NCBI GenBank assembly: GCA_019913005.1
Contig: JAIOHL010000355.1
Coordinates: 1-64,000, forward strand
Length of the DNA stretch: 64,000 nt
Direction: 5' to 3'
Source of the DNA: Anaerolineae bacterium
GTDB lineage: Bacteria > Chloroflexota > Anaerolineae > Aggregatilineales > J027
Numbering within the stretch: the first letter of the stretch is position 1; the number at the start of each line of letters is the position of its first letter. Positions 1-64,000 of the stretch are shown piece after piece. The position numbers were made by a program, and so were the translations under genes. The notes below the pieces were generated by a model, which saw only the letters and a program-made list of their open reading frames with translations, did not search any database and was not told the origin of the DNA.

Positions 1-56
1 GCCCGCAGTAGGTCGTCAATCACCGTGTAGATGGTTACAATTAGATGCTCGTTCAT
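1..56 (-). CDS. Partial transposase, N-terminus only (possible IS982-like)
   Basis: An ATG on the minus strand at 54-56 opens a frame of 18 complete codons that runs off the left edge. The visible peptide begins MNEHLIVTIYTVIDDLL. That pattern, a short hydrophobic start followed by an ID-D-L-L stretch, resembles the N-termini of IS982-type transposases as I remember them, but 18 residues are too few to be certain. The start codon lies inside an 11-bp inverted repeat (50-60 with 109-119), which would fit the sequestered starts known from some insertion sequences. It could equally be the start of an unrelated protein. Confidence 0.3.
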   Translation of the reverse strand, partial: MNEHLIVTIYTVIDDLLR

Positions 57-119
57 GCTGTTCTGCGCTCCGCTCGTGTGTTTGGTGACTACGATTGTGG
101 AGCGTTGCCAGCATGAACG
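50..119 (-). repeat. Inverted repeat enclosing the start codon of the edge gene
   Basis: CGTTCATGCTG at 50-60 is the exact reverse complement of CAGCATGAACG at 109-119. A second nested pair, CGCTCC 66-71 and GGAGCG 99-104, lies inside it. In a minus-strand transcript that starts beyond 119 the repeat would fold over the ATG at 54-56. Confidence 0.6.
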
Positions 120-384
120 TCAACTAGCAATCAAGGTATAATTTATGAATTCCATCAACAATCTCCCAATTCAAAATAGATGTATGTAATAATATTACAT
201 CAAATTTTTTCTCTATAATCAAATATGATTGAATGTGGGATAGAATGAGCTTTAAACGTCGGCAGAAAAATAGATCAAATTTAATCCACGACTCCTGTCA
301 GTAGAAATTTGACCAACAGACAAACCAGCCCATTCGTGCTATCATATTCCGCCATTGAATAATGTAGAAGGTTCACATAGGCTT
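57..384. other. AT-rich spacer without a gene
   Basis: No credible coding frame is visible. The stretch holds the inverted repeat listed separately, a 17-bp perfect palindrome at 184-200 (ATGTAAT, AAT, ATTACAT), AT-rich DNA from 120 to 300, and a candidate promoter at 337-345 for the phosphatase gene. Confidence 0.5.
337..345 (+). promoter_or_regulatory. Extended -10 promoter for the phosphatase-kinase genes
   Basis: TGCTATCAT is an extended -10 (TGN followed by TATCAT, five of six matches). No good -35 stands at 17 bp, as at most other promoters here. Transcription would begin near 352 and give a leader of about 33 nt. Confidence 0.45.
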
Positions 385-852
385 ATGATTCGCGTACTCT
401 TCGTTTGTTTAGGGAATATCTGCCGCTCACCGATGGCGGAGGGCGTCTTTCAACACATGATCAATGAGGCCGGATTGGGCGAAAAAATCCTAATAGACTC
501 CGCCGGAACTGCCAGTTATCACGAAGGTGAACAGGCGCATAGTGGCACGCGGCGCGTTTTGCAGGAACACGGCATTGACTATCGGGGACGGGCGCGTACA
601 CTTACCCGCAATGATTTTTACAATTTTGATTACATTCTGGCGATGGACGCCGATAACCTCGCGGATATACACAGCCGTCAACCCGGTGATAGTAAGACAC
701 ATATCCGGCTGTTTTTGGACTACGCTCCTGATCAACCCGTCCGCGAAGTACCTGACCCCTACTATAATGGGCGGTTTCAGGAAGTCTATGACCTAGTATC
801 GGCGGCCTCCAAAGGATTGTTGGCGGAAATACGCACGACGCACGAGCTATAA
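385..852 (+). CDS. Low-molecular-weight protein-tyrosine phosphatase family
   Basis: A 155-residue cytosolic phosphatase of the usual family length. The P-loop C-x5-R-S lies at residues 8-15 (CLGNICRS), with Cys8 the expected nucleophile and Arg14 the phosphate binder. The general-acid motif DPYY begins at about Asp124. The ATG at 385 is chosen over an upstream in-frame TTG at 355 because the family starts directly before the beta strand leading to the P-loop and AGAAGG stands at 366-371. The next gene, a fructosamine-kinase homologue, follows after 12 bp. In that context the enzyme may act on sugar-5-phosphates attached to proteins (ribulosamine 5-phosphatase activity is known for LMW-PTP-A) rather than on phosphotyrosine. 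Family assignment is firm and the substrate is inference. Confidence 0.93.
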   Translation: MIRVLFVCLGNICRSPMAEGVFQHMINEAGLGEKILIDSAGTASYHEGEQAHSGTRRVLQEHGIDYRGRARTLTRNDFYNFDYILAMDADNLADIHSRQPGDSKTHIRLFLDYAPDQPVREVPDPYYNGRFQEVYDLVSAASKGLLAEIRTTHEL

Positions 853-864
853 GGAATTGCCCCA

Positions 865-1737
865 ATGCGCCTGCCTGTGGGAATCGAAACCGCACTGCGC
901 GATAAATTCAAGATTGAGCCAAAAGACGTGCAGCCTTGTGTTGGTGGCGACATCAACCACGCCGCGCAAATTGCCACAGTCGACGGTCTCTTATTCATCA
1001 AATGGAATGAAAAAACGCTACCGGGGATGTTTACCGCCGAATCCAAAGGGCTAAAACTCCTACGCGATTCCAAAACCCTACGTGTACCAGAGGTCATCGC
1101 GGTGCAGGAAGCGGAAGGGGAGACCCCTGCTTTTTTGGTTCTGGAATGGCTGGAATCGGGCCAAGCGAATTTGCAGACCCCGGAGCAATTGGGGCAAGGT
1201 CTCGCCACGCTGCACCGCCAAACCGCCACCAAGCATGGCCTTGACCATAATAATTTCATCGGGTCGCTCCCCCAATCGAATACACAGCAGGATTCGTGGG
1301 TGACATTTTATGCCGAACAGCGTATCCGCCCTCAATTGGAAATCGCCCGCCAAAAAGGGATGCTGCGTCCGGGGCGCGAACGAATGCTAGAAGTTTTCTT
1401 GGCCCATCTGCCAAAATTGATTCAAGATGCACCTGCTAGTTTACTGCACGGGGATTTATGGGGTGGCAATGTGATGATTCTCGCCAACCAGCAGCCTGCT
1501 GTGATTGACCCCGCTGTGTATTATGGCAATCGAGAAGTTGAATTGGCGTTTACCGAATTATTTGGCGGGTTTGCCAAGCGATTTTATGATGCCTATCACG
1601 CTGCCTATCCGCTTGAACCGGGCTACCCAAGCCGCCGCGCCCTCTATCAACTGTACCCGTTGATGGTGCATATGAATTTGTTCGGTGGGGGGTATGCCAG
1701 TCGTGTTGATTCTATCCTCAGCCAGTATGTAGGGTAA
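865..1737 (+). CDS. Fructosamine/ribulosamine kinase family protein
   Basis: 290 residues, the normal length for fructosamine-3-kinase homologues, which have the aminoglycoside-phosphotransferase fold. The catalytic loop HGDLWGGN is at residues 195-202 with Asp197 as predicted base, followed by the metal-binding DPAVYYGNRE segment. An N-terminal GDINHAA segment matches the family's nucleotide-loop region. Bacterial members phosphorylate protein-bound ribulosamines or erythrulosamines, which destabilises the sugar adduct and repairs glycated lysines. The gene lies 12 bp after an LMW-PTP gene, a neighbour pair described for bacterial members of this family, and 1 bp before the glycosyltransferase gene, so all three are probably co-transcribed. 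The exact sugar substrate cannot be read from the sequence. Confidence 0.9.
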   Translation: MRLPVGIETALRDKFKIEPKDVQPCVGGDINHAAQIATVDGLLFIKWNEKTLPGMFTAESKGLKLLRDSKTLRVPEVIAVQEAEGETPAFLVLEWLESGQANLQTPEQLGQGLATLHRQTATKHGLDHNNFIGSLPQSNTQQDSWVTFYAEQRIRPQLEIARQKGMLRPGRERMLEVFLAHLPKLIQDAPASLLHGDLWGGNVMILANQQPAVIDPAVYYGNREVELAFTELFGGFAKRFYDAYHAAYPLEPGYPSRRALYQLYPLMVHMNLFGGGYASRVDSILSQYVG

Positions 1738-1738
1738 C

Positions 1739-2671
1739 ATGTCAGATCAGCCTACCTGTTCCGTTGTCGTTCCCGTTTATAACAGCGAAGCCACCCTGAC
1801 TCCCTTGATTGAACGTCTCGCCGCTGTCCTGCCTATCCTCACCAGCCAATATGAAGTGATTTTGGTCAATGACGGTAGCCGCGATAACAGTTGGGAGGTC
1901 GTCTCCCGGCTGACGGAGACGTATTCATGGGTGCATGGCATCAATTTTATGCGGAATTATGGACAGCATAACGCGCTATTGGCAGGTATTCGTGCCGCCA
2001 GCCATGAAATCATCATCACAATGGATGACGATTTGCAGCACCCCCCCGAAGAAATCCCAAAATTGCTAGCGAAATTGGCCGAGGGCTATGATGTGGTATA
2101 CGGCACACCCCAAGAATATCCGCATGGCATCTGGCGAACGATGGCCTCACGGATCACGAAATTGGCCTTACAGGGGGCGATGGGGGCCGAAACCGCCAAA
2201 CATATTAGTGCCTTCCGTGCCTTCCGTACCCAAATTCGAGACGCCCTGACCAATTTTCAAGGGCCATATGTCTCGATTGACGTGCTGTTGACATGGGGAA
2301 CGACCCGTTTCGCGGCGGCCACCGTGCGGCATGAGGAACGGGCAGTGGGTAAATCGAATTACACTTTCCGTAAGCTCATCCGCCATACTATGAATATGAT
2401 GACGGGCTTTAGCGCCATACCCCTCCAATTAGCCAGTTTGGTCGGGTTTGTCTTCACGGTCTTTGGCATCTTGTTATTGTTGTTCGTGGTCGGGCGTTAC
2501 CTAATCGAAGGCGAGAGCGTGCCGGGGTTCCCATTTCTGGCCTCAACTATCGCTATATTTTCAGGGGCGCAGTTGTTCGCATTGGGCATCATTGGTGAAT
2601 ATCTAGCCCGGATGCACTTCCGTATGATGGATCGCCCCACCTATACCATACGCTCCAAAACGTGGGAGTAG
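1739..2671 (+). CDS. Family 2 glycosyltransferase, polyprenyl-phosphate type
   Basis: 310 residues. The GT-A domain begins with SVVVPVYNSE near residue 8 and has VNDGSRDNS and the DDD motif at residues 96-98, which bind the nucleotide sugar and metal. Two hydrophobic segments near residues 225-250 and 262-290 form a C-terminal membrane hairpin. This is the layout of DPM1/GtrB/ArnC-type enzymes that transfer a sugar to a polyprenyl phosphate at the cytoplasmic face of the membrane. It opens a cluster with an acetyltransferase, two methyltransferases and a GT-C membrane protein, which points to building or modifying a lipid-linked surface glycan. The ATG overlaps the end of the preceding gene's stop region. 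The sugar is not predictable. Confidence 0.92.
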   Translation: MSDQPTCSVVVPVYNSEATLTPLIERLAAVLPILTSQYEVILVNDGSRDNSWEVVSRLTETYSWVHGINFMRNYGQHNALLAGIRAASHEIIITMDDDLQHPPEEIPKLLAKLAEGYDVVYGTPQEYPHGIWRTMASRITKLALQGAMGAETAKHISAFRAFRTQIRDALTNFQGPYVSIDVLLTWGTTRFAAATVRHEERAVGKSNYTFRKLIRHTMNMMTGFSAIPLQLASLVGFVFTVFGILLLLFVVGRYLIEGESVPGFPFLASTIAIFSGAQLFALGIIGEYLARMHFRMMDRPTYTIRSKTWE

Positions 2672-2673
2672 CC

Positions 2674-3396
2674 ATGTATTGTCAATACTTAGACTGGGAT
2701 TCGGACTTTTTTGGTCTCCGTATTGCCAGCATATTGCCGAACCGCCTCAAACCTGATGAATTAGAAGTGATATTGGCGTGGTGCGCCGCTGAAGAAATTG
2801 ACTGTCTCTATTTTCTAAGCGACTCCAATGACCGCAACACCGTACGTTTGGTCGAAGAAAATGCCTTCCGATTGATGGATATTCGCCTTACATTGGAACG
2901 GCGCTTTCGCAAAAATCCGCTAGGGCCAACCCCGCCGGATGCTCAAATTCGTTTGGCGCAGGTAAGCGATATTCCTGATTTGCAGGCAATTGCCCGTGTG
3001 AGCCATCATGATTCGCGCTTTTTTTATGACCCCCATTTCCCCGATAAGCGATGCACCCAATTTTATGAAACATGGATTGCTAAAAGCTGTGAAGGGTATG
3101 CCGATGCTGTCTTGGTGGCCGATGTAAATGGTCAGGCAGCGGGGTACATTTCATGTCATTTGGGGAAGGATGGCACGGGCAAAATCGGCCTGTTAGCGGT
3201 CAAGCAAGAGGCACAGGGCAATGGTTTTGGCAAACGCTTAGTTGATAATTCTCTGCGTTGGTTTTGCGATCATCAAGTATATACTGTTTCAGTTGTCACA
3301 CAAGGCCGCAATGCCGTCGCCCAACTACTCTATCAGCAGTGTGGATTTTTGACCTCCAACGTTCAACTCTGGTATCACCGCTGGTTTCTGGATTAA
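2674..3396 (+). CDS. GNAT N-acetyltransferase, WecD-like
   Basis: About 240 residues. The N-terminal segment with LDWDSDFFGLRIASI resembles the opening of WecD-type acetyltransferases that acetylate nucleotide-linked amino sugars. The C-terminal half (about residues 100-235) is a GNAT fold with the acetyl-CoA loop in QEAQGNGFGKRLVD and a typical final stretch VAQLLYQQCGF. The ATG at 2674 is chosen because GGGAG stands at 2664-2668, just upstream; a GTG at 2662 is also in frame. The start sits 2 bp after the stop of the glycosyltransferase, indicating an operon. Acetylation of an amino sugar for the surface glycan is the likely role, by context. Confidence 0.85.
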   Translation: MYCQYLDWDSDFFGLRIASILPNRLKPDELEVILAWCAAEEIDCLYFLSDSNDRNTVRLVEENAFRLMDIRLTLERRFRKNPLGPTPPDAQIRLAQVSDIPDLQAIARVSHHDSRFFYDPHFPDKRCTQFYETWIAKSCEGYADAVLVADVNGQAAGYISCHLGKDGTGKIGLLAVKQEAQGNGFGKRLVDNSLRWFCDHQVYTVSVVTQGRNAVAQLLYQQCGFLTSNVQLWYHRWFLD

Positions 3397-3398
3397 AC

Positions 3399-4211
3399 AT
3401 GTCGAACGCGCCCCATCTTGCTACTCCCGATACCAGTTACGATCCTTCATTCTTTTCATTATTATTCGAGATCGAAGATCGTCATTTTTGGTTTCGTACC
3501 CGCAACCACATCATCCGCCAACTTGTCCAACAAATTACCCGTGATCTACCCGCCAATTATCGTGTTTTAGAGGTCGGCTGCGGCACAGGTAACGTGTTAC
3601 GTCACCTAGAGCAGGTATGTGCCGAAAATAGCATCATGGGCATGGATTTGTTTTGGGACGGCCTGCACTATGCCCAACAGCGCGTTACCTGTCCTTTGAT
3701 TCAAGGCGATATGCACAATCCTCCCTTCGGCGTGAGATTTGACCTGATCGGTATGTTTGATGTCTTGGAGCATCTATCCGATGACATCCAAGTCTTAGCC
3801 GACCTACATCGGATGTTAGCCCTCGGCGGCAGATTGATCTTGACCGTCCCGGCTCACGCTTCGCTCTGGAGCTATTTCGATGAAGCGTCTCATCATTATC
3901 GGCGCTACCCAAAATCCGATTTGCAGCAAAAACTGAACGCGGTTGGGTACGAAATTGAGTTCATCAGTTACTATATGATGAGTATTTTCCCGTTGGTATG
4001 GCTGGGGCGACGGATGGCATCCCTCCTAAATGGCAAAAAAGAGCAGCGCGTCGCAGATGTCAATGAAATGGCGGCGCGTGAGCTAAAAATCACCCCCGGC
4101 GTAAACGGATTTTTGACAGCATGGCTGATGCAGGAATCTCGCTTAATTTCAAATCGTAAACAACTCCCCATTGGTACCTCCTTACTGGCTATCGCCCGCA
4201 AAAAATCATGA
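3399..4211 (+). CDS. Class I SAM-dependent methyltransferase
   Basis: 270 residues. Motif I VLEVGCGTG is at about residues 56-64, followed by an acidic residue in GMDLFWDG, a GDMHNPPF motif and FDVLEHL, all typical of the UbiE/Methyltransf_11 group. The region before motif I contains EIEDRHFWFRTRN, a pattern common in methyltransferases located in polysaccharide clusters. The longer frame beginning at 3258 overlaps the acetyltransferase gene and is not needed; the ATG at 3399 follows that gene's stop directly. It overlaps the next methyltransferase by 4 bp, so the two are translationally coupled. The acceptor, a glycan or a lipid carrier, is unknown. Confidence 0.88.
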   Translation: MSNAPHLATPDTSYDPSFFSLLFEIEDRHFWFRTRNHIIRQLVQQITRDLPANYRVLEVGCGTGNVLRHLEQVCAENSIMGMDLFWDGLHYAQQRVTCPLIQGDMHNPPFGVRFDLIGMFDVLEHLSDDIQVLADLHRMLALGGRLILTVPAHASLWSYFDEASHHYRRYPKSDLQQKLNAVGYEIEFISYYMMSIFPLVWLGRRMASLLNGKKEQRVADVNEMAARELKITPGVNGFLTAWLMQESRLISNRKQLPIGTSLLAIARKKS

Positions 4212-4804
4212 TAAAAAACCTACTTCATCGCGTTGTTTCAAATCCTGTCATCTATGACCGGCTCCAAATGGCGGTGGGTTCAAAACAAATCCGCCAGCGT
4301 CTCAGTACCCATTTACAGCAGATGCCGCCGAATACGCGAGTGGTAGATTTGGGAGGTGGCACAGGTATCAACCGTGACCTATTGCCAACCCATGTGCGTT
4401 ACATCTGTTTGGATAACGATTCCCTAAAATTGCGTGGATTTAGGGAAAAGTACCCCGCCGATGTTGGCATTTTAGCCAGTGCAACCCAAGTTCCGCTGCA
4501 CAGTCAATCAGTAAATTTAGTGCTGTGTACCGCTGTTTCACACCACATCCCCGATGAATATTTGACAGCCTTTTTCAGCGAGGCGGTGCGTATCCTTAAA
4601 CCAGAGGGGTGCTTTGTGTTTATGGATGCGGTCTGGAAACCCAAACGGTGGGTGAGTCGTCTGTTATGGCGCTATGACCGAGGCAGCCATCCCCGCAAAC
4701 TAGAAACATTGCAGGGCCTATTGGAGCAACAGGGTAAAATCCTTGCATGGGAAGTGTTCTCCATTTACCACACCTATGTCATTGCGGTGGTCGCACCCAA
4801 ATAA
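4208..4804 (+). CDS. Class I SAM-dependent methyltransferase
   Basis: 198 residues, short for the class but containing the whole Rossmann core. Motif I VVDLGGGTG is at residues 45-53, CLDND follows as the ribose-binding acidic end of strand 2, and VNLVLCTAVSHHIPDEY is the equivalent of motif II. The ATG overlaps the end of the preceding methyltransferase (ATGA). It is the second of two consecutive methyltransferases in the glycan cluster. Two tandem enzymes could add two methyl groups, or one could act on the lipid carrier. The substrate is unknown. Confidence 0.87.
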   Translation: MIKNLLHRVVSNPVIYDRLQMAVGSKQIRQRLSTHLQQMPPNTRVVDLGGGTGINRDLLPTHVRYICLDNDSLKLRGFREKYPADVGILASATQVPLHSQSVNLVLCTAVSHHIPDEYLTAFFSEAVRILKPEGCFVFMDAVWKPKRWVSRLLWRYDRGSHPRKLETLQGLLEQQGKILAWEVFSIYHTYVIAVVAPK

Positions 4805-4817
4805 ATCGGAGTATAGG

Positions 4818-7022
4818 TTGAGCAAAAAAGCCGAACGTTATGTCCTCGCGTTTATCATCATCGGTTATCTCATTCTGGCAGGGAGTTATGCTCAAGGCCC
4901 ACTGTTTGAGCCACATGATGAGGATTTGCACTATGATTACATCCTTGTTTTGGCAAAAGAGCATGTGTTCCCGAACCCATATCCTGAAGAATGGACAGAA
5001 TATCTGCAACCCCCCGGCTATTATTTGCTGAATGCCCCCATTCTCGCTCTCCTGCCCGATCATGATTTTAAAGACCGCTACGAAGAGATGCGAAAAAATC
5101 CCTTTGCGGGCGAATTGATTGACATCCCCCACCAGCAAAATCGCAACCAGTATCTGCATGACCGCAGTGAATCCTTTCCTTACAAAGGCAACGATACAGC
5201 ACGGAATACCCAAGTGCTGCGCTGGTTTTCGATATTGTTAGGCCTGCTCACTTTATATTTCAGCTACCAGATTTATCAGATGCTGTGGCCCAGCCGCGCC
5301 TATCGAAGGCTGCTAGCACTTGGCATCGTTGCGTTCTGGCCGCTTTTCGTTCGTATGTTCGGGGCAATCAATAATGATAATTTGGTCTATCTGCTGGCAA
5401 CCCTCAGTCTCTATTTGGTGCTGCGCCAAATGAAGGACGGACCGTCGCTAAAACAAAACATCATCTTAGGGATCGTGCTGGGGACTAGTTTGATGACTAA
5501 ATCCTATACCGGGTTTCTCGCAATCCCAGTAGGGCTTTGGGTCGCCACTGATCGGCGCACTTGGCGGTATGTGCCGCTGATTCTTGCACTAACTCTTGGG
5601 ATCGGTGGCTGGTGGTATGTACGGAACGTCATGGTGTATGGAAATGCCACTTTTTACGATCACCCTCAGTTACAGGCTTGGTGGGTAAAACCCGGTGGCA
5701 GATTTTCATTAAGTTATGCGCTCGACACCTTTCCGTTGATCTTTCACCATTTCTGGGCACATTACCGCTTAATCGTCGTCCACCGACCTTTATACATGGG
5801 GTTCTATACCGTCAGCGTCATCAGCATAGTCGGTATGATCTTCCAAGCGTTCCGGTTCTCGCGCGTTATCTATCGTGAGAAGTGGTCGGTAGAACGTCGG
5901 TATGCCTTCAAACAAGCGCTGGTGGTCGTCGGATTTGTGGTGGGATCGTTTCTGATGATCTTTTATATTTGCGGCACAATCTACAGTGGTTATCAGGGCC
6001 GCTACGCGCTTGGAGCCATCGCAGGTATGGGGGCGTGTATGGCACTGGGCCTAGAGGGGTGGCTGCCAGAAAAAGTAAAACGACCTTTTGTATTGACCAG
6101 TATCACCTTTATGGCCGCGCTCTCGATGGTCATATTTGCAGGCTACTACCGATTTGTGTTCACCGTCTTTCCCCCGCCAAACAAAATTGAACATCCAATC
6201 GTGTATCGTTATGACAATACGGTGGAACTGATCGGTGTCAAAGAGATTTCAGTGGGTGGGCAGCCGGGCGACCTCGTTGAGATCGTGGGCTATTGGCGGG
6301 CGTTGGGTACTGTTACCAACCCCAACTATGTAGTATCAGTCACGGCGTTTGGCAGTACCGAGCTTCGTAAACACAGCTATCCGGGCGGTGGCAACATGAT
6401 AGCGACGGATTGGCGAGCAGGGGATGAATGGACTGAGCGCTACTTTATGAAGATTCCGCGTGATGCTGAAACACAGAAGGTTTATCCATTGAGCATCGGC
6501 CTCTTTGATGTGGTGACGGGTTATATCCCACCGATCACAGATGCCAATGGGCAAGAGGCGTTTCCGGTGGTCGGGCGATTCATCGTGCATGGGACGCCTG
6601 TCGCCAATCCCGCTTATGATTACACGCTTGGCAATATCATTGGCTTGACATCCACGAGTTTGCGGCGCAATGGTGATGATATTTCTCTATGTGTGGATTG
6701 GGTATCACTCAAGGCGACCTCCATTGATTTTCATTATTTTGTGCATGTTTATCAAGGTGAGGAGTATTTTACGCAAATTGACGGGCAGCCACGCAGCGGC
6801 GATTACCCAACAGGCGCATGGCTTCCCGGTGAGGTTATCAAAGACTGTATGACCATCAATGCCGCTGGACTCCCCAACGACGGTTGGTCGGTCAAGATAG
6901 GCCTGTATGACCCAACGAATTTACAGCGTCTCCCTATACATGATGAAGCGGGCAATGTCCTAGCAAACGATTGGCTTAGTTTGGTGATTGGGGAAAATGG
7001 AGCAGTTATTCCGCAGCCGTAG
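4818..7022 (+). CDS. GT-C-fold membrane glycosyltransferase-like protein
   Basis: 734 residues. A first membrane helix (about residues 8-26) is followed by HDED at residues 33-36; an acidic pair after helix 1 is the catalytic feature of GT-C enzymes such as GT39/ArnT and DUF2142 proteins. Roughly nine further hydrophobic segments reach about residue 455. The C-terminal third is a soluble, probably extracytoplasmic beta-rich region with two related modules, each opening with a VELIGV or NIIGLTS segment. The TTG at 4818 is preferred because GGAG stands about 6 bp upstream; the longer frame from 4743 overlaps the methyltransferase. It would transfer a sugar from a polyprenyl-phosphate donor on the outer face of the membrane, matching the GT2 gene that could make that donor. 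Acceptor unknown. Confidence 0.8.
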   Translation: MSKKAERYVLAFIIIGYLILAGSYAQGPLFEPHDEDLHYDYILVLAKEHVFPNPYPEEWTEYLQPPGYYLLNAPILALLPDHDFKDRYEEMRKNPFAGELIDIPHQQNRNQYLHDRSESFPYKGNDTARNTQVLRWFSILLGLLTLYFSYQIYQMLWPSRAYRRLLALGIVAFWPLFVRMFGAINNDNLVYLLATLSLYLVLRQMKDGPSLKQNIILGIVLGTSLMTKSYTGFLAIPVGLWVATDRRTWRYVPLILALTLGIGGWWYVRNVMVYGNATFYDHPQLQAWWVKPGGRFSLSYALDTFPLIFHHFWAHYRLIVVHRPLYMGFYTVSVISIVGMIFQAFRFSRVIYREKWSVERRYAFKQALVVVGFVVGSFLMIFYICGTIYSGYQGRYALGAIAGMGACMALGLEGWLPEKVKRPFVLTSITFMAALSMVIFAGYYRFVFTVFPPPNKIEHPIVYRYDNTVELIGVKEISVGGQPGDLVEIVGYWRALGTVTNPNYVVSVTAFGSTELRKHSYPGGGNMIATDWRAGDEWTERYFMKIPRDAETQKVYPLSIGLFDVVTGYIPPITDANGQEAFPVVGRFIVHGTPVANPAYDYTLGNIIGLTSTSLRRNGDDISLCVDWVSLKATSIDFHYFVHVYQGEEYFTQIDGQPRSGDYPTGAWLPGEVIKDCMTINAAGLPNDGWSVKIGLYDPTNLQRLPIHDEAGNVLANDWLSLVIGENGAVIPQP

Positions 7023-7027
7023 GAGTA

Positions 7028-7795
7028 TTAAAATTCGTTGGAGATGCGCTTTAAAAAGGCCACACTTTGCAGACGTTGTTCCAAAAGATACATGATGGTC
7101 GAGTGTAATACCTGTTCTAATTTGAAATGATTTTCGGGGCGGAGCTTTAGGTTTTTGACCTCAGCCCATTGATGGCGTGTGAAATGTCGCAAAATCTTAA
7201 AATCATTGAGGGGCAGGCCGATCATATATGAATGACCAACCGCGTGAGATGGTGATACGACCCCGCCATCTTCGGCACTGTAGAATTGATCTTCGGCCTG
7301 CAATTCCTCTCCGCTGACTGCACATTCAAACAACGACGGCGCATAGCCCATCACTTCAAGTAGGCGCAATTCAAAATAGCGGGCGGCCAAACGCAAATCT
7401 ATTTCCGGTTCGCACAGCCACCCCAACCCCGCCACCAACAACTCATACGCCCCCGCATTCTCCTCATTATCCGCTGAAAAACGATCTGTCAATTCAGCAA
7501 ATAGATTAGCATAGGCAATGCGATTGAGGTCGTCATGCAGAGCTAGAAATGGCTCGATGAGATCAATCTGGGTCACAATATTGAGATTGCGTCCCTCCCC
7601 AACAACCATCTCGACCACCGTGTATAGCTCAACATGTCCCGCCGAACGTGAGGTGGGGCGACGGGCGCCTTTGGCAATCGCCCTAATTTTGCCGAGGTGG
7701 GGAGTAAGCAGGGTTAACAGGCGGTCAGCCTCGCCAAAATCACTGCGCCGCAAAATAACCGCCGGGGTTTTAAACGTTCGGCTACGATCCGTCAC
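7028..7795 (-). CDS. recO: DNA repair protein RecO
   Basis: About 255 residues. It has an N-terminal OB-fold (AVILRRSDFGEADRLLTLLT, then GKIRAIAKGARR) and a helical C-terminal domain, the RecO arrangement for loading RecA on SSB-coated DNA together with RecR. The Zn-finger cysteines of some RecO proteins are mostly missing. The GTG at 7795 is chosen because AAAGG lies about 5 bases upstream on the minus strand; an in-frame start at 7846 would intrude far into cdd. It overlaps the end of cdd by 14 bp. The order CorC-like gene, cdd, recO resembles the widespread cdd-era-recO neighbourhood, here without era. Its stop is 5 bp from the convergent glycosyltransferase gene. Confidence 0.93.
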   Translation of the reverse strand: MTDRSRTFKTPAVILRRSDFGEADRLLTLLTPHLGKIRAIAKGARRPTSRSAGHVELYTVVEMVVGEGRNLNIVTQIDLIEPFLALHDDLNRIAYANLFAELTDRFSADNEENAGAYELLVAGLGWLCEPEIDLRLAARYFELRLLEVMGYAPSLFECAVSGEELQAEDQFYSAEDGGVVSPSHAVGHSYMIGLPLNDFKILRHFTRHQWAEVKNLKLRPENHFKLEQVLHSTIMYLLEQRLQSVAFLKRISNEF

Positions 7796-8237
7796 GTTCG
7801 CCTTTCCGATTACCCACGCGCTCTTTATTGAGATTGGCTGGCCCAAATCCTTCTGGCAGAAGTTCGCGGAGGGGCTTTTGCATTAACAGTGTGCCATCAG
7901 CATCTGCAATCAGCACAAGCATATCGGGGTTAAACTCATTCAACACTTGGCGGCATTCCCCACAGGGCGTTCCACCATTTTCGGTCACGACAGCAACGGC
8001 TTGAAATGACATACAACCCTCGCTAATTGCCTTGACCACTGCGCTACGCTCGGCACAAATCCCCACCGGGTAGGCGGCGTTTTCGACATTGCAACCTGTA
8101 TAGATGTCACCATTCTCCCCCAACAAGGCTGCCCCAACGTAATAATGGCTGTAAGGAGCATAAGCGCGTTGGCGGACGGTTTTGGCTTTTTCAATCAACT
8201 GCCGAATCGTCTCGGAGGACAGGCTGGGTGTAGACAT
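7782..8237 (-). CDS. cdd: Cytidine deaminase
   Basis: 151 residues, slightly longer than the small tetrameric form because of a C-terminal tail. It deaminates cytidine and deoxycytidine to uridine compounds in pyrimidine salvage. The zinc site is complete: CAE at residues 61-63 (Cys61 ligand, Glu63 proton shuttle) and PCGEC with Cys92 and Cys95. The substrate motif GCNVENAAYP precedes it. The ATG abuts the stop of the upstream CorC-like gene and the tail overlaps recO by 14 bp, so the three genes form a tight minus-strand operon. Confidence 0.96.
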   Translation of the reverse strand: MSTPSLSSETIRQLIEKAKTVRQRAYAPYSHYYVGAALLGENGDIYTGCNVENAAYPVGICAERSAVVKAISEGCMSFQAVAVVTENGGTPCGECRQVLNEFNPDMLVLIADADGTLLMQKPLRELLPEGFGPANLNKERVGNRKGERDGS

Positions 8238-9629
8238 TTAGGACTCACTCGGTTTGTTAGTTAGTGACGGGGAAGGTAATGCTTCAACGGTTGGGTTAGT
8301 GCTGGTTGTCCGGCTATCTTTAGGATGATCGGTTGTTTCTTCAGGTTGCGTCATGACCTTCTTGACGTTCACACGCCGTATGCGTCGGCCTGTTACCGAC
8401 AGTACCCGAATCACGACTTGATTGGCCGTAATCTCATCGCCCGGCACTGGCACCCGCCCCAATTTTTCAAAGATGTAACCGCCAAGTGTATCACTTTCTT
8501 CGGTTGGAAGCGAGACACCCAATAGATGGTTGACGTTATCGAGGTCTATACGGGCATTAAAGACATATTCCGTGTCACTCACCTCTTCGTAAAGAGCCTC
8601 TTCTTTAAAGTCATATTCGTCTTGAATTTCCCCAACGATTTCCTCTATCAAATCTTCAATTGTGAGGATACCTGCCGTTCCGCCAAATTCATCCACGACA
8701 TAGACCAGATGCGTTTTGCGTTCCTGTAGTTCGATCAGCAGGTCGCTCGCTTTTTTAGATTCTGGAATAAAATAGGCTTCACGCAGGAGGGATTGAAGGG
8801 ATTCGGGTTTCTGTCCGTCGCGCCAGACCTTCAACAAATCTTTGGCATACAGGCTACCCACTATATTATCAATCGTGTCACGGTAGACCGGGATACGTGA
8901 GTGGCCCTCTGTGATGATCAAATCCAGCGCTTCCTCAATCGTGGAATCCATATCCAGCGCCACAATATCAATGCGGGGAACCATGACTTCACGGGCAAGG
9001 GTGTCATCGAAAAAGCGGATGATTGAGTAAATCATCTCTTTTTCTTCGTCCTCCAAGACACCTTCCTCTTGCCCCGCATCCACCAGAGTCTTAATTTCTT
9101 CTTCTGTAACAAGTTGGCTAGCGCCACTTCCACCAAGTAGGGAGGCGATGTGTCCCGATATTCGCAAGATGAGCAGAATGAGAGGCGCGAAGAACCGCAC
9201 CAGATTGAACATGGCCCATCCTGCAACAATCGCATATCGTTCTGGACGACTTGCCCCAATAACTGTGGGAATCCGATCTCCCACGACCAGCAACAGGATA
9301 CTCGTTAAGGAAACTAGTCCAATGTATAACACACCGAGGCTAAGAGTATTATTCGTCGTTTTTTCAATTGGGTTAGCAAAAGTTGTAATTACCAGTAGCA
9401 CGATGATGCTGTCGAGCACAATGGACAAAAACTGGTATGTCGCCATTAAGCGGGTAGCATCTTCACCAAGCTTCAGGGCGCGGCTAACATGTTTCTGCCC
9501 GCTTTCGAGGCGCTCCCGTAGGAGGCTCTTGCGAGAATTAACTAATCCGCTGTAGCCAAGTGTAAGCAGCAGTTTAACGGACAGCAATACGAGCGCGGCG
9601 ATTAGGCCGGTTGTAAAACTAATCTCCAC
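8238..9629 (-). CDS. CNNM/CorC-family CBS membrane protein (DUF21)
   Basis: About 463 residues. The N-terminal DUF21 domain (to about residue 185) has four hydrophobic segments. A CBS pair follows (about 200-325, including MVPRIDIVALD and EGHSRIPVYRDTIDN). A CorC_HlyC domain forms the C-terminus (FGGTAGILTIEDLIEEIVGEI and later LGGYIFEKLGRVP). Relatives transport or sense magnesium and possibly other divalent cations. The GTG at 9629 is preferred because AGAGGGAC stands 6 bases upstream on the minus strand; an upstream in-frame start lengthens the protein by 18 unlikely residues. The last 30 residues are rich in Thr, Ser and Pro and probably disordered. A promoter with TGATATAAT lies about 185 bp upstream. 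Confidence 0.9.
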   Translation of the reverse strand: MEISFTTGLIAALVLLSVKLLLTLGYSGLVNSRKSLLRERLESGQKHVSRALKLGEDATRLMATYQFLSIVLDSIIVLLVITTFANPIEKTTNNTLSLGVLYIGLVSLTSILLLVVGDRIPTVIGASRPERYAIVAGWAMFNLVRFFAPLILLILRISGHIASLLGGSGASQLVTEEEIKTLVDAGQEEGVLEDEEKEMIYSIIRFFDDTLAREVMVPRIDIVALDMDSTIEEALDLIITEGHSRIPVYRDTIDNIVGSLYAKDLLKVWRDGQKPESLQSLLREAYFIPESKKASDLLIELQERKTHLVYVVDEFGGTAGILTIEDLIEEIVGEIQDEYDFKEEALYEEVSDTEYVFNARIDLDNVNHLLGVSLPTEESDTLGGYIFEKLGRVPVPGDEITANQVVIRVLSVTGRRIRRVNVKKVMTQPEETTDHPKDSRTTSTNPTVEALPSPSLTNKPSES

Positions 9630-9811
9630 AATAGTCCCTCTGAGATTGAACAACAATGGTACGGCAGCAAGACCAGAAGCCAATAACTGACTTTCGGCGC
9701 TGAAAAAACAAGTAGGCCGTTAAGCAATGTAAGGGGGGTTCAGTTAAAGAAGGTTCGTTCACGCTCGTCGCGTCTTGCCTTATTAAACGCAAGTTTGCCT
9801 TTCTATTTGGC

Positions 9812-9820
9812 ATTATATCA
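9812..9820 (-). promoter_or_regulatory. Extended -10 promoter for the CorC-cdd-recO operon
   Basis: On the minus strand the bases read TGATATAAT, a perfect extended -10. Transcription would start near 9805 and give an untranslated leader of about 175 nt before the GTG at 9629. No convincing -35 is seen. Confidence 0.5.
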
Positions 9821-9880
9821 AGCCCCCCTGTTAGATGCAACAGAAAATGCCTTTCACAGAATGCAAAGCAACTCCATCTC

Positions 9881-9889
9881 TGTTAGAAT
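9881..9889 (+). promoter_or_regulatory. Extended -10 immediately before holB
   Basis: TGTTAGAAT (extended -10, five of six in the hexamer) ends 7 bases before the ATG at 9897. The start of transcription would fall at or next to that ATG, so the message may be leaderless; no Shine-Dalgarno sequence is visible. Confidence 0.45.
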
Positions 9890-9896
9890 AAACATC

Positions 9897-10910
9897 ATGA
9901 CACAACGTGACACATTTTCCGCAAATTGGCCTGTGATCGGCCATAATTGGGCGATAGATCAATTCCGACGCGCCTTACAATTTGAACGTACCCGCCATGC
10001 ATATCTCATTACTGGGTCTGCCAACATCGGCAAAACCACGCTGGCTTGGGCACTTGCTACTGCGCTCAACTGTCAGGGCGAGACCCCGCCGTGTGGTCAA
10101 TGTCGAAGCTGTAAGCTAATGGCCGCTGGCAGTCATTCAGATGTAGTAGTGATCGAAGCCGAACAGGTTGGTGGTACACTCAAAATCGAGCAAGTCCGCG
10201 ATTTGCAGCACGGGTTGGCGCTCCGACCCTATGAAGGGCGTTTTAAAATTGCCATTTTGCGCCGCTTTCACGAGGCCAACCTCGCCGCCCAAAACGCCCT
10301 ACTGAAAACGCTCGAAGAACCCTCTTCACAGGTGGTATTGATTTTAACGGCGGAACACGGTGATCTGCTTTTGCCTACCATCGTCTCGCGCTGCCAAGTC
10401 TTAAACCTGCGTCCGCTTGCCCTAGAAGAAACAGAAGCGGCCTTGCGAAATTATTGGAATGTCGAACCAGAGCAAGCGACCTTATTGGCAAGGCTGTCCG
10501 GCGGACGGATCGGTTGGGCGATTCGGAGCACCACCGACACGACGGAACTCGATCTTCGCCATGAATCTGTGAATGCGCTAGAACAGGCGATTGCGGGAAC
10601 GCGCTATGAGCGATTCCAGTTGGCCGAAGGTTTAGCCAAAGACAAGCCGACGCTCTTAACTGTACTGGATATTTGGCAAACCTATTGGCGCGATGTCTTG
10701 TTAGCGACCACTCGCAGTCAAGTCGCTCTTACCAATATTGACCATGAATCAGCCATCCTGCAAATCGCCTCTGCCATTAACCCGGAAGATGCCCAACGCG
10801 CCCTTGAAGCGACCCGTCGGGCTGTAACCCAGCTTGGGCAAAACGCCAATACCCGCCTATGTATTGAAGTCCTCTTATTAGATTATCCCTTCGTTAAGCC
10901 ATTTCAATGA
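9897..10910 (+). CDS. holB: DNA polymerase III delta-prime subunit
   Basis: 337 residues of a clamp-loader AAA+ protein. The Walker A segment GSANIGKT is at residues 40-47. A zinc module follows with Cys59, Cys66, Cys69 and Cys72. Later come NALLKTLEEPSSQ and the arginine-finger motif SRC (in IVSRCQVL), all hallmarks of DnaX/HolB proteins. A complete P-loop is more usual for tau/gamma and many bacterial delta-prime proteins lose it, but the short length and absence of the tau extension favour HolB. The ATG at 9897 is used rather than the longer frame from 9795, whose extra 34 residues do not resemble the family. The gene stands alone, divergent from the CorC operon. Confidence 0.86.
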   Translation: MTQRDTFSANWPVIGHNWAIDQFRRALQFERTRHAYLITGSANIGKTTLAWALATALNCQGETPPCGQCRSCKLMAAGSHSDVVVIEAEQVGGTLKIEQVRDLQHGLALRPYEGRFKIAILRRFHEANLAAQNALLKTLEEPSSQVVLILTAEHGDLLLPTIVSRCQVLNLRPLALEETEAALRNYWNVEPEQATLLARLSGGRIGWAIRSTTDTTELDLRHESVNALEQAIAGTRYERFQLAEGLAKDKPTLLTVLDIWQTYWRDVLLATTRSQVALTNIDHESAILQIASAINPEDAQRALEATRRAVTQLGQNANTRLCIEVLLLDYPFVKPFQ

Positions 10911-11258
10911 CGGCCTAAACCGCCTTTCCTATTAGGGTTATCAAAATTAACCATTTTGCTTCTGCTATATTGATTAGCCGAGTTATTCGTGCTATATTGT
11001 TTTGCTAATAAGGCTACTCATGCCCGTTCCATTTTGCGGACACACGGGGGCTGTTGAGTAGTTTTTTGGTTTCTATTGCACGGGGAGGTGGACTGGCAAA
11101 GTACATTGCTACTAATACGCATGTTTTAAACTGCCCAGTAGCATTTGCCTCTTGATAATACCAATAGACAAATGTGTGCTCGCGGTGGCTCATTAAGATT
11201 TACCAAACCTTAGGGTTCTCCAACCCTGAAAAACTCAATATCCTCAAAAGGTTTAACA
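10911..11258. other. Intergenic region with tandem promoter-like repeats
   Basis: No gene is visible. It holds a small hairpin (GGTTA 10936-10940 with TAACC 10948-10952, then a T-rich stretch), which could be a weak holB terminator, the tandem TGCTATATTG repeats at 10963-10999, and about 200 bp of unassigned leader before the methyltransferase at 11259. Confidence 0.5.
10963..10999 (+). promoter_or_regulatory. Two identical extended -10-like sites 27 bp apart
   Basis: TGCTATATTG occurs at 10963-10972 and again at 10990-10999. Each contains TGC plus TATATT, an extended -10. Two tandem promoters for the methyltransferase-SET pair are likely; both would leave long leaders of roughly 250-290 nt. 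Confidence 0.4.
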
Positions 11259-12044
11259 ATGGCCGAGCACAATAATCTGTATCAACGTGCAATCTATTAT
11301 GATGTGATTTTTGACCGCGACGTAAGCCGCGAAGTCGAATTCTTGAAAGAAGTCTATCACCAGATCGTAGGCCGTGATCTACGATCCATCCTAGACTTGG
11401 CATGTGGGCCGGGGTATCACGCCCGTACTTTCGCCAAACAAGGCTATCGCGCCGTAGGACTAGATTTGCGCCCTGAGATGATCGAATTTGCCCAAGACAA
11501 AGCCCGTGAAGTCGGGGCGGATGTGGAATGGGTAGCGGCGGACATGACCAATTTCCGTCTACATCAACCCGTAGATTTCGCATTTTGTATGTTCGACAGC
11601 ATGGATTGTCTAACCACCAATGAGCAAATCTTGAATCATTTTCGGGCGATGGGCGATAACCTGACCCCCAATGGCTTGTATCTCGTGGATTTGAATCATC
11701 CTACAAGTTGCTCCATCGGCGTCTATGAGCCGTTTTGTTATGCAGGTCAGCGGAATGGCATCTCTGCCGAAATTCGTTGGGCCGAAACCCCACCGCAAAT
11801 TGATATGATCGCAGGTGTGGCGCACACCACCCTTGAAATAAGAATAAAGGATAACGGAAAGGAAATGGTCATCACCGACCATGCCCAAGAGCGACTGCTA
11901 ACCCCGCAGGAATTGCAATTGTTCGCCGAGCTTTCCGGCACATTGAAGGTTGTCGGCTGGTATGGTGATTTTGATCTCAACCAGCCTTTTTCTAGTTCAC
12001 CCGCATCACGACGTATGATCGTCATATTTCAAAAAAGGAGTTAA
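11259..12044 (+). CDS. Class I SAM-dependent methyltransferase
   Basis: 261 residues. The N-terminus contains LYQRAIYYDVIFDRD, then motif I ILDLACGPGYHA at about residues 44-55, VGLDLRPEMIEFA as motif Post I and DMTNFRL. This is a Methyltransf_25-like fold with a beta-rich C-terminal insertion seen in relatives that act on small molecules. It is followed after 3 bp by a SET-domain gene, so the two are almost certainly co-transcribed. AAAAGG stands about 9 bp upstream of the ATG. The substrate is unknown. Confidence 0.85.
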   Translation: MAEHNNLYQRAIYYDVIFDRDVSREVEFLKEVYHQIVGRDLRSILDLACGPGYHARTFAKQGYRAVGLDLRPEMIEFAQDKAREVGADVEWVAADMTNFRLHQPVDFAFCMFDSMDCLTTNEQILNHFRAMGDNLTPNGLYLVDLNHPTSCSIGVYEPFCYAGQRNGISAEIRWAETPPQIDMIAGVAHTTLEIRIKDNGKEMVITDHAQERLLTPQELQLFAELSGTLKVVGWYGDFDLNQPFSSSPASRRMIVIFQKRS

Positions 12045-12047
12045 TAA

Positions 12048-12590
12048 ATGAACGAACTCGACGACCACCCTAGCTCATACCTCTCACCCAAACTAGAGGG
12101 GCGTGTGTTCCCTGAAAAGGGCGGTCATGGTGCTTTTGCCCGCGAACTAATTCAGGCCGGAGAAGTCATTTCGGTCTGGGGTGGAAAAGTCATGACAAGG
12201 GCGGAAGTTGCCCGGCTCAATAATCCAGCGATAACGACACTTGCCGTCCAGATTGATGAGGACATCTTTCTGGTAACGACGAAGGAGGGTCCCGGCGATT
12301 GGGTCAACCATTCGTGCGAGCCAAATGCTGGTTTGCAGGGGCAAGTGACTTTAGTCGCCATGCGCGACATTCAACCCGGCGAAGAGGTTTGTTTTGACTA
12401 TGCCATGACCGATGGGTCGGTATATGATGAATTTACCTGCGCCTGTGGATCCCCTAAGTGCCGGGGATACGTCAGCGGCAATGATTGGCAAATTCCAGAA
12501 CTATGGGAACGCTACAGCGGGTATTTTTCACCCTATCTGCAAAAAAGAATTGAGCGTCTCCGCGAAGAAGCAACCGTTTCGGCTGTTTAA
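12048..12590 (+). CDS. SET-domain protein (putative protein lysine methyltransferase)
   Basis: 180 residues with a complete compact SET domain. GRVFPEKGGHGAFARELIQAGEVI opens the fold in the pattern common to SET proteins. NHSCEPN carries the conserved NHSC knot motif, and GEEVCFDYAM supplies the catalytic Tyr region. FTCACGSPKCRG is a post-SET CxCx4C zinc motif completed by the Cys of NHSC. SET enzymes methylate lysines; bacterial members have ribosomal or nucleoid proteins as known or suspected targets, but the target here is not visible. An AGGAG sequence precedes the ATG. A Rho-independent terminator follows at 12601. Confidence 0.88.
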   Translation: MNELDDHPSSYLSPKLEGRVFPEKGGHGAFARELIQAGEVISVWGGKVMTRAEVARLNNPAITTLAVQIDEDIFLVTTKEGPGDWVNHSCEPNAGLQGQVTLVAMRDIQPGEEVCFDYAMTDGSVYDEFTCACGSPKCRGYVSGNDWQIPELWERYSGYFSPYLQKRIERLREEATVSAV

Positions 12591-12600
12591 TGTCTCAAAA

Positions 12601-12634
12601 AAGGGCTGGCACGTGTATGTCAGTCCTTTTCCTT
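12601..12634 (+). terminator. Rho-independent terminator after the SET gene
   Basis: AAGGGCTGGCA (12601-12611) pairs with TGTCAGTCCTT (12618-12628) over 11 positions including two G-U pairs, with a 6-nt loop and TTTT following the stem. Confidence 0.75.
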
Positions 12635-12712
12635 AATAAATGACCGATGAGGTGAGTTGTGCAAAATACCAAATATCGCTCAAGAATGGGCTTTTAATCT
12701 TATAATAATTTT

Positions 12713-12788
12713 TTGACCATTTTGCACCCATATTGTATCCATATTGACATTTTGCACTATACATTGATGGCATTTGTCAATATTGACT
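12713..12788. promoter_or_regulatory. Repeat-rich operator candidate upstream of gltB
   Basis: Three repeat families overlap. TTGACCATTTTGCAC (12713-12727) recurs as TTGACATTTTGCAC (12744-12757). CCATATTG occurs at 12728-12735 and 12739-12746, an 11-bp period. ATATTGACA (12741-12749) is the exact inverse of TGTCAATAT (12775-12783). The cluster lies just upstream of the probable gltB promoter, a position suited to an activator. Confidence 0.5.
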
Positions 12789-12795
12789 AGATTCG

Positions 12796-12825
12796 TTGAG
12801 TTTCTGCCCCCACCTGCCCTATCAT
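12796..12825 (+). promoter_or_regulatory. Sigma-70-type promoter for glutamate synthase
   Basis: TTGAGT (12796-12801) and TATCAT (12820-12825) are separated by 18 bp, matching four and five of six consensus bases. Transcription would begin near 12832, leaving a leader of about 190 nt. Confidence 0.45.
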
Positions 12826-12842
12826 CTTTAACAATAACCGTC

Positions 12843-12871
12843 AACCAGCCTCGACTGAGGGTGGGTTTTTT
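12843..12871 (+). terminator. Terminator-like hairpin in the gltB leader (attenuator candidate)
   Basis: CCAGCCTC pairs with GAGGGTGG around a GACT loop with one mismatch, and TTTTTT follows at 12866-12871. It stands downstream of the candidate promoter and upstream of gltB, so it could attenuate that gene. Confidence 0.5.
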
Positions 12872-13023
12872 GCCCCCCAATTCCGGTTGGTTGTTCGTAC
12901 CGCTTTTCACAATTCACAAAATCATCATGTGCGAAGAGCAGCGAAAATCCGGCCAGTTAAGCCAAAGGAAACGGAACTAATTTGAAGACTTAGGGTTCTT
13001 TATTATCTTGCGAGGGCAGCACC

Positions 13024-16000
13024 ATGACCATTCCCAACATTCGTACCGATACCCCCCCTGACGCCCCGGATGGCCCAGAACATGACGCCTGTGCGCTTAT
13101 TATGAGCGTGCGTAAAGGCGGTGAAAGCACGTATGGAACATTAAAACGCGCGATTCATGCCCTAAGCCACATGGGTCACCGGACTGGCTTTGTCGAAGGA
13201 GAAGGTGACGGGGCAGGCATTCAGACCGACATCCCCCGCCAATTATGGGGCAAGAAATTAAGCGAAGCTGGTCTGCGTTCCTCCATCGCCACCGACTCCC
13301 GCTTCTGGGTGGGACACTGCTTTATCCCGGCCAATGAAGACTGGCGCGAAATCAGCGAAATCTTAAATGCCCATTTCAACGACGCAGGTTTAAATCTCCT
13401 GATTGCCGAGCCGGGGCCAGTCGTGATGAACGCATTGGGCCGCCAAGCCCGCCAAAATGCCCCACTGTTCATCCAATTAGCAGGGTATGGGGAAACTTCG
13501 GATGTGGACAATGTCTTGTTCCGTGTGCAGGCCGAAGTGGAAAAAATACTGCCGATTCATTTTGCCTCGCTGAGTTCGCATGTGGTCGTTTACAAAGTAC
13601 GCGGCTCAGTTGAAGTGCTGCCTCGTTTTTATCCGGATTTGCAAGATCGCACTTATTACACCGCAATGGCCTTATGTCATGCGCGTTATTCAACCAATAC
13701 CGCCTCAAGTTTCGAGCGTGTGCAGCCCTTCCCACTGATGGGGCATAACGGCGAAATCAACACCATCAGCCGTTTTCGTCAAGAGGCCGTGCAGATTGGG
13801 GCAGAACTTGACCCCAATAACTCCGACTCGCAAGACATTGACCGCACCCTCCAGACCCTCTGTGCCAAATATGGTTTAAGTGTTATTGAAGGTCTCGAAA
13901 TCCTCTTTCCCCCTGTCCCTTTTGAAGTTGAAAATATGCCCAAACCCCTCCAAGCAGTCTACAACCGTCTGCGCCAGTCCTTCGGGCCATACGCGCAAGG
14001 GCCAGCCGCGATTATTGCCCGCTATGCGAATATGGCGGTGGTCAGTGTGGATGCCCTCGGTTTGCGGCCTTTATGGTTTGTGGAGACTGAAAAAGAATTT
14101 ATCTTTAGCTCCGAACGTGGCGTGGTGCCGCTTGAAAACATGATGTGTGACCCACGCCCATTGGCCCCCGGCGAGAAAATGGCGGTGCGGCTCAATCGTG
14201 GTAAAAGCGTCGAAGTTTTTGATCATGCCGAAATCCGCCAATATGTCATGAAACAGGCCTTCCAGCGCGAAGTACCTCAATTTGCCGAACGTTATTGGTC
14301 AGATTGGAGCAGCTACAGCGTTCCCGGCGAGGTTCGTACACGTGGGGGAGATGGTGGAGGTGCCGCTCAGTCACTGGCTCAGGCCGAGGTTGCTGTAGAC
14401 ACTGCCCTGATGGAAGTTGCCACCCTTGCCGCAACCGTCGAGATGCCATGGCAATATGCCCAAGCCCGTGCCGTAGATGCGGTAGTGATGGCAGCGACAG
14501 GCTGGAACCGCGAACAAGTCCAAGAAATCGAATCGGTAGTAGACACCAGCGGTAAAGATTTGGTTGGCTCGTTGGGGCATGACGGCCCATTAGCCGTCTT
14601 GAGCAAAAACCGCGTCAACGTGGCGGATTTCTTCAAAGAGACCGTCGCCGTTGTTACCAATCCTGCCATTGACCGCGAACGTGAAGCTGAGGCTTTTTCG
14701 ACTCGTATGATTATTGGCGCACGTCCCGCCATCGGTGCCGCCCCTCACCCTGACGATATTTTGGTCGTTTTGGAAACCCCCATTTTATCAGGTGGGCATC
14801 CAACATTAGGCGACGCCGAATTGGTACGCTCGATAGCTGAACCCTATGGCACCATGAATATTGAAGAGCTGCTGGAGCGGTTTGGCAGCCGTGTGGCATG
14901 GCTCACGTTGGGTCTCTACCCCGGCGAAACCGCCAATGCCGCCATCAACCGCCTAGCGCATGAAGCCGTCAACGCGGTGCGCTCGGATGTGCAATGTCTC
15001 GTGCTAGACGATACCCAAACGCTTGAAGAAAATCTTGGCTGGCTCGATCCCCATCTAGCAGCAGGCATCATTGACCGTACCCTGCGCGAAGCCGATGATG
15101 AAATAAACCTGCGCCGCCGGGCCGGAATTGTCGTTCGCAGTGCCAGCATTCGTACCCTGCACGATGTCATTCTATTATGTGGCTTGGGAGCGGACGCCGT
15201 TAACCCCTATGCGATGTTCGTTGTGGCGATTGGGGCTGACAAAAAATCCAAGACCCTGACAGGCCAAGATTCCATCAAAGCCCAGCGTACCGTCTTGAAA
15301 AATCTAACGGCGGGTTTGGAAAAAGTAACTTCGACTATCGGCTGTCACGAACTGCGCGGTTATGGTCGCACCTTCAGTAGCATCGGTCTGGCCCCCAGCG
15401 TGGCAGGCATGTTGAACACCCCCAATTACTTCGGCAGTGAAAAGGTCGGCCTGACATGGGAACGCCTTGACCGCGAAGCCGATGAACGTGCCGCCGAATT
15501 ACGGGGTGAAGCCAAAGCCCAAATTGCGCGTGTGGATCGTTTCTATCCCAAATTCTGGAAAAAAGCTGAAGCGGTGGCACATGGCGAAATGTCACTGGAT
15601 GAATTTATCGAGATGTACCGCAATCTCAAAGAAGAAGTGCCGATTGCGCTGCGCCATATCATTGAAATCAAGCACCTAACCGACAGCATCCGGCCTGAAC
15701 AGGTCGAAATCGGCGTAGATTTTCATGATATGCCCCTCTTGATTAGTGCCATGTCCTTTGGGTCGCAGGGCGAATTGGCCTATCGTGCTTATGCTGAAGC
15801 TGCCAAGCGCCTAAATATCATCTGTGTCAACGGCGAGGGCGGTGAATTGTCCGATTTGATGAACCGCTACCACAACAATCGTGGTCAGCAGGTCGCATCG
15901 GGGCGTTTTGGTGTTAACGCCGAATTTTTGAACTCAGCCTATGTGATTGAAATCAAGATTGGGCAGGGAGCTAAACCGGGGGAAGGTGGGATGCTGCCTG

Positions 16001-17676
16001 CGTCGAAAGTCAGCCCACAGGTGGCCGAGGCTCGCCATACTACACCCTACGTCGCCTTGATTTCGCCCTCAAATAATCACGACCTGTACTCAATTGAAGA
16101 CCTCACCCAACTGATTGAGGAACTCAAGACGGTTAATCCTGAAGCCAAAGTCTCGGTCAAAGTGCCCGTTGTACCCGGCATCGGGGTAATCGCTGTTGGT
16201 GTCGCTAAAGCGGGAGCAGATATTATCAATCTGACGGGATACGATGGCGCAACTGGGGCGGCCCGTCGCCATTCGCTGCAATATGTCGGCTTGCCCACCG
16301 AAATCGGTATCATTCAAGCTCACCGCGCTCTAATTGAATCCGGCCTGCGTCATCGCGTCGAATTGTGGTGCGACGGTGGCATGAAGACAGGCAGTGATGC
16401 CGTCAAGATGATATTGCTCGGCGCGAATCGGATTGGATTTGCAACAATGGCGATGGTGGCGATTGGCTGCACCATCTGTCGGAAATGTCATGAAGGCACC
16501 TGTCATGTTGGCATCACCACCCATATCAAGACGGTGGAAGAAGCTACCGAAAAAGGCCTCAAGAGCTTTGTCCCCCGCGATTATGATATAGCTGTTGATG
16601 GAATTGTCCGAGTCTTTAACGTCATAGCCGATGAGATGCGCCGCCTTACCGCCCAATTGGGATCAACCTGCCTGCAAGACTTGGTGGGACGGGCCGACTT
16701 GTTGGAACAGGTAGCAGGTCTGGATATGGTTGATCTTTCGGCTATGCTTTATCACATGCCGATGAAACCCCGCCTGCTCTCCGAACCCGGCATTGGTCGC
16801 CGTCTGACCCGTCCGCGCAACAGCCTCACCCACACCATCAGCAATTTGATTTTTAGTGCGGTGCAGGATGGCGAACAGGAAGCCACCTATCAAGATGAGG
16901 TCATGGCCTATGACCGCGCACTAGGGGCATATCTGGCAGGGGAGATTGTCCGCAACCCGCGTATCGCCCAACGCCTCAATTGTGCCCATCTGAATTTTGG
17001 CCCATCCTCGATTGCAGGCAATGGCTTTGCGGCATGGACAACCGACCAACTCGACATTTTTATCGAAGGCGGGGCACAGGACGGAGTAGCGAAAAGCGCC
17101 AATGGTGGACGAGTGGTGGTCATGAAAGGCCTAAACCACAAAGGCACACGCTTGGATGGCAGTGTCGGCAAGAGTTTTGCTTATGGCGCTCAACGTGGCC
17201 TGCTCATCGTGCAAGGCAATGCCGATTCCCGTGCTTGTATCCGCCTATCCGGTGCGGATGTCATCTTTGGCGGCGAAATCACCGAACCGCTGGATGATAC
17301 CAGTGTCAACGTCGGCACCCGCGCCAATCTCAAAGGCTTCGCGTGCGAATATATGACTTCTGGACGTGTTATTATCATGGGCGACCCCGGCCCCTATGCC
17401 TTCGCGGGGATGACAGGTGGCACGGTCTATCAACAACTCACCCCCGAAATGGGCTTTGACGAAAATACGCTACGCCGTCGTTTTGCCAAAGGTGCAACCG
17501 TCACCATTCAGCCATTGGACGAGAGTGACATCACCCAACTGCGTGATTTGTTCGGCTACTACATTGAGGCTCTTGAACAAACGTCCCAAATCGAAGAGGC
17601 TGACCGGATTGTGGCCCTGATGGAACCGGGTACTCTGGCCCGCCGCTTTGTGAAGGTCGTGCCGGTAAAAAATTAA
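13024..17676 (+). CDS. gltB: Glutamate synthase large subunit
   Basis: 1550 residues, full length for the large subunit, which transfers the amide nitrogen of glutamine to 2-oxoglutarate to give two glutamates. The class II amidotransferase domain starts after a 22-residue propeptide with Cys23 in HDACAL, the expected mature N-terminal nucleophile. A central domain (PLAVLSKNR, VTNPAID) follows, then the FMN barrel with GYDGATGAARRHSLQ. The iron-sulfur motif CTICRKCHEGTCHVG keeps the C-x5-C-x4-C spacing plus one extra Cys. A C-terminal GXGXG beta-helix ends the protein. No gltD small subunit lies next to it; the next gene is on the other strand. It may therefore use ferredoxin or a distant small subunit. 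ATG is preceded by GAGGG. Confidence 0.95.
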   Translation: MTIPNIRTDTPPDAPDGPEHDACALIMSVRKGGESTYGTLKRAIHALSHMGHRTGFVEGEGDGAGIQTDIPRQLWGKKLSEAGLRSSIATDSRFWVGHCFIPANEDWREISEILNAHFNDAGLNLLIAEPGPVVMNALGRQARQNAPLFIQLAGYGETSDVDNVLFRVQAEVEKILPIHFASLSSHVVVYKVRGSVEVLPRFYPDLQDRTYYTAMALCHARYSTNTASSFERVQPFPLMGHNGEINTISRFRQEAVQIGAELDPNNSDSQDIDRTLQTLCAKYGLSVIEGLEILFPPVPFEVENMPKPLQAVYNRLRQSFGPYAQGPAAIIARYANMAVVSVDALGLRPLWFVETEKEFIFSSERGVVPLENMMCDPRPLAPGEKMAVRLNRGKSVEVFDHAEIRQYVMKQAFQREVPQFAERYWSDWSSYSVPGEVRTRGGDGGGAAQSLAQAEVAVDTALMEVATLAATVEMPWQYAQARAVDAVVMAATGWNREQVQEIESVVDTSGKDLVGSLGHDGPLAVLSKNRVNVADFFKETVAVVTNPAIDREREAEAFSTRMIIGARPAIGAAPHPDDILVVLETPILSGGHPTLGDAELVRSIAEPYGTMNIEELLERFGSRVAWLTLGLYPGETANAAINRLAHEAVNAVRSDVQCLVLDDTQTLEENLGWLDPHLAAGIIDRTLREADDEINLRRRAGIVVRSASIRTLHDVILLCGLGADAVNPYAMFVVAIGADKKSKTLTGQDSIKAQRTVLKNLTAGLEKVTSTIGCHELRGYGRTFSSIGLAPSVAGMLNTPNYFGSEKVGLTWERLDREADERAAELRGEAKAQIARVDRFYPKFWKKAEAVAHGEMSLDEFIEMYRNLKEEVPIALRHIIEIKHLTDSIRPEQVEIGVDFHDMPLLISAMSFGSQGELAYRAYAEAAKRLNIICVNGEGGELSDLMNRYHNNRGQQVASGRFGVNAEFLNSAYVIEIKIGQGAKPGEGGMLPASKVSPQVAEARHTTPYVALISPSNNHDLYSIEDLTQLIEELKTVNPEAKVSVKVPVVPGIGVIAVGVAKAGADIINLTGYDGATGAARRHSLQYVGLPTEIGIIQAHRALIESGLRHRVELWCDGGMKTGSDAVKMILLGANRIGFATMAMVAIGCTICRKCHEGTCHVGITTHIKTVEEATEKGLKSFVPRDYDIAVDGIVRVFNVIADEMRRLTAQLGSTCLQDLVGRADLLEQVAGLDMVDLSAMLYHMPMKPRLLSEPGIGRRLTRPRNSLTHTISNLIFSAVQDGEQEATYQDEVMAYDRALGAYLAGEIVRNPRIAQRLNCAHLNFGPSSIAGNGFAAWTTDQLDIFIEGGAQDGVAKSANGGRVVVMKGLNHKGTRLDGSVGKSFAYGAQRGLLIVQGNADSRACIRLSGADVIFGGEITEPLDDTSVNVGTRANLKGFACEYMTSGRVIIMGDPGPYAFAGMTGGTVYQQLTPEMGFDENTLRRRFAKGATVTIQPLDESDITQLRDLFGYYIEALEQTSQIEEADRIVALMEPGTLARRFVKVVPVKN

Positions 17677-17694
17677 TCGAATGAGCAGTTTTAC

Positions 17695-17722
17695 GAGGGG
17701 TATTGTGACTTAAATACCCCTC
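17695..17722. terminator. Strong terminator between gltB and the convergent PD40 gene
   Basis: GAGGGGTATT (17695-17704) and AATACCCCTC (17713-17722) form a perfect 10-bp stem with an 8-nt loop and TTATTTAT on the plus-strand side. The TAA of the minus-strand gene at 17710-17712 lies in the loop. Confidence 0.8.
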
Positions 17723-18990
17723 TTATTTATCAGCCTTTGAGAACTCAACCCCACTCCGGCAAGAACGGCACCCATACCGACCAAGATAAGATAATCCCAA
17801 GACTTATCAATGGGTGGCGACCAGTTTATGAATATTATTTCGGATTGTACATTTGCCAAAAGCCGTTTTTCACTCCCATCCAAACGTATTTGATAAAGTT
17901 CTGTTCCGAAATTAGATCCGTAAGCAATCCATTGACCATCTGACGATAATTCTACATCACCCCATATATGGTTATTATCATCTGTTAGCCTTTCAAATTG
18001 GCTTCCATCCGGGGTAATCCTATAGATACCACCTGACGCGACACTCTCAAAATCGCCATCTTTAAGAACAATCCACTCCCCATCAGATGACCAGCTAATA
18101 GGCACTGCTGAAATTTCTTGGACGTTCATTTGTTTCAGTTGACTACCATCAGAACGCATTATGTAGCAACCATCGAAGGTTGAAAAAGCTATCAGATTAT
18201 CATTTGGAGACAATCTAAAGACGATAGGATACAGTGTGTCGTCAGTGAGTTTTGATAAGTTGCTGCCGTCGCGTTTCACACGATACAACTGACCATCGCT
18301 TCGATATGAATATGGTGAAGGTTTGAGAATAAAATAGAGCCAACCACCATCATGTGACCACGCAAATGATCCAACTAACATATCAGTTATTTTGACAATT
18401 TCTCTAGCATCTTTTGGTAATGGAATCTGACCGAAAGATGGGGGATTGGAGACGTCTACCGGAGTTCCTTTGCCAATAGGGATGGTATAGAGGGCGCCAT
18501 TGTAGATAAATGCCAGTTCCCTGCTATTGGGCGACCAAAAAGCCATCTCGCCGCTCCAATTCGCCAGCGAATAAATTTTTGTACCATCAGCAGGCATATA
18601 AAACAAACCATAGGCGGATGAATTCGCCCACGCATTAAATGAGATCCATGCCCCATCTGGTGAGATACGGGGGTATGCCTGTGTATAAGGAAAATTCGGT
18701 AATCTAATCGCCTCTGAAGAACTATAGGGATATTTTGAAATACGGAGTTGGCGGGGAGATTGTCCATCATCATAAATCACAAAATCCCCTTTAGGTGACC
18801 AAAGAGGGTTAACACCGTTCCCCATTGAATGCAATTCTCTTCGATTTATATCATAGATATACATTTGGAGATCGGAATCCGAGAAACCAATCCAAGTAGG
18901 GGCAGGTTGCCGCCGAGCAATAAACAAGGCGATGCTCGACACCAATAACAGCATACTAAAAATCAGACTGAGTAAGTTAAGTAATCTCAT
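17710..18990 (-). CDS. Membrane-anchored WD40-like (PD40/TolB-type) propeller protein
   Basis: 426 residues. An N-terminal membrane helix (about residues 3-24) and a second near the C-terminus (about 400-420) bracket an extracytoplasmic beta-propeller. The propeller contains repeated PD40 units such as RISPDGAWISFNAWA, WSPNSRELAFIY, LSPNDNLIAFST and LSSDGQWIAYGS. Such propellers usually bind protein or peptide partners; no enzyme motif is seen. The ATG at 18990 is taken because TATAAT ends 6 bases upstream, which would place the start of transcription at the ATG. Base composition looks more AT-rich than its neighbours, which may mean recent acquisition. It shares its terminator with gltB. Function unknown. 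Confidence 0.75.
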   Translation of the reverse strand: MRLLNLLSLIFSMLLLVSSIALFIARRQPAPTWIGFSDSDLQMYIYDINRRELHSMGNGVNPLWSPKGDFVIYDDGQSPRQLRISKYPYSSSEAIRLPNFPYTQAYPRISPDGAWISFNAWANSSAYGLFYMPADGTKIYSLANWSGEMAFWSPNSRELAFIYNGALYTIPIGKGTPVDVSNPPSFGQIPLPKDAREIVKITDMLVGSFAWSHDGGWLYFILKPSPYSYRSDGQLYRVKRDGSNLSKLTDDTLYPIVFRLSPNDNLIAFSTFDGCYIMRSDGSQLKQMNVQEISAVPISWSSDGEWIVLKDGDFESVASGGIYRITPDGSQFERLTDDNNHIWGDVELSSDGQWIAYGSNFGTELYQIRLDGSEKRLLANVQSEIIFINWSPPIDKSWDYLILVGMGAVLAGVGLSSQRLINKRGI

Positions 18991-18996
18991 GCTCCC

Positions 18997-19002
18997 ATTA
19001 TA
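18997..19002 (-). promoter_or_regulatory. TATAAT -10 directly upstream of the PD40 gene
   Basis: A perfect TATAAT on the minus strand ends six bases before the ATG at 18990. Transcription would begin at or beside the start codon, giving a leaderless message. The GGGAGC between them is too close to act as a ribosome-binding site. Confidence 0.45.
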
Positions 19003-19126
19003 AACCAAGCACGTATCAGCGTAATCTCATCGTAGGGCAAGTCGCCAGCACATCCCGCAAATTTGTGTACAATATTCACCGACGCCGTAGCTCAAAAACC
19101 TTTGCGGCTGTGTGGAGAATAACCGC

Positions 19127-21784
19127 ATGAAAAAATGCACTTTAATCATGGGAGTCTTGCTCCTGCTGCTGACCGTTTCCGGTGTAACCTTTGCCATGCC
19201 CCGTAACCAAGCGCCGCCTGAGCCAATTGCCTATGGGGATACCGCAACAGGCAGCATTAGTGAAATTCAAACCGAAGCGCGTTATGTGATCGAGGCCACA
19301 CAGGGAGATCGTTTGGTTGCCATCGCTTCGACCACCAATGGCGACCTTGACCCCTATTTAAATCTGACCTCAGTTGAAGGCACACTGTTGGCAAGCGATG
19401 ATAACAGCGGTGGTGGCACAACGGCCCAAATCACCTTTGTCGTCCCGGCGAGCGCAGCCTACTTAATCGTCGTAACGCGCTCCCCCGAAGGGGCAGGCAA
19501 TACGACAGGCGATTTTGAACTAACTGTGACCAATGCCGCCGCACCTGTCGTTACCGAAGCAACACCTGAAGTAGAAATTCCGACCTCGACTCCCGCCACT
19601 ACCTCCAGTACAGCCCGTTTGCAGCCCCTTCAATCCGACACGCCGACGCGGGGCAGTGTGGACACCAGCAGCACCTTTAATCTATATTGGTTTGAAGGAA
19701 CAGCCGGGCAGGAAATCAGTCTTTCGCCAGATACGACCAGTCCCTTGCAACCCTTATTGGTACTCTACGGGGCTGACTTCAGCGAAGTTTTACGTGCCCA
19801 ACCGGGTCAAGTGCTAAGTGCCATCTTAGAGGACAGCGACATCTATTTTGTCGCGGCGGCACAAGTCGAACCCGGCAGCAGTGGCGAGTATGCCTTTACG
19901 TTTGATAATGGCACAGGGAATACTGGCTCATCCATTGACCGCGATTTCTTGCTCTATGGTCAAAACATCAGCGGCAGTGTTTCCAATACCACGCCCACCA
20001 CCCGTTTCCGTTTTCGGGCCGAGGCGGGGGATGCCGTCACCATCAACATGAATGCCATCAGCGGTGACTTGGACAGCTATATTCTATTGGTAGACTCAAG
20101 CGGTAGCACCATTGCGGAAGATGATAATACTGGCGGCAACGGCGATGCCCAAATTAGTACGACCATGCCGACCAGCGGCGAATTTTTCATTATTGCCACC
20201 CGTTTGGGTCAAGCACAGGGCGTGACGACAGGCGAATTTTTGTTGGCCCTGATTTCCGATGCCCCGCCGCGTCTACCCCAAGCGACCCCGCCGACCATGC
20301 CCACTGAATATGCTGAATTTCCACGCCTAACCTATGGCGAAAGTGCTGAGGGCGAAATTAGCAACGCCGTATTCCTAACCGTCTATGTTTTTGAGGGGCG
20401 GGCCGGGGACAATGTAAATATTGTAATGCAGGCCACCGACGGCAATCTGGACAGCTATATGGTGCTGCTGGATGATGCACGCATCCCGCTACAAGACGCC
20501 GATGATATCAGTGAGACTAACAAAAATGCCCAATTGCAATTTACCCTGCCACGTGATGCTTTTTATGCGATTGTCGTCACCCGTTTCGATCAGGGTGAGG
20601 GAACAACAGAAGGCACTTTTGAACTCAGCCTTGACCTTGCCTCCAACGATCAGGCCCCCGGCAACCCCGTTTTAGATGAACTCGTTACCGAGCGTTTGGC
20701 AGCGGGTGATACCCCCTCCGGTACATTTGAACCACTGCGTTTCGCCAGCCTCTATTCCTTCACTGCTGTTGAAAATTCACTGATAGACTTCGCCGTAACC
20801 GCCGACGGAGGTGAAACGGGCACGTTGATTTTGACGGATGCCTTCTTGAATCCCATCAGCGTCTCCAACAACGGTGTCCTGTTGGCAATTCCAGCCCCAG
20901 TGAGTGGCGACTATCTGGTCATTGTAGCCCCGCAAGCTGGCCCTGCTGCGAATATTTCTGGCGGCTTTTTTGTGGCGTTGAATGCAGGCGTGGGTGAAAC
21001 CGATACCCCGCCTGAAGATGGAAACACTACAACAGGCGGCACTGCTGCCCCCGTCGCCATCGCCTATGGGACAAATGTGCGCGGACGTATCACCGAAGAT
21101 GTCACCGCCGAACAATATGTCTTTCAGGGACGGGGGGGTGATATTGTAGATATTTTCATGACCTCTAATGGCCCGGATATTTTGGACTGTTTTCTGCAAC
21201 TGCTGGATGCTAATGGGGATGTCATTGGAGAAAACGACGACATTGACCCCGGCGTCATTCGGGATTCGCTTATCACCGCCACCTTGCCAAGCGATGGTCA
21301 ATATACGATTGTCGCTACCCATTTTGAAGACTCGACGGGGCAAGTTGAGCAGACCTTTGGCAACTATACGCTCACATTAGCCTATCGTGACCCCACCACC
21401 GCAGGCGTTGACCGAGAAGCACGGGCTATCAGTTTTGACCAAAGCCTTAGCGACACGATTGATGCCGATACCTATCTGTATTTTTATTACTTCACGGGCA
21501 CACAGGGCGATACCATCACCATTACGGTAGATACCACCGAGGGCAACTTAGACCCCCTTCTCTATCTCTATACCTACGATTCGGCTAATCAACCGCGTCT
21601 GTTGACGGCCAATGATGATAGTCCCTTAGGCAGTACATATGACCCGTACATTGAATACCGTCTGCCACGTACTGGAACCTATTTGATTGCCGTCACGCGC
21701 TATGCCGAAACCGCCGCCGAGCCAACCGGCGGGACGTATACCATCACCCTGCAAAATTTGGGTGCAGGCTCCACTAGCCAGTAG
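19127..21784 (+). CDS. Secreted multi-repeat protein with PPC-like domains
   Basis: 885 residues. A Sec signal peptide (MKKCTLIMGVLLLLLTVSG, then VTFA) is followed by about seven related modules of 100-130 residues, two of them degenerate, separated by Thr/Pro-rich linkers. Each module has a start like YGDTATGSI, a core like GDLDPYLNLT, an acidic loop such as DDN or DDI and an end like YLIVVTR. This is the pattern of pre-peptidase C-terminal (PPC) domains, beta-sandwich modules found beside secreted enzymes. No catalytic domain is visible. The ATG at 19127 is chosen over a frame from 19112 because it starts the signal peptide and GGAGAA precedes it. It lies 10 bp before a second protein of the same type, so they form one operon. 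Role unknown; surface binding is plausible. Confidence 0.8.
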   Translation: MKKCTLIMGVLLLLLTVSGVTFAMPRNQAPPEPIAYGDTATGSISEIQTEARYVIEATQGDRLVAIASTTNGDLDPYLNLTSVEGTLLASDDNSGGGTTAQITFVVPASAAYLIVVTRSPEGAGNTTGDFELTVTNAAAPVVTEATPEVEIPTSTPATTSSTARLQPLQSDTPTRGSVDTSSTFNLYWFEGTAGQEISLSPDTTSPLQPLLVLYGADFSEVLRAQPGQVLSAILEDSDIYFVAAAQVEPGSSGEYAFTFDNGTGNTGSSIDRDFLLYGQNISGSVSNTTPTTRFRFRAEAGDAVTINMNAISGDLDSYILLVDSSGSTIAEDDNTGGNGDAQISTTMPTSGEFFIIATRLGQAQGVTTGEFLLALISDAPPRLPQATPPTMPTEYAEFPRLTYGESAEGEISNAVFLTVYVFEGRAGDNVNIVMQATDGNLDSYMVLLDDARIPLQDADDISETNKNAQLQFTLPRDAFYAIVVTRFDQGEGTTEGTFELSLDLASNDQAPGNPVLDELVTERLAAGDTPSGTFEPLRFASLYSFTAVENSLIDFAVTADGGETGTLILTDAFLNPISVSNNGVLLAIPAPVSGDYLVIVAPQAGPAANISGGFFVALNAGVGETDTPPEDGNTTTGGTAAPVAIAYGTNVRGRITEDVTAEQYVFQGRGGDIVDIFMTSNGPDILDCFLQLLDANGDVIGENDDIDPGVIRDSLITATLPSDGQYTIVATHFEDSTGQVEQTFGNYTLTLAYRDPTTAGVDREARAISFDQSLSDTIDADTYLYFYYFTGTQGDTITITVDTTEGNLDPLLYLYTYDSANQPRLLTANDDSPLGSTYDPYIEYRLPRTGTYLIAVTRYAETAAEPTGGTYTITLQNLGAGSTSQ

Positions 21785-21794
21785 AACGGGTCGT

Positions 21795-23264
21795 ATGCGA
21801 AAGGCACTGTTTTTTATCACTCTCCTGCTGCTGATCTCAGGCTATATACCTGCCTATGCAGATTCGTATCGGCAGCAGGGAGATCAACTCCCCTTTGGCG
21901 AAACCGTGACAGGTGAGATCACCACCGACGAATTCCGCCAGTTATACACGTTTTCTGGTAATGAGGGGCAGGTGATCGCCATTCGCATGACCCGTGTGGA
22001 GGGTGATCTTGATCCGGTGGTTCTTTTGATGAATACCAGCGGTGTCGTGTTAAGCTACAGCGACGATGAGGATGAAGGCCGCAACGCTCTGATAAGCTCC
22101 CAGCGCCTCCCCGCCAATGGCACTTATGTGGTGATTGCCACACGCTTTGGACATGAACACGGTAGCACCACAGGCACATACGAAATCCGTATGGACAGCC
22201 TTGGCGCAACGGCTTCTAGCGGCTCTAGCCTGAATCTAGGTACATCTATTGTGGGAGAAATCACCAACGAACGGCATGAGGTCATCTATACTTTTGAGGC
22301 CAAACGTGGGCAGGTCATCAATATCTATATGAAACGCACCAGTGGCAATCTTGACCCCCTCTTGGATTTGTTTGATGCCAGTGGCGGCTATCTCATCAGC
22401 GGTGATGATGACCCAAATTCCTATGGCAGCCTGAACGCTGCAATTTTGAATTTTATGATTCCCAACAACGGGAGTTATATCATTCGGGCCACGCGCTGGG
22501 GTTATGATGCGGGTACAAGTTCGGGAAGTTTTTTGATTGAACTGACTGAAATCCCGCCTGAGACATTAGGGACACGCCCCGCCAATGCCCGCTTTATGGC
22601 CTATGACGACACCGTAACCTCCCAAATTGATAATGAAATCTCCATCCGATTTTTTCAATTTGAGGCCACACGTGGGGATGTGATTTCCGCCGTCGCCACC
22701 CGTGAAACAGGCAATATCTCCCCCCAACTGAGCCTGCTTTATATGGATTTACGTCCGATCAGCGTAGGCACAACGGGTTCGGGTCAAGAGGAATCGCGCA
22801 TCAGTGCCACCATTCCCGAAAATGGGCGCTATTTGCTGGCGGTCTCCCGTTTTCGCGGCACAGAGGGCACCTCCGAAGGGGAGTTTTCATTAACCCTGAT
22901 TGGGCGACAGGGTATCGGCGGCGGAGATGCCCTCGAAATTGTCTACGAGGCGCAGGTGACAGGCATCATTGACACCGCCCACACCTCCGAAACCTATATT
23001 TTTCTAGGCGAGGAAGGTGATTTGGTCACCATAACCATGCAGCGCTTGGATGGTAATCTCGATTGTCTGCTGACCCTGCAAGATGAAACAGGCAAGCAGT
23101 TGATTTTTAACGACGATATTGAACAGGGCGTAGTGCAAGATTCGAGAATTTCCCGCTTTCGCCTGCCCGCCGATGGCCTCTATCGTATCGAAGCCTCCCG
23201 TTTTGACCGCGTCGCAGGTACAACCAGCGGGGCTTATTCTCTGACCCTTGTGAAAGAGAATTAG
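21795..23264 (+). CDS. Secreted four-repeat protein with PPC-like domains
   Basis: 489 residues. A signal peptide (MRKALFFITLLLLISG, then YIPAYA) leads into four PPC-like modules of about 110 residues beginning near LPFGETVTGEI, LNLGTSIVGEI, MAYDDTVTSQI and IVYEAQVTGII. Each ends in a G-Y/R-(V/I)-(I/E)-A-(T/S)-R strand. It is a shorter relative of the preceding gene and probably arose by tandem duplication with change of repeat number. The ATG at 21795 is preferred; an in-frame start at 21687 lies inside the upstream gene. The stop overlaps that of the convergent CGNR gene by 4 bp. No catalytic residues were recognised. Confidence 0.8.
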   Translation: MRKALFFITLLLLISGYIPAYADSYRQQGDQLPFGETVTGEITTDEFRQLYTFSGNEGQVIAIRMTRVEGDLDPVVLLMNTSGVVLSYSDDEDEGRNALISSQRLPANGTYVVIATRFGHEHGSTTGTYEIRMDSLGATASSGSSLNLGTSIVGEITNERHEVIYTFEAKRGQVINIYMKRTSGNLDPLLDLFDASGGYLISGDDDPNSYGSLNAAILNFMIPNNGSYIIRATRWGYDAGTSSGSFLIELTEIPPETLGTRPANARFMAYDDTVTSQIDNEISIRFFQFEATRGDVISAVATRETGNISPQLSLLYMDLRPISVGTTGSGQEESRISATIPENGRYLLAVSRFRGTEGTSEGEFSLTLIGRQGIGGGDALEIVYEAQVTGIIDTAHTSETYIFLGEEGDLVTITMQRLDGNLDCLLTLQDETGKQLIFNDDIEQGVVQDSRISRFRLPADGLYRIEASRFDRVAGTTSGAYSLTLVKEN

Positions 23265-23824
23265 TCTTTATCAGACCGTTGCCTTTCCCGAAAATGCGCC
23301 ACATTGTAGCGATTGGCACAGCGTTCCCCGCAAAATCGGCGTGATTTGTTCTTGGATACGTCTATAAAAACCTCTTGGCAAGGCGCGGCGGCACAAACTT
23401 TCAATCGTTCCGGGCCATACTGCTGCAAAGCCAATGTCAGCCCCAGTCCTGTCTGAACCGCTAATCGTTCCACCAGCGCCACAGTCGTCGGTATCTCATA
23501 TTTTATTTCTATCGGTCCACCCCCACTTAGGCTGGCCTGCAAATTTACCGGGGTTGCCTCCAATAGGCCATTAATTACCCTTTGAATTTCAACAGGTTCA
23601 CTAGTCTCCAACCGCAGAAAAATATCACGCAGTCGGTCACGTAACTGGCAAATTCTAATAAACTCCGTTTCGGTCAGTGGCCCACTTATTTCGAAAGGGT
23701 GCTTCGCCAAAAATTCCTGCAAATCGGCGGGCGTGCGCAAAAATTCCGGTTCATCCAAAAACGGATCATAGGTGTTGGCAAAATCCACCACAAATTGAAT
23801 AAGTTGTTCGTTGTAATGACTCAA
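23261..23824 (-). CDS. CGNR zinc-finger protein (ABATE domain), putative regulator
   Basis: About 187 residues. The N-terminal part (FVVDFANTYDPFLDEP, later LRDRLRDIFLRL) matches the stress-induced ABATE/DUF1470 domain. The C-terminus carries a CGNR zinc finger: C-x4-C in CAAAPCQEVF, then FCGERCANRYNVAHFRERQ. Such proteins are usually regarded as transcription factors. The TTG at 23824 is chosen because AAGGAGT lies 8 bases upstream. The ATG at 23851 would fall before the likely transcription start given a TATAAT at 23855-23860. It is divergent from the MFS-AzlCD operon, with a repeated TTTGAC-CTTACAT motif in the shared region, so it may control that operon and itself. Confidence 0.85.
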   Translation of the reverse strand: MSHYNEQLIQFVVDFANTYDPFLDEPEFLRTPADLQEFLAKHPFEISGPLTETEFIRICQLRDRLRDIFLRLETSEPVEIQRVINGLLEATPVNLQASLSGGGPIEIKYEIPTTVALVERLAVQTGLGLTLALQQYGPERLKVCAAAPCQEVFIDVSKNKSRRFCGERCANRYNVAHFRERQRSDKD

Positions 23825-23829
23825 TTGAA

Positions 23830-23894
23830 TTTGACTCCTTACATATTCCATGATATTATACCGTAAGCACCATAAACTATTTTGACACTTACAT
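23830..23894. promoter_or_regulatory. Direct repeats between the CGNR gene and the MFS operon
   Basis: TTTGACTCCTTACAT (23830-23844) and TTTGACACTTACAT (23881-23894) are direct copies with a small difference, 51 bp apart, at both ends of the divergent promoter region. A minus-strand TATAAT is at 23855-23860. They are candidate sites for the CGNR protein. Confidence 0.4.
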
Positions 23895-23911
23895 CATATA
23901 GGAGTCAAGGG

Positions 23912-25144
23912 ATGGAAAACATTGCCCGTTCATTAAGTTCGCCTCGGAACAATTTTTGGATATTGTGGAGTTCAACCACCGCTTCCAATTTAGCCGATGG
24001 TCTCTTTAAAATCTCTCTACCGATTCTTGCTGCCGGACTAACCCAATCCCCCGGATTGGTGGCAGGTGTCACGTTCGCAATAACACTCCCGTGGCCTGTA
24101 TTGGCATTGCACGCCGGAGTTTTGGCAGACCGGTATGATCGTCGTTTGATGATGGTTACAGCCAATCTATTACGGGTCGTCGTGCTTTCCACCATTGTGT
24201 TGTTCGCCGCCACCAACCTTGTTTCCATCTGGATGTTATATGGCTGCGCCCTGCTACTTGGTATTGCCGAAACCTTTGCCGACACTGCGGCGATGGCGCT
24301 TATTCCAGCGGTAGTACAGTCCAGTTCGCTCGAAAAAGCCAATGCACGGTTGGTCGCCACCCAAACTCTCACCAATGAATTTATCGGGCCTGCGCTGGGT
24401 GGGCTGCTCACCACCATCGGCGTCGCATTAACGCTCGGTCTCAGCAGCGGCCTATATGCCCTCGCTATGTTCTTTTTACTCAATTTGGTCGGCATTTTTC
24501 GATCAGAGCGCGTACACTCTAACTCGATCTCAGTCGATCTCAAGGAAGGACTACGCTATTTAGCCAAACAACGCCTCCTCCGAACCCTAACACTCATCGT
24601 GGGGGTAATGGCAGGCTGCTGGAGCGCGTGGCTGGCGATTCTGGTGGTCTATGTAGTGGAGCCGGGGCCAGTCGGATTAGACAAATGGGGCTATGGTTTA
24701 TTATTAGCAGGTATCGGCACAGGTGGATTCATCGGCACATTGATTGTCAACCCGATTACCCGCTGGCTGGGTAGGCGATGGGCGATTGGCATGGACATTC
24801 TCGGCACATTCACGATGATGGCTGTCCCCGCCATCACCACCAACCCCATTTTCATTGGCATCGCAGCCATTATCGGCGGCATGGGTGGAACGATGTGGTC
24901 AGTCGTCGTGGCGACCCTGCGTCAAAAAATCGTGCCCGATCATTTGTTGGGGAGGGTCAGTGGTGCGATGCGTCTGGTAGGTTGGGGAACATTACCCATT
25001 GGGGCAGCGTTCGCGGGTATAATCGCCCAAACTACAGGCGTCCGCATGGTTTTTGCCCTATGCGCTGTGATAACCTGCCTGTTGTTTATTCCGTTTTTCC
25101 GCATTATAACAGATGAGGTAATCTCAACTTCGCTCCGTGAATAA
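23912..25144 (+). CDS. MFS transporter, EntS/MFS_3-like exporter
   Basis: 410 residues with about twelve membrane helices. The cytoplasmic loop between helices 2 and 3 reads AGVLADRYDRRLMM, matching the MFS motif G-x-L-(A/S)-D-R-x-x-R. Overall shape and the NARLVATQTLTNEFIGPALGG region resemble the MFS_3 group of drug or siderophore exporters. The ATG at 23912 is preferred to one at 23882 because GGAG stands upstream. The gene overlaps or abuts azlC and is divergent from a CGNR regulator, so it probably exports a toxic compound or amino acid under that regulator. Substrate unknown. Confidence 0.87.
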   Translation: MENIARSLSSPRNNFWILWSSTTASNLADGLFKISLPILAAGLTQSPGLVAGVTFAITLPWPVLALHAGVLADRYDRRLMMVTANLLRVVVLSTIVLFAATNLVSIWMLYGCALLLGIAETFADTAAMALIPAVVQSSSLEKANARLVATQTLTNEFIGPALGGLLTTIGVALTLGLSSGLYALAMFFLLNLVGIFRSERVHSNSISVDLKEGLRYLAKQRLLRTLTLIVGVMAGCWSAWLAILVVYVVEPGPVGLDKWGYGLLLAGIGTGGFIGTLIVNPITRWLGRRWAIGMDILGTFTMMAVPAITTNPIFIGIAAIIGGMGGTMWSVVVATLRQKIVPDHLLGRVSGAMRLVGWGTLPIGAAFAGIIAQTTGVRMVFALCAVITCLLFIPFFRIITDEVISTSLRE

Positions 25145-25187
25145 GCGTAATTTCAATAGTGCAGCGCAGAACAGATTGGAGTCCAAT

Positions 25188-25904
25188 GTGTCCAAGTGGG
25201 CTTTATGTTGGCAGGGGTATCGGGCAACCATGCCATTGATGGTCGGGGTCGCGCCTTTCGGGTTAGTATTTGGCGCAATCGCTATCGGGAACGGCATGAG
25301 CATCATTGAAGCAGTGGGAATGTCCATCATCGTACTAGCCGGGTCATCGCAGTTCATCGGCGCACAACTCATTGGCGACAACACTCCGACTCTCATTATT
25401 ATATTGACGACTTTTGTAGTCAATCTGCGCCATTTTTTGTACAGTGCCTCCCTCGCCTCGTTTATCCGTCCTCTGAGCAAGGGTTGGAAAGGCTTGCTGG
25501 CCTATATGATGGTGGATGAAGTGTACGCCATCGTCATCACCCGCCATCTCAAACGTGATCTCACCCCATTGGAACTCGCATGGTTTTTCACGGGTAGCGG
25601 CATTTGTCTGATTAGTTTGTGGTGGGCCAGTACCTTAGCAGGGGCGTTAATTGGTGATGTTTTGCCTGATGAGGCTGTAGATGCGTTAAGTTTCACATTG
25701 CCACTCATCTTCACCGCGATTGTTGTCCCCGCTCTCAAAACCCGGCCTATGCTGTTTTCGGCTGTCAGTGCCGCCGTTACCGGGATTATTTGCGCCCCCA
25801 TGCCAAACAAATTGGGTTTGTTAGTTGCCGCCGCAGTAGGTATTGCCGCTGGATTGTGGAGTGAATCCCAAGTCGCCTCTACCAAATCGCAGGAGGTCGC
25901 ATGA
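25188..25904 (+). CDS. azlC: AzlC family branched-chain amino acid exporter subunit
   Basis: About 238 residues in the preferred form. The signature stretch PLMVGVAPFGLVFGAIA opens the first helix, and AGSSQFIGAQLIG and VVNLRHFLYSASLA match the AzlC/YgaZ family. AzlC and AzlD together export branched-chain amino acids or analogues. The GTG at 25188 has GGAG 6 bp upstream and gives the family's usual N-terminus; a GTG at 25137 is an alternative that overlaps the MFS stop. The stop overlaps the azlD start by 4 bp. With the MFS gene it forms an export operon. Confidence 0.9.
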   Translation: MSKWALCWQGYRATMPLMVGVAPFGLVFGAIAIGNGMSIIEAVGMSIIVLAGSSQFIGAQLIGDNTPTLIIILTTFVVNLRHFLYSASLASFIRPLSKGWKGLLAYMMVDEVYAIVITRHLKRDLTPLELAWFFTGSGICLISLWWASTLAGALIGDVLPDEAVDALSFTLPLIFTAIVVPALKTRPMLFSAVSAAVTGIICAPMPNKLGLLVAAAVGIAAGLWSESQVASTKSQEVA

Positions 25905-26200
25905 TCTGGTTAACGATTTTGGGCATGGGCCTTGTCACCTATGGGGTACGAGTGCTGCCCTTCACCTTTCTGCGCGAAGAAATGCTACCCAATTGGGTGC
26001 GACGAGGGTTAAATTATGTGCCCATCGCGGTGCTTTCGGCGATTATCGCGCCGGAATATTTGCCGTCTCATGATTGGGGCCACATCACGCTAGATGCCCA
26101 TTTAGTGGCGGGGATTGCCGCAATTCTGGTAGCATGGTTTAGCAAAAATACGATCCTCACCATTGTGGTTGGCATGGCTATCCTGTTGATCTTAGGCTAA
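25901..26200 (+). CDS. azlD: AzlD family branched-chain amino acid exporter subunit
   Basis: 99 residues with three or four hydrophobic helices. LGMGLVTYGVRVLPFTFL and the YVPIAVLSAIIAPEYL region are typical of AzlD (YgaH), the small partner of AzlC. The ATG overlaps the azlC stop (ATGA), so the two are translationally coupled as is usual for this pair. The length matches the family. Confidence 0.9.
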   Translation: MIWLTILGMGLVTYGVRVLPFTFLREEMLPNWVRRGLNYVPIAVLSAIIAPEYLPSHDWGHITLDAHLVAGIAAILVAWFSKNTILTIVVGMAILLILG

Positions 26201-26260
26201 TCGTGGGTCAAGCGTTGACTGAGGGTACAAGGAATCGTCGTTTATCAGCCTCCTTACCTC

Positions 26261-26269
26261 TGTTATAAT
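26261..26269 (+). promoter_or_regulatory. Extended -10 promoter for the moxR operon
   Basis: TGTTATAAT is a perfect extended -10, with TTTATC at the -35 position (26241-26246). Transcription would start near 26276 and drive moxR, the DUF58 gene and probably the genes that follow. Confidence 0.55.
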
Positions 26270-26309
26270 GGCGCGGCGGCCTGATACCAGAGAAAGTGGA
26301 AATCACAGC

Positions 26310-27272
26310 ATGAATATTGTTCAATCCGTTGCTGAACGCCTTATTGATAATGTCGCACGAGTCATCATCGGGAAACGCAATGAAATCCGCATGACAGTTT
26401 TGGGACTGTTATGTCAGGGCCACATCCTACTGGAAGACGTGCCCGGCGTTGGCAAAACTATGATGGCAAAAGCGTTGGCAAAATCCATCGGCGCAACTTT
26501 CAGCCGTATCCAATTCACGCCCGACATGCTGCCATCCGACGTGACCGGGGTCTCGATTTTTAATCAAGGCACTCGTGAGTTTGAATTCCGCCCCGGCCCA
26601 ATCATGGCTCAAATTGTGCTGACCGATGAAATCAACCGTGCCACTCCCAAGACCCAAGCCGCTTTGCTGGAAGCAATGGAAGAAAGACAAGTCACAGTGG
26701 ATGGCACCACTTATCCGCTTGAAGAACCATTCTTGGTATTGGCGACACAAAATCCTATCGAATATGAAGGAACATTTCCCCTGCCTGAAGCTCAATTGGA
26801 TCGTTTTATGATTCGTATCCGCTTGGGATATCCCACCCCCCAAGAGGAAATCTCCATGTTGGATTCGCAGCAGTATCAGCATCCATTGGTGGAACTACGG
26901 CAGGTGGTTTCGGTGGATGAATTGCTCCGATCACAGCGGGCCGTGCGGGATACCTATCTGAATTACGATGTCAAAGCCTACATTGTAGAACTCGTCACCG
27001 CCACCCGCCGCCACCCCGATGTTTATCTAGGGTCGAGTCCGCGTGGGGCACTGGCGCTCTATCGTCTGGCCCAAGCCAACGCCGCGTTACAGGGGCGTGA
27101 ATTTGTACTGCCAGATGATGTGAAATTGCTAACTGAGGCGGTCTTGGCCCATCGCATTATTCTTGGCCCAACGGCGCGTATCAAGGATATTTCGTCGGGG
27201 AGTATCGTTCAGTACATTCTCAACACGACGCCCATTCCCGGTGTCACGGTTGGGCAGCGGTATTCACAGTAA
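26310..27272 (+). CDS. MoxR-family AAA+ ATPase
   Basis: 320 residues. Walker A lies in [14 protein letters not shown] (about residues 41-53), Walker B in [24 protein letters not shown] and sensor 1 in [24 protein letters not shown], all diagnostic of MoxR. MoxR ATPases act as chaperones that assemble or activate protein or metal-cofactor complexes and are usually encoded beside DUF58 and VWA proteins. The next gene, 6 bp on, is a DUF58 protein. The ATG at 26310 is used; an ATG at 26268 lies inside the -10 element and cannot be the start of this transcript. Confidence 0.95.
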
Positions 27273-27278
27273 ATTGTT

Positions 27279-28574
27279 ATGGCACAACGACGCCTTGCCA
27301 TCTATGTCATTTTAATATTGGCACTGGTCGGTGGATTCCTCAGCGGGCGAGCATTTTTTTATAACCTCACCTGCGTTTTCGGGGGTATCCTCATCGCCTC
27401 ATTGGTCTTTTCATGGGCTTCGATCAACTGGCTCAATATTGGTCGGCACACCCTTGTTCGCCGTGCACAGGTTGGACAATATTTCGAAGAAAATTTCGCC
27501 GTCCACAACAAAAGTATCATCCCCAAGCTCTGGCTAGAAATCCGCGACCATTCCGATTTACCCGGTCATAACAGCAGCCAAGTCGTCCCGTTTATGACCC
27601 CCGGCAGCACCTATCGCTGGAAGGTCGGCACATTATGCGTGCGGCGTGGTCAATTCACACTCGGCCCCATGACCGTCACCAGCGGCGACCCCTTTGGTTT
27701 TTACGTCTTTCCACGTCACATCGCCGCAACCTCTAGCATCATCGTCTATCCCATCACCGTACCGATTTATGACTTTGCCACACCCACCGGGGCGCTATCC
27801 GGGGGGCAGGCCATTCGTCGCCGCACCTTTGAAATCACCCCGAACGCCGCTGGTATCCGTGAATACGCCCCCGGCGACAGCCTGAATCGGATTCATTGGA
27901 AAAGCACCGCCCGTCGTGGCAAACTGCTGGTTAAGGAATTTGAAGAAGACCCCCTCGGCGATGTGTGGATTATTTTGGACCTCTCGAAAGCCTCGCTGGT
28001 CGAACGCCCTTCCGTAGCGACATGGGGGGCATCCGATTTGGCCTACAGTCGCAGTATTCCACTGCCTCCCTCCACCGAAGAATATGCCATCGCCGCCGCT
28101 GGTTCGATTGCCCAGTTTTTTGTGGAGAAGGGGCGCTCGGTGGGCTTCCTAAGTTACACCCCCCATCGAGATTATGTCGCGCCGGATCGGGGAGATCGCC
28201 AACTCACCGATATTTTAGAGGTTCTGGCGGTTGCCAAGAGCGAAACCCAATTGACCCTCCTGCAACTGCTTTCGATGGAAGCCCAACATCTCACACGTGG
28301 GACAACCCTTGTCCTGATAACCGCATCATTGGATACTTCTTGGGCGGCATTGGCCCATATTCAGGTGCGGCGTGGCCTGTCGGTCATTGCGGTGATGATA
28401 GATCCAACTAGCTTTGGGGTCTATGGCCCAAATTTTGAAGGGGCACGCCAGCAGGTCGAATCCGCCGGGGTAACGGTCTATACCCTGCGCCAAGAAGATG
28501 ATCTAACCGCGACGCTAAGTTACCATCCCGGCACAAATGGGAAATCACATGCAGGCACAAAATTTCATTCGTGA
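27279..28574 (+). CDS. DUF58 domain membrane protein
   Basis: 431 residues. Two N-terminal membrane helices (about residues 7-42) precede a cytoplasmic-type region. The DUF58 core has the typical GDSLNRIHWKSTARRGKLLVKE segment near residues 203-224, then a VWA-like fold beginning WIILDLSKA. DUF58 proteins partner with MoxR ATPases, and the order here is the standard one. The usual transglutaminase-like third gene is absent from this window. ATG follows the moxR stop by 6 bp. Function at the process level is not established. Confidence 0.9.
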   Translation: MAQRRLAIYVILILALVGGFLSGRAFFYNLTCVFGGILIASLVFSWASINWLNIGRHTLVRRAQVGQYFEENFAVHNKSIIPKLWLEIRDHSDLPGHNSSQVVPFMTPGSTYRWKVGTLCVRRGQFTLGPMTVTSGDPFGFYVFPRHIAATSSIIVYPITVPIYDFATPTGALSGGQAIRRRTFEITPNAAGIREYAPGDSLNRIHWKSTARRGKLLVKEFEEDPLGDVWIILDLSKASLVERPSVATWGASDLAYSRSIPLPPSTEEYAIAAAGSIAQFFVEKGRSVGFLSYTPHRDYVAPDRGDRQLTDILEVLAVAKSETQLTLLQLLSMEAQHLTRGTTLVLITASLDTSWAALAHIQVRRGLSVIAVMIDPTSFGVYGPNFEGARQQVESAGVTVYTLRQEDDLTATLSYHPGTNGKSHAGTKFHS

Positions 28575-30156
28575 TAATCATGCTTATCAAGATGCAATTC
28601 CAAGATGGCATCCCAGCTACCTCTATTTCACCGTCTTTGCCAGCGGCATGACCACCCTTGCTATCGAATTATCCGCTTCCCGTTTATTGGGCAATATCTA
28701 TGGGACAAGCAATCTGGTTTGGGCCAATATCATCGGCTTAATGCTGGTCTATCTGACCGTCGGCTATTTTCTTGGTGGACGTTGGGCAGATCGCTCCCCC
28801 AATTATTCGACCTTCTACCGCATTATCATTTGGGGGGCTTTTCTCAGCGGCCTCGTACCTTTAGTGGCACGACCCGTCTTACGCGGAGCAGCCGAAGCGG
28901 TTAATGATCTGGATGCGGGTTTGGCGATTGGCTCATTCATCGGTGTGTTGGTCTTGTTTTCCATCCCGGTCACGCTGTTGGGCTGTGTCTCTCCCTTTGC
29001 TATCCGCCTCGCTATCAAAGAAGCGCATGAGGCGGGCAAAACCAGCGGCACCCTCTACGCGGTCAGTACGCTAGGAAGCATTTTAGGAACATTCGCCCCC
29101 GTTTTGTTGCTCATTCCGAATCTGGGGACTGCCAAAACCTTTTTGACAATCTCGGCAGTTTTGTTGGCAATTGGATTTTTGGGATTATTTTTGACGGAGG
29201 GCAAAAAGGTACTGCGCCTATTCTGGATGCCCCCCGGTCTAATTTTGCTGGCAGCACTCGTTCTTAGTGGCCCGACGCGACCCGCCCCTGATGGAATGAA
29301 ACTGCTCTATGAACGGGATTCCGCCTACAACCTTATCCAAGTTGTCGAAGATGGTGACGGCACACGCTATCTGCTGCTCAATGAAGGGCAGGGTTATCAT
29401 TCCCAATGGAATCCCAATGTCCAATTTTATCGCCGCACATGGGATTATTTCTTAGCCGCGCCCTATTTCAATAATGTGCCATTCACTACCGCCGATGTAC
29501 AAAATATCTGCGTTATCGGTTTAGCAGGCGGCACAATTGCCCATCAATATACCGATGCCTATGGCTCTATTCCGATTGACGGCATCGAAATTGACCCGAC
29601 CATTATTGAAGCCAGTCGCCAATATCTTGACCTCACCATGCCAAACTTGCATGTGATTATTGGGGATGGACGCTATGAACTCAATCGCCTCGATAAAAAA
29701 TATACGGTGGTCGGGATAGATGCCTACCGCGTCCCCTATGTTCCGTGGCACCTGACCACACAGGAATTTTTTGAGGAAGTCCGCGATCACCTGACCGAAA
29801 ACGGCGTGGTCGTAATTAACGTCGGACGGACGGACACAGACCGACGTTTGGTTGAGGCTATGACCCAGACGATGCTCCAAGTGTTCCCGACAGTCCATAC
29901 AATGGATGTGCCAGATTCCTTCAATACCATTTTGGTCGCCACCCGCCAGTCCACTGACACCGAAAATTTGGCGCGGAATATGGCACTGGTAGATCAAACC
30001 CAATATCCTCTCGTCTTTCAAACCCTAACCCTCGCTTTTCAGACCCTTGTCCCGACCCAAGCATCTAATCTGGTTTTTACCGATGACCACGCCCCCGTCG
30101 AAACCATTATTGATGACATGGTGATTGATTATTTATTGGAAGGAAATGCGCCCTAA
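28549..30156 (+). CDS. Fused membrane domain and spermidine-synthase-like protein
   Basis: About 535 residues. The N-terminal half (to about residue 240) has six or seven hydrophobic segments. The C-terminal half has a Rossmann core typical of SpeE-like proteins: VIGLAGGTIAHQ, then the acidic IEIDPTIIEASRQYL and GDGRYEL. The canonical catalytic segment of aminopropyltransferases is replaced by IDAYRVPYVPWHLTTQEFF, so polyamine synthesis is doubtful. It overlaps the end of the DUF58 gene. ATGs at 28537 and 28549 are both possible; the second has GGGAA just upstream. The next gene overlaps its stop by one base. Similar fusions are common in Chloroflexota and Deltaproteobacteria, with unknown function. 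Confidence 0.82.
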   Translation: MQAQNFIRDNHAYQDAIPRWHPSYLYFTVFASGMTTLAIELSASRLLGNIYGTSNLVWANIIGLMLVYLTVGYFLGGRWADRSPNYSTFYRIIIWGAFLSGLVPLVARPVLRGAAEAVNDLDAGLAIGSFIGVLVLFSIPVTLLGCVSPFAIRLAIKEAHEAGKTSGTLYAVSTLGSILGTFAPVLLLIPNLGTAKTFLTISAVLLAIGFLGLFLTEGKKVLRLFWMPPGLILLAALVLSGPTRPAPDGMKLLYERDSAYNLIQVVEDGDGTRYLLLNEGQGYHSQWNPNVQFYRRTWDYFLAAPYFNNVPFTTADVQNICVIGLAGGTIAHQYTDAYGSIPIDGIEIDPTIIEASRQYLDLTMPNLHVIIGDGRYELNRLDKKYTVVGIDAYRVPYVPWHLTTQEFFEEVRDHLTENGVVVINVGRTDTDRRLVEAMTQTMLQVFPTVHTMDVPDSFNTILVATRQSTDTENLARNMALVDQTQYPLVFQTLTLAFQTLVPTQASNLVFTDDHAPVETIIDDMVIDYLLEGNAP

Positions 30157-30890
30157 TGTCTGATTCACAGGCAGTCTCGGTGGATGAAATCACCTTATCA
30201 TCACCTAAATCGAATATTTGGTACAAGCTGGCAATCATCCCCCAAATCGTCATTACCCTAACCCTGCCATTTATTTTGGTCTTAGGCAGTGTGCGCTTGG
30301 TCATGACCCCGGCATTTTTGCAACTGGAATATCGCCGCCCCGGTTTCCCCGAAGATACCTTTGGCTTTTCTACCAAAGACCGTTTGAAGTATGGCCCATA
30401 TGGGGTACGCTACCTTACCAACGACGCCGACATCAGCTATCTAGGTAATTTAAAAATTGAAGGTGTGCCAGCCTTCAAAGGCGATGAATTGCAGCATATG
30501 GAAGATGTCAAAGTTGTGACTCGTGCCGCTTTTCAAGTGCTGCTGCTGGCGGGGGCGTTATTTGTCATGAGTACCATTTTACTGATACGCCAACCCTCTA
30601 CCCGTTTTCATATCCTGCGTGGGATTCAACAGGGGGGTGGGTTAACCATTGCGCTCATTTTGATTTTGACGACTCTTGTGTTCATTAATTGGGATTTTTT
30701 CTTTGATACATTCCATGAAATCTTTTTTGAAGCCGGGACATGGCAGTTCTATCGTAGCGATACCCTCATCCGTCTCTATCCTGAGCAGTTTTGGTTTGAC
30801 ATCTCGCTGATCATTGGTGGGTTAACGATAGGCGCATCACTCTTGTGTATGGTGATTCCTCGCTGGTGGAAAAGTCGCGCCGAGCAATAA
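30156..30890 (+). CDS. Lit/TIGR01906-like integral membrane protein
   Basis: 244 residues with four or five helices: about 22-45, 125-145, 165-180 and 210-235. The segment DTFHEIFFEAGTWQF followed by LIRLYPEQFWFD matches the TIGR01906/DUF1461 signature, and HMEDVK near residue 113 supplies the other conserved His. That family includes Lit, the lipoprotein intramolecular acyltransferase that makes lyso-lipoproteins in Gram-positive bacteria. Lit activity is therefore possible, but many relatives are untested. Its start overlaps the preceding stop by one base. The likely targets, such as the lipoprotein adaptor at 49926, cannot be assigned. Confidence 0.8.
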   Translation: MSDSQAVSVDEITLSSPKSNIWYKLAIIPQIVITLTLPFILVLGSVRLVMTPAFLQLEYRRPGFPEDTFGFSTKDRLKYGPYGVRYLTNDADISYLGNLKIEGVPAFKGDELQHMEDVKVVTRAAFQVLLLAGALFVMSTILLIRQPSTRFHILRGIQQGGGLTIALILILTTLVFINWDFFFDTFHEIFFEAGTWQFYRSDTLIRLYPEQFWFDISLIIGGLTIGASLLCMVIPRWWKSRAEQ

Positions 30891-30916
30891 TTTTTTACTA
30901 AGGGAGTGTCTGCCCC

Positions 30917-32239
30917 ATGCGCGGCCTTCTAAAATGGATGCGGCCCGGTCTCTATATCAAGCGTTGGTTGCTGCTGATGCTAGTAGCATTGACGATTTTT
31001 AGCCTCGCCTTTGCTCAACTGCTTCTCATTATATATAGGAACGAAGGCCGACCCGATTGGTTCACCAGTGCTACCCTCGGTTTTTTGACACCGGGGCTGC
31101 GTGGGCTGATTTTGATTGCCATCGGCATCCTATTTTTTGCCATTGCCCTGCGTGGGCTTAATCGCTCATTGTTTGGCCCCGTCTTTTCATCCCACAGCCT
31201 AAGCCAATGGGCCGATATTGTGCAATCGCGTCAGCAGTTACGGCAGGGTTTACGAGTGGTCGCGTTAGGTGGCGGAACAGGCTTGCCAAGCGCCCTGCGT
31301 GCGATGAAAACCGAGACCAGCAATATCACTGCCGTTGTCACCATGTCGGATGATGGCGGCAGTTCGGGCCGATTGCGCCGCGATTTAGGCGTCCAGCCCC
31401 CCGGTGATCTCCGCAATAATTTAACAGCATTGGCCCGTGATGAAGCCTTGATGACCCAGCTTTTTAATTATCGTTTTGAAATGGGCGAATTGGCGGGTCA
31501 CAGCTTCGGCAACTTATTTCTTGCTGCGCTGGTTGGCATCAAGGGCAGCATGGATGAGGCGGTGTTGGCAGCAGGCCGGGTCTTGGATATTCAGGGCCGT
31601 GTTCTCCCCTGTACCCTAACCCATGTCACGTTGGTCGCCAAAACACGCCATCGGGAAACGGGTGAATTAGAGCAAATCAAAGGTGAGTCCCTCATACCCC
31701 GTCGGGAGGCCGTTATTGAGCGGGTATCGCTTGAACCCCAATGGGCCAGAGCCATGCCAGAAGTCATGCGTGCGCTACTAGCCGCCGATCTCATCATTAT
31801 TGGGCCGGGTAGCCTCTATACCAGTATCCTGCCAAACCTGCTGGTCAACGGAGTCACTGAAGCCATCCGCGCCAGCAATGCTCTCAAGGTCTATGTGTGC
31901 AATATCGCTACCCAGCCGGGGGAAACCGAGCATTATTCAGTCACCGATCACGTGGTTGCCCTTGAACAGCATATTGGCGAACACCTCTTTGATGTGGTCA
32001 TTGCCAATAATCATTTCCCAACCGAAAATGCTGGCCCCAATACCATCTATGTTCGACCCGCGCCGCCCAATCATCCCATCAATCAGAGGTATTATCTGGC
32101 CTATGCCGATTTGACTGATGACGAGCGCCCTTGGCGGCACAGTCCCGAAAAGTTACGCGCTGTCCTTTTAAGTTTGCCCCGCGCGTCTCAGCGAATTGCA
32201 CAACCAGAGAGGGAGGCTAAAGTCGCCAGTCTAGGATAA
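30917..32239 (+). CDS. YvcK/CofD-like gluconeogenesis factor with membrane anchor
   Basis: 440 residues. Two N-terminal membrane helices (about residues 13-40 and 52-76) precede the YvcK domain. It starts VVALGGGTGLPSALRAMK and has VTMSDDGGSSGRLR and PPGDLRNNLTALA, all characteristic of the CofD/YvcK superfamily that binds UDP-sugars. In Bacillus YvcK supports growth on gluconeogenic carbon and cell-wall shape, and is phosphorylated by PrkC. The gene stands just before the glycolytic cluster that includes a Ser/Thr kinase, which fits that link. A hairpin (32249-32269) stands between it and gap. GGGAGTG precedes the ATG. Confidence 0.92.
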   Translation: MRGLLKWMRPGLYIKRWLLLMLVALTIFSLAFAQLLLIIYRNEGRPDWFTSATLGFLTPGLRGLILIAIGILFFAIALRGLNRSLFGPVFSSHSLSQWADIVQSRQQLRQGLRVVALGGGTGLPSALRAMKTETSNITAVVTMSDDGGSSGRLRRDLGVQPPGDLRNNLTALARDEALMTQLFNYRFEMGELAGHSFGNLFLAALVGIKGSMDEAVLAAGRVLDIQGRVLPCTLTHVTLVAKTRHRETGELEQIKGESLIPRREAVIERVSLEPQWARAMPEVMRALLAADLIIIGPGSLYTSILPNLLVNGVTEAIRASNALKVYVCNIATQPGETEHYSVTDHVVALEQHIGEHLFDVVIANNHFPTENAGPNTIYVRPAPPNHPINQRYYLAYADLTDDERPWRHSPEKLRAVLLSLPRASQRIAQPEREAKVASLG

Positions 32240-32248
32240 AATCATTGG

Positions 32249-32269
32249 GCCGATGCAAAAATGATCGGC
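32249..32269 (+). other. Hairpin between the YvcK gene and gap
   Basis: GCCGAT (32249-32254) pairs with ATCGGC (32264-32269) around a 9-nt loop. No T-run follows, so it is not a classic terminator; it could protect or structure the gap leader. Confidence 0.35.
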
Positions 32270-32277
32270 ACGCCTAG

Positions 32278-33309
<1,032 letters not shown>

Positions 33310-33319
33310 TTGTGTATTC

Positions 33320-33392
33320 GGATGGGTCAAAAGCCCATCCCTGCGAGAATTTCTAAACTTTCTACGTAGGGGCGGGTCAACCCGCCTTTTTT
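33320..33392 (+). terminator. Intercistronic hairpin and terminator between gap and pgk
   Basis: A first hairpin pairs GGATGGG (33320-33326) with CCCATCC (33334-33340). The second pairs GGCGGG (33371-33376) with CCCGCC (33381-33386) around a TCAA loop and is followed by TTTTTT (33387-33392), a classic terminator. It may give higher gap than pgk expression. Confidence 0.75.
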
Positions 33393-33416
33393 GTTGACTG
33401 CAACGGAGTGCAGACC

Positions 33417-34604
33417 ATGAACAAAAAAACGATTCGTGATATTGATCTCAAAGGCAAACGGGTATTGGTACGGGTGGACTTTAACGTCCCCCTCGAAGGC
33501 AGCACCGTCACCGACGATACTCGTGTCCGGGAATCTGTTCCCACCCTCAAATACATTCTTGAGCAAAAACCCAAAGCCGTCATTTTGATGTCGCATTTGG
33601 GCCGTCCAAAGGGTGGGCCAGACCCCAAATATTCGCTTAAGCCCGTCTTGCCCGTCTTGCAAAAATACATCACGGCCCCCATCGCGTTTGCGGAAGATTG
33701 CATTGGCCCGGTTGCTGAAAAAGCCGTTGCCCAATTACCTGTGGGTGGTGTGCTGCTGCTGGAAAACACTCGTTTTTATCCCGGTGAGGAGAAAAACGAC
33801 ATGGACATCGCCAAGCAACTTGCGGCGCTTGGGGACGTATATGTAAATGACGCCTTTGGTTCAGCCCATCGTGCCCACTCTAGCACCGAAGGCGTGGCCC
33901 AATTGCTACCAGCCGTCGCAGGATTCCTGATGGAAAAGGAACTCGACTTCTTGGTAAACGCAATTGAAAAACCCGAACGTCCTTTTGTGGCGATTTTGGG
34001 CGGCGCAAAGGTCTCTGGCAAGATTCAGGTGATCGAGGCGCTGTTGGGCAAGGTGGACAAACTGTTGATTGGCGGGGGGATGGCAAATACGTTCTTCAAA
34101 GCCAAAGGTTGGAATGTCGGGGATTCGCTGGTTGAAGATGATGCCCTCGATCTGGCCCGCAGTTTGATGGAAAAAGCAGGTGACAAGCTGATGCTGCCAC
34201 GTGAAGTGGTCATCGCTGACGCTTTTAGCAATGACGCCAAAGTGGTTTCGATCCCAGCGGGTGAAGATGTCCCAGCCGGTTGGCGTATTATGGACATCGG
34301 CCCCGGCGCGATTAAGGCGTATGAGGCCGAACTCGCCAAAGCCAAGACCGTTGTCTGGAACGGGCCAATGGGTGTAAATGAAATGTCGAATTTTGCCAAA
34401 GGCACAGTTGAACTCGCCAAGATTCTGGCTGTCCTGACTGGTAAAGGTACTAAGACCATCATCGGCGGGGGGGACTCTGCCGCTGCTGTAAATGACGCTG
34501 GGGTCGCCGACAAGATGACCCACATCAGCACGGGTGGTGGCGCCAGCCTTGAACTATTGGAAGGCAAAGCCCTACCGGGTGTCGTGGCATTGAATGATCG
34601 TTAA
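33417..34604 (+). CDS. pgk: Phosphoglycerate kinase
   Basis: 395 residues. The N-terminal domain has [10 protein letters not shown] and the [11 protein letters not shown] motif, and the C-terminal nucleotide domain ends in [11 protein letters not shown] and [14 protein letters not shown]. It makes ATP from 1,3-bisphosphoglycerate. The ATG at 33417 is preferred to a GTG at 33408 because ACGGAG stands at 33403-33408. That ribosome-binding site lies in the six-base loop of a small hairpin (CTGCA 33398-33402, TGCAG 33409-33413). The T-run of the upstream terminator ends only 25 bp before the ATG. Confidence 0.97.
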
Positions 34605-34630
34605 TTTTACAAACCAATGACCTCAAAGGG

Positions 34631-34660
34631 TTGTTTGGTTAACAATTTCCGGTCTATAAT
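34631..34660 (+). promoter_or_regulatory. Promoter for the protein kinase gene
   Basis: TTGTTT (34631-34636) and TATAAT (34655-34660) are 18 bp apart. The -10 is perfect. A strong hairpin (stem 34667-34675 with 34685-34693) begins at the expected start of transcription. Confidence 0.55.
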
Positions 34661-34702
34661 GCCCAACAGGGGTAGTCCAAAAAGCTACCCCTGCACTGGG
34701 CA
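34660..34702 (+). other. Structured 5' leader of the kinase gene
   Basis: CAGGGGTAG (34667-34675) pairs perfectly with CTACCCCTG (34685-34693), with a 9-nt loop. Outside it TGCCCA (34660-34665) can pair with TGGGCA (34697-34702). No T-run follows, so it is a leader structure rather than a terminator. Confidence 0.5.
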
Positions 34703-34749
34703 TTTAACTTGGTTTATGGATATTGAGAGGGAGGAGGGACAGCGGCCCC

Positions 34750-36627
34750 ATGAGTTTTACAATCGGACAAACCGTTGGCCCATATACAGTTATTGAGCAG
34801 TTGGGGCAAGGCGGCATGGCGACGGTCTATAAGGCGTTTCATGCCAATCTAAGCCGCTATGTCGCCATCAAAGTGCTGCATGTCGCCTTTAGCAGCGACG
34901 AGGGTTTTCAGGAACGCTTTCGGCGTGAGGCACAAATCGTCGGACGTTTGGATCATCCCCATATCGTGCCGATTTTTGATTACGCCATGCAGGAAAACCA
35001 GCCCTACTTGATCATGAAATTTATCGAGGGGCAGACGCTTAAACAAGACTTGCGTGCTGAACGCCTCACGTTACAAGAAGTCACCCGCATTATGACGGCG
35101 GTGGCCGATGCGTTAGATTATGCTCACCGCAATGACGTACTGCACCGGGATGTCAAGCCCTCAAATATCATTATTGATCGAGATGGCGTCCCCTACCTGA
35201 CTGATTTTGGCTTGGCCCGCATCGCCAGTTCAGGTGAATCCACCCTAAGCCAAGATATGATGTTGGGCACACCCCAATATATTTCACCGGAACAGGCGCA
35301 AGGGCGACGCGATCTTGGCCCCAGTACGGACATCTATTCGCTTGGGGTAGTTCTATATGAACTCGTTGTCGGGCGTGTACCCTTCACTGCCGATACGCCC
35401 TATGCCATTATTCACGACCATATCTATAAATCCCTTCCTCTGCCAAGCAAGGTTAATCCCGCCGTTCCAGAAGCAGTGGAGCGTGTGTTACTAAAGGCGT
35501 TGGCGAAAAACCCTGAAGACCGTTACCGCACCGCTGGGGAGATGATTCAGGCATTTAAGGCCGCCGTTGCCGAAGGCCGCATGAATGAACTCAGCCGCCA
35601 AATGCTGCGGCCTGAAGCGTTCGCGGAATCCAACTATGTGGCCGCGCCCTACGCTCCCCCCGGTTATACGGGCCAACCCATCCCGCAAATGATGTCTACC
35701 CCTGTGCCTATTTCAACCGGACAGATGCAAATGACCCCGGCAGGCATGGTCGTGACGGGCAGTTCCGCCACGCGCAAAAACAAACCACGCGGGAACGGTG
35801 CGGCATGGGCATTGGGGGGCTGTTTCGTGTTTGTCTGCGCCTGTGTGCTTTCTACTGGGCTGATATTTTCAGCGTTTGGCGACCCACGCTTTGAGCACAA
35901 TGGTGTCAGTGAGGCCAGTGGTGAAACAGATCTGCTCGACCTCTCTGATTTTGCGGTGGGTGTACAAGATGCGGTTCGGCTGGAAGATGCCGAAGCTCTC
36001 GTCGAGACGCACCCTAACGATCCTGCAGCGTACTTTGTTCTTGCACTGGCTTATCTGGACGCAGGTGATCCCAACAAAGCTGCCGAAGCCGTGCAATCGG
36101 CTGTCGCTCTGAATCCAACAGTAGATACCATATTGGAAGCAGCCGAGGTCGCCGCAGCACGTGGTTATGACGACGAAGCAACCACTCTATTGGCTTCCAC
36201 TTTAGCCGAAAATCAAGATGACCCGGTGGTGCGTAATGAGGCAGGTGGGTATCTTTATACACAGGCGTTCAATGCCAAACCGGACGACGTAGCGGTATTT
36301 TGTGAAATTCTAGGGCAGTATCCTGATTATGCTGTGTTTCAAGCCATGATGGGCCAAGCCCTAATCTCTGCCAGCTCCCTTCCGCGTCGGGCTGCTGTTC
36401 CCCAACGCTGCCCGGTTGAAGGTGGCACCAGTGCGGAGGAACTCATATTGAAGGCCACTGCCCAAACGCCTGAATACGCCGAGGCCTTCTTTGTGCTTGG
36501 GAACTATTATGAGGCCATTGACGAGATGGACGCTGCCAAAGAACAGTGGAATCTGGCCCTAGCCATGCCAAATGCACCAACATGGGTGCGTGAGCGAGCG
36601 CAAATCAAATTGGCGAACAGTGAATAA
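34750..36627 (+). CDS. Membrane-anchored Ser/Thr protein kinase with extracellular TPR-like region
   Basis: 625 residues. A Hanks-type kinase domain (about 8-275) is complete: GQGGMATVY glycine loop, Lys41 in VAIKVLH, HRDVKPSN with Asp134, DFGLARI and SPEQAQG. A Pro/Met-rich linker leads to one membrane helix near residues 351-373. The outer part holds TPR-like repeats such as DPAAYFVLALAYLDAGDPNKAAEAV and AEAFFVLGNYYEAIDEMDAAKEQW. No PASTA domains are present. It sits between pgk and tpiA and near a YvcK gene, a known kinase substrate elsewhere. The ATG at 34750 follows GGAGG; a start at 34723 is less likely. Targets are unknown. Confidence 0.92.
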   Translation: MSFTIGQTVGPYTVIEQLGQGGMATVYKAFHANLSRYVAIKVLHVAFSSDEGFQERFRREAQIVGRLDHPHIVPIFDYAMQENQPYLIMKFIEGQTLKQDLRAERLTLQEVTRIMTAVADALDYAHRNDVLHRDVKPSNIIIDRDGVPYLTDFGLARIASSGESTLSQDMMLGTPQYISPEQAQGRRDLGPSTDIYSLGVVLYELVVGRVPFTADTPYAIIHDHIYKSLPLPSKVNPAVPEAVERVLLKALAKNPEDRYRTAGEMIQAFKAAVAEGRMNELSRQMLRPEAFAESNYVAAPYAPPGYTGQPIPQMMSTPVPISTGQMQMTPAGMVVTGSSATRKNKPRGNGAAWALGGCFVFVCACVLSTGLIFSAFGDPRFEHNGVSEASGETDLLDLSDFAVGVQDAVRLEDAEALVETHPNDPAAYFVLALAYLDAGDPNKAAEAVQSAVALNPTVDTILEAAEVAAARGYDDEATTLLASTLAENQDDPVVRNEAGGYLYTQAFNAKPDDVAVFCEILGQYPDYAVFQAMMGQALISASSLPRRAAVPQRCPVEGGTSAEELILKATAQTPEYAEAFFVLGNYYEAIDEMDAAKEQWNLALAMPNAPTWVRERAQIKLANSE

Positions 36628-36659
36628 GTTTATCCGTTTTGCATTTTGAGGAGTCTCTC

Positions 36660-37433
36660 ATGAGAGTGCCGATTATCGCCGGCAATTGGAAAATGAATAA
36701 AACCCCGGCGGAAGCATTGGAATTTGTGAACAGTTTAAAAGATGAACTGAGCCGCCTGACCCAGATTGAACGAGTCGTGTGTCCCCCCTATCTTGCGATT
36801 CCTTTCGTCAGCAAGGCGCTCAAAGGAACGGGAATTGGCGTTGGGGCACAAGATGTCCATTGGAAAGAGAGCGGGGCATTTACCAGCAGCATCGCGCCCA
36901 CTATGTTGGTAGGCCTCGCCGAATACACGATTATCGGTCACTCCGAAACCCGCCAATATCTCGGTGTTACAGACGTACAGGTCAACAAAAAAACCAAAGC
37001 CGCCCTCGCCAACGGCCTCAAACCGATTGTCGCTATCGGTGAAACCCTTGAACAAAACGAACGCGGCGAAACTGAAGCCGTATGCAGCAGCCAATTACGT
37101 GCTGCTTTGGAAGACATCACGGCTGAAGAAACCCAGAATATCATCATCGCGTATGAACCTGTTTGGGCCATTGGCACGGGCAAAAATGCCACACCCGAAC
37201 AAGCCCAAGATATTATCGGCAACGTCGTCCGCCAAACCCTGATTGAGCTTTACGGACGCGATGTAGCACAAACGATCCGCATCCAGTATGGCGGTAGTAT
37301 GAACCCAGCCAACTGCGGGGACTTGATGAAACAGCCCGATATTGACGGCGGATTGATTGGCGGGGCATCCCTCAAGAAAGACGATTTCCTTGCCCTGATG
37401 CGAATTTCCATTGAAGCCAAAGGTCTAGCTTAA
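36660..37433 (+). CDS. tpiA: Triosephosphate isomerase
   Basis: 257 residues. The substrate motif GNWKMNK lies near residue 8. The catalytic His is at about 94 in GHSETRQYLG and Glu166 in AYEPVWAIGTG, and GGSMNPANC and GGLIGGASL complete the phosphate site. It interconverts dihydroxyacetone phosphate and glyceraldehyde 3-phosphate. GAGGAG stands 6 bp before the ATG at 36660. It lies 32 bp after the kinase gene and probably shares its transcript. Confidence 0.97.
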   Translation: MRVPIIAGNWKMNKTPAEALEFVNSLKDELSRLTQIERVVCPPYLAIPFVSKALKGTGIGVGAQDVHWKESGAFTSSIAPTMLVGLAEYTIIGHSETRQYLGVTDVQVNKKTKAALANGLKPIVAIGETLEQNERGETEAVCSSQLRAALEDITAEETQNIIIAYEPVWAIGTGKNATPEQAQDIIGNVVRQTLIELYGRDVAQTIRIQYGGSMNPANCGDLMKQPDIDGGLIGGASLKKDDFLALMRISIEAKGLA

Positions 37434-37448
37434 TTACCGAGGAAGCCA

Positions 37449-38987
37449 ATGGACGTCACCAGTTTGATTGCCCCTTGGCTAACCCTGTTGGGAATCCTGA
37501 TTCCGTTGATTTACGCGGAACGGTGGATTCACCAGCATATGTACGGGGTGGGCTATTTGCTCACCCTTGATAAAGCACAGGCCACTGGTTTTTATTACAT
37601 GATCTTTTTCCCCGGCGTTTTAGTCCACGAAGTAATTCAATGGCTGGTCGCTGGGGCGCTCAATGTCAAAGTCAAAAAAATCAACTCCTACCCCAAAACA
37701 CAAGAAAACGGTACCATCCGCTACGACTTTGTGGTCATTGAGCAGACTTCGCGTTTCAAGGCCATGCTCATCGGCGGCCTGCCGTTTGTTATCGCCGGGG
37801 TCATCGTCTATTACCTAAGCACTTCCATTTTGGAACTGGATGCCCTCCTTGCCGCCATCGGCACGGGTGATTTAAATGAAATCGGACGCGGCGTTAAAGA
37901 GTTTTTGAAAACGGGTGATGTCTGGTTGTGGCTGTATTTGATGTTCTCCCTCAGCAATGGCATGATTCCGACCAAAGAAGATCGTCAGGGCTGGTTTTTG
38001 ATTCTGGGGGCAGCGGCAGGCATCACCATTGCCATGTTGTTTCTCGGATTCGATGTTTTTGTCACGAAAACTCTATCTGGCCCGATAACCCATGCCCTAG
38101 AACTTGTCAGCACGGCCCTGATTGCCATCCTGTTTATAGATGTCGTGTTTGGCTTTGCGTTGGCCCTGTTTGAAAGCGGGTTGGAGCGATGGCGCGGCCA
38201 AAAAATGAACTACAATACCGAGCAGCGCGTCAGATCCAAAGCCGAGCAGCAGCGTGAACCCGGCAGCAATATCCCTTTGCCCAAAGGCACTCCTATTCCC
38301 TCGATCTATCGGCTTGACCTGCCCGTTCCGCCCATCCCGGCCAAACGACCCGCCAAGCCTACGCCCGTTACACCAACGCCTCCTGCCAGCCCTGCTTTCG
38401 CCGGTTCTCCTGCTCGACCAGCATCTTCCCCGATGTTTAACCGACCAGCGCCTAGCCTCACCCCAGACGAAAATAAGCCCGGCGAAGCGCCGCCGCGACC
38501 CACTCCATCCTTCACCCGGCCAGAATCCAAAACCGACGAACAGCCCCAAGTCCGCCCCGCTTTTCAACCACCGGCACGACCCAGTTTTGCCGAAAAATCG
38601 GTGGAAATTCCGGCTGCCACACCTGAAAAATCGGAAACATCCGAACGACCTGCCATTCCAGCCAGACCCGCCACCCCAACCTTTACCCCGCGTGCTGCTC
38701 CCAGCGGAGATACAGGTCGTCCACCCGCCGTAGCTCCATTCCGGCGATCAGGGGCAGATGAAAATGAGGAATCATCTTCGGTCACACGCGATCAACTACT
38801 CGGTGGCCGCACATTCAATCGGCCTACGCCTCCCAGCGGTGATCCAACCCCGTCCCGCAGACCTCTATCTCCCAATAATCCTCCCACTGACAAGGACGAT
38901 GATGAAAATACCTCGCGGGTCATGGGGCGCAAGCCACCCGATAATGACTCGAATGAGGTACAATATGTGGACATTGATGACGTATGA
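37449..38987 (+). CDS. Membrane protein with degenerate HExxH motif and Pro-rich tail
   Basis: 512 residues. The N-terminal 245 residues hold about five or six membrane helices. The second contains FFPGVLVHEVIQWL, a placement that recalls M50-type membrane metalloproteases (HExxH), but the second His is Gln here, so zinc catalysis is doubtful. The following helix pair and YVVIEQ-like region resemble the family of Chloroflexota proteins with FPG-x-HE-x-x-H. The C-terminal half, about 260-512, is very rich in Pro, Ser, Thr and charged residues and is probably a disordered cytoplasmic or wall-exposed tail. It follows tpiA by 15 bp. No function is known. Confidence 0.7.
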   Translation: MDVTSLIAPWLTLLGILIPLIYAERWIHQHMYGVGYLLTLDKAQATGFYYMIFFPGVLVHEVIQWLVAGALNVKVKKINSYPKTQENGTIRYDFVVIEQTSRFKAMLIGGLPFVIAGVIVYYLSTSILELDALLAAIGTGDLNEIGRGVKEFLKTGDVWLWLYLMFSLSNGMIPTKEDRQGWFLILGAAAGITIAMLFLGFDVFVTKTLSGPITHALELVSTALIAILFIDVVFGFALALFESGLERWRGQKMNYNTEQRVRSKAEQQREPGSNIPLPKGTPIPSIYRLDLPVPPIPAKRPAKPTPVTPTPPASPAFAGSPARPASSPMFNRPAPSLTPDENKPGEAPPRPTPSFTRPESKTDEQPQVRPAFQPPARPSFAEKSVEIPAATPEKSETSERPAIPARPATPTFTPRAAPSGDTGRPPAVAPFRRSGADENEESSSVTRDQLLGGRTFNRPTPPSGDPTPSRRPLSPNNPPTDKDDDENTSRVMGRKPPDNDSNEVQYVDIDDV

Positions 38988-39060
38988 TTGGGTTGGGGCC
39001 ATAATTCTTACCTTTCGTTGACTTCACACAACCCGGTACGTTTTCGGCTGTCGGCCAACG

Positions 39061-39069
39061 TGTTATAGT
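39061..39069 (+). promoter_or_regulatory. Extended -10 promoter for the BMP-type transporter operon
   Basis: TGTTATAGT is an extended -10 (hexamer TATAGT, five of six). Transcription would begin near 39076 and give a leader of about 56 nt. Confidence 0.5.
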
Positions 39070-39131
39070 TGACCTACAGTATCAAAAATGAACGTTTTAA
39101 AAGGGATTATGCAGGAGAGATAAATAAAGCT

Positions 39132-40355
39132 ATGCGTAAGAGATACTCACTTGCTTTAATTGTTGTATTGTTGGTTGCATTGGTCATGGGTGCAGGCTTT
39201 GCCAATCAATCCAAAGCCAAAGCACAAGATGAATTTGTGTTTGGCATGATTTTGGTCGGCCCCCACGATGACAATGGGTGGAGTGAAGCGCACTACAATG
39301 GTGGATTGTATGTTGAAGAACATGTAGAAGGCGCAAAGATGATCTGGATTGACAAAGTGAATCCAGCCGATTCCCCCGAACTCACAATGGATTTGGTTGT
39401 TGAAGACCTCGTTTCACAGGGAGCGAAATTGATTATCGCTACCTCCGATGACTTCAAGGCCGATTTTACGGCGGTGGCGCCTAATTACCCCGATATTGTT
39501 TTTCTCCATGTCTCTGGCGACGGCGTGTGGACGGGTGAAGCCTCCGAAAATATGGGCAATCTCTTTGGGCAAATGCAATATGGCAAAGCGATTGCGGGTT
39601 GCGCGGCTGCCCTCAAGACCGAAACAGGCAAAATCGCCTATTTAGGGCCGCTAATCAATAATGAAACACGGCTTTTTGCCAATGCCGTCTACTTGGGCGC
39701 GAAATATTGCTATGAACATTATCGTGGTATGGACCCCGCCACCCTACAATTTACGGTGAATTGGATTGGGTTCTGGTTCAGCATTCCCGGTGTCACACTT
39801 GACCCCACCGAAGTTGCCAACGCCTTCTTTAATGATGGCAATGATGTGGTTCTCTCCGGCATTGACACCACCGAAGCAACAGTCGTTGCGGGTCAACGTT
39901 CCGCTGAAGGTGAGCGCGTTTTCTCCGTTGGATATGACTATATTGACACTTGTGCTGAAGCCCCATCGGTCTGCCTCGGTGTGCCCTACTACAACTGGGG
40001 ACCAGCCTATGTGACGACAGTCAACGCCGTCAAAGATGGCACTTGGACTCAAAGCTTTGATTGGCTTGAACCCGATTGGTCAGACCTTAACAACCCCGAC
40101 ACCAGCATCATTGGTTTTGCCAAAGGCACGGCCTTGACTGAAGAAGAAGCTGCCATGCTCGACGAGTACACTGCGGCTCTGGGTGCTGGAGCGAAGGGTG
40201 AAGAAGGTGGCGTTGTGCTGTTCCAAGGCCCACTAAACTATCAAGATGGCAGCACCTATCTTGAGGATGGCGAAGTTGCGACCCCAGAAAAAGTCTGGTA
40301 CATGCCTCAATTGCTGGAAGGTATGATCGGCGAAAGCAGCGCCGAAAGCGAGTAA
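39132..40355 (+). CDS. BMP-family substrate-binding protein
   Basis: 407 residues. A signal peptide ends in AKAQDE, a type I cleavage site, and has no lipobox cysteine although relatives are usually lipoproteins. The mature part has FGMILVGPHDDNGWSEAHYNGG, the opening of the BMP/PnrA family that binds nucleosides, riboflavin or related compounds, and IAGCAAALKTETGKIAYLGP. The ATG at 39132 has AGGAG about 14 bp upstream, longer than usual. It is followed by the ATPase and two permeases of an importer, after an attenuator-like hairpin that would favour its own high expression. Confidence 0.9.
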   Translation: MRKRYSLALIVVLLVALVMGAGFANQSKAKAQDEFVFGMILVGPHDDNGWSEAHYNGGLYVEEHVEGAKMIWIDKVNPADSPELTMDLVVEDLVSQGAKLIIATSDDFKADFTAVAPNYPDIVFLHVSGDGVWTGEASENMGNLFGQMQYGKAIAGCAAALKTETGKIAYLGPLINNETRLFANAVYLGAKYCYEHYRGMDPATLQFTVNWIGFWFSIPGVTLDPTEVANAFFNDGNDVVLSGIDTTEATVVAGQRSAEGERVFSVGYDYIDTCAEAPSVCLGVPYYNWGPAYVTTVNAVKDGTWTQSFDWLEPDWSDLNNPDTSIIGFAKGTALTEEEAAMLDEYTAALGAGAKGEEGGVVLFQGPLNYQDGSTYLEDGEVATPEKVWYMPQLLEGMIGESSAESE

Positions 40356-40376
40356 TTGTAGAAGTAAACACTCAAC

Positions 40377-40407
40377 GGGGTGGGTCACATCGCTCACCCC
40401 TCCTTTT
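40377..40407 (+). terminator. Partial terminator after the substrate-binding protein gene
   Basis: GGGGTGGG (40377-40384) pairs with CTCACCCC (40393-40400), including a G-U pair, around an 8-nt loop, and TCCTTTT follows. It would reduce transcription into the ATPase gene. Confidence 0.65.
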
Positions 40408-40440
40408 AACCGCATACTTATTTCTTTTCAGATCAAAACA

Positions 40441-42084
40441 ATGCGCTTAGAAATCCACAACATATCCAAGAGTTTTGGTCAATTAAAAGCGAATGATCAC
40501 ATTTCCTTCACTTTTGAAGGGGGTCGCATCTACGCGATTCTCGGTGAAAATGGCGCCGGCAAAAGTACCCTAATGAAAATCCTCAGTGGCTATCAATCAG
40601 CCACTAGTGGTCAAATCATCATTGATGGCAAACCCGCCCAAATCAATTCACCCCATCATGCCATTGCACATGGCATTGGAATGCTTTATCAAGACCCGCT
40701 TGATTTTGCCCCACTGACGGTGCTAGAAAATTACATCGAGGGTAAACCCTTCAACTTTTTTATGCGCCGCCGTGAAGCCGAGGCCGATCTTTTGGCTCGC
40801 TGCAAAATTTTGGGCTTCAGCCTCAACCCGAACGCAATGGTCGAATCTCTTACCGTTGGCGAACGTCAACAGCTAGAGATCGTGCGCCTGCTCTCATTAG
40901 GGGTCAGGATTTTGATCCTTGATGAGCCAACCACTGGTATCTCTGCCGAACAAAAATCGCAGTTGTTCCAAACCCTCAAAAATTTGGCCCGTGAACAAAA
41001 TATGATTGTGATTTTGGTTTCACACAAACTGGCCGATGTTGAGGAATTGTGTGAAGAAGTGTTGGTGCTGCGACGGGGCAGGTTGGTCGGACACCGTCTC
41101 TTACCTTGCGAAACCGACATACTGGTCGAAATGATGTTTGGCAAACGTATCAGCACGACAACGCCGCAACCTCTCTATACCGATAAACCCATTCTCAAAA
41201 TTCACAAGCTCAGTGTCCCCGCCCGCCTGTTCACGATTCAAAATCTCGATCTTGAGGTGCGAGAGGGTGAGGTCATTGGCTTGGCAGGACTGGATGGCAG
41301 TGGACAAGTTGAATTTATGCGTACTGTCGCCGGATTGGGGCGTCCGACATGGGCCGATCAACTGACAGCGATTATCGCGCTGGCAGGTATGTGGTGGGTC
41401 TTTGGCAAAATCCTTGACGAGTCCTCAGCCGTCCTTAATCTGGCCCGCATCGCCATCTTAATTTTAGTCCTCGGCCCAATGCTCAAAACCCTCTATTCGT
41501 ACATTCGCCAACGGGCTAACAACGATCAAGATGCCCAAATCATGTTGAATGGCAAGAGCATTGGCTGGCGTGGTTATCGGGATTTGCTGGAGCGGGGGAT
41601 CGCCTACCTTGCCGCAGGCCGATTGGAAGAGGGCCTTGTGGCTGGGTTAACGCTGGTAGATCATTCCGCGCTGGCAGATCGCAGCAGCCTGCCCCATGTC
41701 AATTGGTTACAGGCATGGCGGCGCACCAAACAAGCCATTACCGATTTTTCCATTAAGGGACAACCTTTCAGCCAGATTCAAACGCTCTCCGGGGGCAATC
41801 AGCAGCGGGTCTCATTATCCCTTCTGCCTACCAATCTACGCCTGATTCTATTGGAAAATCCGACTCGCGGACTAGATGTCGAAAGCGCCGGGCACATCTG
41901 GTCGCTGCTGCTCAATCGCCGTAAACAAGGGACAGCCATTATCTTTAGTTCACCTGACCTCGATGAGATTATTGATTACAGTGACCGCATTCTCGTATTC
42001 TCTTCGGGACAAACGACCCTCGTGGAAAATCCAGAGCAGATGACTACCGCCCGATTGGGTGAATTGATCGGGGGCAAATCTTGA
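40441..42084 (+). CDS. Double-domain ABC ATPase with a hydrophobic insertion
   Basis: 547 residues, importer ATPase of the BMP/RbsA type. Domain 1 is intact: Walker A GENGAGKST at 35-43, signature LTVGERQQLE, Walker B ILILDEPT. Domain 2 is degenerate as in relatives: GLDGSGQVEF replaces Walker A, LSGGNQQRV is the signature and LILLENPTRGLD is the Walker B region. Between them, about residues 303-365, is an insert with two hydrophobic stretches, LTAIIALAGMWWVFGKIL and LARIAILILVLGPMLKTLY, that read like a membrane hairpin. In canonical relatives this site is a short loop. It ends overlapping the first permease. Domain 1 would carry out ATP hydrolysis. Confidence 0.88.
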   Translation: MRLEIHNISKSFGQLKANDHISFTFEGGRIYAILGENGAGKSTLMKILSGYQSATSGQIIIDGKPAQINSPHHAIAHGIGMLYQDPLDFAPLTVLENYIEGKPFNFFMRRREAEADLLARCKILGFSLNPNAMVESLTVGERQQLEIVRLLSLGVRILILDEPTTGISAEQKSQLFQTLKNLAREQNMIVILVSHKLADVEELCEEVLVLRRGRLVGHRLLPCETDILVEMMFGKRISTTTPQPLYTDKPILKIHKLSVPARLFTIQNLDLEVREGEVIGLAGLDGSGQVEFMRTVAGLGRPTWADQLTAIIALAGMWWVFGKILDESSAVLNLARIAILILVLGPMLKTLYSYIRQRANNDQDAQIMLNGKSIGWRGYRDLLERGIAYLAAGRLEEGLVAGLTLVDHSALADRSSLPHVNWLQAWRRTKQAITDFSIKGQPFSQIQTLSGGNQQRVSLSLLPTNLRLILLENPTRGLDVESAGHIWSLLLNRRKQGTAIIFSSPDLDEIIDYSDRILVFSSGQTTLVENPEQMTTARLGELIGGKS

Positions 42085-43241
42085 CGGCTTTTCGCAAAAT
42101 ACTCATTCAAATTTCCCGCAACACCGTCTTAGGGATTCTGCCCTTATTGGTCGGAATACTGGTGGCGCTGGCGGCGATTCTGCTCATCTTGAACAATGAA
42201 AACGTCGAGCTGCGTGCCGTTTATGATCTCATTTACGAACGCACCCTCTCTTTACCCGAAAATCGCGCCAACGTGGTAGATTTCTGGCTACCGATCTTGC
42301 TTTGCTGCTGCGGCTTGCTGCTGACGTTCACTGCTGGTTTGTGGAATATCGGCATTGAAGGCCAAATCACAATGGGGGCGGTTGGCGCAACTAGCATTGC
42401 TCTTTTTGTTGAACTCCCGCGCAACGAGCAGATTTTCACCGAATTATTCATGGCTGGGGCAGCGGGTGGCACTTGGGCCTTATTTACGGGGATCATGCGG
42501 ACACGCGGGGGCGTAAACGAAATTTTTGGCGGGGTCGCCATGAATTTTCTCGCCAGCAGTTTCTCATCCTATCTGCTGGTTGCGCCTTGGTCGCCTCCCA
42601 ACGCGACAGGTAGTGCTACCGTGCGCTTTCCTGCAAATGCCATCTTACCAAGCATGGACGACTATCGTCTTAGCCCGATTACCATCTATATCACCCTAAC
42701 CGCCTTTATTTTCGTCCTGCTGACCCTCTCTGGTTCACGATGGGGCTTGCAGCTTCGGGCGATGGGCAAAAACGAAAAGTCAGCCCAAATGTTAGGTGTT
42801 CCCACTGAACGCAATATCTGGTTAGCCATGCTGATCTGCGGCATTATGGCGGGGTTGGCAGGCGGGCATTTGGTGTTGTTCCGCCGCGCTAACCTACCCG
42901 CGAACGTCTCCGGCGGCATTGGCTTTTTATCACTGCTCGTGGTGCTGCTGGCTTCGATACGTGTCCGCTGGGTTCCCTTTGTGTCCTTCGCCTTTGCGCT
43001 GCTTTATTCGGCGGGTCTGCCCCTGCGAACACGCCTACAATTGGATGCCTCGCTCATCGGTATCTTCTTAGGAATTTTGGTATTCTGTGTGCTCATTTTT
43101 GATGGCGTGCGGCAGCGTTTGAAGGAGCGAGTGGAGCAGCGCAAACTTTTGGCAGCTTCAGGAGGTGAAAAATCACCACCCCCGTCTACAGTTGAAATCC
43201 AAATCGGTCAGGAGGCATCCAGTGGATCCGGTTCTAACTAG
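42081..43241 (+). CDS. BMP-type ABC transporter permease 1
   Basis: 386 residues with about nine helices. The GIEGQITMGAVGATSIALF segment and NEIFGGVAMNFLASSF match the BPD_transp_2 family permeases of nucleoside transporters. The TTG at 42081 overlaps the ATPase stop (TTGA), a coupled start. The C-terminal 40 residues are charged and cytoplasmic. It pairs with the following permease to form the membrane channel. Confidence 0.9.
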   Translation: MTAFRKILIQISRNTVLGILPLLVGILVALAAILLILNNENVELRAVYDLIYERTLSLPENRANVVDFWLPILLCCCGLLLTFTAGLWNIGIEGQITMGAVGATSIALFVELPRNEQIFTELFMAGAAGGTWALFTGIMRTRGGVNEIFGGVAMNFLASSFSSYLLVAPWSPPNATGSATVRFPANAILPSMDDYRLSPITIYITLTAFIFVLLTLSGSRWGLQLRAMGKNEKSAQMLGVPTERNIWLAMLICGIMAGLAGGHLVLFRRANLPANVSGGIGFLSLLVVLLASIRVRWVPFVSFAFALLYSAGLPLRTRLQLDASLIGIFLGILVFCVLIFDGVRQRLKERVEQRKLLAASGGEKSPPPSTVEIQIGQEASSGSGSN

Positions 43242-44196
43242 CACCCTCGCCGACATCGTGCGGAACGCGGCTCCGCTACTGATTGCCAGTCAAGGTGAAC
43301 TCATCACTGAACGGGCTGGTGTGGTTAATCTCTCACTGGACGGCACCATCTTGTTGGCAGCGATGGCGGCCTTTGCGGTTACGTACAATACGGGCAGCCT
43401 CGGTATGGGCATAGTAGTCGCCATGCTGATTGGCATGTTGGTGGCTCTGATCGTTATTTCCGCCAGCGTTTTCCTCAAACTTAACCAAATCGCAGTCGGC
43501 TTTGTATTGACTTTGCTCTGTGCCGACCTCAGCACCTTTTTTGGTCGGAAATATTCGGGACAGCAGGGCACCGAAATCCCCTATGCCCCTATCCCCATCC
43601 TAGAAGATATTCCGGTAATTGGCGAGGTCTTTTTCCAGCACAATATTCTGATCTACTTCAGTCTGCTTTTGGTCATTTTCATCTGGCTGTGGACGTATCA
43701 CACCCGTCTTGGATTGTCCTTACGTGGTTTGGGTGAGCATCCCGCAGCGGCTTATGTGCGTGGCACACGAGTCCAAGCGTGGCGCTTTGTATACGTCGCG
43801 GCAGGGGGTGCATTGGTCGGCTTGGCCGGAGCAACCTATTCACTGAGTGTAAAGTTGGGCTGGCGCGAAGGCTCAACGCTTGGCAACGGCTGGATTGCGC
43901 TGGCGATTGTGATTTTCGGCGGTTGGCGGCCCTTCCGTATCGCGTTTGGCGCGTATTTCATTGTTGGTCTGCGTGCCCTAGCCCTCTATTTCCAACAAGA
44001 GGATGTGCTGAATCTGCCCATTCAGATCATCAATATGACCCCTTGGGTACTGATGCTGGTCACGCTTATCTTTGTAACCAGCGGTCTTGCCGAAAGCCTC
44101 TTAGTGCTTGTGCCCCCCCGTTGGCGACCCGCTGCCCAAAACCTGCTACGGGCTAAACCCCCGGCAGCCCTCGGCTCAAATTTCGAGCGCAGCTAA
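43222..44196 (+). CDS. BMP-type ABC transporter permease 2
   Basis: 324 residues. AAPLLIASQGELITERAGVVNLSLDG and the GTEIPYAPIPI segment are typical of the second permease of BMP transporters. The GTG at 43222 is chosen for its AGGAGG ribosome-binding site 6 bp upstream and for the family's N-terminus; it overlaps permease 1 by 20 bp. It is the last gene of the operon, which appears complete: binding protein, ATPase and two permeases. Confidence 0.9.
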   Translation: MDPVLTSTLADIVRNAAPLLIASQGELITERAGVVNLSLDGTILLAAMAAFAVTYNTGSLGMGIVVAMLIGMLVALIVISASVFLKLNQIAVGFVLTLLCADLSTFFGRKYSGQQGTEIPYAPIPILEDIPVIGEVFFQHNILIYFSLLLVIFIWLWTYHTRLGLSLRGLGEHPAAAYVRGTRVQAWRFVYVAAGGALVGLAGATYSLSVKLGWREGSTLGNGWIALAIVIFGGWRPFRIAFGAYFIVGLRALALYFQQEDVLNLPIQIINMTPWVLMLVTLIFVTSGLAESLLVLVPPRWRPAAQNLLRAKPPAALGSNFERS

Positions 44197-44257
44197 ATGG
44201 ACGGTTGGTTGGCATCCTAAGCAATCAGCCGCCTTGTATTTCTCATGCAAAAAATCA

Positions 44258-44314
44258 CTGGTTACAGCCCTGTAACCAGCCTGTAACCGCCGTGTAACGC
44301 CCGTTCGTTATCTT
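44258..44314 (+). promoter_or_regulatory. TGTAAC half-site array and -10 upstream of the exporter operon
   Basis: GTTACA (44261-44266) is followed by TGTAAC at 44271-44276, 44282-44287 and 44293-44298, the last three exactly 11 bp apart. The first two form a perfect 10-bp inverted repeat with a 2-bp centre (44258-44267, 44270-44279). TATCTT at 44309-44314 lies 10 bp after the last site. Tandem half-sites at 11 bp ending 10 bp before a -10 are the layout of PhoB-type response regulator sites. The operon's own OmpR-type regulator is a candidate. Confidence 0.55.
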
Positions 44315-44358
44315 TCTCTCTCAGATTTGGAAACGTTTTTTGAGAGGAGAAAGACTGC

Positions 44359-47061
44359 GTGAAATCGCCCCACTTTAGATTAACCAGTAGTGTACTGCTG
44401 GTGGTCATGTTGTTGGTAAGTGTACTGCCAACGGCCCATGCCCAAAACAATACACCTATCTCTTTGGCCCTGCCGAGTTTTTGGCAGAACATCATGGGAG
44501 AGGAGTTTTTAGCTGATTTTGAGACCCAATATGGTGTGGATGTCTATGTCAACTACGTAGATACAGGGTTTTCTTCGGCCAACGACATCACGACCTTTTT
44601 GGACGACGGTCAAGACTACGTTAGTCAAGCCGATGTGCTGTATGTGGATGATTCTACATTAACACCAGAACGCACCCGCGCCGGATTCTTCCTTGACCTT
44701 ACACCCTTGATCGCCAGTGATGCGTCATTGGATACCAACGATTTTTACCCCGCCGCTCTGCAATCCTTCCAATGGGATGCTGGAACTTGGGGACTGCCCA
44801 CGTCGCTAGATGTCATTCTCGTCACTTATGACGCCGCCGCCTTTGACGAAGCAGGCTTGGCCTATCCGACCTCCGCATGGACTCTCGATGATTTTGCCAA
44901 TGCGGCCCGTGTCTTAGCCCAAATAGATGCCAGCGGCGCGGTGACTGTCCCCGGCCTTTCTGTGCAAACCTTTGGTGACAATCTAGGTCTGTTTCTGCGT
45001 ACCCTACTCGCACATGGTCTATATGACGACAGCACCCTGCCCAGCAATCCCTCCTTTTCCGACCCGGCCCTCGAAACCTTGTTAACCACATGGAAGGAAC
45101 TCGCCGACGAAGGGGTGATTGGCAGCAGTTTTGGTGAGACGTCCGATCAAATCCCGCTGCGTATCGAGCAAAGTTCCGGTCTGTCCGGTTTTGGGCCGGA
45201 TTCAGTCGAACGCAGTGGCGCAATGCTGCCGGGTGGCACGGTTGGCTTGACCGTTGAAGGCTTCGCCGTGAGCAGCGGCACGCAATACCCCGAACTCGCC
45301 TATGAATTGGTCAAATATCTGACCACCCGCCCTGAAATCGCCAATTCTTTCCAAAGCATTAACCCCGCCCGTCGCAGCATGGTCGGTGTACAGGCGGATA
45401 CTGGCAATGGACAGGGCGGGCCGGGTGGCGGTGGCGGCATCCAATTTGGACGAGGTGGTAATCTCTCCGAAGAAAATCAAGCCATCGTCAATGAGGCCAT
45501 TGAAAAAGCCCTGCCAGTTTCGGCAACCCGTTTCACCGATTACCTCAGCTTCGCCCTGCAAAAAATGCAGAGTGATGGACTGGATGCCCACAGCGCCCTG
45601 CAAGAAGTTGAATTGGAAGCGCTTGCCGCAATGCAAACCGCCGATGAACGCCGCAGCTCCGTCGCCATTTCGATTATTCCACCGCCTGAAGCTGTTGCCC
45701 TTGCTCCCGGCGAAGTCGCCCTTGATTTTGGTATGGCGTCCTCGTTCATCATGATTGGCCCCGGCGGTGGGTTGCCCAATCAAGAACAATGGGATCAAGT
45801 TTCGCAAGATTTCGCGGCCAACGACCCCGACGTGGGGGTGGTGAATGTCGAACAGGCGCAGGGGCAATCCTTGGCGGAATTAGCCGAGCAATATGACTGC
45901 TTCACCCTCGGTTACAACGCGGTTTCGGGTGATTCTGACCTCAGCAGCATTTTGAGCCTCGACCCCTTCCTCGATACCGACCTAAATTTTGACCGTAATG
46001 ACGTGATTGGCAACACCCTGACTCAGCTACAGGTAGACAACAAGACATGGGCCTTGCCGATTGGAATTCAAGCCGACGTGCTGCGGTACGATACCCAGTT
46101 ATTCAGTAATGCAGGGGTGCCGCTGCCCGATGGTGGTTGGACAGTAGATGAATTTGCCGATGCGCTGGAATCGCTGCAATACGGTTTGGGCGATACGGCT
46201 GCCTTCCAACCCGCCGACCCCGGTGGCACCTATCTACTGATGCTCATCGCGGCCTATGGTGGTTTACCCATAGATTACCGCACCGAACCACCGACCATCA
46301 ACTTCACCGACCCCGCGACGGTAGACGCCATTCGTCAGGTCTTGGATTTAGCCAAGAACGGCTATATCGAGTATCAGGAACTCGGCGGCACGGGCTTTGC
46401 TATCTCTATTGGTGGTAGCGATGATACAAACACCATTGCCATCACCACCGACAGCCTCAGTCCATTCAGCTTCCGGCGCGGTGGCCCTCCCGGTAGCGCA
46501 CAGGCCGAAGATACAACGGCGATTGTCAGCTATCCACGTGGCACAACCTATAACGCGGCCTCCTATAACATCGTGACGGGTTATGTCAGCGCCACTGCCG
46601 AAAATCCAGCGGCGTGTTATCGGTGGTTGAGCGAAATCGCGCAGCACCCCGAACTCTATTCGGCCATGCCTGCCCGTACTTCGCAACTCAGTGATCCAAC
46701 CATCACCGCATCTCAAGGGGAAGATTTGACGGCGCTGTACAACGAACTTGCCACTACGATTAGCGACCCCAATACCATCACCTTCCCGCAGTCGTTTCGT
46801 GAAAGTGGCTCCCCCGCCAATTTCGCCAGAGAGTATTGGCTAAAGCAGGCGTTTGACCGCTATGTCTTGGAAGACGCAGACTTGGGGACGGAATTGGCAC
46901 AGGCCCAGCAGTACACCCAAGACTACATTAGCTGTATCAGCGACCTGCCGCCGTTTGATCCTAGCAGCACCGACCAGAATTACATGCAGGATTACTTCGG
47001 GCAAATCACCATCTGTGCGGCAACTGCCGACCCGAATTATCCGCTACCCGGTCAGGAATAA
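44359..47061 (+). CDS. Secreted tandem solute-binding protein
   Basis: 900 residues. A signal peptide ends near AHA-Q (residue 28) with no lipobox. Two family 1 type solute-binding domains follow in tandem, about 30-440 and 455-900. The repeat is seen in TWGLPTSLDVILVTYD and TWALPIGIQADVLRYD, and in WTLDDFANAARVLA and WTVDEFADALESLQ. A Gly-rich linker PGGGGGIQFGRGG lies near 360. The GTG start has GAGAGGAGAAAG upstream. It leads an operon of export-type components, an unusual partner for a binding protein normally linked to importers. The two domains may bind different or the same ligand, perhaps to sense it. No ligand can be predicted. Confidence 0.88.
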   Translation: MKSPHFRLTSSVLLVVMLLVSVLPTAHAQNNTPISLALPSFWQNIMGEEFLADFETQYGVDVYVNYVDTGFSSANDITTFLDDGQDYVSQADVLYVDDSTLTPERTRAGFFLDLTPLIASDASLDTNDFYPAALQSFQWDAGTWGLPTSLDVILVTYDAAAFDEAGLAYPTSAWTLDDFANAARVLAQIDASGAVTVPGLSVQTFGDNLGLFLRTLLAHGLYDDSTLPSNPSFSDPALETLLTTWKELADEGVIGSSFGETSDQIPLRIEQSSGLSGFGPDSVERSGAMLPGGTVGLTVEGFAVSSGTQYPELAYELVKYLTTRPEIANSFQSINPARRSMVGVQADTGNGQGGPGGGGGIQFGRGGNLSEENQAIVNEAIEKALPVSATRFTDYLSFALQKMQSDGLDAHSALQEVELEALAAMQTADERRSSVAISIIPPPEAVALAPGEVALDFGMASSFIMIGPGGGLPNQEQWDQVSQDFAANDPDVGVVNVEQAQGQSLAELAEQYDCFTLGYNAVSGDSDLSSILSLDPFLDTDLNFDRNDVIGNTLTQLQVDNKTWALPIGIQADVLRYDTQLFSNAGVPLPDGGWTVDEFADALESLQYGLGDTAAFQPADPGGTYLLMLIAAYGGLPIDYRTEPPTINFTDPATVDAIRQVLDLAKNGYIEYQELGGTGFAISIGGSDDTNTIAITTDSLSPFSFRRGGPPGSAQAEDTTAIVSYPRGTTYNAASYNIVTGYVSATAENPAACYRWLSEIAQHPELYSAMPARTSQLSDPTITASQGEDLTALYNELATTISDPNTITFPQSFRESGSPANFAREYWLKQAFDRYVLEDADLGTELAQAQQYTQDYISCISDLPPFDPSSTDQNYMQDYFGQITICAATADPNYPLPGQE

Positions 47062-47145
47062 ATCGGTGATGCTGGGGGGAGTGCGCCAAAATTTCGTGGG
47101 AGCGTTCTGGCACACTTCCTTCTTCATCCGTAGGAGACAACGACT

Positions 47146-49905
47146 ATGTTCCGCCTGTTTGACATCTTGACGCTGGTTTTTGAACGTCTCTGGCAGCACC
47201 GGATTTTGGTGTTCTGGACGCTACTTGGCCTTTCAACCGCGACGACCCTTGCCCTGAGCCTGACACTCTATGTAGATGCGGTCTATAGCAATCTGCTCGA
47301 CGACCAATTAGGCGACCCACCCTATGCCTTCCGTTTTCGTTATCTGGGGGCATGGGAGGGCAACATCTCGCCGGAGGATGTCAGCAGCGCCAGCGCCAGC
47401 ATTCACCAAGAATTTGCCCAATCGTTCGGTCTGCCTGTCCTACGCGAAGCCCAATATATCGGCATCGGCTTTTGGGGGATTCGCGGGGCTGAAAACAACC
47501 TCAATATCGGCAACTACAGCATCGGGACACTCGAAGGGGCGGATGCACAAATTCAAATTGTCGCCGGGGAATGGCCTGCGAAATCTACCTCGGCGGATGA
47601 AATTCCCGTCCTCATTTCTGAAGAACTGTTTTACACAACAGGCTTGGAAGTCGGCGATACCTTAACCGCGACCCGTGCTGGCGGCAAAACCGTCACCCTC
47701 AAAATCGCAGCGATGTGGCGGGCGGTCAACACCAACGATACCTCGTGGATGCTGCCACCCAAATTTTTTAATGAAGTGCTGCTTGTCCAACCCACCCACC
47801 TAAACGCGATGGTCGAGGGCAACGACTCACCGATTGAAGAGGTGGACTGGTACGTCCTATTTGATGGCACAGGTCTCCGTACCTCGGATGTACAAGCCTT
47901 GCTCTCGAATATCATCAATGGTGAACGGAACGTCAATGCGACCTTGCCCGGTATCCGTCTCGATGTCTCACCCAAAAGTGGACTTGAATCGTTTAACAAT
48001 GAGGTCAATGAGCTTCGTCAGCAATTGGTGATTGTGGTATTGCCCGTTGGCGGCCTCATTCTCTATTTCGTGACCATGCTGTCAGGCATGTTGGTAGGTC
48101 GTCAGCAGCACGAAGATGTGATCTTGAGCAGTCGCGGGATGAGCCGCCGTGCCTTGTTACGTCTTCATGCGCTCATGTGGCTGATTCTGGCAGGGATAGC
48201 TCTCGGCATTGGCATCTTCGCCGCGCCCTCGGTGGTGGAATTGGTAGGCCGCACCACTTCATTTTTGCGCTTCAACAACCCCACCCCCGATTTAAGCATC
48301 CAATTTACCCAACAGGCGGTTTTGTTGGGAGCGGCAACGGGCCTTATCGCGGCGAGCAGCGGCCTCTTGATTGCATGGCGCACTACCCGCCAAAGCATCA
48401 CCAGTTTTAAACAGAGCCAAGCACGGGCAGGCAAGGCGTGGTGGCAGCGCATGTATCTGGATATCCTGCTGCTTATCCCGGCTGCCTATGTGTTTTATAA
48501 CCTGAACGCCGAAGGGGGATTGCAGGCCGACGCTGAAAATCCGTTTAGCAATCCACTGGTGTTCCTTGCCCCCACACTGTTTTCACTCGGCCTCACACTG
48601 TTGTTCCTGCGTCTCTACCCGATGCTGTTGAATTTTGGCGCTCGTATGATTGGTATCACCAGCAGCATTGCTTTGTTGATGGCTCTGCGCGAACTGACCC
48701 GTTCGATTAGCAGGTATCGTGGGGCACTCTTGATGATGTGCTTCACTCTGAGTCTGACCGGATTCACCGCGTCTATGGCAAGCACGCTTGATCGCAGTTT
48801 AGAGGACACCATCAATTATGAAATTGGTGCGCCATCGGTGCTGGTGGTCGCTTCGGAGGCCCAAACCGAAACCACCACCAATGATAGCGGGGAAGCAGAA
48901 GAGGAATTGGTCGGCTATAACACCCTGCCTGCCAGCAATCTCTTGGCAGTGGAGGGTATTGACAATGTTTCACGGGTGGGCCGCTTCAGCACCCAGATTT
49001 TGCTGAACAACCAGCGCATTAGTGGTACTACACTGGGCATTGATCGGGGTGCATTGGCGGCAATCGCCTATTTCCGTGACGACTATGCCGGCGAAAGCCT
49101 GCCCGCCCTGCTAAATAAATTGGCCGGAAATCGCACGGGCATCCTATTAAACCGCGAAACTGCCGAGACCTATCATTTGCTGGTGGGCCAAGAAATCACC
49201 ATGCAGTATTCGGCATTGGGCGAGACCTATCAGACTACTGTGCCCATTGTTGGTCTGCTGGATTATTTCCCGACGCTTGACCCGGCGGACGGCTTTTTTG
49301 CCATCACCAATCTTGACCCGATTTTTGAACTGGTTGGGACGGAACTGCCCCATGACGTGTGGATCAGCCTCGCCCCAGATGCAGACCGGGATGAAGTTGA
49401 AGCAGGCGTTCAAAAAATCGGCTTCCCGGTGCTACGCTGGCTTGACCCTCAAGAATCCTTACTTGAAGCCCAACTTGCGCCGGGACGACGTGGGGTACTT
49501 GGTTTTCTATCGGTTGGCTTTGTATCGTCCATCGTGCTGACCCTCGTCGGCAGCATTATCCAAAGTACCGCCTCATTTCGCGCTCAGGCTCTGCAACTCG
49601 GTTCGCTTCGGGCAATGGGTTTGAGCGGAGGGGCGGTTGGGGAATATCTGATTTTTGCACAGGGCATCGCCTCCAGTGGCGGTGTCATCGGCGGGACACT
49701 CATCGGGACTGCCACCACTCTGCTGTTTTTGCCATTGTTGGATTTTAGCGGAGGTCTGCCTCCCTATCTGATCCGCGTGGCATGGGATGAAATCACTTTA
49801 GTCTATGGGGTATTTGCGGGAATCCTCATCATCGTAACTTTAATGACCACCATCCTCCTCAGCCGCGAGCATCTATCGGCTCTGGTGAAACTGGGGGATG
49901 CGTGA
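47146..49905 (+). CDS. Double FtsX-type ABC permease (MacB/LolC-like)
   Basis: 919 residues. An N-terminal helix (about 17-38) and a long outer region (about 40-280) precede the first FtsX core (about 285-420), which contains VVLPVGGLILYFVTMLSG. A second outer region (about 560-775) precedes the second core (about 785-910) with the typical FRAQALQLGSLRAMGLSGGAVG turn. The two cores make it equivalent to a fused permease dimer. TAGGAG precedes the ATG. It is followed by a MacA-type adaptor and two ATPases of the LolD/MacB type, so it is a mechanotransmission-type exporter or lipoprotein or peptide transporter. Substrate unknown. Confidence 0.88.
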   Translation: MFRLFDILTLVFERLWQHRILVFWTLLGLSTATTLALSLTLYVDAVYSNLLDDQLGDPPYAFRFRYLGAWEGNISPEDVSSASASIHQEFAQSFGLPVLREAQYIGIGFWGIRGAENNLNIGNYSIGTLEGADAQIQIVAGEWPAKSTSADEIPVLISEELFYTTGLEVGDTLTATRAGGKTVTLKIAAMWRAVNTNDTSWMLPPKFFNEVLLVQPTHLNAMVEGNDSPIEEVDWYVLFDGTGLRTSDVQALLSNIINGERNVNATLPGIRLDVSPKSGLESFNNEVNELRQQLVIVVLPVGGLILYFVTMLSGMLVGRQQHEDVILSSRGMSRRALLRLHALMWLILAGIALGIGIFAAPSVVELVGRTTSFLRFNNPTPDLSIQFTQQAVLLGAATGLIAASSGLLIAWRTTRQSITSFKQSQARAGKAWWQRMYLDILLLIPAAYVFYNLNAEGGLQADAENPFSNPLVFLAPTLFSLGLTLLFLRLYPMLLNFGARMIGITSSIALLMALRELTRSISRYRGALLMMCFTLSLTGFTASMASTLDRSLEDTINYEIGAPSVLVVASEAQTETTTNDSGEAEEELVGYNTLPASNLLAVEGIDNVSRVGRFSTQILLNNQRISGTTLGIDRGALAAIAYFRDDYAGESLPALLNKLAGNRTGILLNRETAETYHLLVGQEITMQYSALGETYQTTVPIVGLLDYFPTLDPADGFFAITNLDPIFELVGTELPHDVWISLAPDADRDEVEAGVQKIGFPVLRWLDPQESLLEAQLAPGRRGVLGFLSVGFVSSIVLTLVGSIIQSTASFRAQALQLGSLRAMGLSGGAVGEYLIFAQGIASSGGVIGGTLIGTATTLLFLPLLDFSGGLPPYLIRVAWDEITLVYGVFAGILIIVTLMTTILLSREHLSALVKLGDA

Positions 49906-49925
49906 TGCAGGAGAAATTCGACGAT

Positions 49926-51263
49926 ATGAAAAAACATGTTTTCGCTCTGATGGCTTTATTGATGCTGGTATCGGCCTGCACATCCGGGAATGATCCGAAT
50001 GCAAACGGCCCTTCTGCAACGATTACCTCCATTCCCACCGCCCCCGCTGCGGCACGTCCAAAATACACTGTGCAGCGGGGTAATGTGGAGGAAATCTTCG
50101 AGTTTAGTGGCCGCTGGCAGCCGCGTGACCAAATGGAATTGTCCTTCGAGATCAACGGCACAATCCGCCAAGTCAATGTGCGGCAGGGCGATGCGGTCAG
50201 TACGGGACAGTTGCTTGCTGATTACCAAATTGAAGACCTTGAAGAACAACTGGTAAGCGCCGAACTATCGCTGGAAACGGCCCAAACCAATTTAGAGACA
50301 GGCACAGGGACGGATGTCCAGTCGGTGGAAGATGCCGAAATCCGCTTGGCGAATGCTAAACTAAGTCTTGAGCAGACCAAAGCCAGTCGTGATTGGACAG
50401 GGGTCGCTAATGCGCGGATTTCACTCGATGCCGCCCAACGCGATCTGGAAGACGCCGAACAAGCCTATCAAGAAGCCCTTAGCCATCCTGAACAGGGAGC
50501 AAGCGCGGTAGATAACGCCTATACCCAACTGCTCAATGCCCAAGACAGTCTGCGCCGCGCTGAAAATTCCTATTTCTCAGCCGCCCAAAGCTACAACAAT
50601 GCCGAGTTCAACATCAAACAGCAGGAAAATTCGGTGATTGAGGCTGAACTAGCATTGGAACGGGCGCGGAGTGGGCAAGGCGACCCCAGCGGCCTCGAAA
50701 ATCTACGGCAGGCCCAATTGAAAGTGGATCAACTCAAAACCGATATTGCCCGTTCTTCACTGTATGCCCCGATGGACGGCGTGATTTTGGAAGTCAGCAT
50801 CAGCCCCGGCGACCAAGTAACGGCCTACAACGCGGTCATCACCATCGGCTTGCCGGAACCCAAAGAGGTCATCGCCAGTCTTGCGATTGGGGATGCTCAA
50901 AATTTGAGTGCCGGGATGGTCGGGGTGTGTCAGATCGCCAATAAACCGGAAACCGCTGTGCAATGTGCCGTGCGTCGTATCCCCGGCAGCAATCGGGATG
51001 CGGACCAAACCACCCGTATCGGGGCGGGTTTTGAAAATTTGACCGATGGGCAATTGATCCAAGTGTATATGCCACTGCAAATCCGCGAAAACGTTTTGTG
51101 GCTACCTCCCGCCGCGATACGCACCTTCCAAAATCGCACCTTTGTGGTATTGGATACCCCCGACGGACAGCGTTCGGTAGATGTCGAACTCGGTCTGCAA
51201 ACCGATGATCGGGTCGAAATTATCAGCGGTGTTAACGAGGGCGATGTCGTCGTCGGGCCATGA
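49926..51263 (+). CDS. Lipoprotein adaptor of the MacA/HlyD family
   Basis: 445 residues. A lipoprotein signal with Cys18 in LVSAC anchors it to the outer face of the membrane. A lipoyl-like barrel (AVSTGQLLADYQIEDLEEQL), a long coiled-coil hairpin (about 75-250, rich in Leu, Ala, Glu and Gln), and a beta-barrel region (SLYAPMDGVILEVSISPGDQV) follow. This is the membrane-fusion layout. ATG at 49926 is chosen because it starts the signal peptide; the frame can also open at 49902. The stop lies 14 bp before the next ATG. In a monoderm it would work with the FtsX-type permease without an outer-membrane channel. Confidence 0.9.
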   Translation: MKKHVFALMALLMLVSACTSGNDPNANGPSATITSIPTAPAAARPKYTVQRGNVEEIFEFSGRWQPRDQMELSFEINGTIRQVNVRQGDAVSTGQLLADYQIEDLEEQLVSAELSLETAQTNLETGTGTDVQSVEDAEIRLANAKLSLEQTKASRDWTGVANARISLDAAQRDLEDAEQAYQEALSHPEQGASAVDNAYTQLLNAQDSLRRAENSYFSAAQSYNNAEFNIKQQENSVIEAELALERARSGQGDPSGLENLRQAQLKVDQLKTDIARSSLYAPMDGVILEVSISPGDQVTAYNAVITIGLPEPKEVIASLAIGDAQNLSAGMVGVCQIANKPETAVQCAVRRIPGSNRDADQTTRIGAGFENLTDGQLIQVYMPLQIRENVLWLPPAAIRTFQNRTFVVLDTPDGQRSVDVELGLQTDDRVEIISGVNEGDVVVGP

Positions 51264-51276
51264 TCGAGGTGCAAGC

Positions 51277-52209
51277 ATGACGAGTTATATCTACTGCAAA
51301 AATCTGGTGCGGGCCTATCAAGTCGGCGGTCATGAGGTTTTAGCGCTCAAAGGGGTGGATTTTTCGATGGAACAGGGCGAGATGGTAGCGATTGTCGGGC
51401 CAAGTGGCGCGGGCAAAAGTTCACTATTGAACCTGTTGGGGGGATTGGATAAACCCACTGCCGGACAATTAACCGTTGATAGCCTAAATCTGCTCGAACT
51501 CAAAGGCAAGCGGCTGGCGGAATATCGGTTGAAAAGGGTCGGGTTTGTCTGGCAAAACGTCACCCGCAATCTGCTGCCGCATCGTTCCGCCTTCCATAAT
51601 GTGACCCTGCCGATGACCCTTGCCGGGATGTCGCCGTGGCAGCGCGGCAAACAGGCCCGCGAATTATTGGATGCGGTGGGGCTGAATGACCAAACTCATA
51701 AACGACCTGCCACTTTATCAGGTGGTCAGCAACAGCGTGTTGCCATCGCCGTCGCCCTTGCCAATCGGCCTTCGCTGTTATTGGCAGATGAACCCACCGG
51801 TGCGTTGGATCGTAAAAACGCGATTCAGGTGATGCAACTGATTAATGATTTGCGGGGGCGTTATGGTCTGACGGTGTTGATGGTGACACATGACCTCGAT
51901 ATTGCGGCCTATGCTGACCGCACTTTGACGTTACGTGATGGGGCCTTAGGCCAAGACGTCTCGCACGCCTCCGAAGAAACACCCTTCTTAGATACCGAAG
52001 GTCGGATTCAGCTACCCGACACTGCCAAATCACAACTATCTGAAGCGACCCGTATCGCAGTCGAGGTGCGCCCAGAGGGGATTTTACTGCGGCCTGAACA
52101 TGACACCCCCGACGACACCCATCTGCTGCTTAATGAGATGTTCCCACAAGATGTCCCACCCACGCGACGGCGCTTCCTTCGACGAGGCAAGAAACGGGGG
52201 GCGGCATGA
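51277..52209 (+). CDS. ABC ATPase 1 of the FtsX-type exporter (LolD/MacB-like)
   Basis: 310 residues. Walker A GPSGAGKSS lies near residue 45, LSGGQQQR is the signature, LLADEPTGALD the Walker B and VTHDLDIA the switch His. The core is the usual 220 residues; an 85-residue C-terminal extension ending in a basic tail (RRRFLRRGKKRG) is unusual. The ATG at 51277 is preferred because GAGGTG stands upstream; an earlier frame start at 51181 lies within the adaptor gene. It overlaps the second ATPase by 4 bp. The two ATPases may form a heterodimer on the double-core permease. Confidence 0.92.
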   Translation: MTSYIYCKNLVRAYQVGGHEVLALKGVDFSMEQGEMVAIVGPSGAGKSSLLNLLGGLDKPTAGQLTVDSLNLLELKGKRLAEYRLKRVGFVWQNVTRNLLPHRSAFHNVTLPMTLAGMSPWQRGKQARELLDAVGLNDQTHKRPATLSGGQQQRVAIAVALANRPSLLLADEPTGALDRKNAIQVMQLINDLRGRYGLTVLMVTHDLDIAAYADRTLTLRDGALGQDVSHASEETPFLDTEGRIQLPDTAKSQLSEATRIAVEVRPEGILLRPEHDTPDDTHLLLNEMFPQDVPPTRRRFLRRGKKRGAA

Positions 52210-52943
52210 GAAACAATAATCACAGAGCCTCTCCGACTACACTGTGTGTGACGGTCAACCGTGTCGAGCGTCGTTTTGGGGATGTTCAGGTGTTGCGTGG
52301 GGTAGATTTAAACGTTGAGCGTGGTGAATTGGCAGCCTTATATGGCCCATCCGGCAGCGGCAAAACCACCCTCTTGAATCTGATTGGGGCATTGGATCGT
52401 CCCACTGCTGGACAAATTGCGTTTTATGGGCAGGATATTTTGCGGATGAATGACCGTGCCCGTACCAAACTGCGCCGTAAATCCATCGGCTTTATTTTTC
52501 AGAGTTCGACGTTGCTGCCGACCTATACCGCTATTGAAAACATTGACCTTGCGCTGCGTCTGCTGAAATTAAACGTTTTTGAGCGTAGTCGCCGTGCCAA
52601 ATCTGCTTTGCAGGCCGTTGGTCTCAGCGCATGGGCCAATCATGTCCCCGATGAATTAAGCGGGGGTCAGCGCCAAAGGGTCGCCATTGCGCGTGCCCTT
52701 GCCATGCACCCCAAGCTGATCCTTGCCGACGAACCCACCAGCGGCCTAGATACGCGCCTTGCCCGCCGGATGCTGGCGCTGTTCCGCAGCATCGCCGAGA
52801 CACAGGGCACAACCTTTTTGATCGTCTCCCACGATCCAATGGTCATCGAATATGTAGACCATGCTTACGATCTTTTTGACGGGCAGTTGACGCCCCGCCT
52901 GATTGTCCGAGAAGAAACATCTCAAGAGGAAATCCCATGCTAA
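52206..52943 (+). CDS. ABC ATPase 2 of the FtsX-type exporter (LolD/MacB-like)
   Basis: 245 residues. Walker A GPSGSGKTT, Q-loop near FIFQSSTLL, signature LSGGQRQRVA, Walker B LILADEPTSGLD and VSHDPMVI are complete, so both ATPases look active. The start ATG overlaps the end of ATPase 1 (ATGA). Its stop overlaps the start of the LysM gene. A second ATPase in place of one homodimeric subunit suggests asymmetric control of transport. Confidence 0.92.
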   Translation: MRNNNHRASPTTLCVTVNRVERRFGDVQVLRGVDLNVERGELAALYGPSGSGKTTLLNLIGALDRPTAGQIAFYGQDILRMNDRARTKLRRKSIGFIFQSSTLLPTYTAIENIDLALRLLKLNVFERSRRAKSALQAVGLSAWANHVPDELSGGQRQRVAIARALAMHPKLILADEPTSGLDTRLARRMLALFRSIAETQGTTFLIVSHDPMVIEYVDHAYDLFDGQLTPRLIVREETSQEEIPC

Positions 52944-53812
52944 AGGTTATGATGAAACAGGGCATGTCGGCCCTAACGATGATTCTGGCGATGATCGCCG
53001 GGGGAGTTATCACCCGCCTCGCTATTCCGAGCGATAATGTCACGGATAGTGATTCTACCCCCTACGCCAATGTCCAGCAGCAAGAAACCACCCCGTCGCC
53101 TACCGCGTCGGAGACCATTCCGCCCTATACACCCCTGCCATCGCTGACGCCCTCGCAGACCCTTAAGCCACCGCCCACCTTTGAGCCAGCAACACTGACC
53201 CCACAGCCATCATTGACGCCGACCTTGACGCTGACCCCAACCATTCAACTGGACGTGTCTGTTCCCGGTCTCAATGGGGCAGAAACACCGACACCCTCTA
53301 CCACACCCGGCTGTGTCCCGCGTGAAGATTGGACATTGACGTATACCGTCAAGATGGATGATGCACTGGCCTTAATCGCCGAGCAATATAACACCTATGT
53401 GGATGAGTTGGTCAAAGCCAACTGCCTCAAAGATAAGAACCTCATTGTTATCGGGCAGGTGTTACGAGTGCCGGGGACAGCCCAACCTGTGCAAGCCTAT
53501 GATTGCAAAGCATGGGAAGTCCTAACCCCGTTTAATGGTACGGTGACGGTAGCAGGAGACGGCCAGATTACCTTTAATTGGCGTGGCCCGGATGCACCCA
53601 AATATCTGATTCGCATCTATCGGCCCGATGGCACAGTTTTTGAGCGATTGGTAGAACTACGCCAAAATGAACAGATTCAGGCCAGCGAAGACCTGCGGCC
53701 CGGTGGAACCTATACATGGTATGTTTATCCGCTGGACAATAACTTTGTGCAAATCCCCTGTCACGAAGGCGGTCCTTGGCAGTTCACCAAAGAAGCAGCG
53801 GGAGGGGCTTGA
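52937..53812 (+). CDS. Membrane-anchored LysM-domain protein
   Basis: 291 residues. An N-terminal membrane helix (about 8-27) leads into a Pro/Thr-rich linker (about 45-125). A LysM-like domain (about 131-178, LTYTVKMDDALALIAEQYN) follows, then a C-terminal beta-sandwich with NWRGPDAPKYLIRIYR and GGTYTWYVYPL that is fibronectin-III-like. Two Cys pairs may form disulfides. LysM binds peptidoglycan, so the protein could position the exporter at the wall. The start overlaps the preceding stop by 7 bp. TTGACA of the next promoter overlaps its stop codon. Confidence 0.82.
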   Translation: MLKVMMKQGMSALTMILAMIAGGVITRLAIPSDNVTDSDSTPYANVQQQETTPSPTASETIPPYTPLPSLTPSQTLKPPPTFEPATLTPQPSLTPTLTLTPTIQLDVSVPGLNGAETPTPSTTPGCVPREDWTLTYTVKMDDALALIAEQYNTYVDELVKANCLKDKNLIVIGQVLRVPGTAQPVQAYDCKAWEVLTPFNGTVTVAGDGQITFNWRGPDAPKYLIRIYRPDGTVFERLVELRQNEQIQASEDLRPGGTYTWYVYPLDNNFVQIPCHEGGPWQFTKEAAGGA

Positions 53813-53836
53813 CAGGAAGTCAGCTTGCGCTACGCT
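53809..53836 (+). promoter_or_regulatory. Internal promoter for the histidine kinase-regulator pair
   Basis: TTGACA (53809-53814) is a perfect -35 overlapping the TGA of the LysM gene. TACGCT (53831-53836) is a weak -10 at 16 bp. It may give a basal level of the two-component system independent of the operon's main promoter. Confidence 0.4.
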
Positions 53837-53868
53837 GAAAAGAAGTGAGATGTAGTGGAGAGAAATAA

Positions 53869-55515
53869 ATGAGCACCTTGCAATCCATCCGATGGCGACT
53901 ACCCCTCAGTTATGCGGGCATCGCGTTGTTGGCGACCCTAGCATTAGGGACGGTTTTGCTGACCACACTCAATGGCTATTATACGCAGCGTGAACGCGAA
54001 TATCTCCATCGCATTTCTGGGCCGTTCCCGCGTAATATCGAGCAGCTTGCCTCGGATGGGGTTGCTTTGGACGATATGCAATATGTCATAGACAATCACA
54101 GCTTTATTGCGCGTTCACGGGTACGCCTCCTCGATCCAAATTCACAAGTCGTCTTAGATACCGGTACTTTCACAGGTGGCGACTTTATCACCATCAGCGT
54201 CGAAGGTGCGCCTCCTGATGCCATCCTGAGCACGGGCAGTATGGCGGTGGCAGGAGGGGGCGGAGATTCGGGGATGCCTCCAGATTTGCAAGTGACGCAA
54301 GGCTCAGTGGCCGCGCCAGCGATTATCTCGTTTCTCAGTCTAAATGGCAGAGTACCTTTTGAATATGCTGTATCCGATGCCGAAGACAATACAGTTTATG
54401 GTCCGCTAGAATTCAGGGGACAGTCCCGCATGTTTTCCGTACCTGTCGGCGGCAGTCCATTTGGATATGATTTAGACAACCCCGAGATTTCGAAAGATGG
54501 GCGGCACTCTGGTGAAGAAGTCATCCGAGCTTTGTATACCGATGATGGGACATTCATCGGTTATCTTGAAGTGTCGGAAGGGCCAGCCTTTGGACGCGAG
54601 ATTTTAGACAGCGTAGCAAAGGGCTTGATTAGCGCCGGAGCAGTAGCGATTATTCTGGCCGCGCTGGTTGGCTGGTTAGTGAGTCGGAATATCAGCCAAC
54701 CCCTGCTCGCCCTGACGGAAGCCACCAGCCACATGGCCGATGGTCGGCTTTCGGCCCGCGTAGATATGAAACGAGGTGACGAACTGGGTATCTTGGCCCG
54801 CTCGTTTAATGACATGGCGCATCGCGTCGAGAATACCGTTGTCACACTGCGCCGATTTGTAGCCGATGCCGCTCATGAACTGCATACCCCCCTGACCGCC
54901 CTACGCACCAATCTCGAATTAGCAGTTGTCGAAACCGACCCCCAGACCCGTGAAAACTTTATCCATCGTGCCGAAGCCCAAGCCAACCGCCTTGAACATC
55001 TGACCAACAGCCTGCTCGATTTGGCACGCATCGAATCCGGCTCGTATCAGCATCAGACCCAATCGGTGGATTTGACAGGATTGATCAAACAGATTAATGA
55101 GGTTTATGCGTCACGTGCTGAACAGGCCGGGTTATCGTTGAATCTCGATACCCCCTCTCAGGAAGTCACCATTGAAGCCAATGAGCCACAAATCACGCGG
55201 GTGATTGATAATCTGCTGGATAACGCGCTCAAATTTACCCCCGAAGAGGGCACGATTACATTGGGGCTGATTCCACAAGAAAGTGATGTTGAATTGTGGG
55301 TCAAAGATACGGGTATCGGCATTCCTCCCGAAGATTTGCCGAACCTATTTAACCGTTTTTATCGGGGGCATAACGTCGCGGCTTATCCGGGCAACGGGCT
55401 TGGCCTTGTCATTATCAAAGCTATTGTAGAAGAACACCGGGGGACAGTGACAGTTCACAGCGACCATTCCGGCACACGCTTTTCGGTCAAGCTGCCAAAG
55501 GGGGCAGTATCATGA
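53869..55515 (+). CDS. Sensor histidine kinase
   Basis: 548 residues. Membrane helices near 15-35 and 250-270 bracket an extracytoplasmic sensor region of about 215 residues with Gly-rich loops. A HAMP domain (about 270-320) leads to the phosphoacceptor His336 in AAHELHTPLTALR. The ATPase domain has NLLDNALKFTP, DTGIGIPPEDLPNLF and GNGLGLVII. The H-box reads HELHTPL rather than HELRTPL. It overlaps the response regulator by 4 bp. It probably senses the same envelope condition or substrate that the upstream exporter handles. Confidence 0.94.
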   Translation: MSTLQSIRWRLPLSYAGIALLATLALGTVLLTTLNGYYTQREREYLHRISGPFPRNIEQLASDGVALDDMQYVIDNHSFIARSRVRLLDPNSQVVLDTGTFTGGDFITISVEGAPPDAILSTGSMAVAGGGGDSGMPPDLQVTQGSVAAPAIISFLSLNGRVPFEYAVSDAEDNTVYGPLEFRGQSRMFSVPVGGSPFGYDLDNPEISKDGRHSGEEVIRALYTDDGTFIGYLEVSEGPAFGREILDSVAKGLISAGAVAIILAALVGWLVSRNISQPLLALTEATSHMADGRLSARVDMKRGDELGILARSFNDMAHRVENTVVTLRRFVADAAHELHTPLTALRTNLELAVVETDPQTRENFIHRAEAQANRLEHLTNSLLDLARIESGSYQHQTQSVDLTGLIKQINEVYASRAEQAGLSLNLDTPSQEVTIEANEPQITRVIDNLLDNALKFTPEEGTITLGLIPQESDVELWVKDTGIGIPPEDLPNLFNRFYRGHNVAAYPGNGLGLVIIKAIVEEHRGTVTVHSDHSGTRFSVKLPKGAVS

Positions 55516-56210
55516 GACCTACCAATCATATTCTGGTGATTGAAGACGACCCCGGCATAGCCTATAGTTTGCAAGATGGCCTCAAACGTGAAGGCTACAC
55601 AGTGACATGGAAGGCCAACGGGCATGACGGAATGGATTTTGCCCGCGACATCAAGCCGCATTTGATTATTTTGGATGTCCGCCTGCCTGACGGCTCCGGC
55701 TTCGATTTTTGCCGCCAAATGCGCTATATGGGGTTGCGCCAGCCGATTATTATGCTGACCGTCAACCGCGAGGAGATGGACAAAGTGCTGGGGCTGGAAA
55801 TGGGTGCGGATGATTATGTCACGAAACCCTACAGCCTGCGTGAATTAGCCTCAAGGGTGAGGGCACAATTACGGCGGGCCTATGGCGAACTTGCCAGCAC
55901 TGACAGCAATACCCTCTATGTCGGCGACCTTTTGATTGATCGGGCACGAGGGCAGGTGACGCGCGGTGAAGAGGTGGTCAATTTGACCCCCACCGAGTTT
56001 CGGCTTCTGACATTTATGGCCCAACACCCCAATCAAATCCTCAATCGCAACCAGATTTTGGACGCGGTGTGGGGTTATGAAAGTGACCCCGACAGTGAAC
56101 AGATCGTGAAGGTCAACATTCGGCGGCTGCGTGAAAAAATTGAAATTGACCCCAGCCGTCCCACATTGCTGCTGACGGTGCCGGGGATTGGTTATAAGCT
56201 GGTGTGTTGA
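55512..56210 (+). CDS. OmpR/PhoB-type response regulator
   Basis: 232 residues. Receiver domain with acidic pocket EDD at 11-13, phospho-Asp55 in IILDVRLPDG, and Lys in VTKPYS. The C-terminal winged helix contains LTPTEFRLLTFMAQHPNQI and VKVNIRRLREKIE. The start overlaps the kinase stop (ATGA). OmpR-family regulators bind direct half-sites about 10-11 bp apart, matching the TGTAAC array at 44271-44298 upstream of this operon, so it is the likely regulator there. Confidence 0.95.
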   Translation: MRPTNHILVIEDDPGIAYSLQDGLKREGYTVTWKANGHDGMDFARDIKPHLIILDVRLPDGSGFDFCRQMRYMGLRQPIIMLTVNREEMDKVLGLEMGADDYVTKPYSLRELASRVRAQLRRAYGELASTDSNTLYVGDLLIDRARGQVTRGEEVVNLTPTEFRLLTFMAQHPNQILNRNQILDAVWGYESDPDSEQIVKVNIRRLREKIEIDPSRPTLLLTVPGIGYKLVC

Positions 56211-56219
56211 GACGACGTG

Positions 56220-57209
56220 TCAGATCGTCAGGCCCATCCGCGCATACGCATAGCGACGTTTAAAGCCGAGTTGCTCAACGGCTTCAATCAGGTTGGTCTG
56301 CCACACTGGAATTTGAATCTCAATCTTATGACCCGGACTGAGTTCAAGGATTTCGCGTACCAACCTGACCAAGAGAGGATAAGCCAGTTCAGGCTGATTG
56401 GGGTCTATCTCTAGGATGAGGTTATTTAGACCACCCTTTTTTCGCAGCGCCCCAAAACGTCCAACCGCTACTACCTGCCCATTTTTATCCTGCACCTGAT
56501 AGCGGCGGCGCGTCGTCTTCGTAAAATAGCTGAGAATGGACATCATGGTTCGGGCGGCGGCGGGTACGCGGTAGACCGATTCCACAACTGGCTCATATTC
56601 CTGCACAATCGCCGGGGTGATGCGCTGTGCCAATTGATAACGCGGCTGCCATTCCGATGACTTAAGAGGCATCATGATATAAGTGGAAGACCATGCTACC
56701 TCAGCAGGTGGGGTAGGGGCTTCATAATCGTAGGTGATGCTGGTCGTATAGTTCACAAACCCCAATCTTTCATAAAGTTGTTGGGCGGGTAAATTGCCAT
56801 CAATTACGTCTAATATAATCTTTTTCGCGCCGCGCTCCCGGCCCAATTTCAAACAGGCTTCAACCAATTTTCGGGCGAGACCCTTACGGCGATGATCCGG
56901 CAGCACTGCCACATTCGATACCATCCATGTATCACTTTTGCCACGCCGTCCGATATTAGCTGTCCCAATGCGTTTGCCATCTTCCTCCCAGACATAACCG
57001 TGCATCATATCTTTCATAGAGGGTGAAACAAGGAACAGCACCCGAAAAAGAGGCCAGAGTTTTTTGACTGTCCGCAACATATCGAGTGCAGATTCTTGTT
57101 CTTCATCCTCCATATCCCATTCGGGATGGTCGGGGTATTTGGCAGCAACGCTCCAGACTTCCAACATGCTGTCAATATCTTTGGGCATGGTAAAGGGGCG
57201 GAGAGACAT
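56220..57209 (-). CDS. Double GNAT acetyltransferase-like protein
   Basis: 329 residues. A complete N-terminal GNAT domain (about 1-165) has the acetyl-CoA loop PDHRRKGLARKLVEACL and the end NLPAQQLYERLGF. The C-terminal half (about 190-329) resembles a second, degenerate GNAT fold without a clear acetyl-CoA loop. The ATG at 57209 is used because GAGGAG lies 8 bases upstream on the minus strand; the GTG at 57218 is too close to that site. It converges on the response regulator gene with a 9-bp gap. Substrate unknown. Confidence 0.8.
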   Translation of the reverse strand: MSLRPFTMPKDIDSMLEVWSVAAKYPDHPEWDMEDEEQESALDMLRTVKKLWPLFRVLFLVSPSMKDMMHGYVWEEDGKRIGTANIGRRGKSDTWMVSNVAVLPDHRRKGLARKLVEACLKLGRERGAKKIILDVIDGNLPAQQLYERLGFVNYTTSITYDYEAPTPPAEVAWSSTYIMMPLKSSEWQPRYQLAQRITPAIVQEYEPVVESVYRVPAAARTMMSILSYFTKTTRRRYQVQDKNGQVVAVGRFGALRKKGGLNNLILEIDPNQPELAYPLLVRLVREILELSPGHKIEIQIPVWQTNLIEAVEQLGFKRRYAYARMGLTI

Positions 57210-57323
57210 TTTGGACACTCCTCGTTCAATTTTGGCGGTATCTATTTATACGCAAAAAGCAGTCAATTCGATGCACATGGAGGGTAGAAAATTCTGTTTA
57301 TACAGAATATACGTTCTATTATT

Positions 57324-57359
57324 GTGGCTTATATGCGCCGAATTTGAATTCGTAGCCAC
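57324..57359. promoter_or_regulatory. Nested palindromic site upstream of the DUF4258/DUF2283 pair
   Basis: GTGGCT (57324-57329) pairs with AGCCAC (57354-57359), and inside lies the palindrome CGAATT-TG-AATTCG (57339-57352). It ends 18 bp before an extended -10, a suitable position for an operator. Confidence 0.45.
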
Positions 57360-57376
57360 GGTTACGCATGAGTTTG

Positions 57377-57385
57377 TGCTATAAC
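57377..57385 (+). promoter_or_regulatory. Extended -10 promoter for the DUF4258/DUF2283 pair
   Basis: TGCTATAAC is an extended -10 with five of six hexamer matches. Transcription would start near 57392, about 205 nt before the DUF4258 ATG. Confidence 0.4.
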
Positions 57386-57597
57386 TGAAAAGTTAATTTA
57401 GAAACTAGCCTAGAAAGGGCGATTTGGGAATATAGGAGGGCAAAAAATTTAACCATATACAAATAGGATTAAAACCTTCATTCAGAGAACATGAGTCATT
57501 GGTGGACGTTATTTTGTCATTGTGATAGCCGGAATCTCGCAATATGCTTATAGTTCTAGGAAATTTATTAATTATCTTTAGGAATATTGAACTCGAA

Positions 57598-57852
57598 ATG
57601 AGCTATCGTTTAACCGATCATGCGAAAGCCGAGTGCCAAAATCGGGGTATTCCGCTGCAAACTATAGATGAAATCATGACTAACCCTCAGCAAATCGTAG
57701 AAGCAGATGGAGGTCGCAAAATTTATCAGTCTAAAATTGAATTTGACGGTAAGATATATTTGGTACGCTTGATTGTAGAAGAAACCGACCCAGCTACTGT
57801 TATTACCGTTTATCGAACCAGCAAAATTCAGAAGTATTGGAGCAATTCATGA
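57598..57852 (+). CDS. DUF4258-family small protein (possible toxin)
   Basis: 84 residues. YRLTDHAKAECQNRGIPLQTIDEIMTNP followed by GRKIYQSKIEFDGKIYLVRLIV and a VYRTSK end fit the DUF4258 family, which resembles RelE/BrnT-like small proteins. The ATG at 57598 is chosen because the family starts there. It overlaps the DUF2283 gene by 4 bp. Adjacent DUF4258 and DUF2283 genes recur in bacteria and are often annotated as candidate toxin-antitoxin pairs. No activity is established. Confidence 0.72.
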   Translation: MSYRLTDHAKAECQNRGIPLQTIDEIMTNPQQIVEADGGRKIYQSKIEFDGKIYLVRLIVEETDPATVITVYRTSKIQKYWSNS

Positions 57853-58064
57853 AAGTCACATACGATGCTGAGGTAGACATTATTCGGATTTTGCTGAGTG
57901 ATGCCGTGATTGAAGAAAGTGATGAAGAAAAACCCGGTATCATCTTGGATTATGATCGGGATGGCAATATTGTTGGATTTGAAATCTTAGATGCCTCCAA
58001 GCGTGTCAAAAATCCGTTGGCGATGGAATATGCCATTATCGGGGAGTTAACCGCAGGGGTATAA
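57849..58064 (+). CDS. DUF2283-family small protein (possible antitoxin)
   Basis: 71 residues. VTYDAEVDIIRILLSDAVIEESDEE, then PGIILDYDRDGNIVGFEILDASKR is the DUF2283 pattern. GGAG stands 6 bp upstream, and the ATG overlaps the stop of the DUF4258 gene (ATGA). Acidic and small, it suits an antitoxin partner. A terminator for the opposite strand follows. Confidence 0.78.
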   Translation: MKVTYDAEVDIIRILLSDAVIEESDEEKPGIILDYDRDGNIVGFEILDASKRVKNPLAMEYAIIGELTAGV

Positions 58065-58099
58065 AAACAAAATAGGCGGGTTAAAAAATCTCACCCGCC
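58061..58099 (-). terminator. Terminator of the 2-oxoacid dehydrogenase operon
   Basis: GGCGGGT (58075-58081) and ACCCGCC (58093-58099) form a 7-bp stem. On the minus strand it is followed by TATTTTGTTTTTAT, a good T-rich tail. It lies between converging genes. Confidence 0.7.
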
Positions 58100-58107
58100 C
58101 TTCGAGT

Positions 58108-59466
58108 TTAGGCCCAGTTTTCCAGACGTTCTTTAAGTGTCATCATCCAACCGTCGCCCGTCGCACCATCGGCAATGCGATGATCGAAGGTGAGGCTGGC
58201 ATAACAGCAGGGCCGGATGGCAATCGCGTCATTAATCACCTTCACCCGTTTTTCGATGATACCAACCCCAAAAATCGCTGCTTGGGGCTGATTGATAATC
58301 GGGGTGGCGAATAGACTCCCACTAACGCCATGATTGGTAATCGTGATCGTGCCGCCTTGAATATCATCGGGTTTCAACTGTTTGTTACGGGCGCGATTGG
58401 CTAAATCATTGGCTTGACGGGCAAGGCCCATTAGGTTGTATTCACCCGCGTTTTTGATGACGGGCACGATCAACCCGTCGTCAATTGCCACCGCCATGCC
58501 GATATTGACGATGCGATGTAAATAAATGCCGTCGTCCGTCCACTGGCTATTTATCATGGGTACGGCGCGGCAGGCATCCACCATCGCGGCAAGGAAATAC
58601 GCGGTCAGGGTCAAATTTACACTGCTCTTGGCAAATTCAGCTTTATGCGCCTCGCGGTGGGCCATGACCGCACCCATATCTATTTCAAAAACGGTGGTGA
58701 CATGTGGACTGGTCTGTAATTTGGAGCGCACCATATGATCGGCAATGGCGCGGCGCATGTTGCTGAGGGTGACCAATTCACCGGGGACACCTTGCGGAAT
58801 CGGTTCGGCGGGGATGGCACGCGGCGGAGCAGATGGCACAGGGTCAGCAGGTGGCGACGCGACGGCGGCAGGTTTGGCTTGGGGTTTAAACTCGCCCGTT
58901 GGCTTGAACAAATCACCGGAGCCGGGTTGTTCCCACGGGGGCAAATCGGTGGTTGGCGCAGATGTCGGGTTTTGCAGATAGGCTTCCACGTCTTTTTTGG
59001 TGACACGTCCACCCGTGCCCGTACCCTTAATTTGCGTCAAATCCAATTGATGCTCGGCGGCCATGCGTGCCACAACTGGGCTAATCCGCATATGGTCAGA
59101 TGATTCCGCTTTTCCACCATTGGTGTGGGCAGAGGTGGTTGCGGCTACAGTGGTCTCCATTACAGGTTGAGGAGCATGGGTAGCGTGAGAAGCGCCACCA
59201 CTAGACTGCCCGCCCGATGGCACTTCACCGGGTTTGCCAATCACCGCCAACAACACACCCGCTTTGACCGTCTGGCCCTCTTGTACATATACCTCAAGTA
59301 AAGTACCTTCGGCGGGGGCGGGCACTTCGGTATCTACTTTATCTGTGCTGACTTCCAGTAGCGGCTCATATTCGCGCACGGTATCGCCAACCTGATGCAG
59401 CCAGCGGTTGACCGTTCCCTCGACCACCGACTCACCAAGTTGGGGCATAATCACATTAGTTGGCAT
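58108..59466 (-). CDS. Dihydrolipoamide acyltransferase (E2) of a 2-oxoacid dehydrogenase
   Basis: 452 residues. A lipoyl domain (about 1-76) carries the lipoyl Lys in STDKVDTEV. An Ala/Pro/Thr linker follows, then the E1/E3-binding segment RISPVVARMAAEHQLDLTQIKGTGTGGRVTKK (in part) near 127-160. The catalytic core (about 225-452) ends with DHRIADGA, the active-site His region. This is the branched-chain or pyruvate type with one lipoyl domain. It is the last gene of a minus-strand operon E1alpha, E1beta, E2, and no E3 gene is in the window. Confidence 0.93.
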   Translation of the reverse strand: MPTNVIMPQLGESVVEGTVNRWLHQVGDTVREYEPLLEVSTDKVDTEVPAPAEGTLLEVYVQEGQTVKAGVLLAVIGKPGEVPSGGQSSGGASHATHAPQPVMETTVAATTSAHTNGGKAESSDHMRISPVVARMAAEHQLDLTQIKGTGTGGRVTKKDVEAYLQNPTSAPTTDLPPWEQPGSGDLFKPTGEFKPQAKPAAVASPPADPVPSAPPRAIPAEPIPQGVPGELVTLSNMRRAIADHMVRSKLQTSPHVTTVFEIDMGAVMAHREAHKAEFAKSSVNLTLTAYFLAAMVDACRAVPMINSQWTDDGIYLHRIVNIGMAVAIDDGLIVPVIKNAGEYNLMGLARQANDLANRARNKQLKPDDIQGGTITITNHGVSGSLFATPIINQPQAAIFGVGIIEKRVKVINDAIAIRPCCYASLTFDHRIADGATGDGWMMTLKERLENWA

Positions 59467-59480
59467 CGCTAAAATCTCTC

Positions 59481-60467
59481 CTAATAAGCGGCTAAATCAC
59501 GGATCGCATCAGCAATTTTCTGTGGTGACGGCATAAATTCTTCTTGGACGGGATGGCTAAAGGGTACACCCGGCACATCCGGTCCAGCTAGACGACGGAT
59601 TGGGCCATCCATATATTCAAAACCGTCATCCGCCAAAACCGCAGCGATTTCCGCGCCATAGCCCATGGTGAAATTATCTTCGTATACAATTAGAGCCTTA
59701 CCTGTTTTCTTAAATGAATTCAGGATACCTTCACGGTCAACAGGCAATAGCGTGCGGACATCTACTACCTCGGTGCTGATGCCATCTTGCTGCTTGACCG
59801 TCTCGGCGGCTTGCAAACAATAATGCGCCATCATGCCGTAGGCGTAGACTGTCACATCCGTTCCGGTGTGAGTAATGTTAATCGGGCCAATTGGAACCGT
59901 GTATTCGCCATCCGGCACATCGCCTTTAATCGCACGATAGCCCTTTTTCGGTTCAAAATAGAGTACCGGGTTGGGATCACGCACGGCGCTCTTGAGCAGA
60001 CCTTTGGCATCGTGGGGGGTACTGGGAATGACCACTTTGAGGCCGGGGCAGTGGGTAAAATAGGCTTCGAGGCTCTGGCTGTGATAGAGTGCCCCACCAA
60101 TCCCACCGCCATAGGGAGCGCGGATGGTCATGGGGACGTTCCACGTGCCGTTGCTGCGATAATACATCTTGGCGGCTTCGTTCATAATCTGATTCATAGC
60201 GGGGTGGATAAAGTCGGCAAATTGGATTTCGCAGATAGGCCGTAAATCCGCCATTGCCGCACCAATGCCGATGGCGACAATGCTCAACTCCGCCAGCGGA
60301 CTATCAATAATGCGTGTTGGGCCATATTTGTCGAACAGGCCCATGGTGGCACGGAACACCCCGCCACGTTGACCCACGTCCTCACCCGTAATAAAGACCC
60401 GTTCATCGCGGGCCATTTCTTCATCCATCGCCTCACGGATGGCATCAATTAAGGTCATGTTACGCAT
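59481..60467 (-). CDS. 2-oxoacid dehydrogenase E1 component, beta subunit
   Basis: 328 residues. MTLIDAIREAMDEEMARDERVFITGEDVGQRGGVF (split) opens the transketolase-like domain, with a C-terminal domain having VYEDNFTMGYGAEIAA and PDVPGVPFSHPVQEEFMPS. These match the beta subunit of pyruvate or branched-chain 2-oxoacid dehydrogenase. The start overlaps the E1alpha stop by one base. It forms the thiamine-diphosphate site together with E1alpha. Confidence 0.94.
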   Translation of the reverse strand: MRNMTLIDAIREAMDEEMARDERVFITGEDVGQRGGVFRATMGLFDKYGPTRIIDSPLAELSIVAIGIGAAMADLRPICEIQFADFIHPAMNQIMNEAAKMYYRSNGTWNVPMTIRAPYGGGIGGALYHSQSLEAYFTHCPGLKVVIPSTPHDAKGLLKSAVRDPNPVLYFEPKKGYRAIKGDVPDGEYTVPIGPINITHTGTDVTVYAYGMMAHYCLQAAETVKQQDGISTEVVDVRTLLPVDREGILNSFKKTGKALIVYEDNFTMGYGAEIAAVLADDGFEYMDGPIRRLAGPDVPGVPFSHPVQEEFMPSPQKIADAIRDLAAY

Positions 60468-61549
60468 TAAGCAAGGTCTCCGGGGGCATATACACTGCGC
60501 GGGTCAAGATTGGGTTCAACATCGGGATATGGGGCATCCTCGGCGGCACGTTGGGCCGAATCCACGACAGATTTTGCTTTCGCTTCAAGGTCATTAATCG
60601 CGTTCTGGGTCAACACACCCCGCTCTAATAGCACTTTTTGGAAGCGGGAAATGGGGTCTTTCTTTTTCCACTGCTCCACTTCATCGCGGGTGCGATAGCT
60701 GCGATCATCGTCATCGGAGGAGTGCGGGACTGGACGATATGTTTTGGCTTCAATCAGGGTTGAGCCGTCGCCAGCATAGGCTTTATCGCGGGCATAGGCC
60801 ATGACATCGTAACAGGCCAGCACATCATTACCATCTACCACTAATCCCTCGACTCCATAGGCGGCGGCGCGGTCTGCCACATCACTGACAGCCATTTGAC
60901 GCTCCATTGGAACAGAAATGGCATAAATATTATTTTGCACAAGACAGATAAAAGGCAATTTATGGACGCCCGCCCAATTCATACCCTCGTGCCATTCGCC
61001 CTGACTGGTTGACCCTTCACCGAGACAGGTCAGCGCGAGGCGGGGTTGGGTATCGTCGTTGGGGTCTTGCAGGCCATGTGAAATCTTGTATTGGATGGCA
61101 AAGGCTAATCCAGCCGCTTGTGGCACTTGGGTGGCGACGGGGGATGAGTGCGACAGGATATTGAGCCACTTAGCGCTGAAATGGCTGGGCATCTGACGCG
61201 CACCGGAACTCGGTTCACCTGCCTTGCCAAGCAGACTAAGCATAAATCCTTCGGGGGTAAACCCAACGGTCAGCACCAACGCGAGGTCGCGGTAGTAGGG
61301 ATGGACATAATCCACACCTCGATTGATGGCAAACCCCGCCCCGACCTGACAGGCTTCATGGCCCATACCGGAAATATGAAAGGCAATGCGGCCTTGACGG
61401 TGCAGAATCCATGCACGTTCGTCCAAGCGGCGACTAAGCAGCATCATCCAATACATATCGCGGAGGGTGTCGTCGGAGAGGGAATCTGAGGGGCGTGAAC
61501 CACTGGCAGTCACAAAGGCGGTGATTTCTGCCGGTGCGTGATTGGTCAT
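60467..61549 (-). CDS. 2-oxoacid dehydrogenase E1 component, alpha subunit
   Basis: 360 residues. Thiamine-diphosphate motif GEGSTSQGEWHEGMNWAG with NNIYAISVP follows a substrate region GMGHEACQVGAGFAI. The phosphorylation-loop region HSSDDDDRSYRT resembles the branched-chain type, and the residue pattern SGARQMPSHF also favours branched-chain over pyruvate. The ATG at 61549 is preceded by GGGAGAGATTG. With the E1beta and E2 genes it would form the complex feeding branched-chain acyl-CoA, or acetyl-CoA, into metabolism. The exact substrate is uncertain. Confidence 0.92.
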   Translation of the reverse strand: MTNHAPAEITAFVTASGSRPSDSLSDDTLRDMYWMMLLSRRLDERAWILHRQGRIAFHISGMGHEACQVGAGFAINRGVDYVHPYYRDLALVLTVGFTPEGFMLSLLGKAGEPSSGARQMPSHFSAKWLNILSHSSPVATQVPQAAGLAFAIQYKISHGLQDPNDDTQPRLALTCLGEGSTSQGEWHEGMNWAGVHKLPFICLVQNNIYAISVPMERQMAVSDVADRAAAYGVEGLVVDGNDVLACYDVMAYARDKAYAGDGSTLIEAKTYRPVPHSSDDDDRSYRTRDEVEQWKKKDPISRFQKVLLERGVLTQNAINDLEAKAKSVVDSAQRAAEDAPYPDVEPNLDPRSVYAPGDLA

Positions 61550-61665
61550 TCAATCTCTCCCTAAGCTAACTCGGCGGGTCAGAATAATCTACCCGCATCT
61601 AATGGGTACGGTTGCAAAATATCCAGATCAAGAGTTTTGATTTTTAAATCATTTGCAACAGAACC

Positions 61666-61693
61666 ATTATAGCAACTATTCTCACTCCGACAA
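61666..61693 (-). promoter_or_regulatory. Promoter of the 2-oxoacid dehydrogenase operon
   Basis: On the minus strand TGCTATAAT is an extended perfect -10 (hexamer 61666-61671), with TTGTCG as -35 at 16 bp. The leader of about 110 nt contains a hairpin with GCGGGT and ACCCGC stems at 61582-61604. Confidence 0.6.
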
Positions 61694-61770
61694 TTCACGA
61701 AATTCTTTTAATATTTTTCCTTATTTCGCAAAATGAATCAAACTTTGAAATCCATGACACAGAGGATTAT

Positions 61771-61798
61771 AAAACGAAAACGCGCCCAACCGAGCGCG
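61771..61798 (-). terminator. Terminator after the small unknown protein
   Basis: CGCGCCC (61781-61787) and GAGCGCG (61792-61798) form a stem with one mismatch. On the minus strand a T-rich stretch (61767-61780) follows. It would end the transcript of the 103-residue protein. Confidence 0.6.
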
Positions 61799-61836
61799 CC
61801 TTCATTTTCCCTAGTCGCTAAACCAGTAACATGTAA

Positions 61837-62148
61837 TCAAATTCTGGAAAGTTTGCGGATCATCTGGAGGATTCGCCCCCGCGAACCAGATGCCGAGTTT
61901 TTATCTATGGTTGCAGTAATAGCCTCTTGGCGAAGTCGCTCCACTTCGAGAAGCACCCATCCACGCTCACGTTCTGCCCCGTCAATGACAAACATCCGTC
62001 CAACCAGATGATAGCAGTCGGTTGGGTTTTGCCCATGCACGGAAAAATAAGCCGAGCGATAGGCATCCACAATATTGCGGCTCGTCAGGGTATCGGCTTT
62101 GCTGGGATAGAGCAAAGCATGGTTATCCGCCGTAGAATAATCGCTCAT
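61837..62148 (-). CDS. Small protein of unknown function
   Basis: 103 residues in the preferred form. No family was recognised. It begins MSDYSTADNHALLYPS, contains HLVGRMFVIDGAERERGWVLLE, and ends basic with SRGRILQMIRKLSRI. No signal peptide, membrane helix or cysteine cluster is evident. The ATG at 62148 is chosen because AGAGGA lies upstream; a longer frame from 62292 adds 48 residues without evidence. It is divergent from the kinase at 62366 and has its own terminator. Confidence 0.55.
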   Translation of the reverse strand: MSDYSTADNHALLYPSKADTLTSRNIVDAYRSAYFSVHGQNPTDCYHLVGRMFVIDGAERERGWVLLEVERLRQEAITATIDKNSASGSRGRILQMIRKLSRI

Positions 62149-62294
62149 GGGGTCACTTTTCCTCTCATCACACGGAAAGGTGTTAATTTGCCTTCTTTCC
62201 CCTTTTCCCCAGTATAGCGGGAAACAAGTCATAACCTTCTGAATTCCGTCTGAATTTATTGTGAAAAAATTCAAACTATGTTTCCTAAGCAACG

Positions 62295-62324
62295 TTCACC
62301 AGAAATGACCTAAACCTGTATACT
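62295..62324 (+). promoter_or_regulatory. Promoter of the kinase-STAND gene
   Basis: TTCACC (62295-62300) and TATACT (62319-62324) are 18 bp apart, matching four and five of six consensus bases. Transcription would start near 62331, leaving about 35 nt of leader. Confidence 0.5.
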
Positions 62325-62365
62325 TAAAAAACATCCACTTATTTGGCTCTTTTTGTGAGGTACGA

Positions 62366-64000
62366 ATGGAAGACCTAAGCGGTCAGATGATTAAAGGTTA
62401 TGAATTACATGAGATGATCGGAGCGGGTGGTTTTGGGGCGGTCTATCGTGCCCACCAAGCCATTGTTGACCGTGAAGTCGCTATCAAGATTATTCTACCC
62501 AACTATGCCAGCCAGCCCGATTTTATCCGTCGTTTTGAATCCGAAGCTCAACTGGTCGCCCGGCTAGAACACCTGCACATTGTTCCCCTCTACGATTATT
62601 GGCGTGACCCCAGCGGGGCCTATTTGATTATGCGCTGGTTGCGAGGGGGCAGTTTGCAGGGACACATCAAAAAATTTGGGCCGTGGCCCCCGGAACAAGC
62701 GGCTCATTTGCTCGATCAGGTTGCGGCAGCATTGATGGTGTCGCATCGTCATCATGTGATTCACCGCGACCTCAAACCCGCCAACATTTTGCTGGATGAA
62801 GATGGCAATGCGTATTTGACCGATTTTGGGATTGCCAAAGACCTCGGAGGGGATGACAGCCGCGAAGATACCGGGGTGATAGGTTCGCCCGCCTATATGT
62901 CGCCAGAGCAAATTCGCAGCGGCCCGATCACCCCCCAGACCGATATTTATGGACTAGGCATGGTGATGTATGAGGTCTTGACGGGGGAGCAACCGTTTGC
63001 GGGCACGACTGCCTCCGATTTAATCATCAAACAACTTGGGCACGCCCTACCTGAATTACGCGAACTTCGAACCGACTTACCCGGTGATCTGAATCGCGTG
63101 CTGCAAAAAGCCACCGCCAAAGACCCCCATGAGCGTTACCTTGATGCCCTTGCCTTTGCTAAGGATTTTCGCCACGCCATTGGGGAAAAATCGCGTGCAG
63201 GCGAGCCGGGAACATGGATAGATGTAGACAGCGGCGATGAAATTTTCATCTCGATTAGTGATGCCACCACCCGTCTGCAAATTACGGGGGAAATGCTGGG
63301 TATCACCATCCCGCTGGAAATCGGTAATCCCTATAAAGGACTACGCGCCTTCCAAGAAGCCGATGCTGATGACTTCTTTGGTCGTGAAATTCTCGTCCAA
63401 CATTTGATACACCGCCTTAATGAAAAACATCCATTGGCCCATTTTCTGGCGGTGGTCGGGCCAAGCGGTAGTGGAAAATCTAGTGTCGTCAAAGCAGGGG
63501 TGCTGCCTGCCCTGCGTAAAAATGCGATTCCGGGTTCAAGTCGCTGGTTTGTGTCCGAAATGACCCCCAGCACTGATCCTATCAGTGAACTCGAAACGGC
63601 CCTATTATGCATCGCGCCCCAACCGCCAGATGATATGACCCAGCGCCTGCGGGCCACCCCGAATGGATTGCTTGAACTGCTGCCGGAAGTGCTGCCGGAT
63701 TACCCCAACTGCGATTTTCTGCTGGTGATTGACCAATTTGAAGAAATGTTTACGCAGGTCGAACACGAGTCCACACGCGCCCATTTTCTGGAAAGCCTGC
63801 GGATTGCCACCAGCACCACCAATATCCCTTTCCGCGTCATTATCACCCTACGCGCCGATTTTTATGACCGCCCCCTGCTCTATCCTGATTTTGGCGGATT
63901 GATGCGGGAACGGACGGAGGTTGTATTACCTCTTTCGGCAGAAGAATTGGAGCGGGCGATTGCTGGTCCGGCGGAACGGGTGGGCATGACGGTTGAACCT
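62366..64000 (+). CDS. Ser/Thr kinase fused to a STAND NTPase, truncated by the window
   Basis: At least 545 residues, open at the right edge with no stop. The kinase domain (about 10-280) is complete: GAGGFGAVYR, Lys41, HRDLKPAN with Asp135, DFGIAKD and SPEQIRSG. After a short beta-rich linker comes a STAND-type NTPase: Walker A GPSGSGKSS at 365-373 and Walker B LLVIDQFEEMF near 453, with LRADFYDRPLL as the sensor region. Such fusions usually continue into WD40 or TPR repeats, outside this window. The ATG at 62366 has GAGG upstream. STAND proteins signal after oligomerising on a ligand, so this protein may couple ligand sensing to phosphorylation. Signalling role inferred. Confidence 0.92.
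   Translation, partial: MEDLSGQMIKGYELHEMIGAGGFGAVYRAHQAIVDREVAIKIILPNYASQPDFIRRFESEAQLVARLEHLHIVPLYDYWRDPSGAYLIMRWLRGGSLQGHIKKFGPWPPEQAAHLLDQVAAALMVSHRHHVIHRDLKPANILLDEDGNAYLTDFGIAKDLGGDDSREDTGVIGSPAYMSPEQIRSGPITPQTDIYGLGMVMYEVLTGEQPFAGTTASDLIIKQLGHALPELRELRTDLPGDLNRVLQKATAKDPHERYLDALAFAKDFRHAIGEKSRAGEPGTWIDVDSGDEIFISISDATTRLQITGEMLGITIPLEIGNPYKGLRAFQEADADDFFGREILVQHLIHRLNEKHPLAHFLAVVGPSGSGKSSVVKAGVLPALRKNAIPGSSRWFVSEMTPSTDPISELETALLCIAPQPPDDMTQRLRATPNGLLELLPEVLPDYPNCDFLLVIDQFEEMFTQVEHESTRAHFLESLRIATSTTNIPFRVIITLRADFYDRPLLYPDFGGLMRERTEVVLPLSAEELERAIAGPAERVGMTVEP

Follow-up and report, generated by a model that had tools for sequence, protein, structure and literature searches.

A palindromic operator shared by gltB, glnA, amt and a transporter gene points to a small nitrogen regulon in a genus of Anaerolineae

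As judged from the sequence, the region upstream of gltB appears to hold a real and conserved regulatory element, and it would be part of a nitrogen regulon that is small, newly outlined and familiar in kind. More specifically, the region around 12741-12865 of the window (the whole stretch of 64,000 nucleotides analysed here) is quite likely the control region of gltB with sites for one dimeric nitrogen regulator, and gltB would share this regulator with glnA, amt and a transporter gene, called transporter X in the following. In the mechanism that we propose, a strong palindromic operator, TTGTCAATATTGACTA, lies directly upstream of the putative -35 hexamer of gltB with a weaker copy centred 39 bp further upstream; one dimeric regulator would bind the TTGTSWAWMTTSACAA operators at gltB, glnA, amt and transporter X, perhaps in a cooperative way where the sites are paired, and would activate under nitrogen limitation, as the operator positions suggest. 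Ammonium uptake and GS/GOGAT assimilation would then form one compact genus-level regulon. An earlier note on this DNA had proposed, from a cluster of repeats, the cooperative binding of a nitrogen regulator upstream of gltB, and this idea is borne out in part: a near-invariant footprint in the genus as well as the same kind of operator at glnA and amt speak for the site of a nitrogen regulator. The features of the locus are collected in Table 1.

Table 1. Features around the gltB control region, in window coordinates
Feature	Position	Strand	Remarks
SET-domain protein gene	12048..12590	+	Pfam PF00856; upstream neighbour, outside the element
Direct repeat, copy 1 (TTGACCATTTTGCAC)	12713-12727	+	present in window
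CCATATTG pair	12728-12735 and 12739-12746	+	11 bp apart
Weaker operator, site 1 (GTATCCATATTGACAT)	12735..12750	+	39 bp upstream of site 2
Conserved regulatory block	12741..12865	+	site 1 right half, TTTTGCACTATAC, site 2, putative promoter, leader start
Inverted pair (ATATTGACA and inverse TGTCAATAT)	12741-12749 and 12775-12783		present in window
Direct repeat, copy 2 (TTGACATTTTGCAC)	12744-12757	+	present in window
Main operator, site 2 (TTGTCAATATTGACTA)	12774..12789	+	16 bp; contains GTCAATATTGAC; identical in 5/5 genus genomes
Putative promoter	12796..12825	+	TTGAGT - 18 bp - TATCAT; weak 9/12 sigma70-like match; invariant in genus
Candidate structured leader	12842..12893	+	CAACCAGCC...GGTTGGTTG stem, early hairpin CCAGCCTC-GACT-GAGGGTGG, then T6
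gltB, glutamate synthase large subunit	13024..17676	+	1550 aa; Pfam GATase_2, Glu_syn_central, Glu_synthase, GXGXG; presumed regulated gene

The comparison within the genus was based on five genomes, namely the window genome (G000) and four congeners (G001 to G004), among which G002 is the most distant. The assembly of the window genome amounts to 7.6 Mb in 365 contigs compared with 4.9 to 5.6 Mb for the congeners, and it may include foreign contigs. The conserved block, with the palindrome and the putative promoter inside it as well as ATATTGACATTTTGCACTATAC and the beginning of the leader, shows identities of 97.6, 96.8, 97.6 and 96.0% with the four congeners, where the lowest figure belongs to the most distant one. 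Compared with G002, identity drops to 58.4% at the third codon positions of gltB, to 23.4% in the spacer 12591-12735 and to 73.4% over the later leader. With the three closer congeners there is little such contrast: the conservation of the later leader (96.2 to 98.7%) and of the SET-domain gene (98.2 to 98.9%) is close to that of the block, and the weight of the footprint rests on the comparison with G002. The DNA of the SET-domain gene is by itself highly conserved, at 98 to 99% in the three closer congeners and 89.5% in the fourth. When the block was searched by BLASTN in 61 genomes, the significant matches were found only at the five gltB copies of the genus, with E below 1e-67, while the best other match among the matches listed has E 0.013.

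At gltB itself, the two sites are spaced by 39 bp in all five genomes and they differ much in quality. The right half of site 1, ATATTGACAT, is invariant while its left half is variable; in G001 the site reads TTGTCTATATTGACAT, one mismatch from the consensus, and in four of the five genomes it is poor. With a matrix built without gltB (described below), site 1 ranks 19th in the window, and a sequence in the leader, TTTTCACAATTCACAA (12904-12919, 13.4 bits), outscores it in the window as well as in G003 and G004; this sequence also occurs in G001, G003 and G004, and is absent from the top-scoring sites of G002. Between the two sites, TTTTGCACTATAC (12750-12762) is invariant in the five genomes and as conserved as the operator. 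Only 7 bases separate the repeat region (12713-12788) from the putative promoter, which is the only forward promoter-like match in 12560-13060; on both strands, 2 such matches were observed vs 1.0 in shuffles.

As regulatory units, the repeats themselves are not supported. The second copy of the direct repeat and the inverted ATATTGACA pair are kept in 5/5 genomes, whereas the CCATATTG pair is seen in the window genome only and in none of the four congeners, and for the first copy of the direct repeat the number of changes is none in G003, one in G004 and two in G001, the copy being lost in G002. The phylogenetic footprinting upstream of gltB orthologues that the earlier note had called for gave a divided answer: a lack of the motifs, which that note would have taken as a refutation, is not seen within the genus, where the motif is kept throughout (5/5), but is seen in the regions compared outside it. 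gltB matches were obtained in 42 of 61 genomes and 30 loci were fetched, and the 14-bp palindrome core, allowing up to 3 mismatches within 500 bp of the match start, was found in 0 of 25 non-genus gltB upstream regions (one of which has only 26 bases upstream) and not in one further record. Because the motif was not seen at gltB in these other genera, it may not be a broad nitrogen system. The sequence TTTTGCAC is found upstream of gltB also in two of the fetched loci (L024 and L030).

The operator recurs at other genes. Having located amt and glnA in the five genomes via their Pfam families, we inspected the strand-corrected upstream regions and found a TTGTSWAWMTTSACAA-type operator upstream of both genes in 5/5 genomes. 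The palindromes have the same layout and are invariant, namely TTGTGAATCTTGACAA at amt, TTGTGTAAATTCACAA at glnA and TTGTCAATATTGACTA at gltB; the operator is identical in all five genomes at each of these three genes, while at transporter X it is identical in four of five, with one change in G003. A scan for TTGTSWAWMTTSACAA that tolerated up to one mismatch gave between 10 and 14 strand matches in each genome vs 1 to 2 for the reversed control, where a palindrome is often counted twice. Besides gltB, amt and glnA, the one place common to all five genomes is new, namely transporter X, a target that came from the genome scan alone. Seven other one-mismatch places were opened, six of them lying inside ORFs and one, in G001, between ORFs; some of these strings recur in three of the five genomes, and those opened are inside ORFs.

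Transporter X is a 519-aa membrane protein with a Pfam CitMHS match over 431 aa, besides weak sub-threshold matches to the DASS and ArsB models and weak matches to two solved structures. The promoters of transporter X and amt can be aligned with each other: both show the palindrome ATGTTGATCAACAT, then operator 1, then operator 2 starting 31 to 33 bp on, and after 22 bp a TATCAT or TACCAT. The pairing of operators is not strict, because in four genomes amt has a variant of 17 bp as its first operator, the 16-bp form with one mismatch being present only in G002. Just upstream of operator 1, ATGTTGATCAACAT constitutes a second perfect palindrome at both amt (4811-4824 of locus L216) and transporter X (1042-1055 of locus L211); all that gltB shows at a similar place is GTTGAT with GG or AG after it (ATTGATGG in the window).

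Considering that the operator pattern was first drawn from gltB, amt and glnA, only transporter X and the leave-one-out tests are independent of its discovery. A matrix leaving out gltB was made from five amt, transporter X and glnA sites in both orientations, with amt operator 1 in its G002 form. Its best match in the 64-kb window is 12774-12789, at 19.8 bits, followed by a match of 17.8 bits at 41192 inside an ABC-transporter-like ORF. When amt, transporter X or glnA was held out in turn, the held-out operator was the top match in its own locus of 9264, 7601 and 9001 bases, and the number of window positions scoring as high was 1, 0 and 1, respectively, the one being the gltB site in each case. 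With one mismatch allowed, the pattern is matched 3 times in the window when strands are counted separately, site 2 accounting for two of these matches, vs 0.02 expected in shuffles. At the level of the order, the exact motif is present in all five genomes of the genus, at 2 to 3 places each (14 in total), among the 154 genomes scanned, and outside the genus at 20 places in 18 of the 149 other genomes, of which 19 places were inspected for neighbouring ORFs; the reversed pattern gave 5 matches in the 154 genomes, a control that may understate the background. As far as these data go, the operator is concentrated in the genus and rare elsewhere in the order.

Some shorter or looser patterns were also scanned. 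The 10-mer CATTTTGCAC has 46 matches in the window genome vs 12 for the reversed control, and it was rejected as a regulon signal, with 25 of the 30 places fetched out of the 46 lying inside ORFs of at least 150 aa, open-ended ORFs included. TATTGACATTTTGCAC with at most 3 mismatches gave 85 to 145 matches per genome vs 16 to 31 for its reversed control, and TGTCAATATTGACT with at most 2 mismatches gave 52 to 72 vs 7 to 21. In a scan for additional members, the operator with two mismatches gave 83 strand matches in G002, corresponding to 71 places, 6 of them known operators, and G001 was covered in part. We fetched 48 of the other 65 G002 places together with 32 G001 places, and counted a place as covered when it lies in an ORF of at least 110 aa, a criterion that leaves 5 of 5 known operators tested uncovered. 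By this criterion 5 of the 80 fetched places are uncovered, all in G002 and none matching a fetched G001 place, while the eight G002 places with a G001 counterpart are all covered; no regulator gene with a conserved operator was found among these 80 places. One non-coding near-operator in G002, TTGTGAATTGTGACAA, lies 74 bp before an ORF that by eye resembles an NADH dehydrogenase. Another G002 near-operator, TTGTCAATATTTACTA on contig C2 around 61677, lies 69 bp before a gene that by eye is LacI-like, and has no counterpart among the fetched G001 places.

The direction of the control can be approached from the geometry of the sites. The -10-like hexamer follows the centre of the proximal operator by 30 bp at amt and transporter X, by 36 bp at glnA and by 38 bp at gltB, where the hexamers at amt, transporter X and glnA were chosen by eye, and at glnA TACAAT was taken while TATTAT would give 50 bp. 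Taking the presumed start as about 12 bp after the first base of the -10-like hexamer, the proximal operators are located about 42 bp (amt and transporter X), 48 bp (glnA) and 50 bp (gltB) before the presumed starts, and because of these positions the regulator is probably an activator. A repressor that occupies the operators in times of abundant nitrogen, like GlnR of Bacillus, is possible at a clearly lower probability: a palindrome near the -35 region can block the polymerase, and gltB has a recognisable -35 hexamer adjoining its operator. At amt and transporter X, however, no clear -35 hexamer can be seen by eye, and the 30 bp from the centre of the proximal operator to the -10-like hexamer correspond to a typical position for an activator.

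It is rather unlikely that the palindrome serves a global regulator, be it a redox regulator or another one (of Rex, LacI or LuxR/NarL type, for instance), with nitrogen genes that only happen to fall within its regulon. Such a reading would account for the half-site TTGTGAA, which is the Rex half-site, for the 7-2-7 layout, which resembles that of NarL-type sites, and for the two G002 near-operators before the NADH dehydrogenase-like ORF and the LacI-like gene, both assigned by eye; yet both of these near-operators are without counterpart among the fetched G001 places, and the Rex spacing of 4 is not present, as none of the four regions (gltB, amt, transporter X and glnA) comes closer than 4 mismatches to the pattern TTGTGAA-N4-TTCACAA.

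It seems improbable too that the conserved block is mainly an RNA element, with a folding gltB leader in control of termination or translation and with DNA repeats that are only incidental. The conservation does reach 12865, inside the leader, identity over the entire leader is 96 to 99% for the three closer congeners, and the stretch 12830-12900 has a folding z-score of -3.2 vs shuffles, with the early hairpin followed by a run of T; but the operator precedes the putative promoter and is found again at three further genes, the early hairpin is not among the matches of the terminator scan, and the T-run is interrupted in G002. In a consensus fold of the five gltB leaders, two-sided change was observed in 1 of 52 pairs, and because only this pair has such a change, the structure of the leader RNA is not established by the consensus fold. 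No Rfam family reached the gathering score in the 64-kb window, and the gltB upstream region gave two matches at chance level. Alternative hairpins are possible in the leader from 12842-12893 through 13023, and a four-pair hairpin just before the gltB start codon carries GAGG in its loop and shows one two-sided change. As a leader peptide, an ATG-started frame of 17 codons was picked out by eye in the gltB leader and discarded, as it is not kept in G002.

The statistics of the repeats deserve a separate account. The earlier note had listed direct repeats of TTGAC-ATTTTGCAC, 11-bp repeats of CCATATTG and an inverted ATATTGACA pair, and by sequence check and repeat search all of these elements were confirmed where it had placed them. 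The two copies of the direct repeat have in common the 10-mer CATTTTGCAC, starting at 12718 and 12748, and a perfect 12-bp palindrome, GTCAATATTGAC at 12776-12787, is to be added, which that note did not contain. In 5000 dinucleotide-preserving shuffles of the 76 bp, a direct repeat of at least 10 has p=0.020, an inverted repeat of at least 9 has p=0.009 and a palindrome of at least 12 has p=0.028, so that the single repeats are only modestly unusual. The fraction of bases in repeated or palindromic 8-mers is 0.66 with p=0.0002, and it was equalled by none of 6393 windows of 76 bp (step 10 over the 64 kb), where the maximum away from the site is 0.45. Because of this coverage, the repeat density at 12713-12788 exceeds chance, and the dense overlapping repeats claimed upstream of glutamate synthase are real. 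That they are chance repeats in an AT-rich promoter with no shared regulator is very improbable indeed, for the single-repeat p values of only 0.01 to 0.03 and the partly unconserved repeats are outweighed by the coverage, the footprint, the recurrence at nitrogen genes and the leave-one-out ranks.

Concerning the signalling side, the P-II family was searched for. The PF00543 model gave weak matches in three of the five genomes, two of them over the cut-off, and all at one diverged gene beside transporter X, whose upstream neighbours are an Na+/H+ exchanger and this 117-aa P-II-like protein. According to tblastn, all five genomes have the diverged gene. PF00543 revealed no canonical GlnB or GlnK in the five genomes, while the control matched 13 of 14 known genomes; the absence of a canonical P-II gene is likely and not proven, because in two genomes the diverged gene is there and the PF00543 search overlooked it. 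In the window genome the only P-II-like gene found is on contig C237, at 454-807 of locus L211, between the Na+/H+ exchanger gene and the CitMHS-type transporter X. We would tentatively suggest that the TTGTSAA-N2-TTSACAA operators, often paired, are read by a type of regulator new to nitrogen control which acts without a canonical P-II, and that the diverged P-II-like protein may be its signalling partner.

As for the literature, the Chloroflexi row in the RegPrecise 3.0 paper gives 5 genomes and the number 30, in a column apparently of TF regulogs (PMC3840689), and among these regulogs the system may already have been described under a different name. In the literature searched, at the level of titles and abstracts, there is no description of Chloroflexi nitrogen regulation, GlnR and NtcA included, nor does the perfect palindrome TTGTCAATATTGACAA occur in the texts searched; at this level, nitrogen control in this part of Chloroflexi seems to be hardly described. 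Now that an operator and four targets are defined, one DNA pull-down or one-hybrid screen could be enough to find the regulator.

In comparison with the known systems, the shared operator at glnA, gltB and amt by which a nitrogen-assimilation regulon is recognised was found in 5/5 genomes and again by leave-one-out. In the four regions, NtrC (TGCACC-N5-GGTGCA) has 4 to 6 mismatches at best, sigma54 (TGGCAC-N5-TTGCW) has 2 to 4 at best, and the CRP and FNR patterns have no intact match. In class II activation by NtcA and the CRP family, a dimer operator near -41.5 at glnA and amt serves activation under nitrogen limitation, and the sites described here would be alike in having a dimer operator near this position upstream of the same two genes and in serving activation under nitrogen limitation, while the half-site is different: GTA-N8-TAC has 1 to 2 mismatches in every one of the four regions, its best matches being away from the conserved operators. 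With Rex, whose operator is printed as TTGTGAA-N4-TTCACAA in the literature, the heptamer TTGTGAA is shared, while the spacing here is 2 instead of 4 and the target genes differ. The TGTNA-N7-TNACA box of the MerR-type regulators GlnR/TnrA has no common intact match across the four regions: its fewest mismatches are 2 at gltB (overlapping site 1), 1 at amt (overlapping the operator), 0 at transporter X and 2 at glnA, the last two away from the operators. In Bacillus, the TnrA box is a 17-bp inverted repeat, TGTNANAWWWTNTNACA, and GlnR and TnrA recognise TGTNA and TNACA half-sites upstream of nitrogen-assimilation genes (PMC4475385), in which they are similar to the operator described here; the Bacillus box, however, is 17 bp long with 7 bp between the halves, whereas the operator of this genus is 14 bp with 4 between them (TGTSA-N4-TSACA).

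Follow-up and report, generated by a model that had tools for sequence, protein, structure and literature searches.

Four TGTAAC half-sites, set out next to a promoter within 54 bases ahead of an export operon of an Anaerolineae genome, very probably form the switch through which the response regulator encoded in that operon activates it, given that dozens of related genomes combine this layout with members of the same regulator family. The array lies at 44258-44314 of the window (i.e., the whole stretch of 64,000 nucleotides that was analysed), with the sequence CTGGTTACAGCCCTGTAACCAGCCTGTAACCGCCGTGTAACGCCCGTTCGTTATCTT. It reads as a dyad followed by two further direct half-sites and not as a pure PhoB-style direct-repeat box, since its first copy is truly inverted. 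On the strength of sequence comparisons, we consider it likely to be the operator of the operon's own regulator, which would act in positive autoregulation as a class II activator.

Layout and significance of the array

The inverted half-site GTTACA (44261-44266, TGTAAC on the minus strand) is followed on the plus strand by direct copies of TGTAAC at 44271-44276 (half-site 1), 44282-44287 (half-site 2) and 44293-44298 (half-site 3) and then, across a gap of 10 bp, by the -10 element TATCTT (44309-44314). One inverted and three direct copies at these places, with a -10-like hexamer 10 bp past the last, had already been read by a first-pass annotation of this DNA, and both observations were confirmed in the sequence. 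The same annotation set all four half-sites on an 11-bp register, which stands for the three direct copies, each beginning 11 bp after the one before, but not for the inverted copy, which begins 10 bp before half-site 1. Its likening of the array to PhoB-type sites, i.e., direct half-sites with an 11-bp period placed about 10 bp before the -10, is right for the spacing of the direct copies and for the -10 gap, but does not account for the conserved inverted copy and does not fit the half-site word, which is not that of PhoB.

The inverted copy and half-site 1 are the distal and second arms of the dyad GTTACA-GCCC-TGTAAC, i.e., the 6-4-6 inverted repeat of AgrR/CopR-type operators; the home site differs from the AgrR/CopR consensus (ATKACANNNNTGTMAT) at both outer bases (G..C for A..T), and several relatives match it exactly. 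Half-sites 1 to 3 match the WalR box exactly, and the array departs from the PhoB pho box (direct half-sites only, at an 11-bp step) in that its conserved first copy is inverted. Scored in a leave-one-out manner against the direct half-sites of other loci, this first copy fitted better inverted than direct in 23 of 23 arrays, with mean scores of +7.6 bits inverted versus -4.5 bits direct, and a direct-repeat reading of it (GTnAC-type, as in GlnR boxes) was rejected on these scores. The outer base of the inverted copy tends to follow the direct sites, being G where these end in C and A where they end in T.

The exact pair TGTAAC-N5-TGTAAC has two matches in the window, both within the array, and these are also the only ones in the 7.6-Mb home genome. 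A genome scan for this pattern, proposed by the first-pass annotation as a check, thus finds the array pairs unique as exact matches but says little about a regulon: as a two-half-site pattern searched genome-wide it was uninformative, the reversed control matching more often. A profile of the full layout (23 rows, the home array itself among them) recovered the array with E = 2.3e-10, the next match in the home genome having E = 0.35. Arrays scored 20-50 bits in a position-weight scan from which near-identical training rows were excluded, whereas no site in 758 kb of shuffled DNA scored above 7.0 bits. The array is real and far beyond chance. A dyad before a methyltransferase gene (G000:C288) was dropped as a candidate, having no direct copies downstream.

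Promoter and start region

Two bases of the -10, A2 and T6, are invariant in all 23 aligned arrays, and so is the GTAA of half-site 1. Among 65 array readings chosen without the -10 columns, A2/T6 stood at the 10-bp gap in 54 and at any other gap from 0 to 23 bp in at most 10; most of the others were the same arrays read in reverse or shifted. A promoter search found no consensus sigma-70 promoter with a -35 at the array, and the expected -35 position (44286-44291) is flanked by half-sites 2 and 3. Judged from the -10, transcription would start near 44321, relative to which the four half-sites begin at about -60, -50, -39 and -28. Owing to the last two half-sites flanking the place of the absent -35, the geometry would be that of a class II activator. 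A ribosome-binding site, AGGAG (44345-44349, plus strand), precedes the GTG start at 44359. The start region, ribosome-binding site included, is flanked within 44311-44354 by an 8-bp inverted repeat (TCTTTCTC/GAGAAAGA) plus CTCTCA/TGAGAG, and these inverted repeats are largely kept in congeners.

The operon and its regulator

All genes of the operon lie on the plus strand. The first (44359-47061) encodes an extracellular solute-binding protein of 900 aa matching PF01547 in two stretches; two solute-binding-protein-like stretches are carried by one chain, and the other operon genes are exporter-like. It is followed by an FtsX/MacB-like permease of 919 aa (47146-49905; PF12704 below cut-off, and synteny), an HlyD/RND-type membrane fusion protein (49902-51263; TIGR01730 above cut-off), a first ABC transporter ATPase (51181-52209; start uncertain, as 51181 opens the longest frame and homology runs from about 51274), a second, LolD/DevA-like ATPase (52206-52943; by homology), a secreted protein of conserved synteny with a LysM-like stretch read from the sequence by eye (52937-53812), and a sensor histidine kinase (53869-55515; HAMP, HisKA and HATPase domain matches). 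The last gene (55512-56210) encodes the proposed binder of the array, whose receiver (PF00072, 4.8e-25) and winged-helix Trans_reg_C (PF00486, 5e-25) domains place it in the OmpR/PhoB class, in agreement with the first-pass annotation. Gene order is kept in congeners and in several families of the order (synteny).

Conservation across genomes

All five members of the genus (the home genome and four congeners) keep the four half-sites and the -10. In one congener (G001), the upstream gene has been replaced by rearrangement and the array is intact; given that it persists beside different upstream sequence, the array belongs to the downstream operon. In distant Anaerolineae genera, the layout RTTACR-N4-YGTAAY-N5-YGTAAS-N5-TGTAAY-N10-xAxxxT precedes the orthologous operon, the first protein of which is only about 37-50% identical there. 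Orthologous operons lacking the array upstream had been named at the outset as grounds for refutation; the array is present in the congeners and in many genera. The triple direct pattern matched 27 times in 121 genomes (about half of these matches preceding this operon) and its reversed control twice. One contig, L124, is labelled Bacteroidetes and carries a regulator nearly identical to that of the Anaerolineaceae genome L105; by this resemblance it is probably mis-binned.

Further copies of the layout were seen. In several genomes of the order, another array lies some 650-700 bp ahead of the first (L104 9236, L107 9180, L109 7009, L114 2331, L133 123 and L098 34), preceding a small secreted protein (about 160 aa, with a CDGRLNAFDI motif) just before the operon. 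In three congeners, the same four-site layout is found at a PMT_2 glycosyltransferase gene adjoining a 5S rRNA gene (L072, i.e., G001:C8, at about 6586-6641 on the minus strand, G003:C46 and G002:C8), with TATCCT or TATACT as the -10 at 10 bp. The copy is decayed in the home genome (C85) and in G004, where the start of the gene appears to lie within it.

Association of the array with one regulator clade

The position-weight scan covered 49 loci with a solute-binding protein (SBP). An array was found in 21 of the 22 that have a regulator ortholog versus 9 of the 27 that have none (Fisher p = 6e-6, only a guide, as the loci share descent and independence is overstated), and in most of these nine the contig ends before the regulator. 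Where the kinase/regulator unit lies apart from the SBP unit, which is the case in seven loci (L096, L105, L110, L117, L119, L124 and L135), both have an array to themselves; L135, with three units, has three arrays. A profile scan was extended to about 400 genomes from the class and the phylum. Beyond the order, matches to the full layout mostly adjoin regulator orthologs of 63-69% identity, and the array often stands before a fusion-protein gene without a solute-binding protein. The regulator tree (53 sequences) has a clade of 30 with support 100/99, 27 members of which have an array, one a weak array and two none. The closest of the home genome's dozens of OmpR-class paralogs is 43% identical to the regulator, and this genome has only one copy of the layout: its profile scan met no further complete copy next to a regulator paralog. 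It is this tracking of the regulator ortholog, together with the split units, the clade of 30 and the single home copy, that points to the operon's own regulator as the binder; autoregulation, thought likely by the first-pass annotation, gains support from the link between array and clade, the arrays of split units and the conservation.

The association has exceptions. L106 and L111 have arrays and no regulator ortholog in the locus DNA examined, L185 (G314) has an array before a lipoprotein gene with no regulator ortholog within 17 kb, and L112 and L219 have the regulator with no array nearby. In several class-level loci, the array stands between the regulator gene and the exporter, directly behind the former; the array would therefore not control the regulator there, and autoregulation would not be universal.

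Arrays of direct copies were also noted. The home genome has four direct TGTAAT/TGGAAC copies at 11-bp steps and no inverted copy at G000:C152:21780-21840 (L187 5771-5837), with TATCCT 10 bp on, before a small secreted protein; this array is also present in G003. In other Chloroflexota, triple direct TGTAAC followed after 10 bp by a good -10 precedes unrelated genes (L164, L167, L168 and L179, at about position 1501). These triple sites perhaps mark MtrA/WalR-like regulons, and, as they precede unrelated genes, the half-site word is probably shared by further regulators of the class.

Proposed mechanism

We postulate that the regulator, probably phosphorylated by the neighbouring kinase, would occupy the inverted pair GTTACA-N4-TGTAAC and also the two further direct half-sites in helical phase. 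Bound in this manner, it would sit over the missing -35, 10 bp from the -10, and could recruit RNA polymerase as a class II activator, by which the operon would drive expression of the exporter and, in positive autoregulation, of its own sensor and regulator. Regulator binding, the need for phosphate, cooperativity and activation rather than repression are parts of this scheme that we infer. A more tentative proposal, with nearly as much for it as against it, is that the regulator clade, by sequence neither PhoB nor CopR, has phylum-wide an operator made of a symmetric pair plus a tandem pair, in which case the activating tetramer must place one and the same DNA-binding domain both mirror-symmetrically and head to tail.

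Alternative explanations

The regulator might bind the array and yet repress the promoter (negative autoregulation), as the two half-sites in the -39 to -23 region could also be used by a repressor, position alone being indecisive, and as a repressor could equally have kept the fixed spacing to the -10. We consider this unlikely, given the -10 fixed 10 bp downstream, the lack of a -35, owing to which the promoter would be weak unaided, and the activating role of AgrR boxes, which share this design (PMC7380067). Slightly less likely again is that the array is bound by another OmpR-class regulator, i.e., an MtrA/WalR-like paralog, and not by the operon's own. Many such paralogs exist in the genome, TGTAAC-N5-TGTAAC is also WalR's word (PMC4168254), and the direct-only triples of other Chloroflexota have the same 10-bp gap before unrelated genes; however, the full layout with its inverted copy occurs only once in the home genome and phylum-wide tracks one regulator clade, despite the changing downstream gene.

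The first-pass annotation had offered a weak terminator as another role for the first palindrome (44258-44279), ending the transporter operon before it, which is of nucleoside type. In the home genome, the palindrome does have perfect 10-bp arms and a 2-bp loop. No T-run follows the palindrome on the plus strand, as that annotation had itself remarked, the sole T-run being on the minus strand. The congener comparison refutes a terminator, which we regard as highly improbable: the outer pairs of the stem no longer form in G001 and G002, whereas the half-sites are kept even with a different upstream gene, as in the rearranged G001. A chance repeat of a short word is the hardest of all to credit; a single TGTAAC is common, but the profile E value, the excess over the reversed control in the 121 genomes and the phylum-wide conservation refute it.

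Comparison with known systems

No relevant report of such an operator in Chloroflexi came up in a literature search. The array would represent the cis-regulatory code of a two-component system and exporter not described before, in a largely uncultured phylum; its layout should predict the system's regulon from sequence alone, and it appears to be a natural case of inverted and direct half-sites combined for one OmpR-class regulator.

The PhoB pho box of Escherichia coli has direct half-sites of the word CTGTCAT at an 11-bp step, promoter-proximal and without a -35. The array resembles it in step, position and missing -35, but differs in its half-site, TGTAAY, and in its inverted copy. MtrA of Actinobacteria binds GTAAC-type direct repeats, and TGTAAY is the word of WalR and MtrA rather than of PhoB. 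MtrA also gives the regulator its closest solved structure (2gwr) and best NCBIfam match (NF040689), although at 219.2 bits the cut-off of 300 is missed. The regulator likewise stays below the cut-offs of WalR/YycF (NF040534, 210.6 versus 340), PhoB (TIGR02154, 193.2 versus 296.2) and the AgrR/CopR heavy-metal family (TIGR01387, 179.7 versus 279.2); given that every curated cut-off is missed, it is by score closest to MtrA/WalR and yet a member of none of these named families.

The MtrA box, as cited in PMC7380067, consists of two direct repeats in an 8-3-8 form, unlike the array. The WalR (YycF/VicR) box, TGTWAH-N5-TGTWAH (PMC4168254), shares with it direct TGTAAC/TGTAAT half-sites and a 5-bp spacer, and the regulator has the recognition region RRLREKIE common to WalR structures, but a WalR site consists of two direct half-sites and lacks the inverted copy, and the gene context here is an exporter. 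The AgrR box of Cupriavidus metallidurans, ATTACA-N4-TGTAAT, is a 6-4-6 inverted repeat with in-phase direct repeats, both of which are needed in vivo; it is centred at -43.5 and serves positive autoregulation by class II activation (PMC7380067). Similar to AgrR/CopR/PcoR-type boxes (PMC7380067), the array has a good -10, no good -35 and an OmpR-family regulator with exporter targets. Unlike in AgrR, the operator regularly includes two additional direct half-sites spaced at exact 11-bp steps, the dyad centre is near -52 by our own count, i.e., about one turn further upstream, and the regulator scores far below the heavy-metal cut-off. By this comparison, the operator design is AgrR/CopR-like, and the regulator is, by score, outside the AgrR/CopR family.
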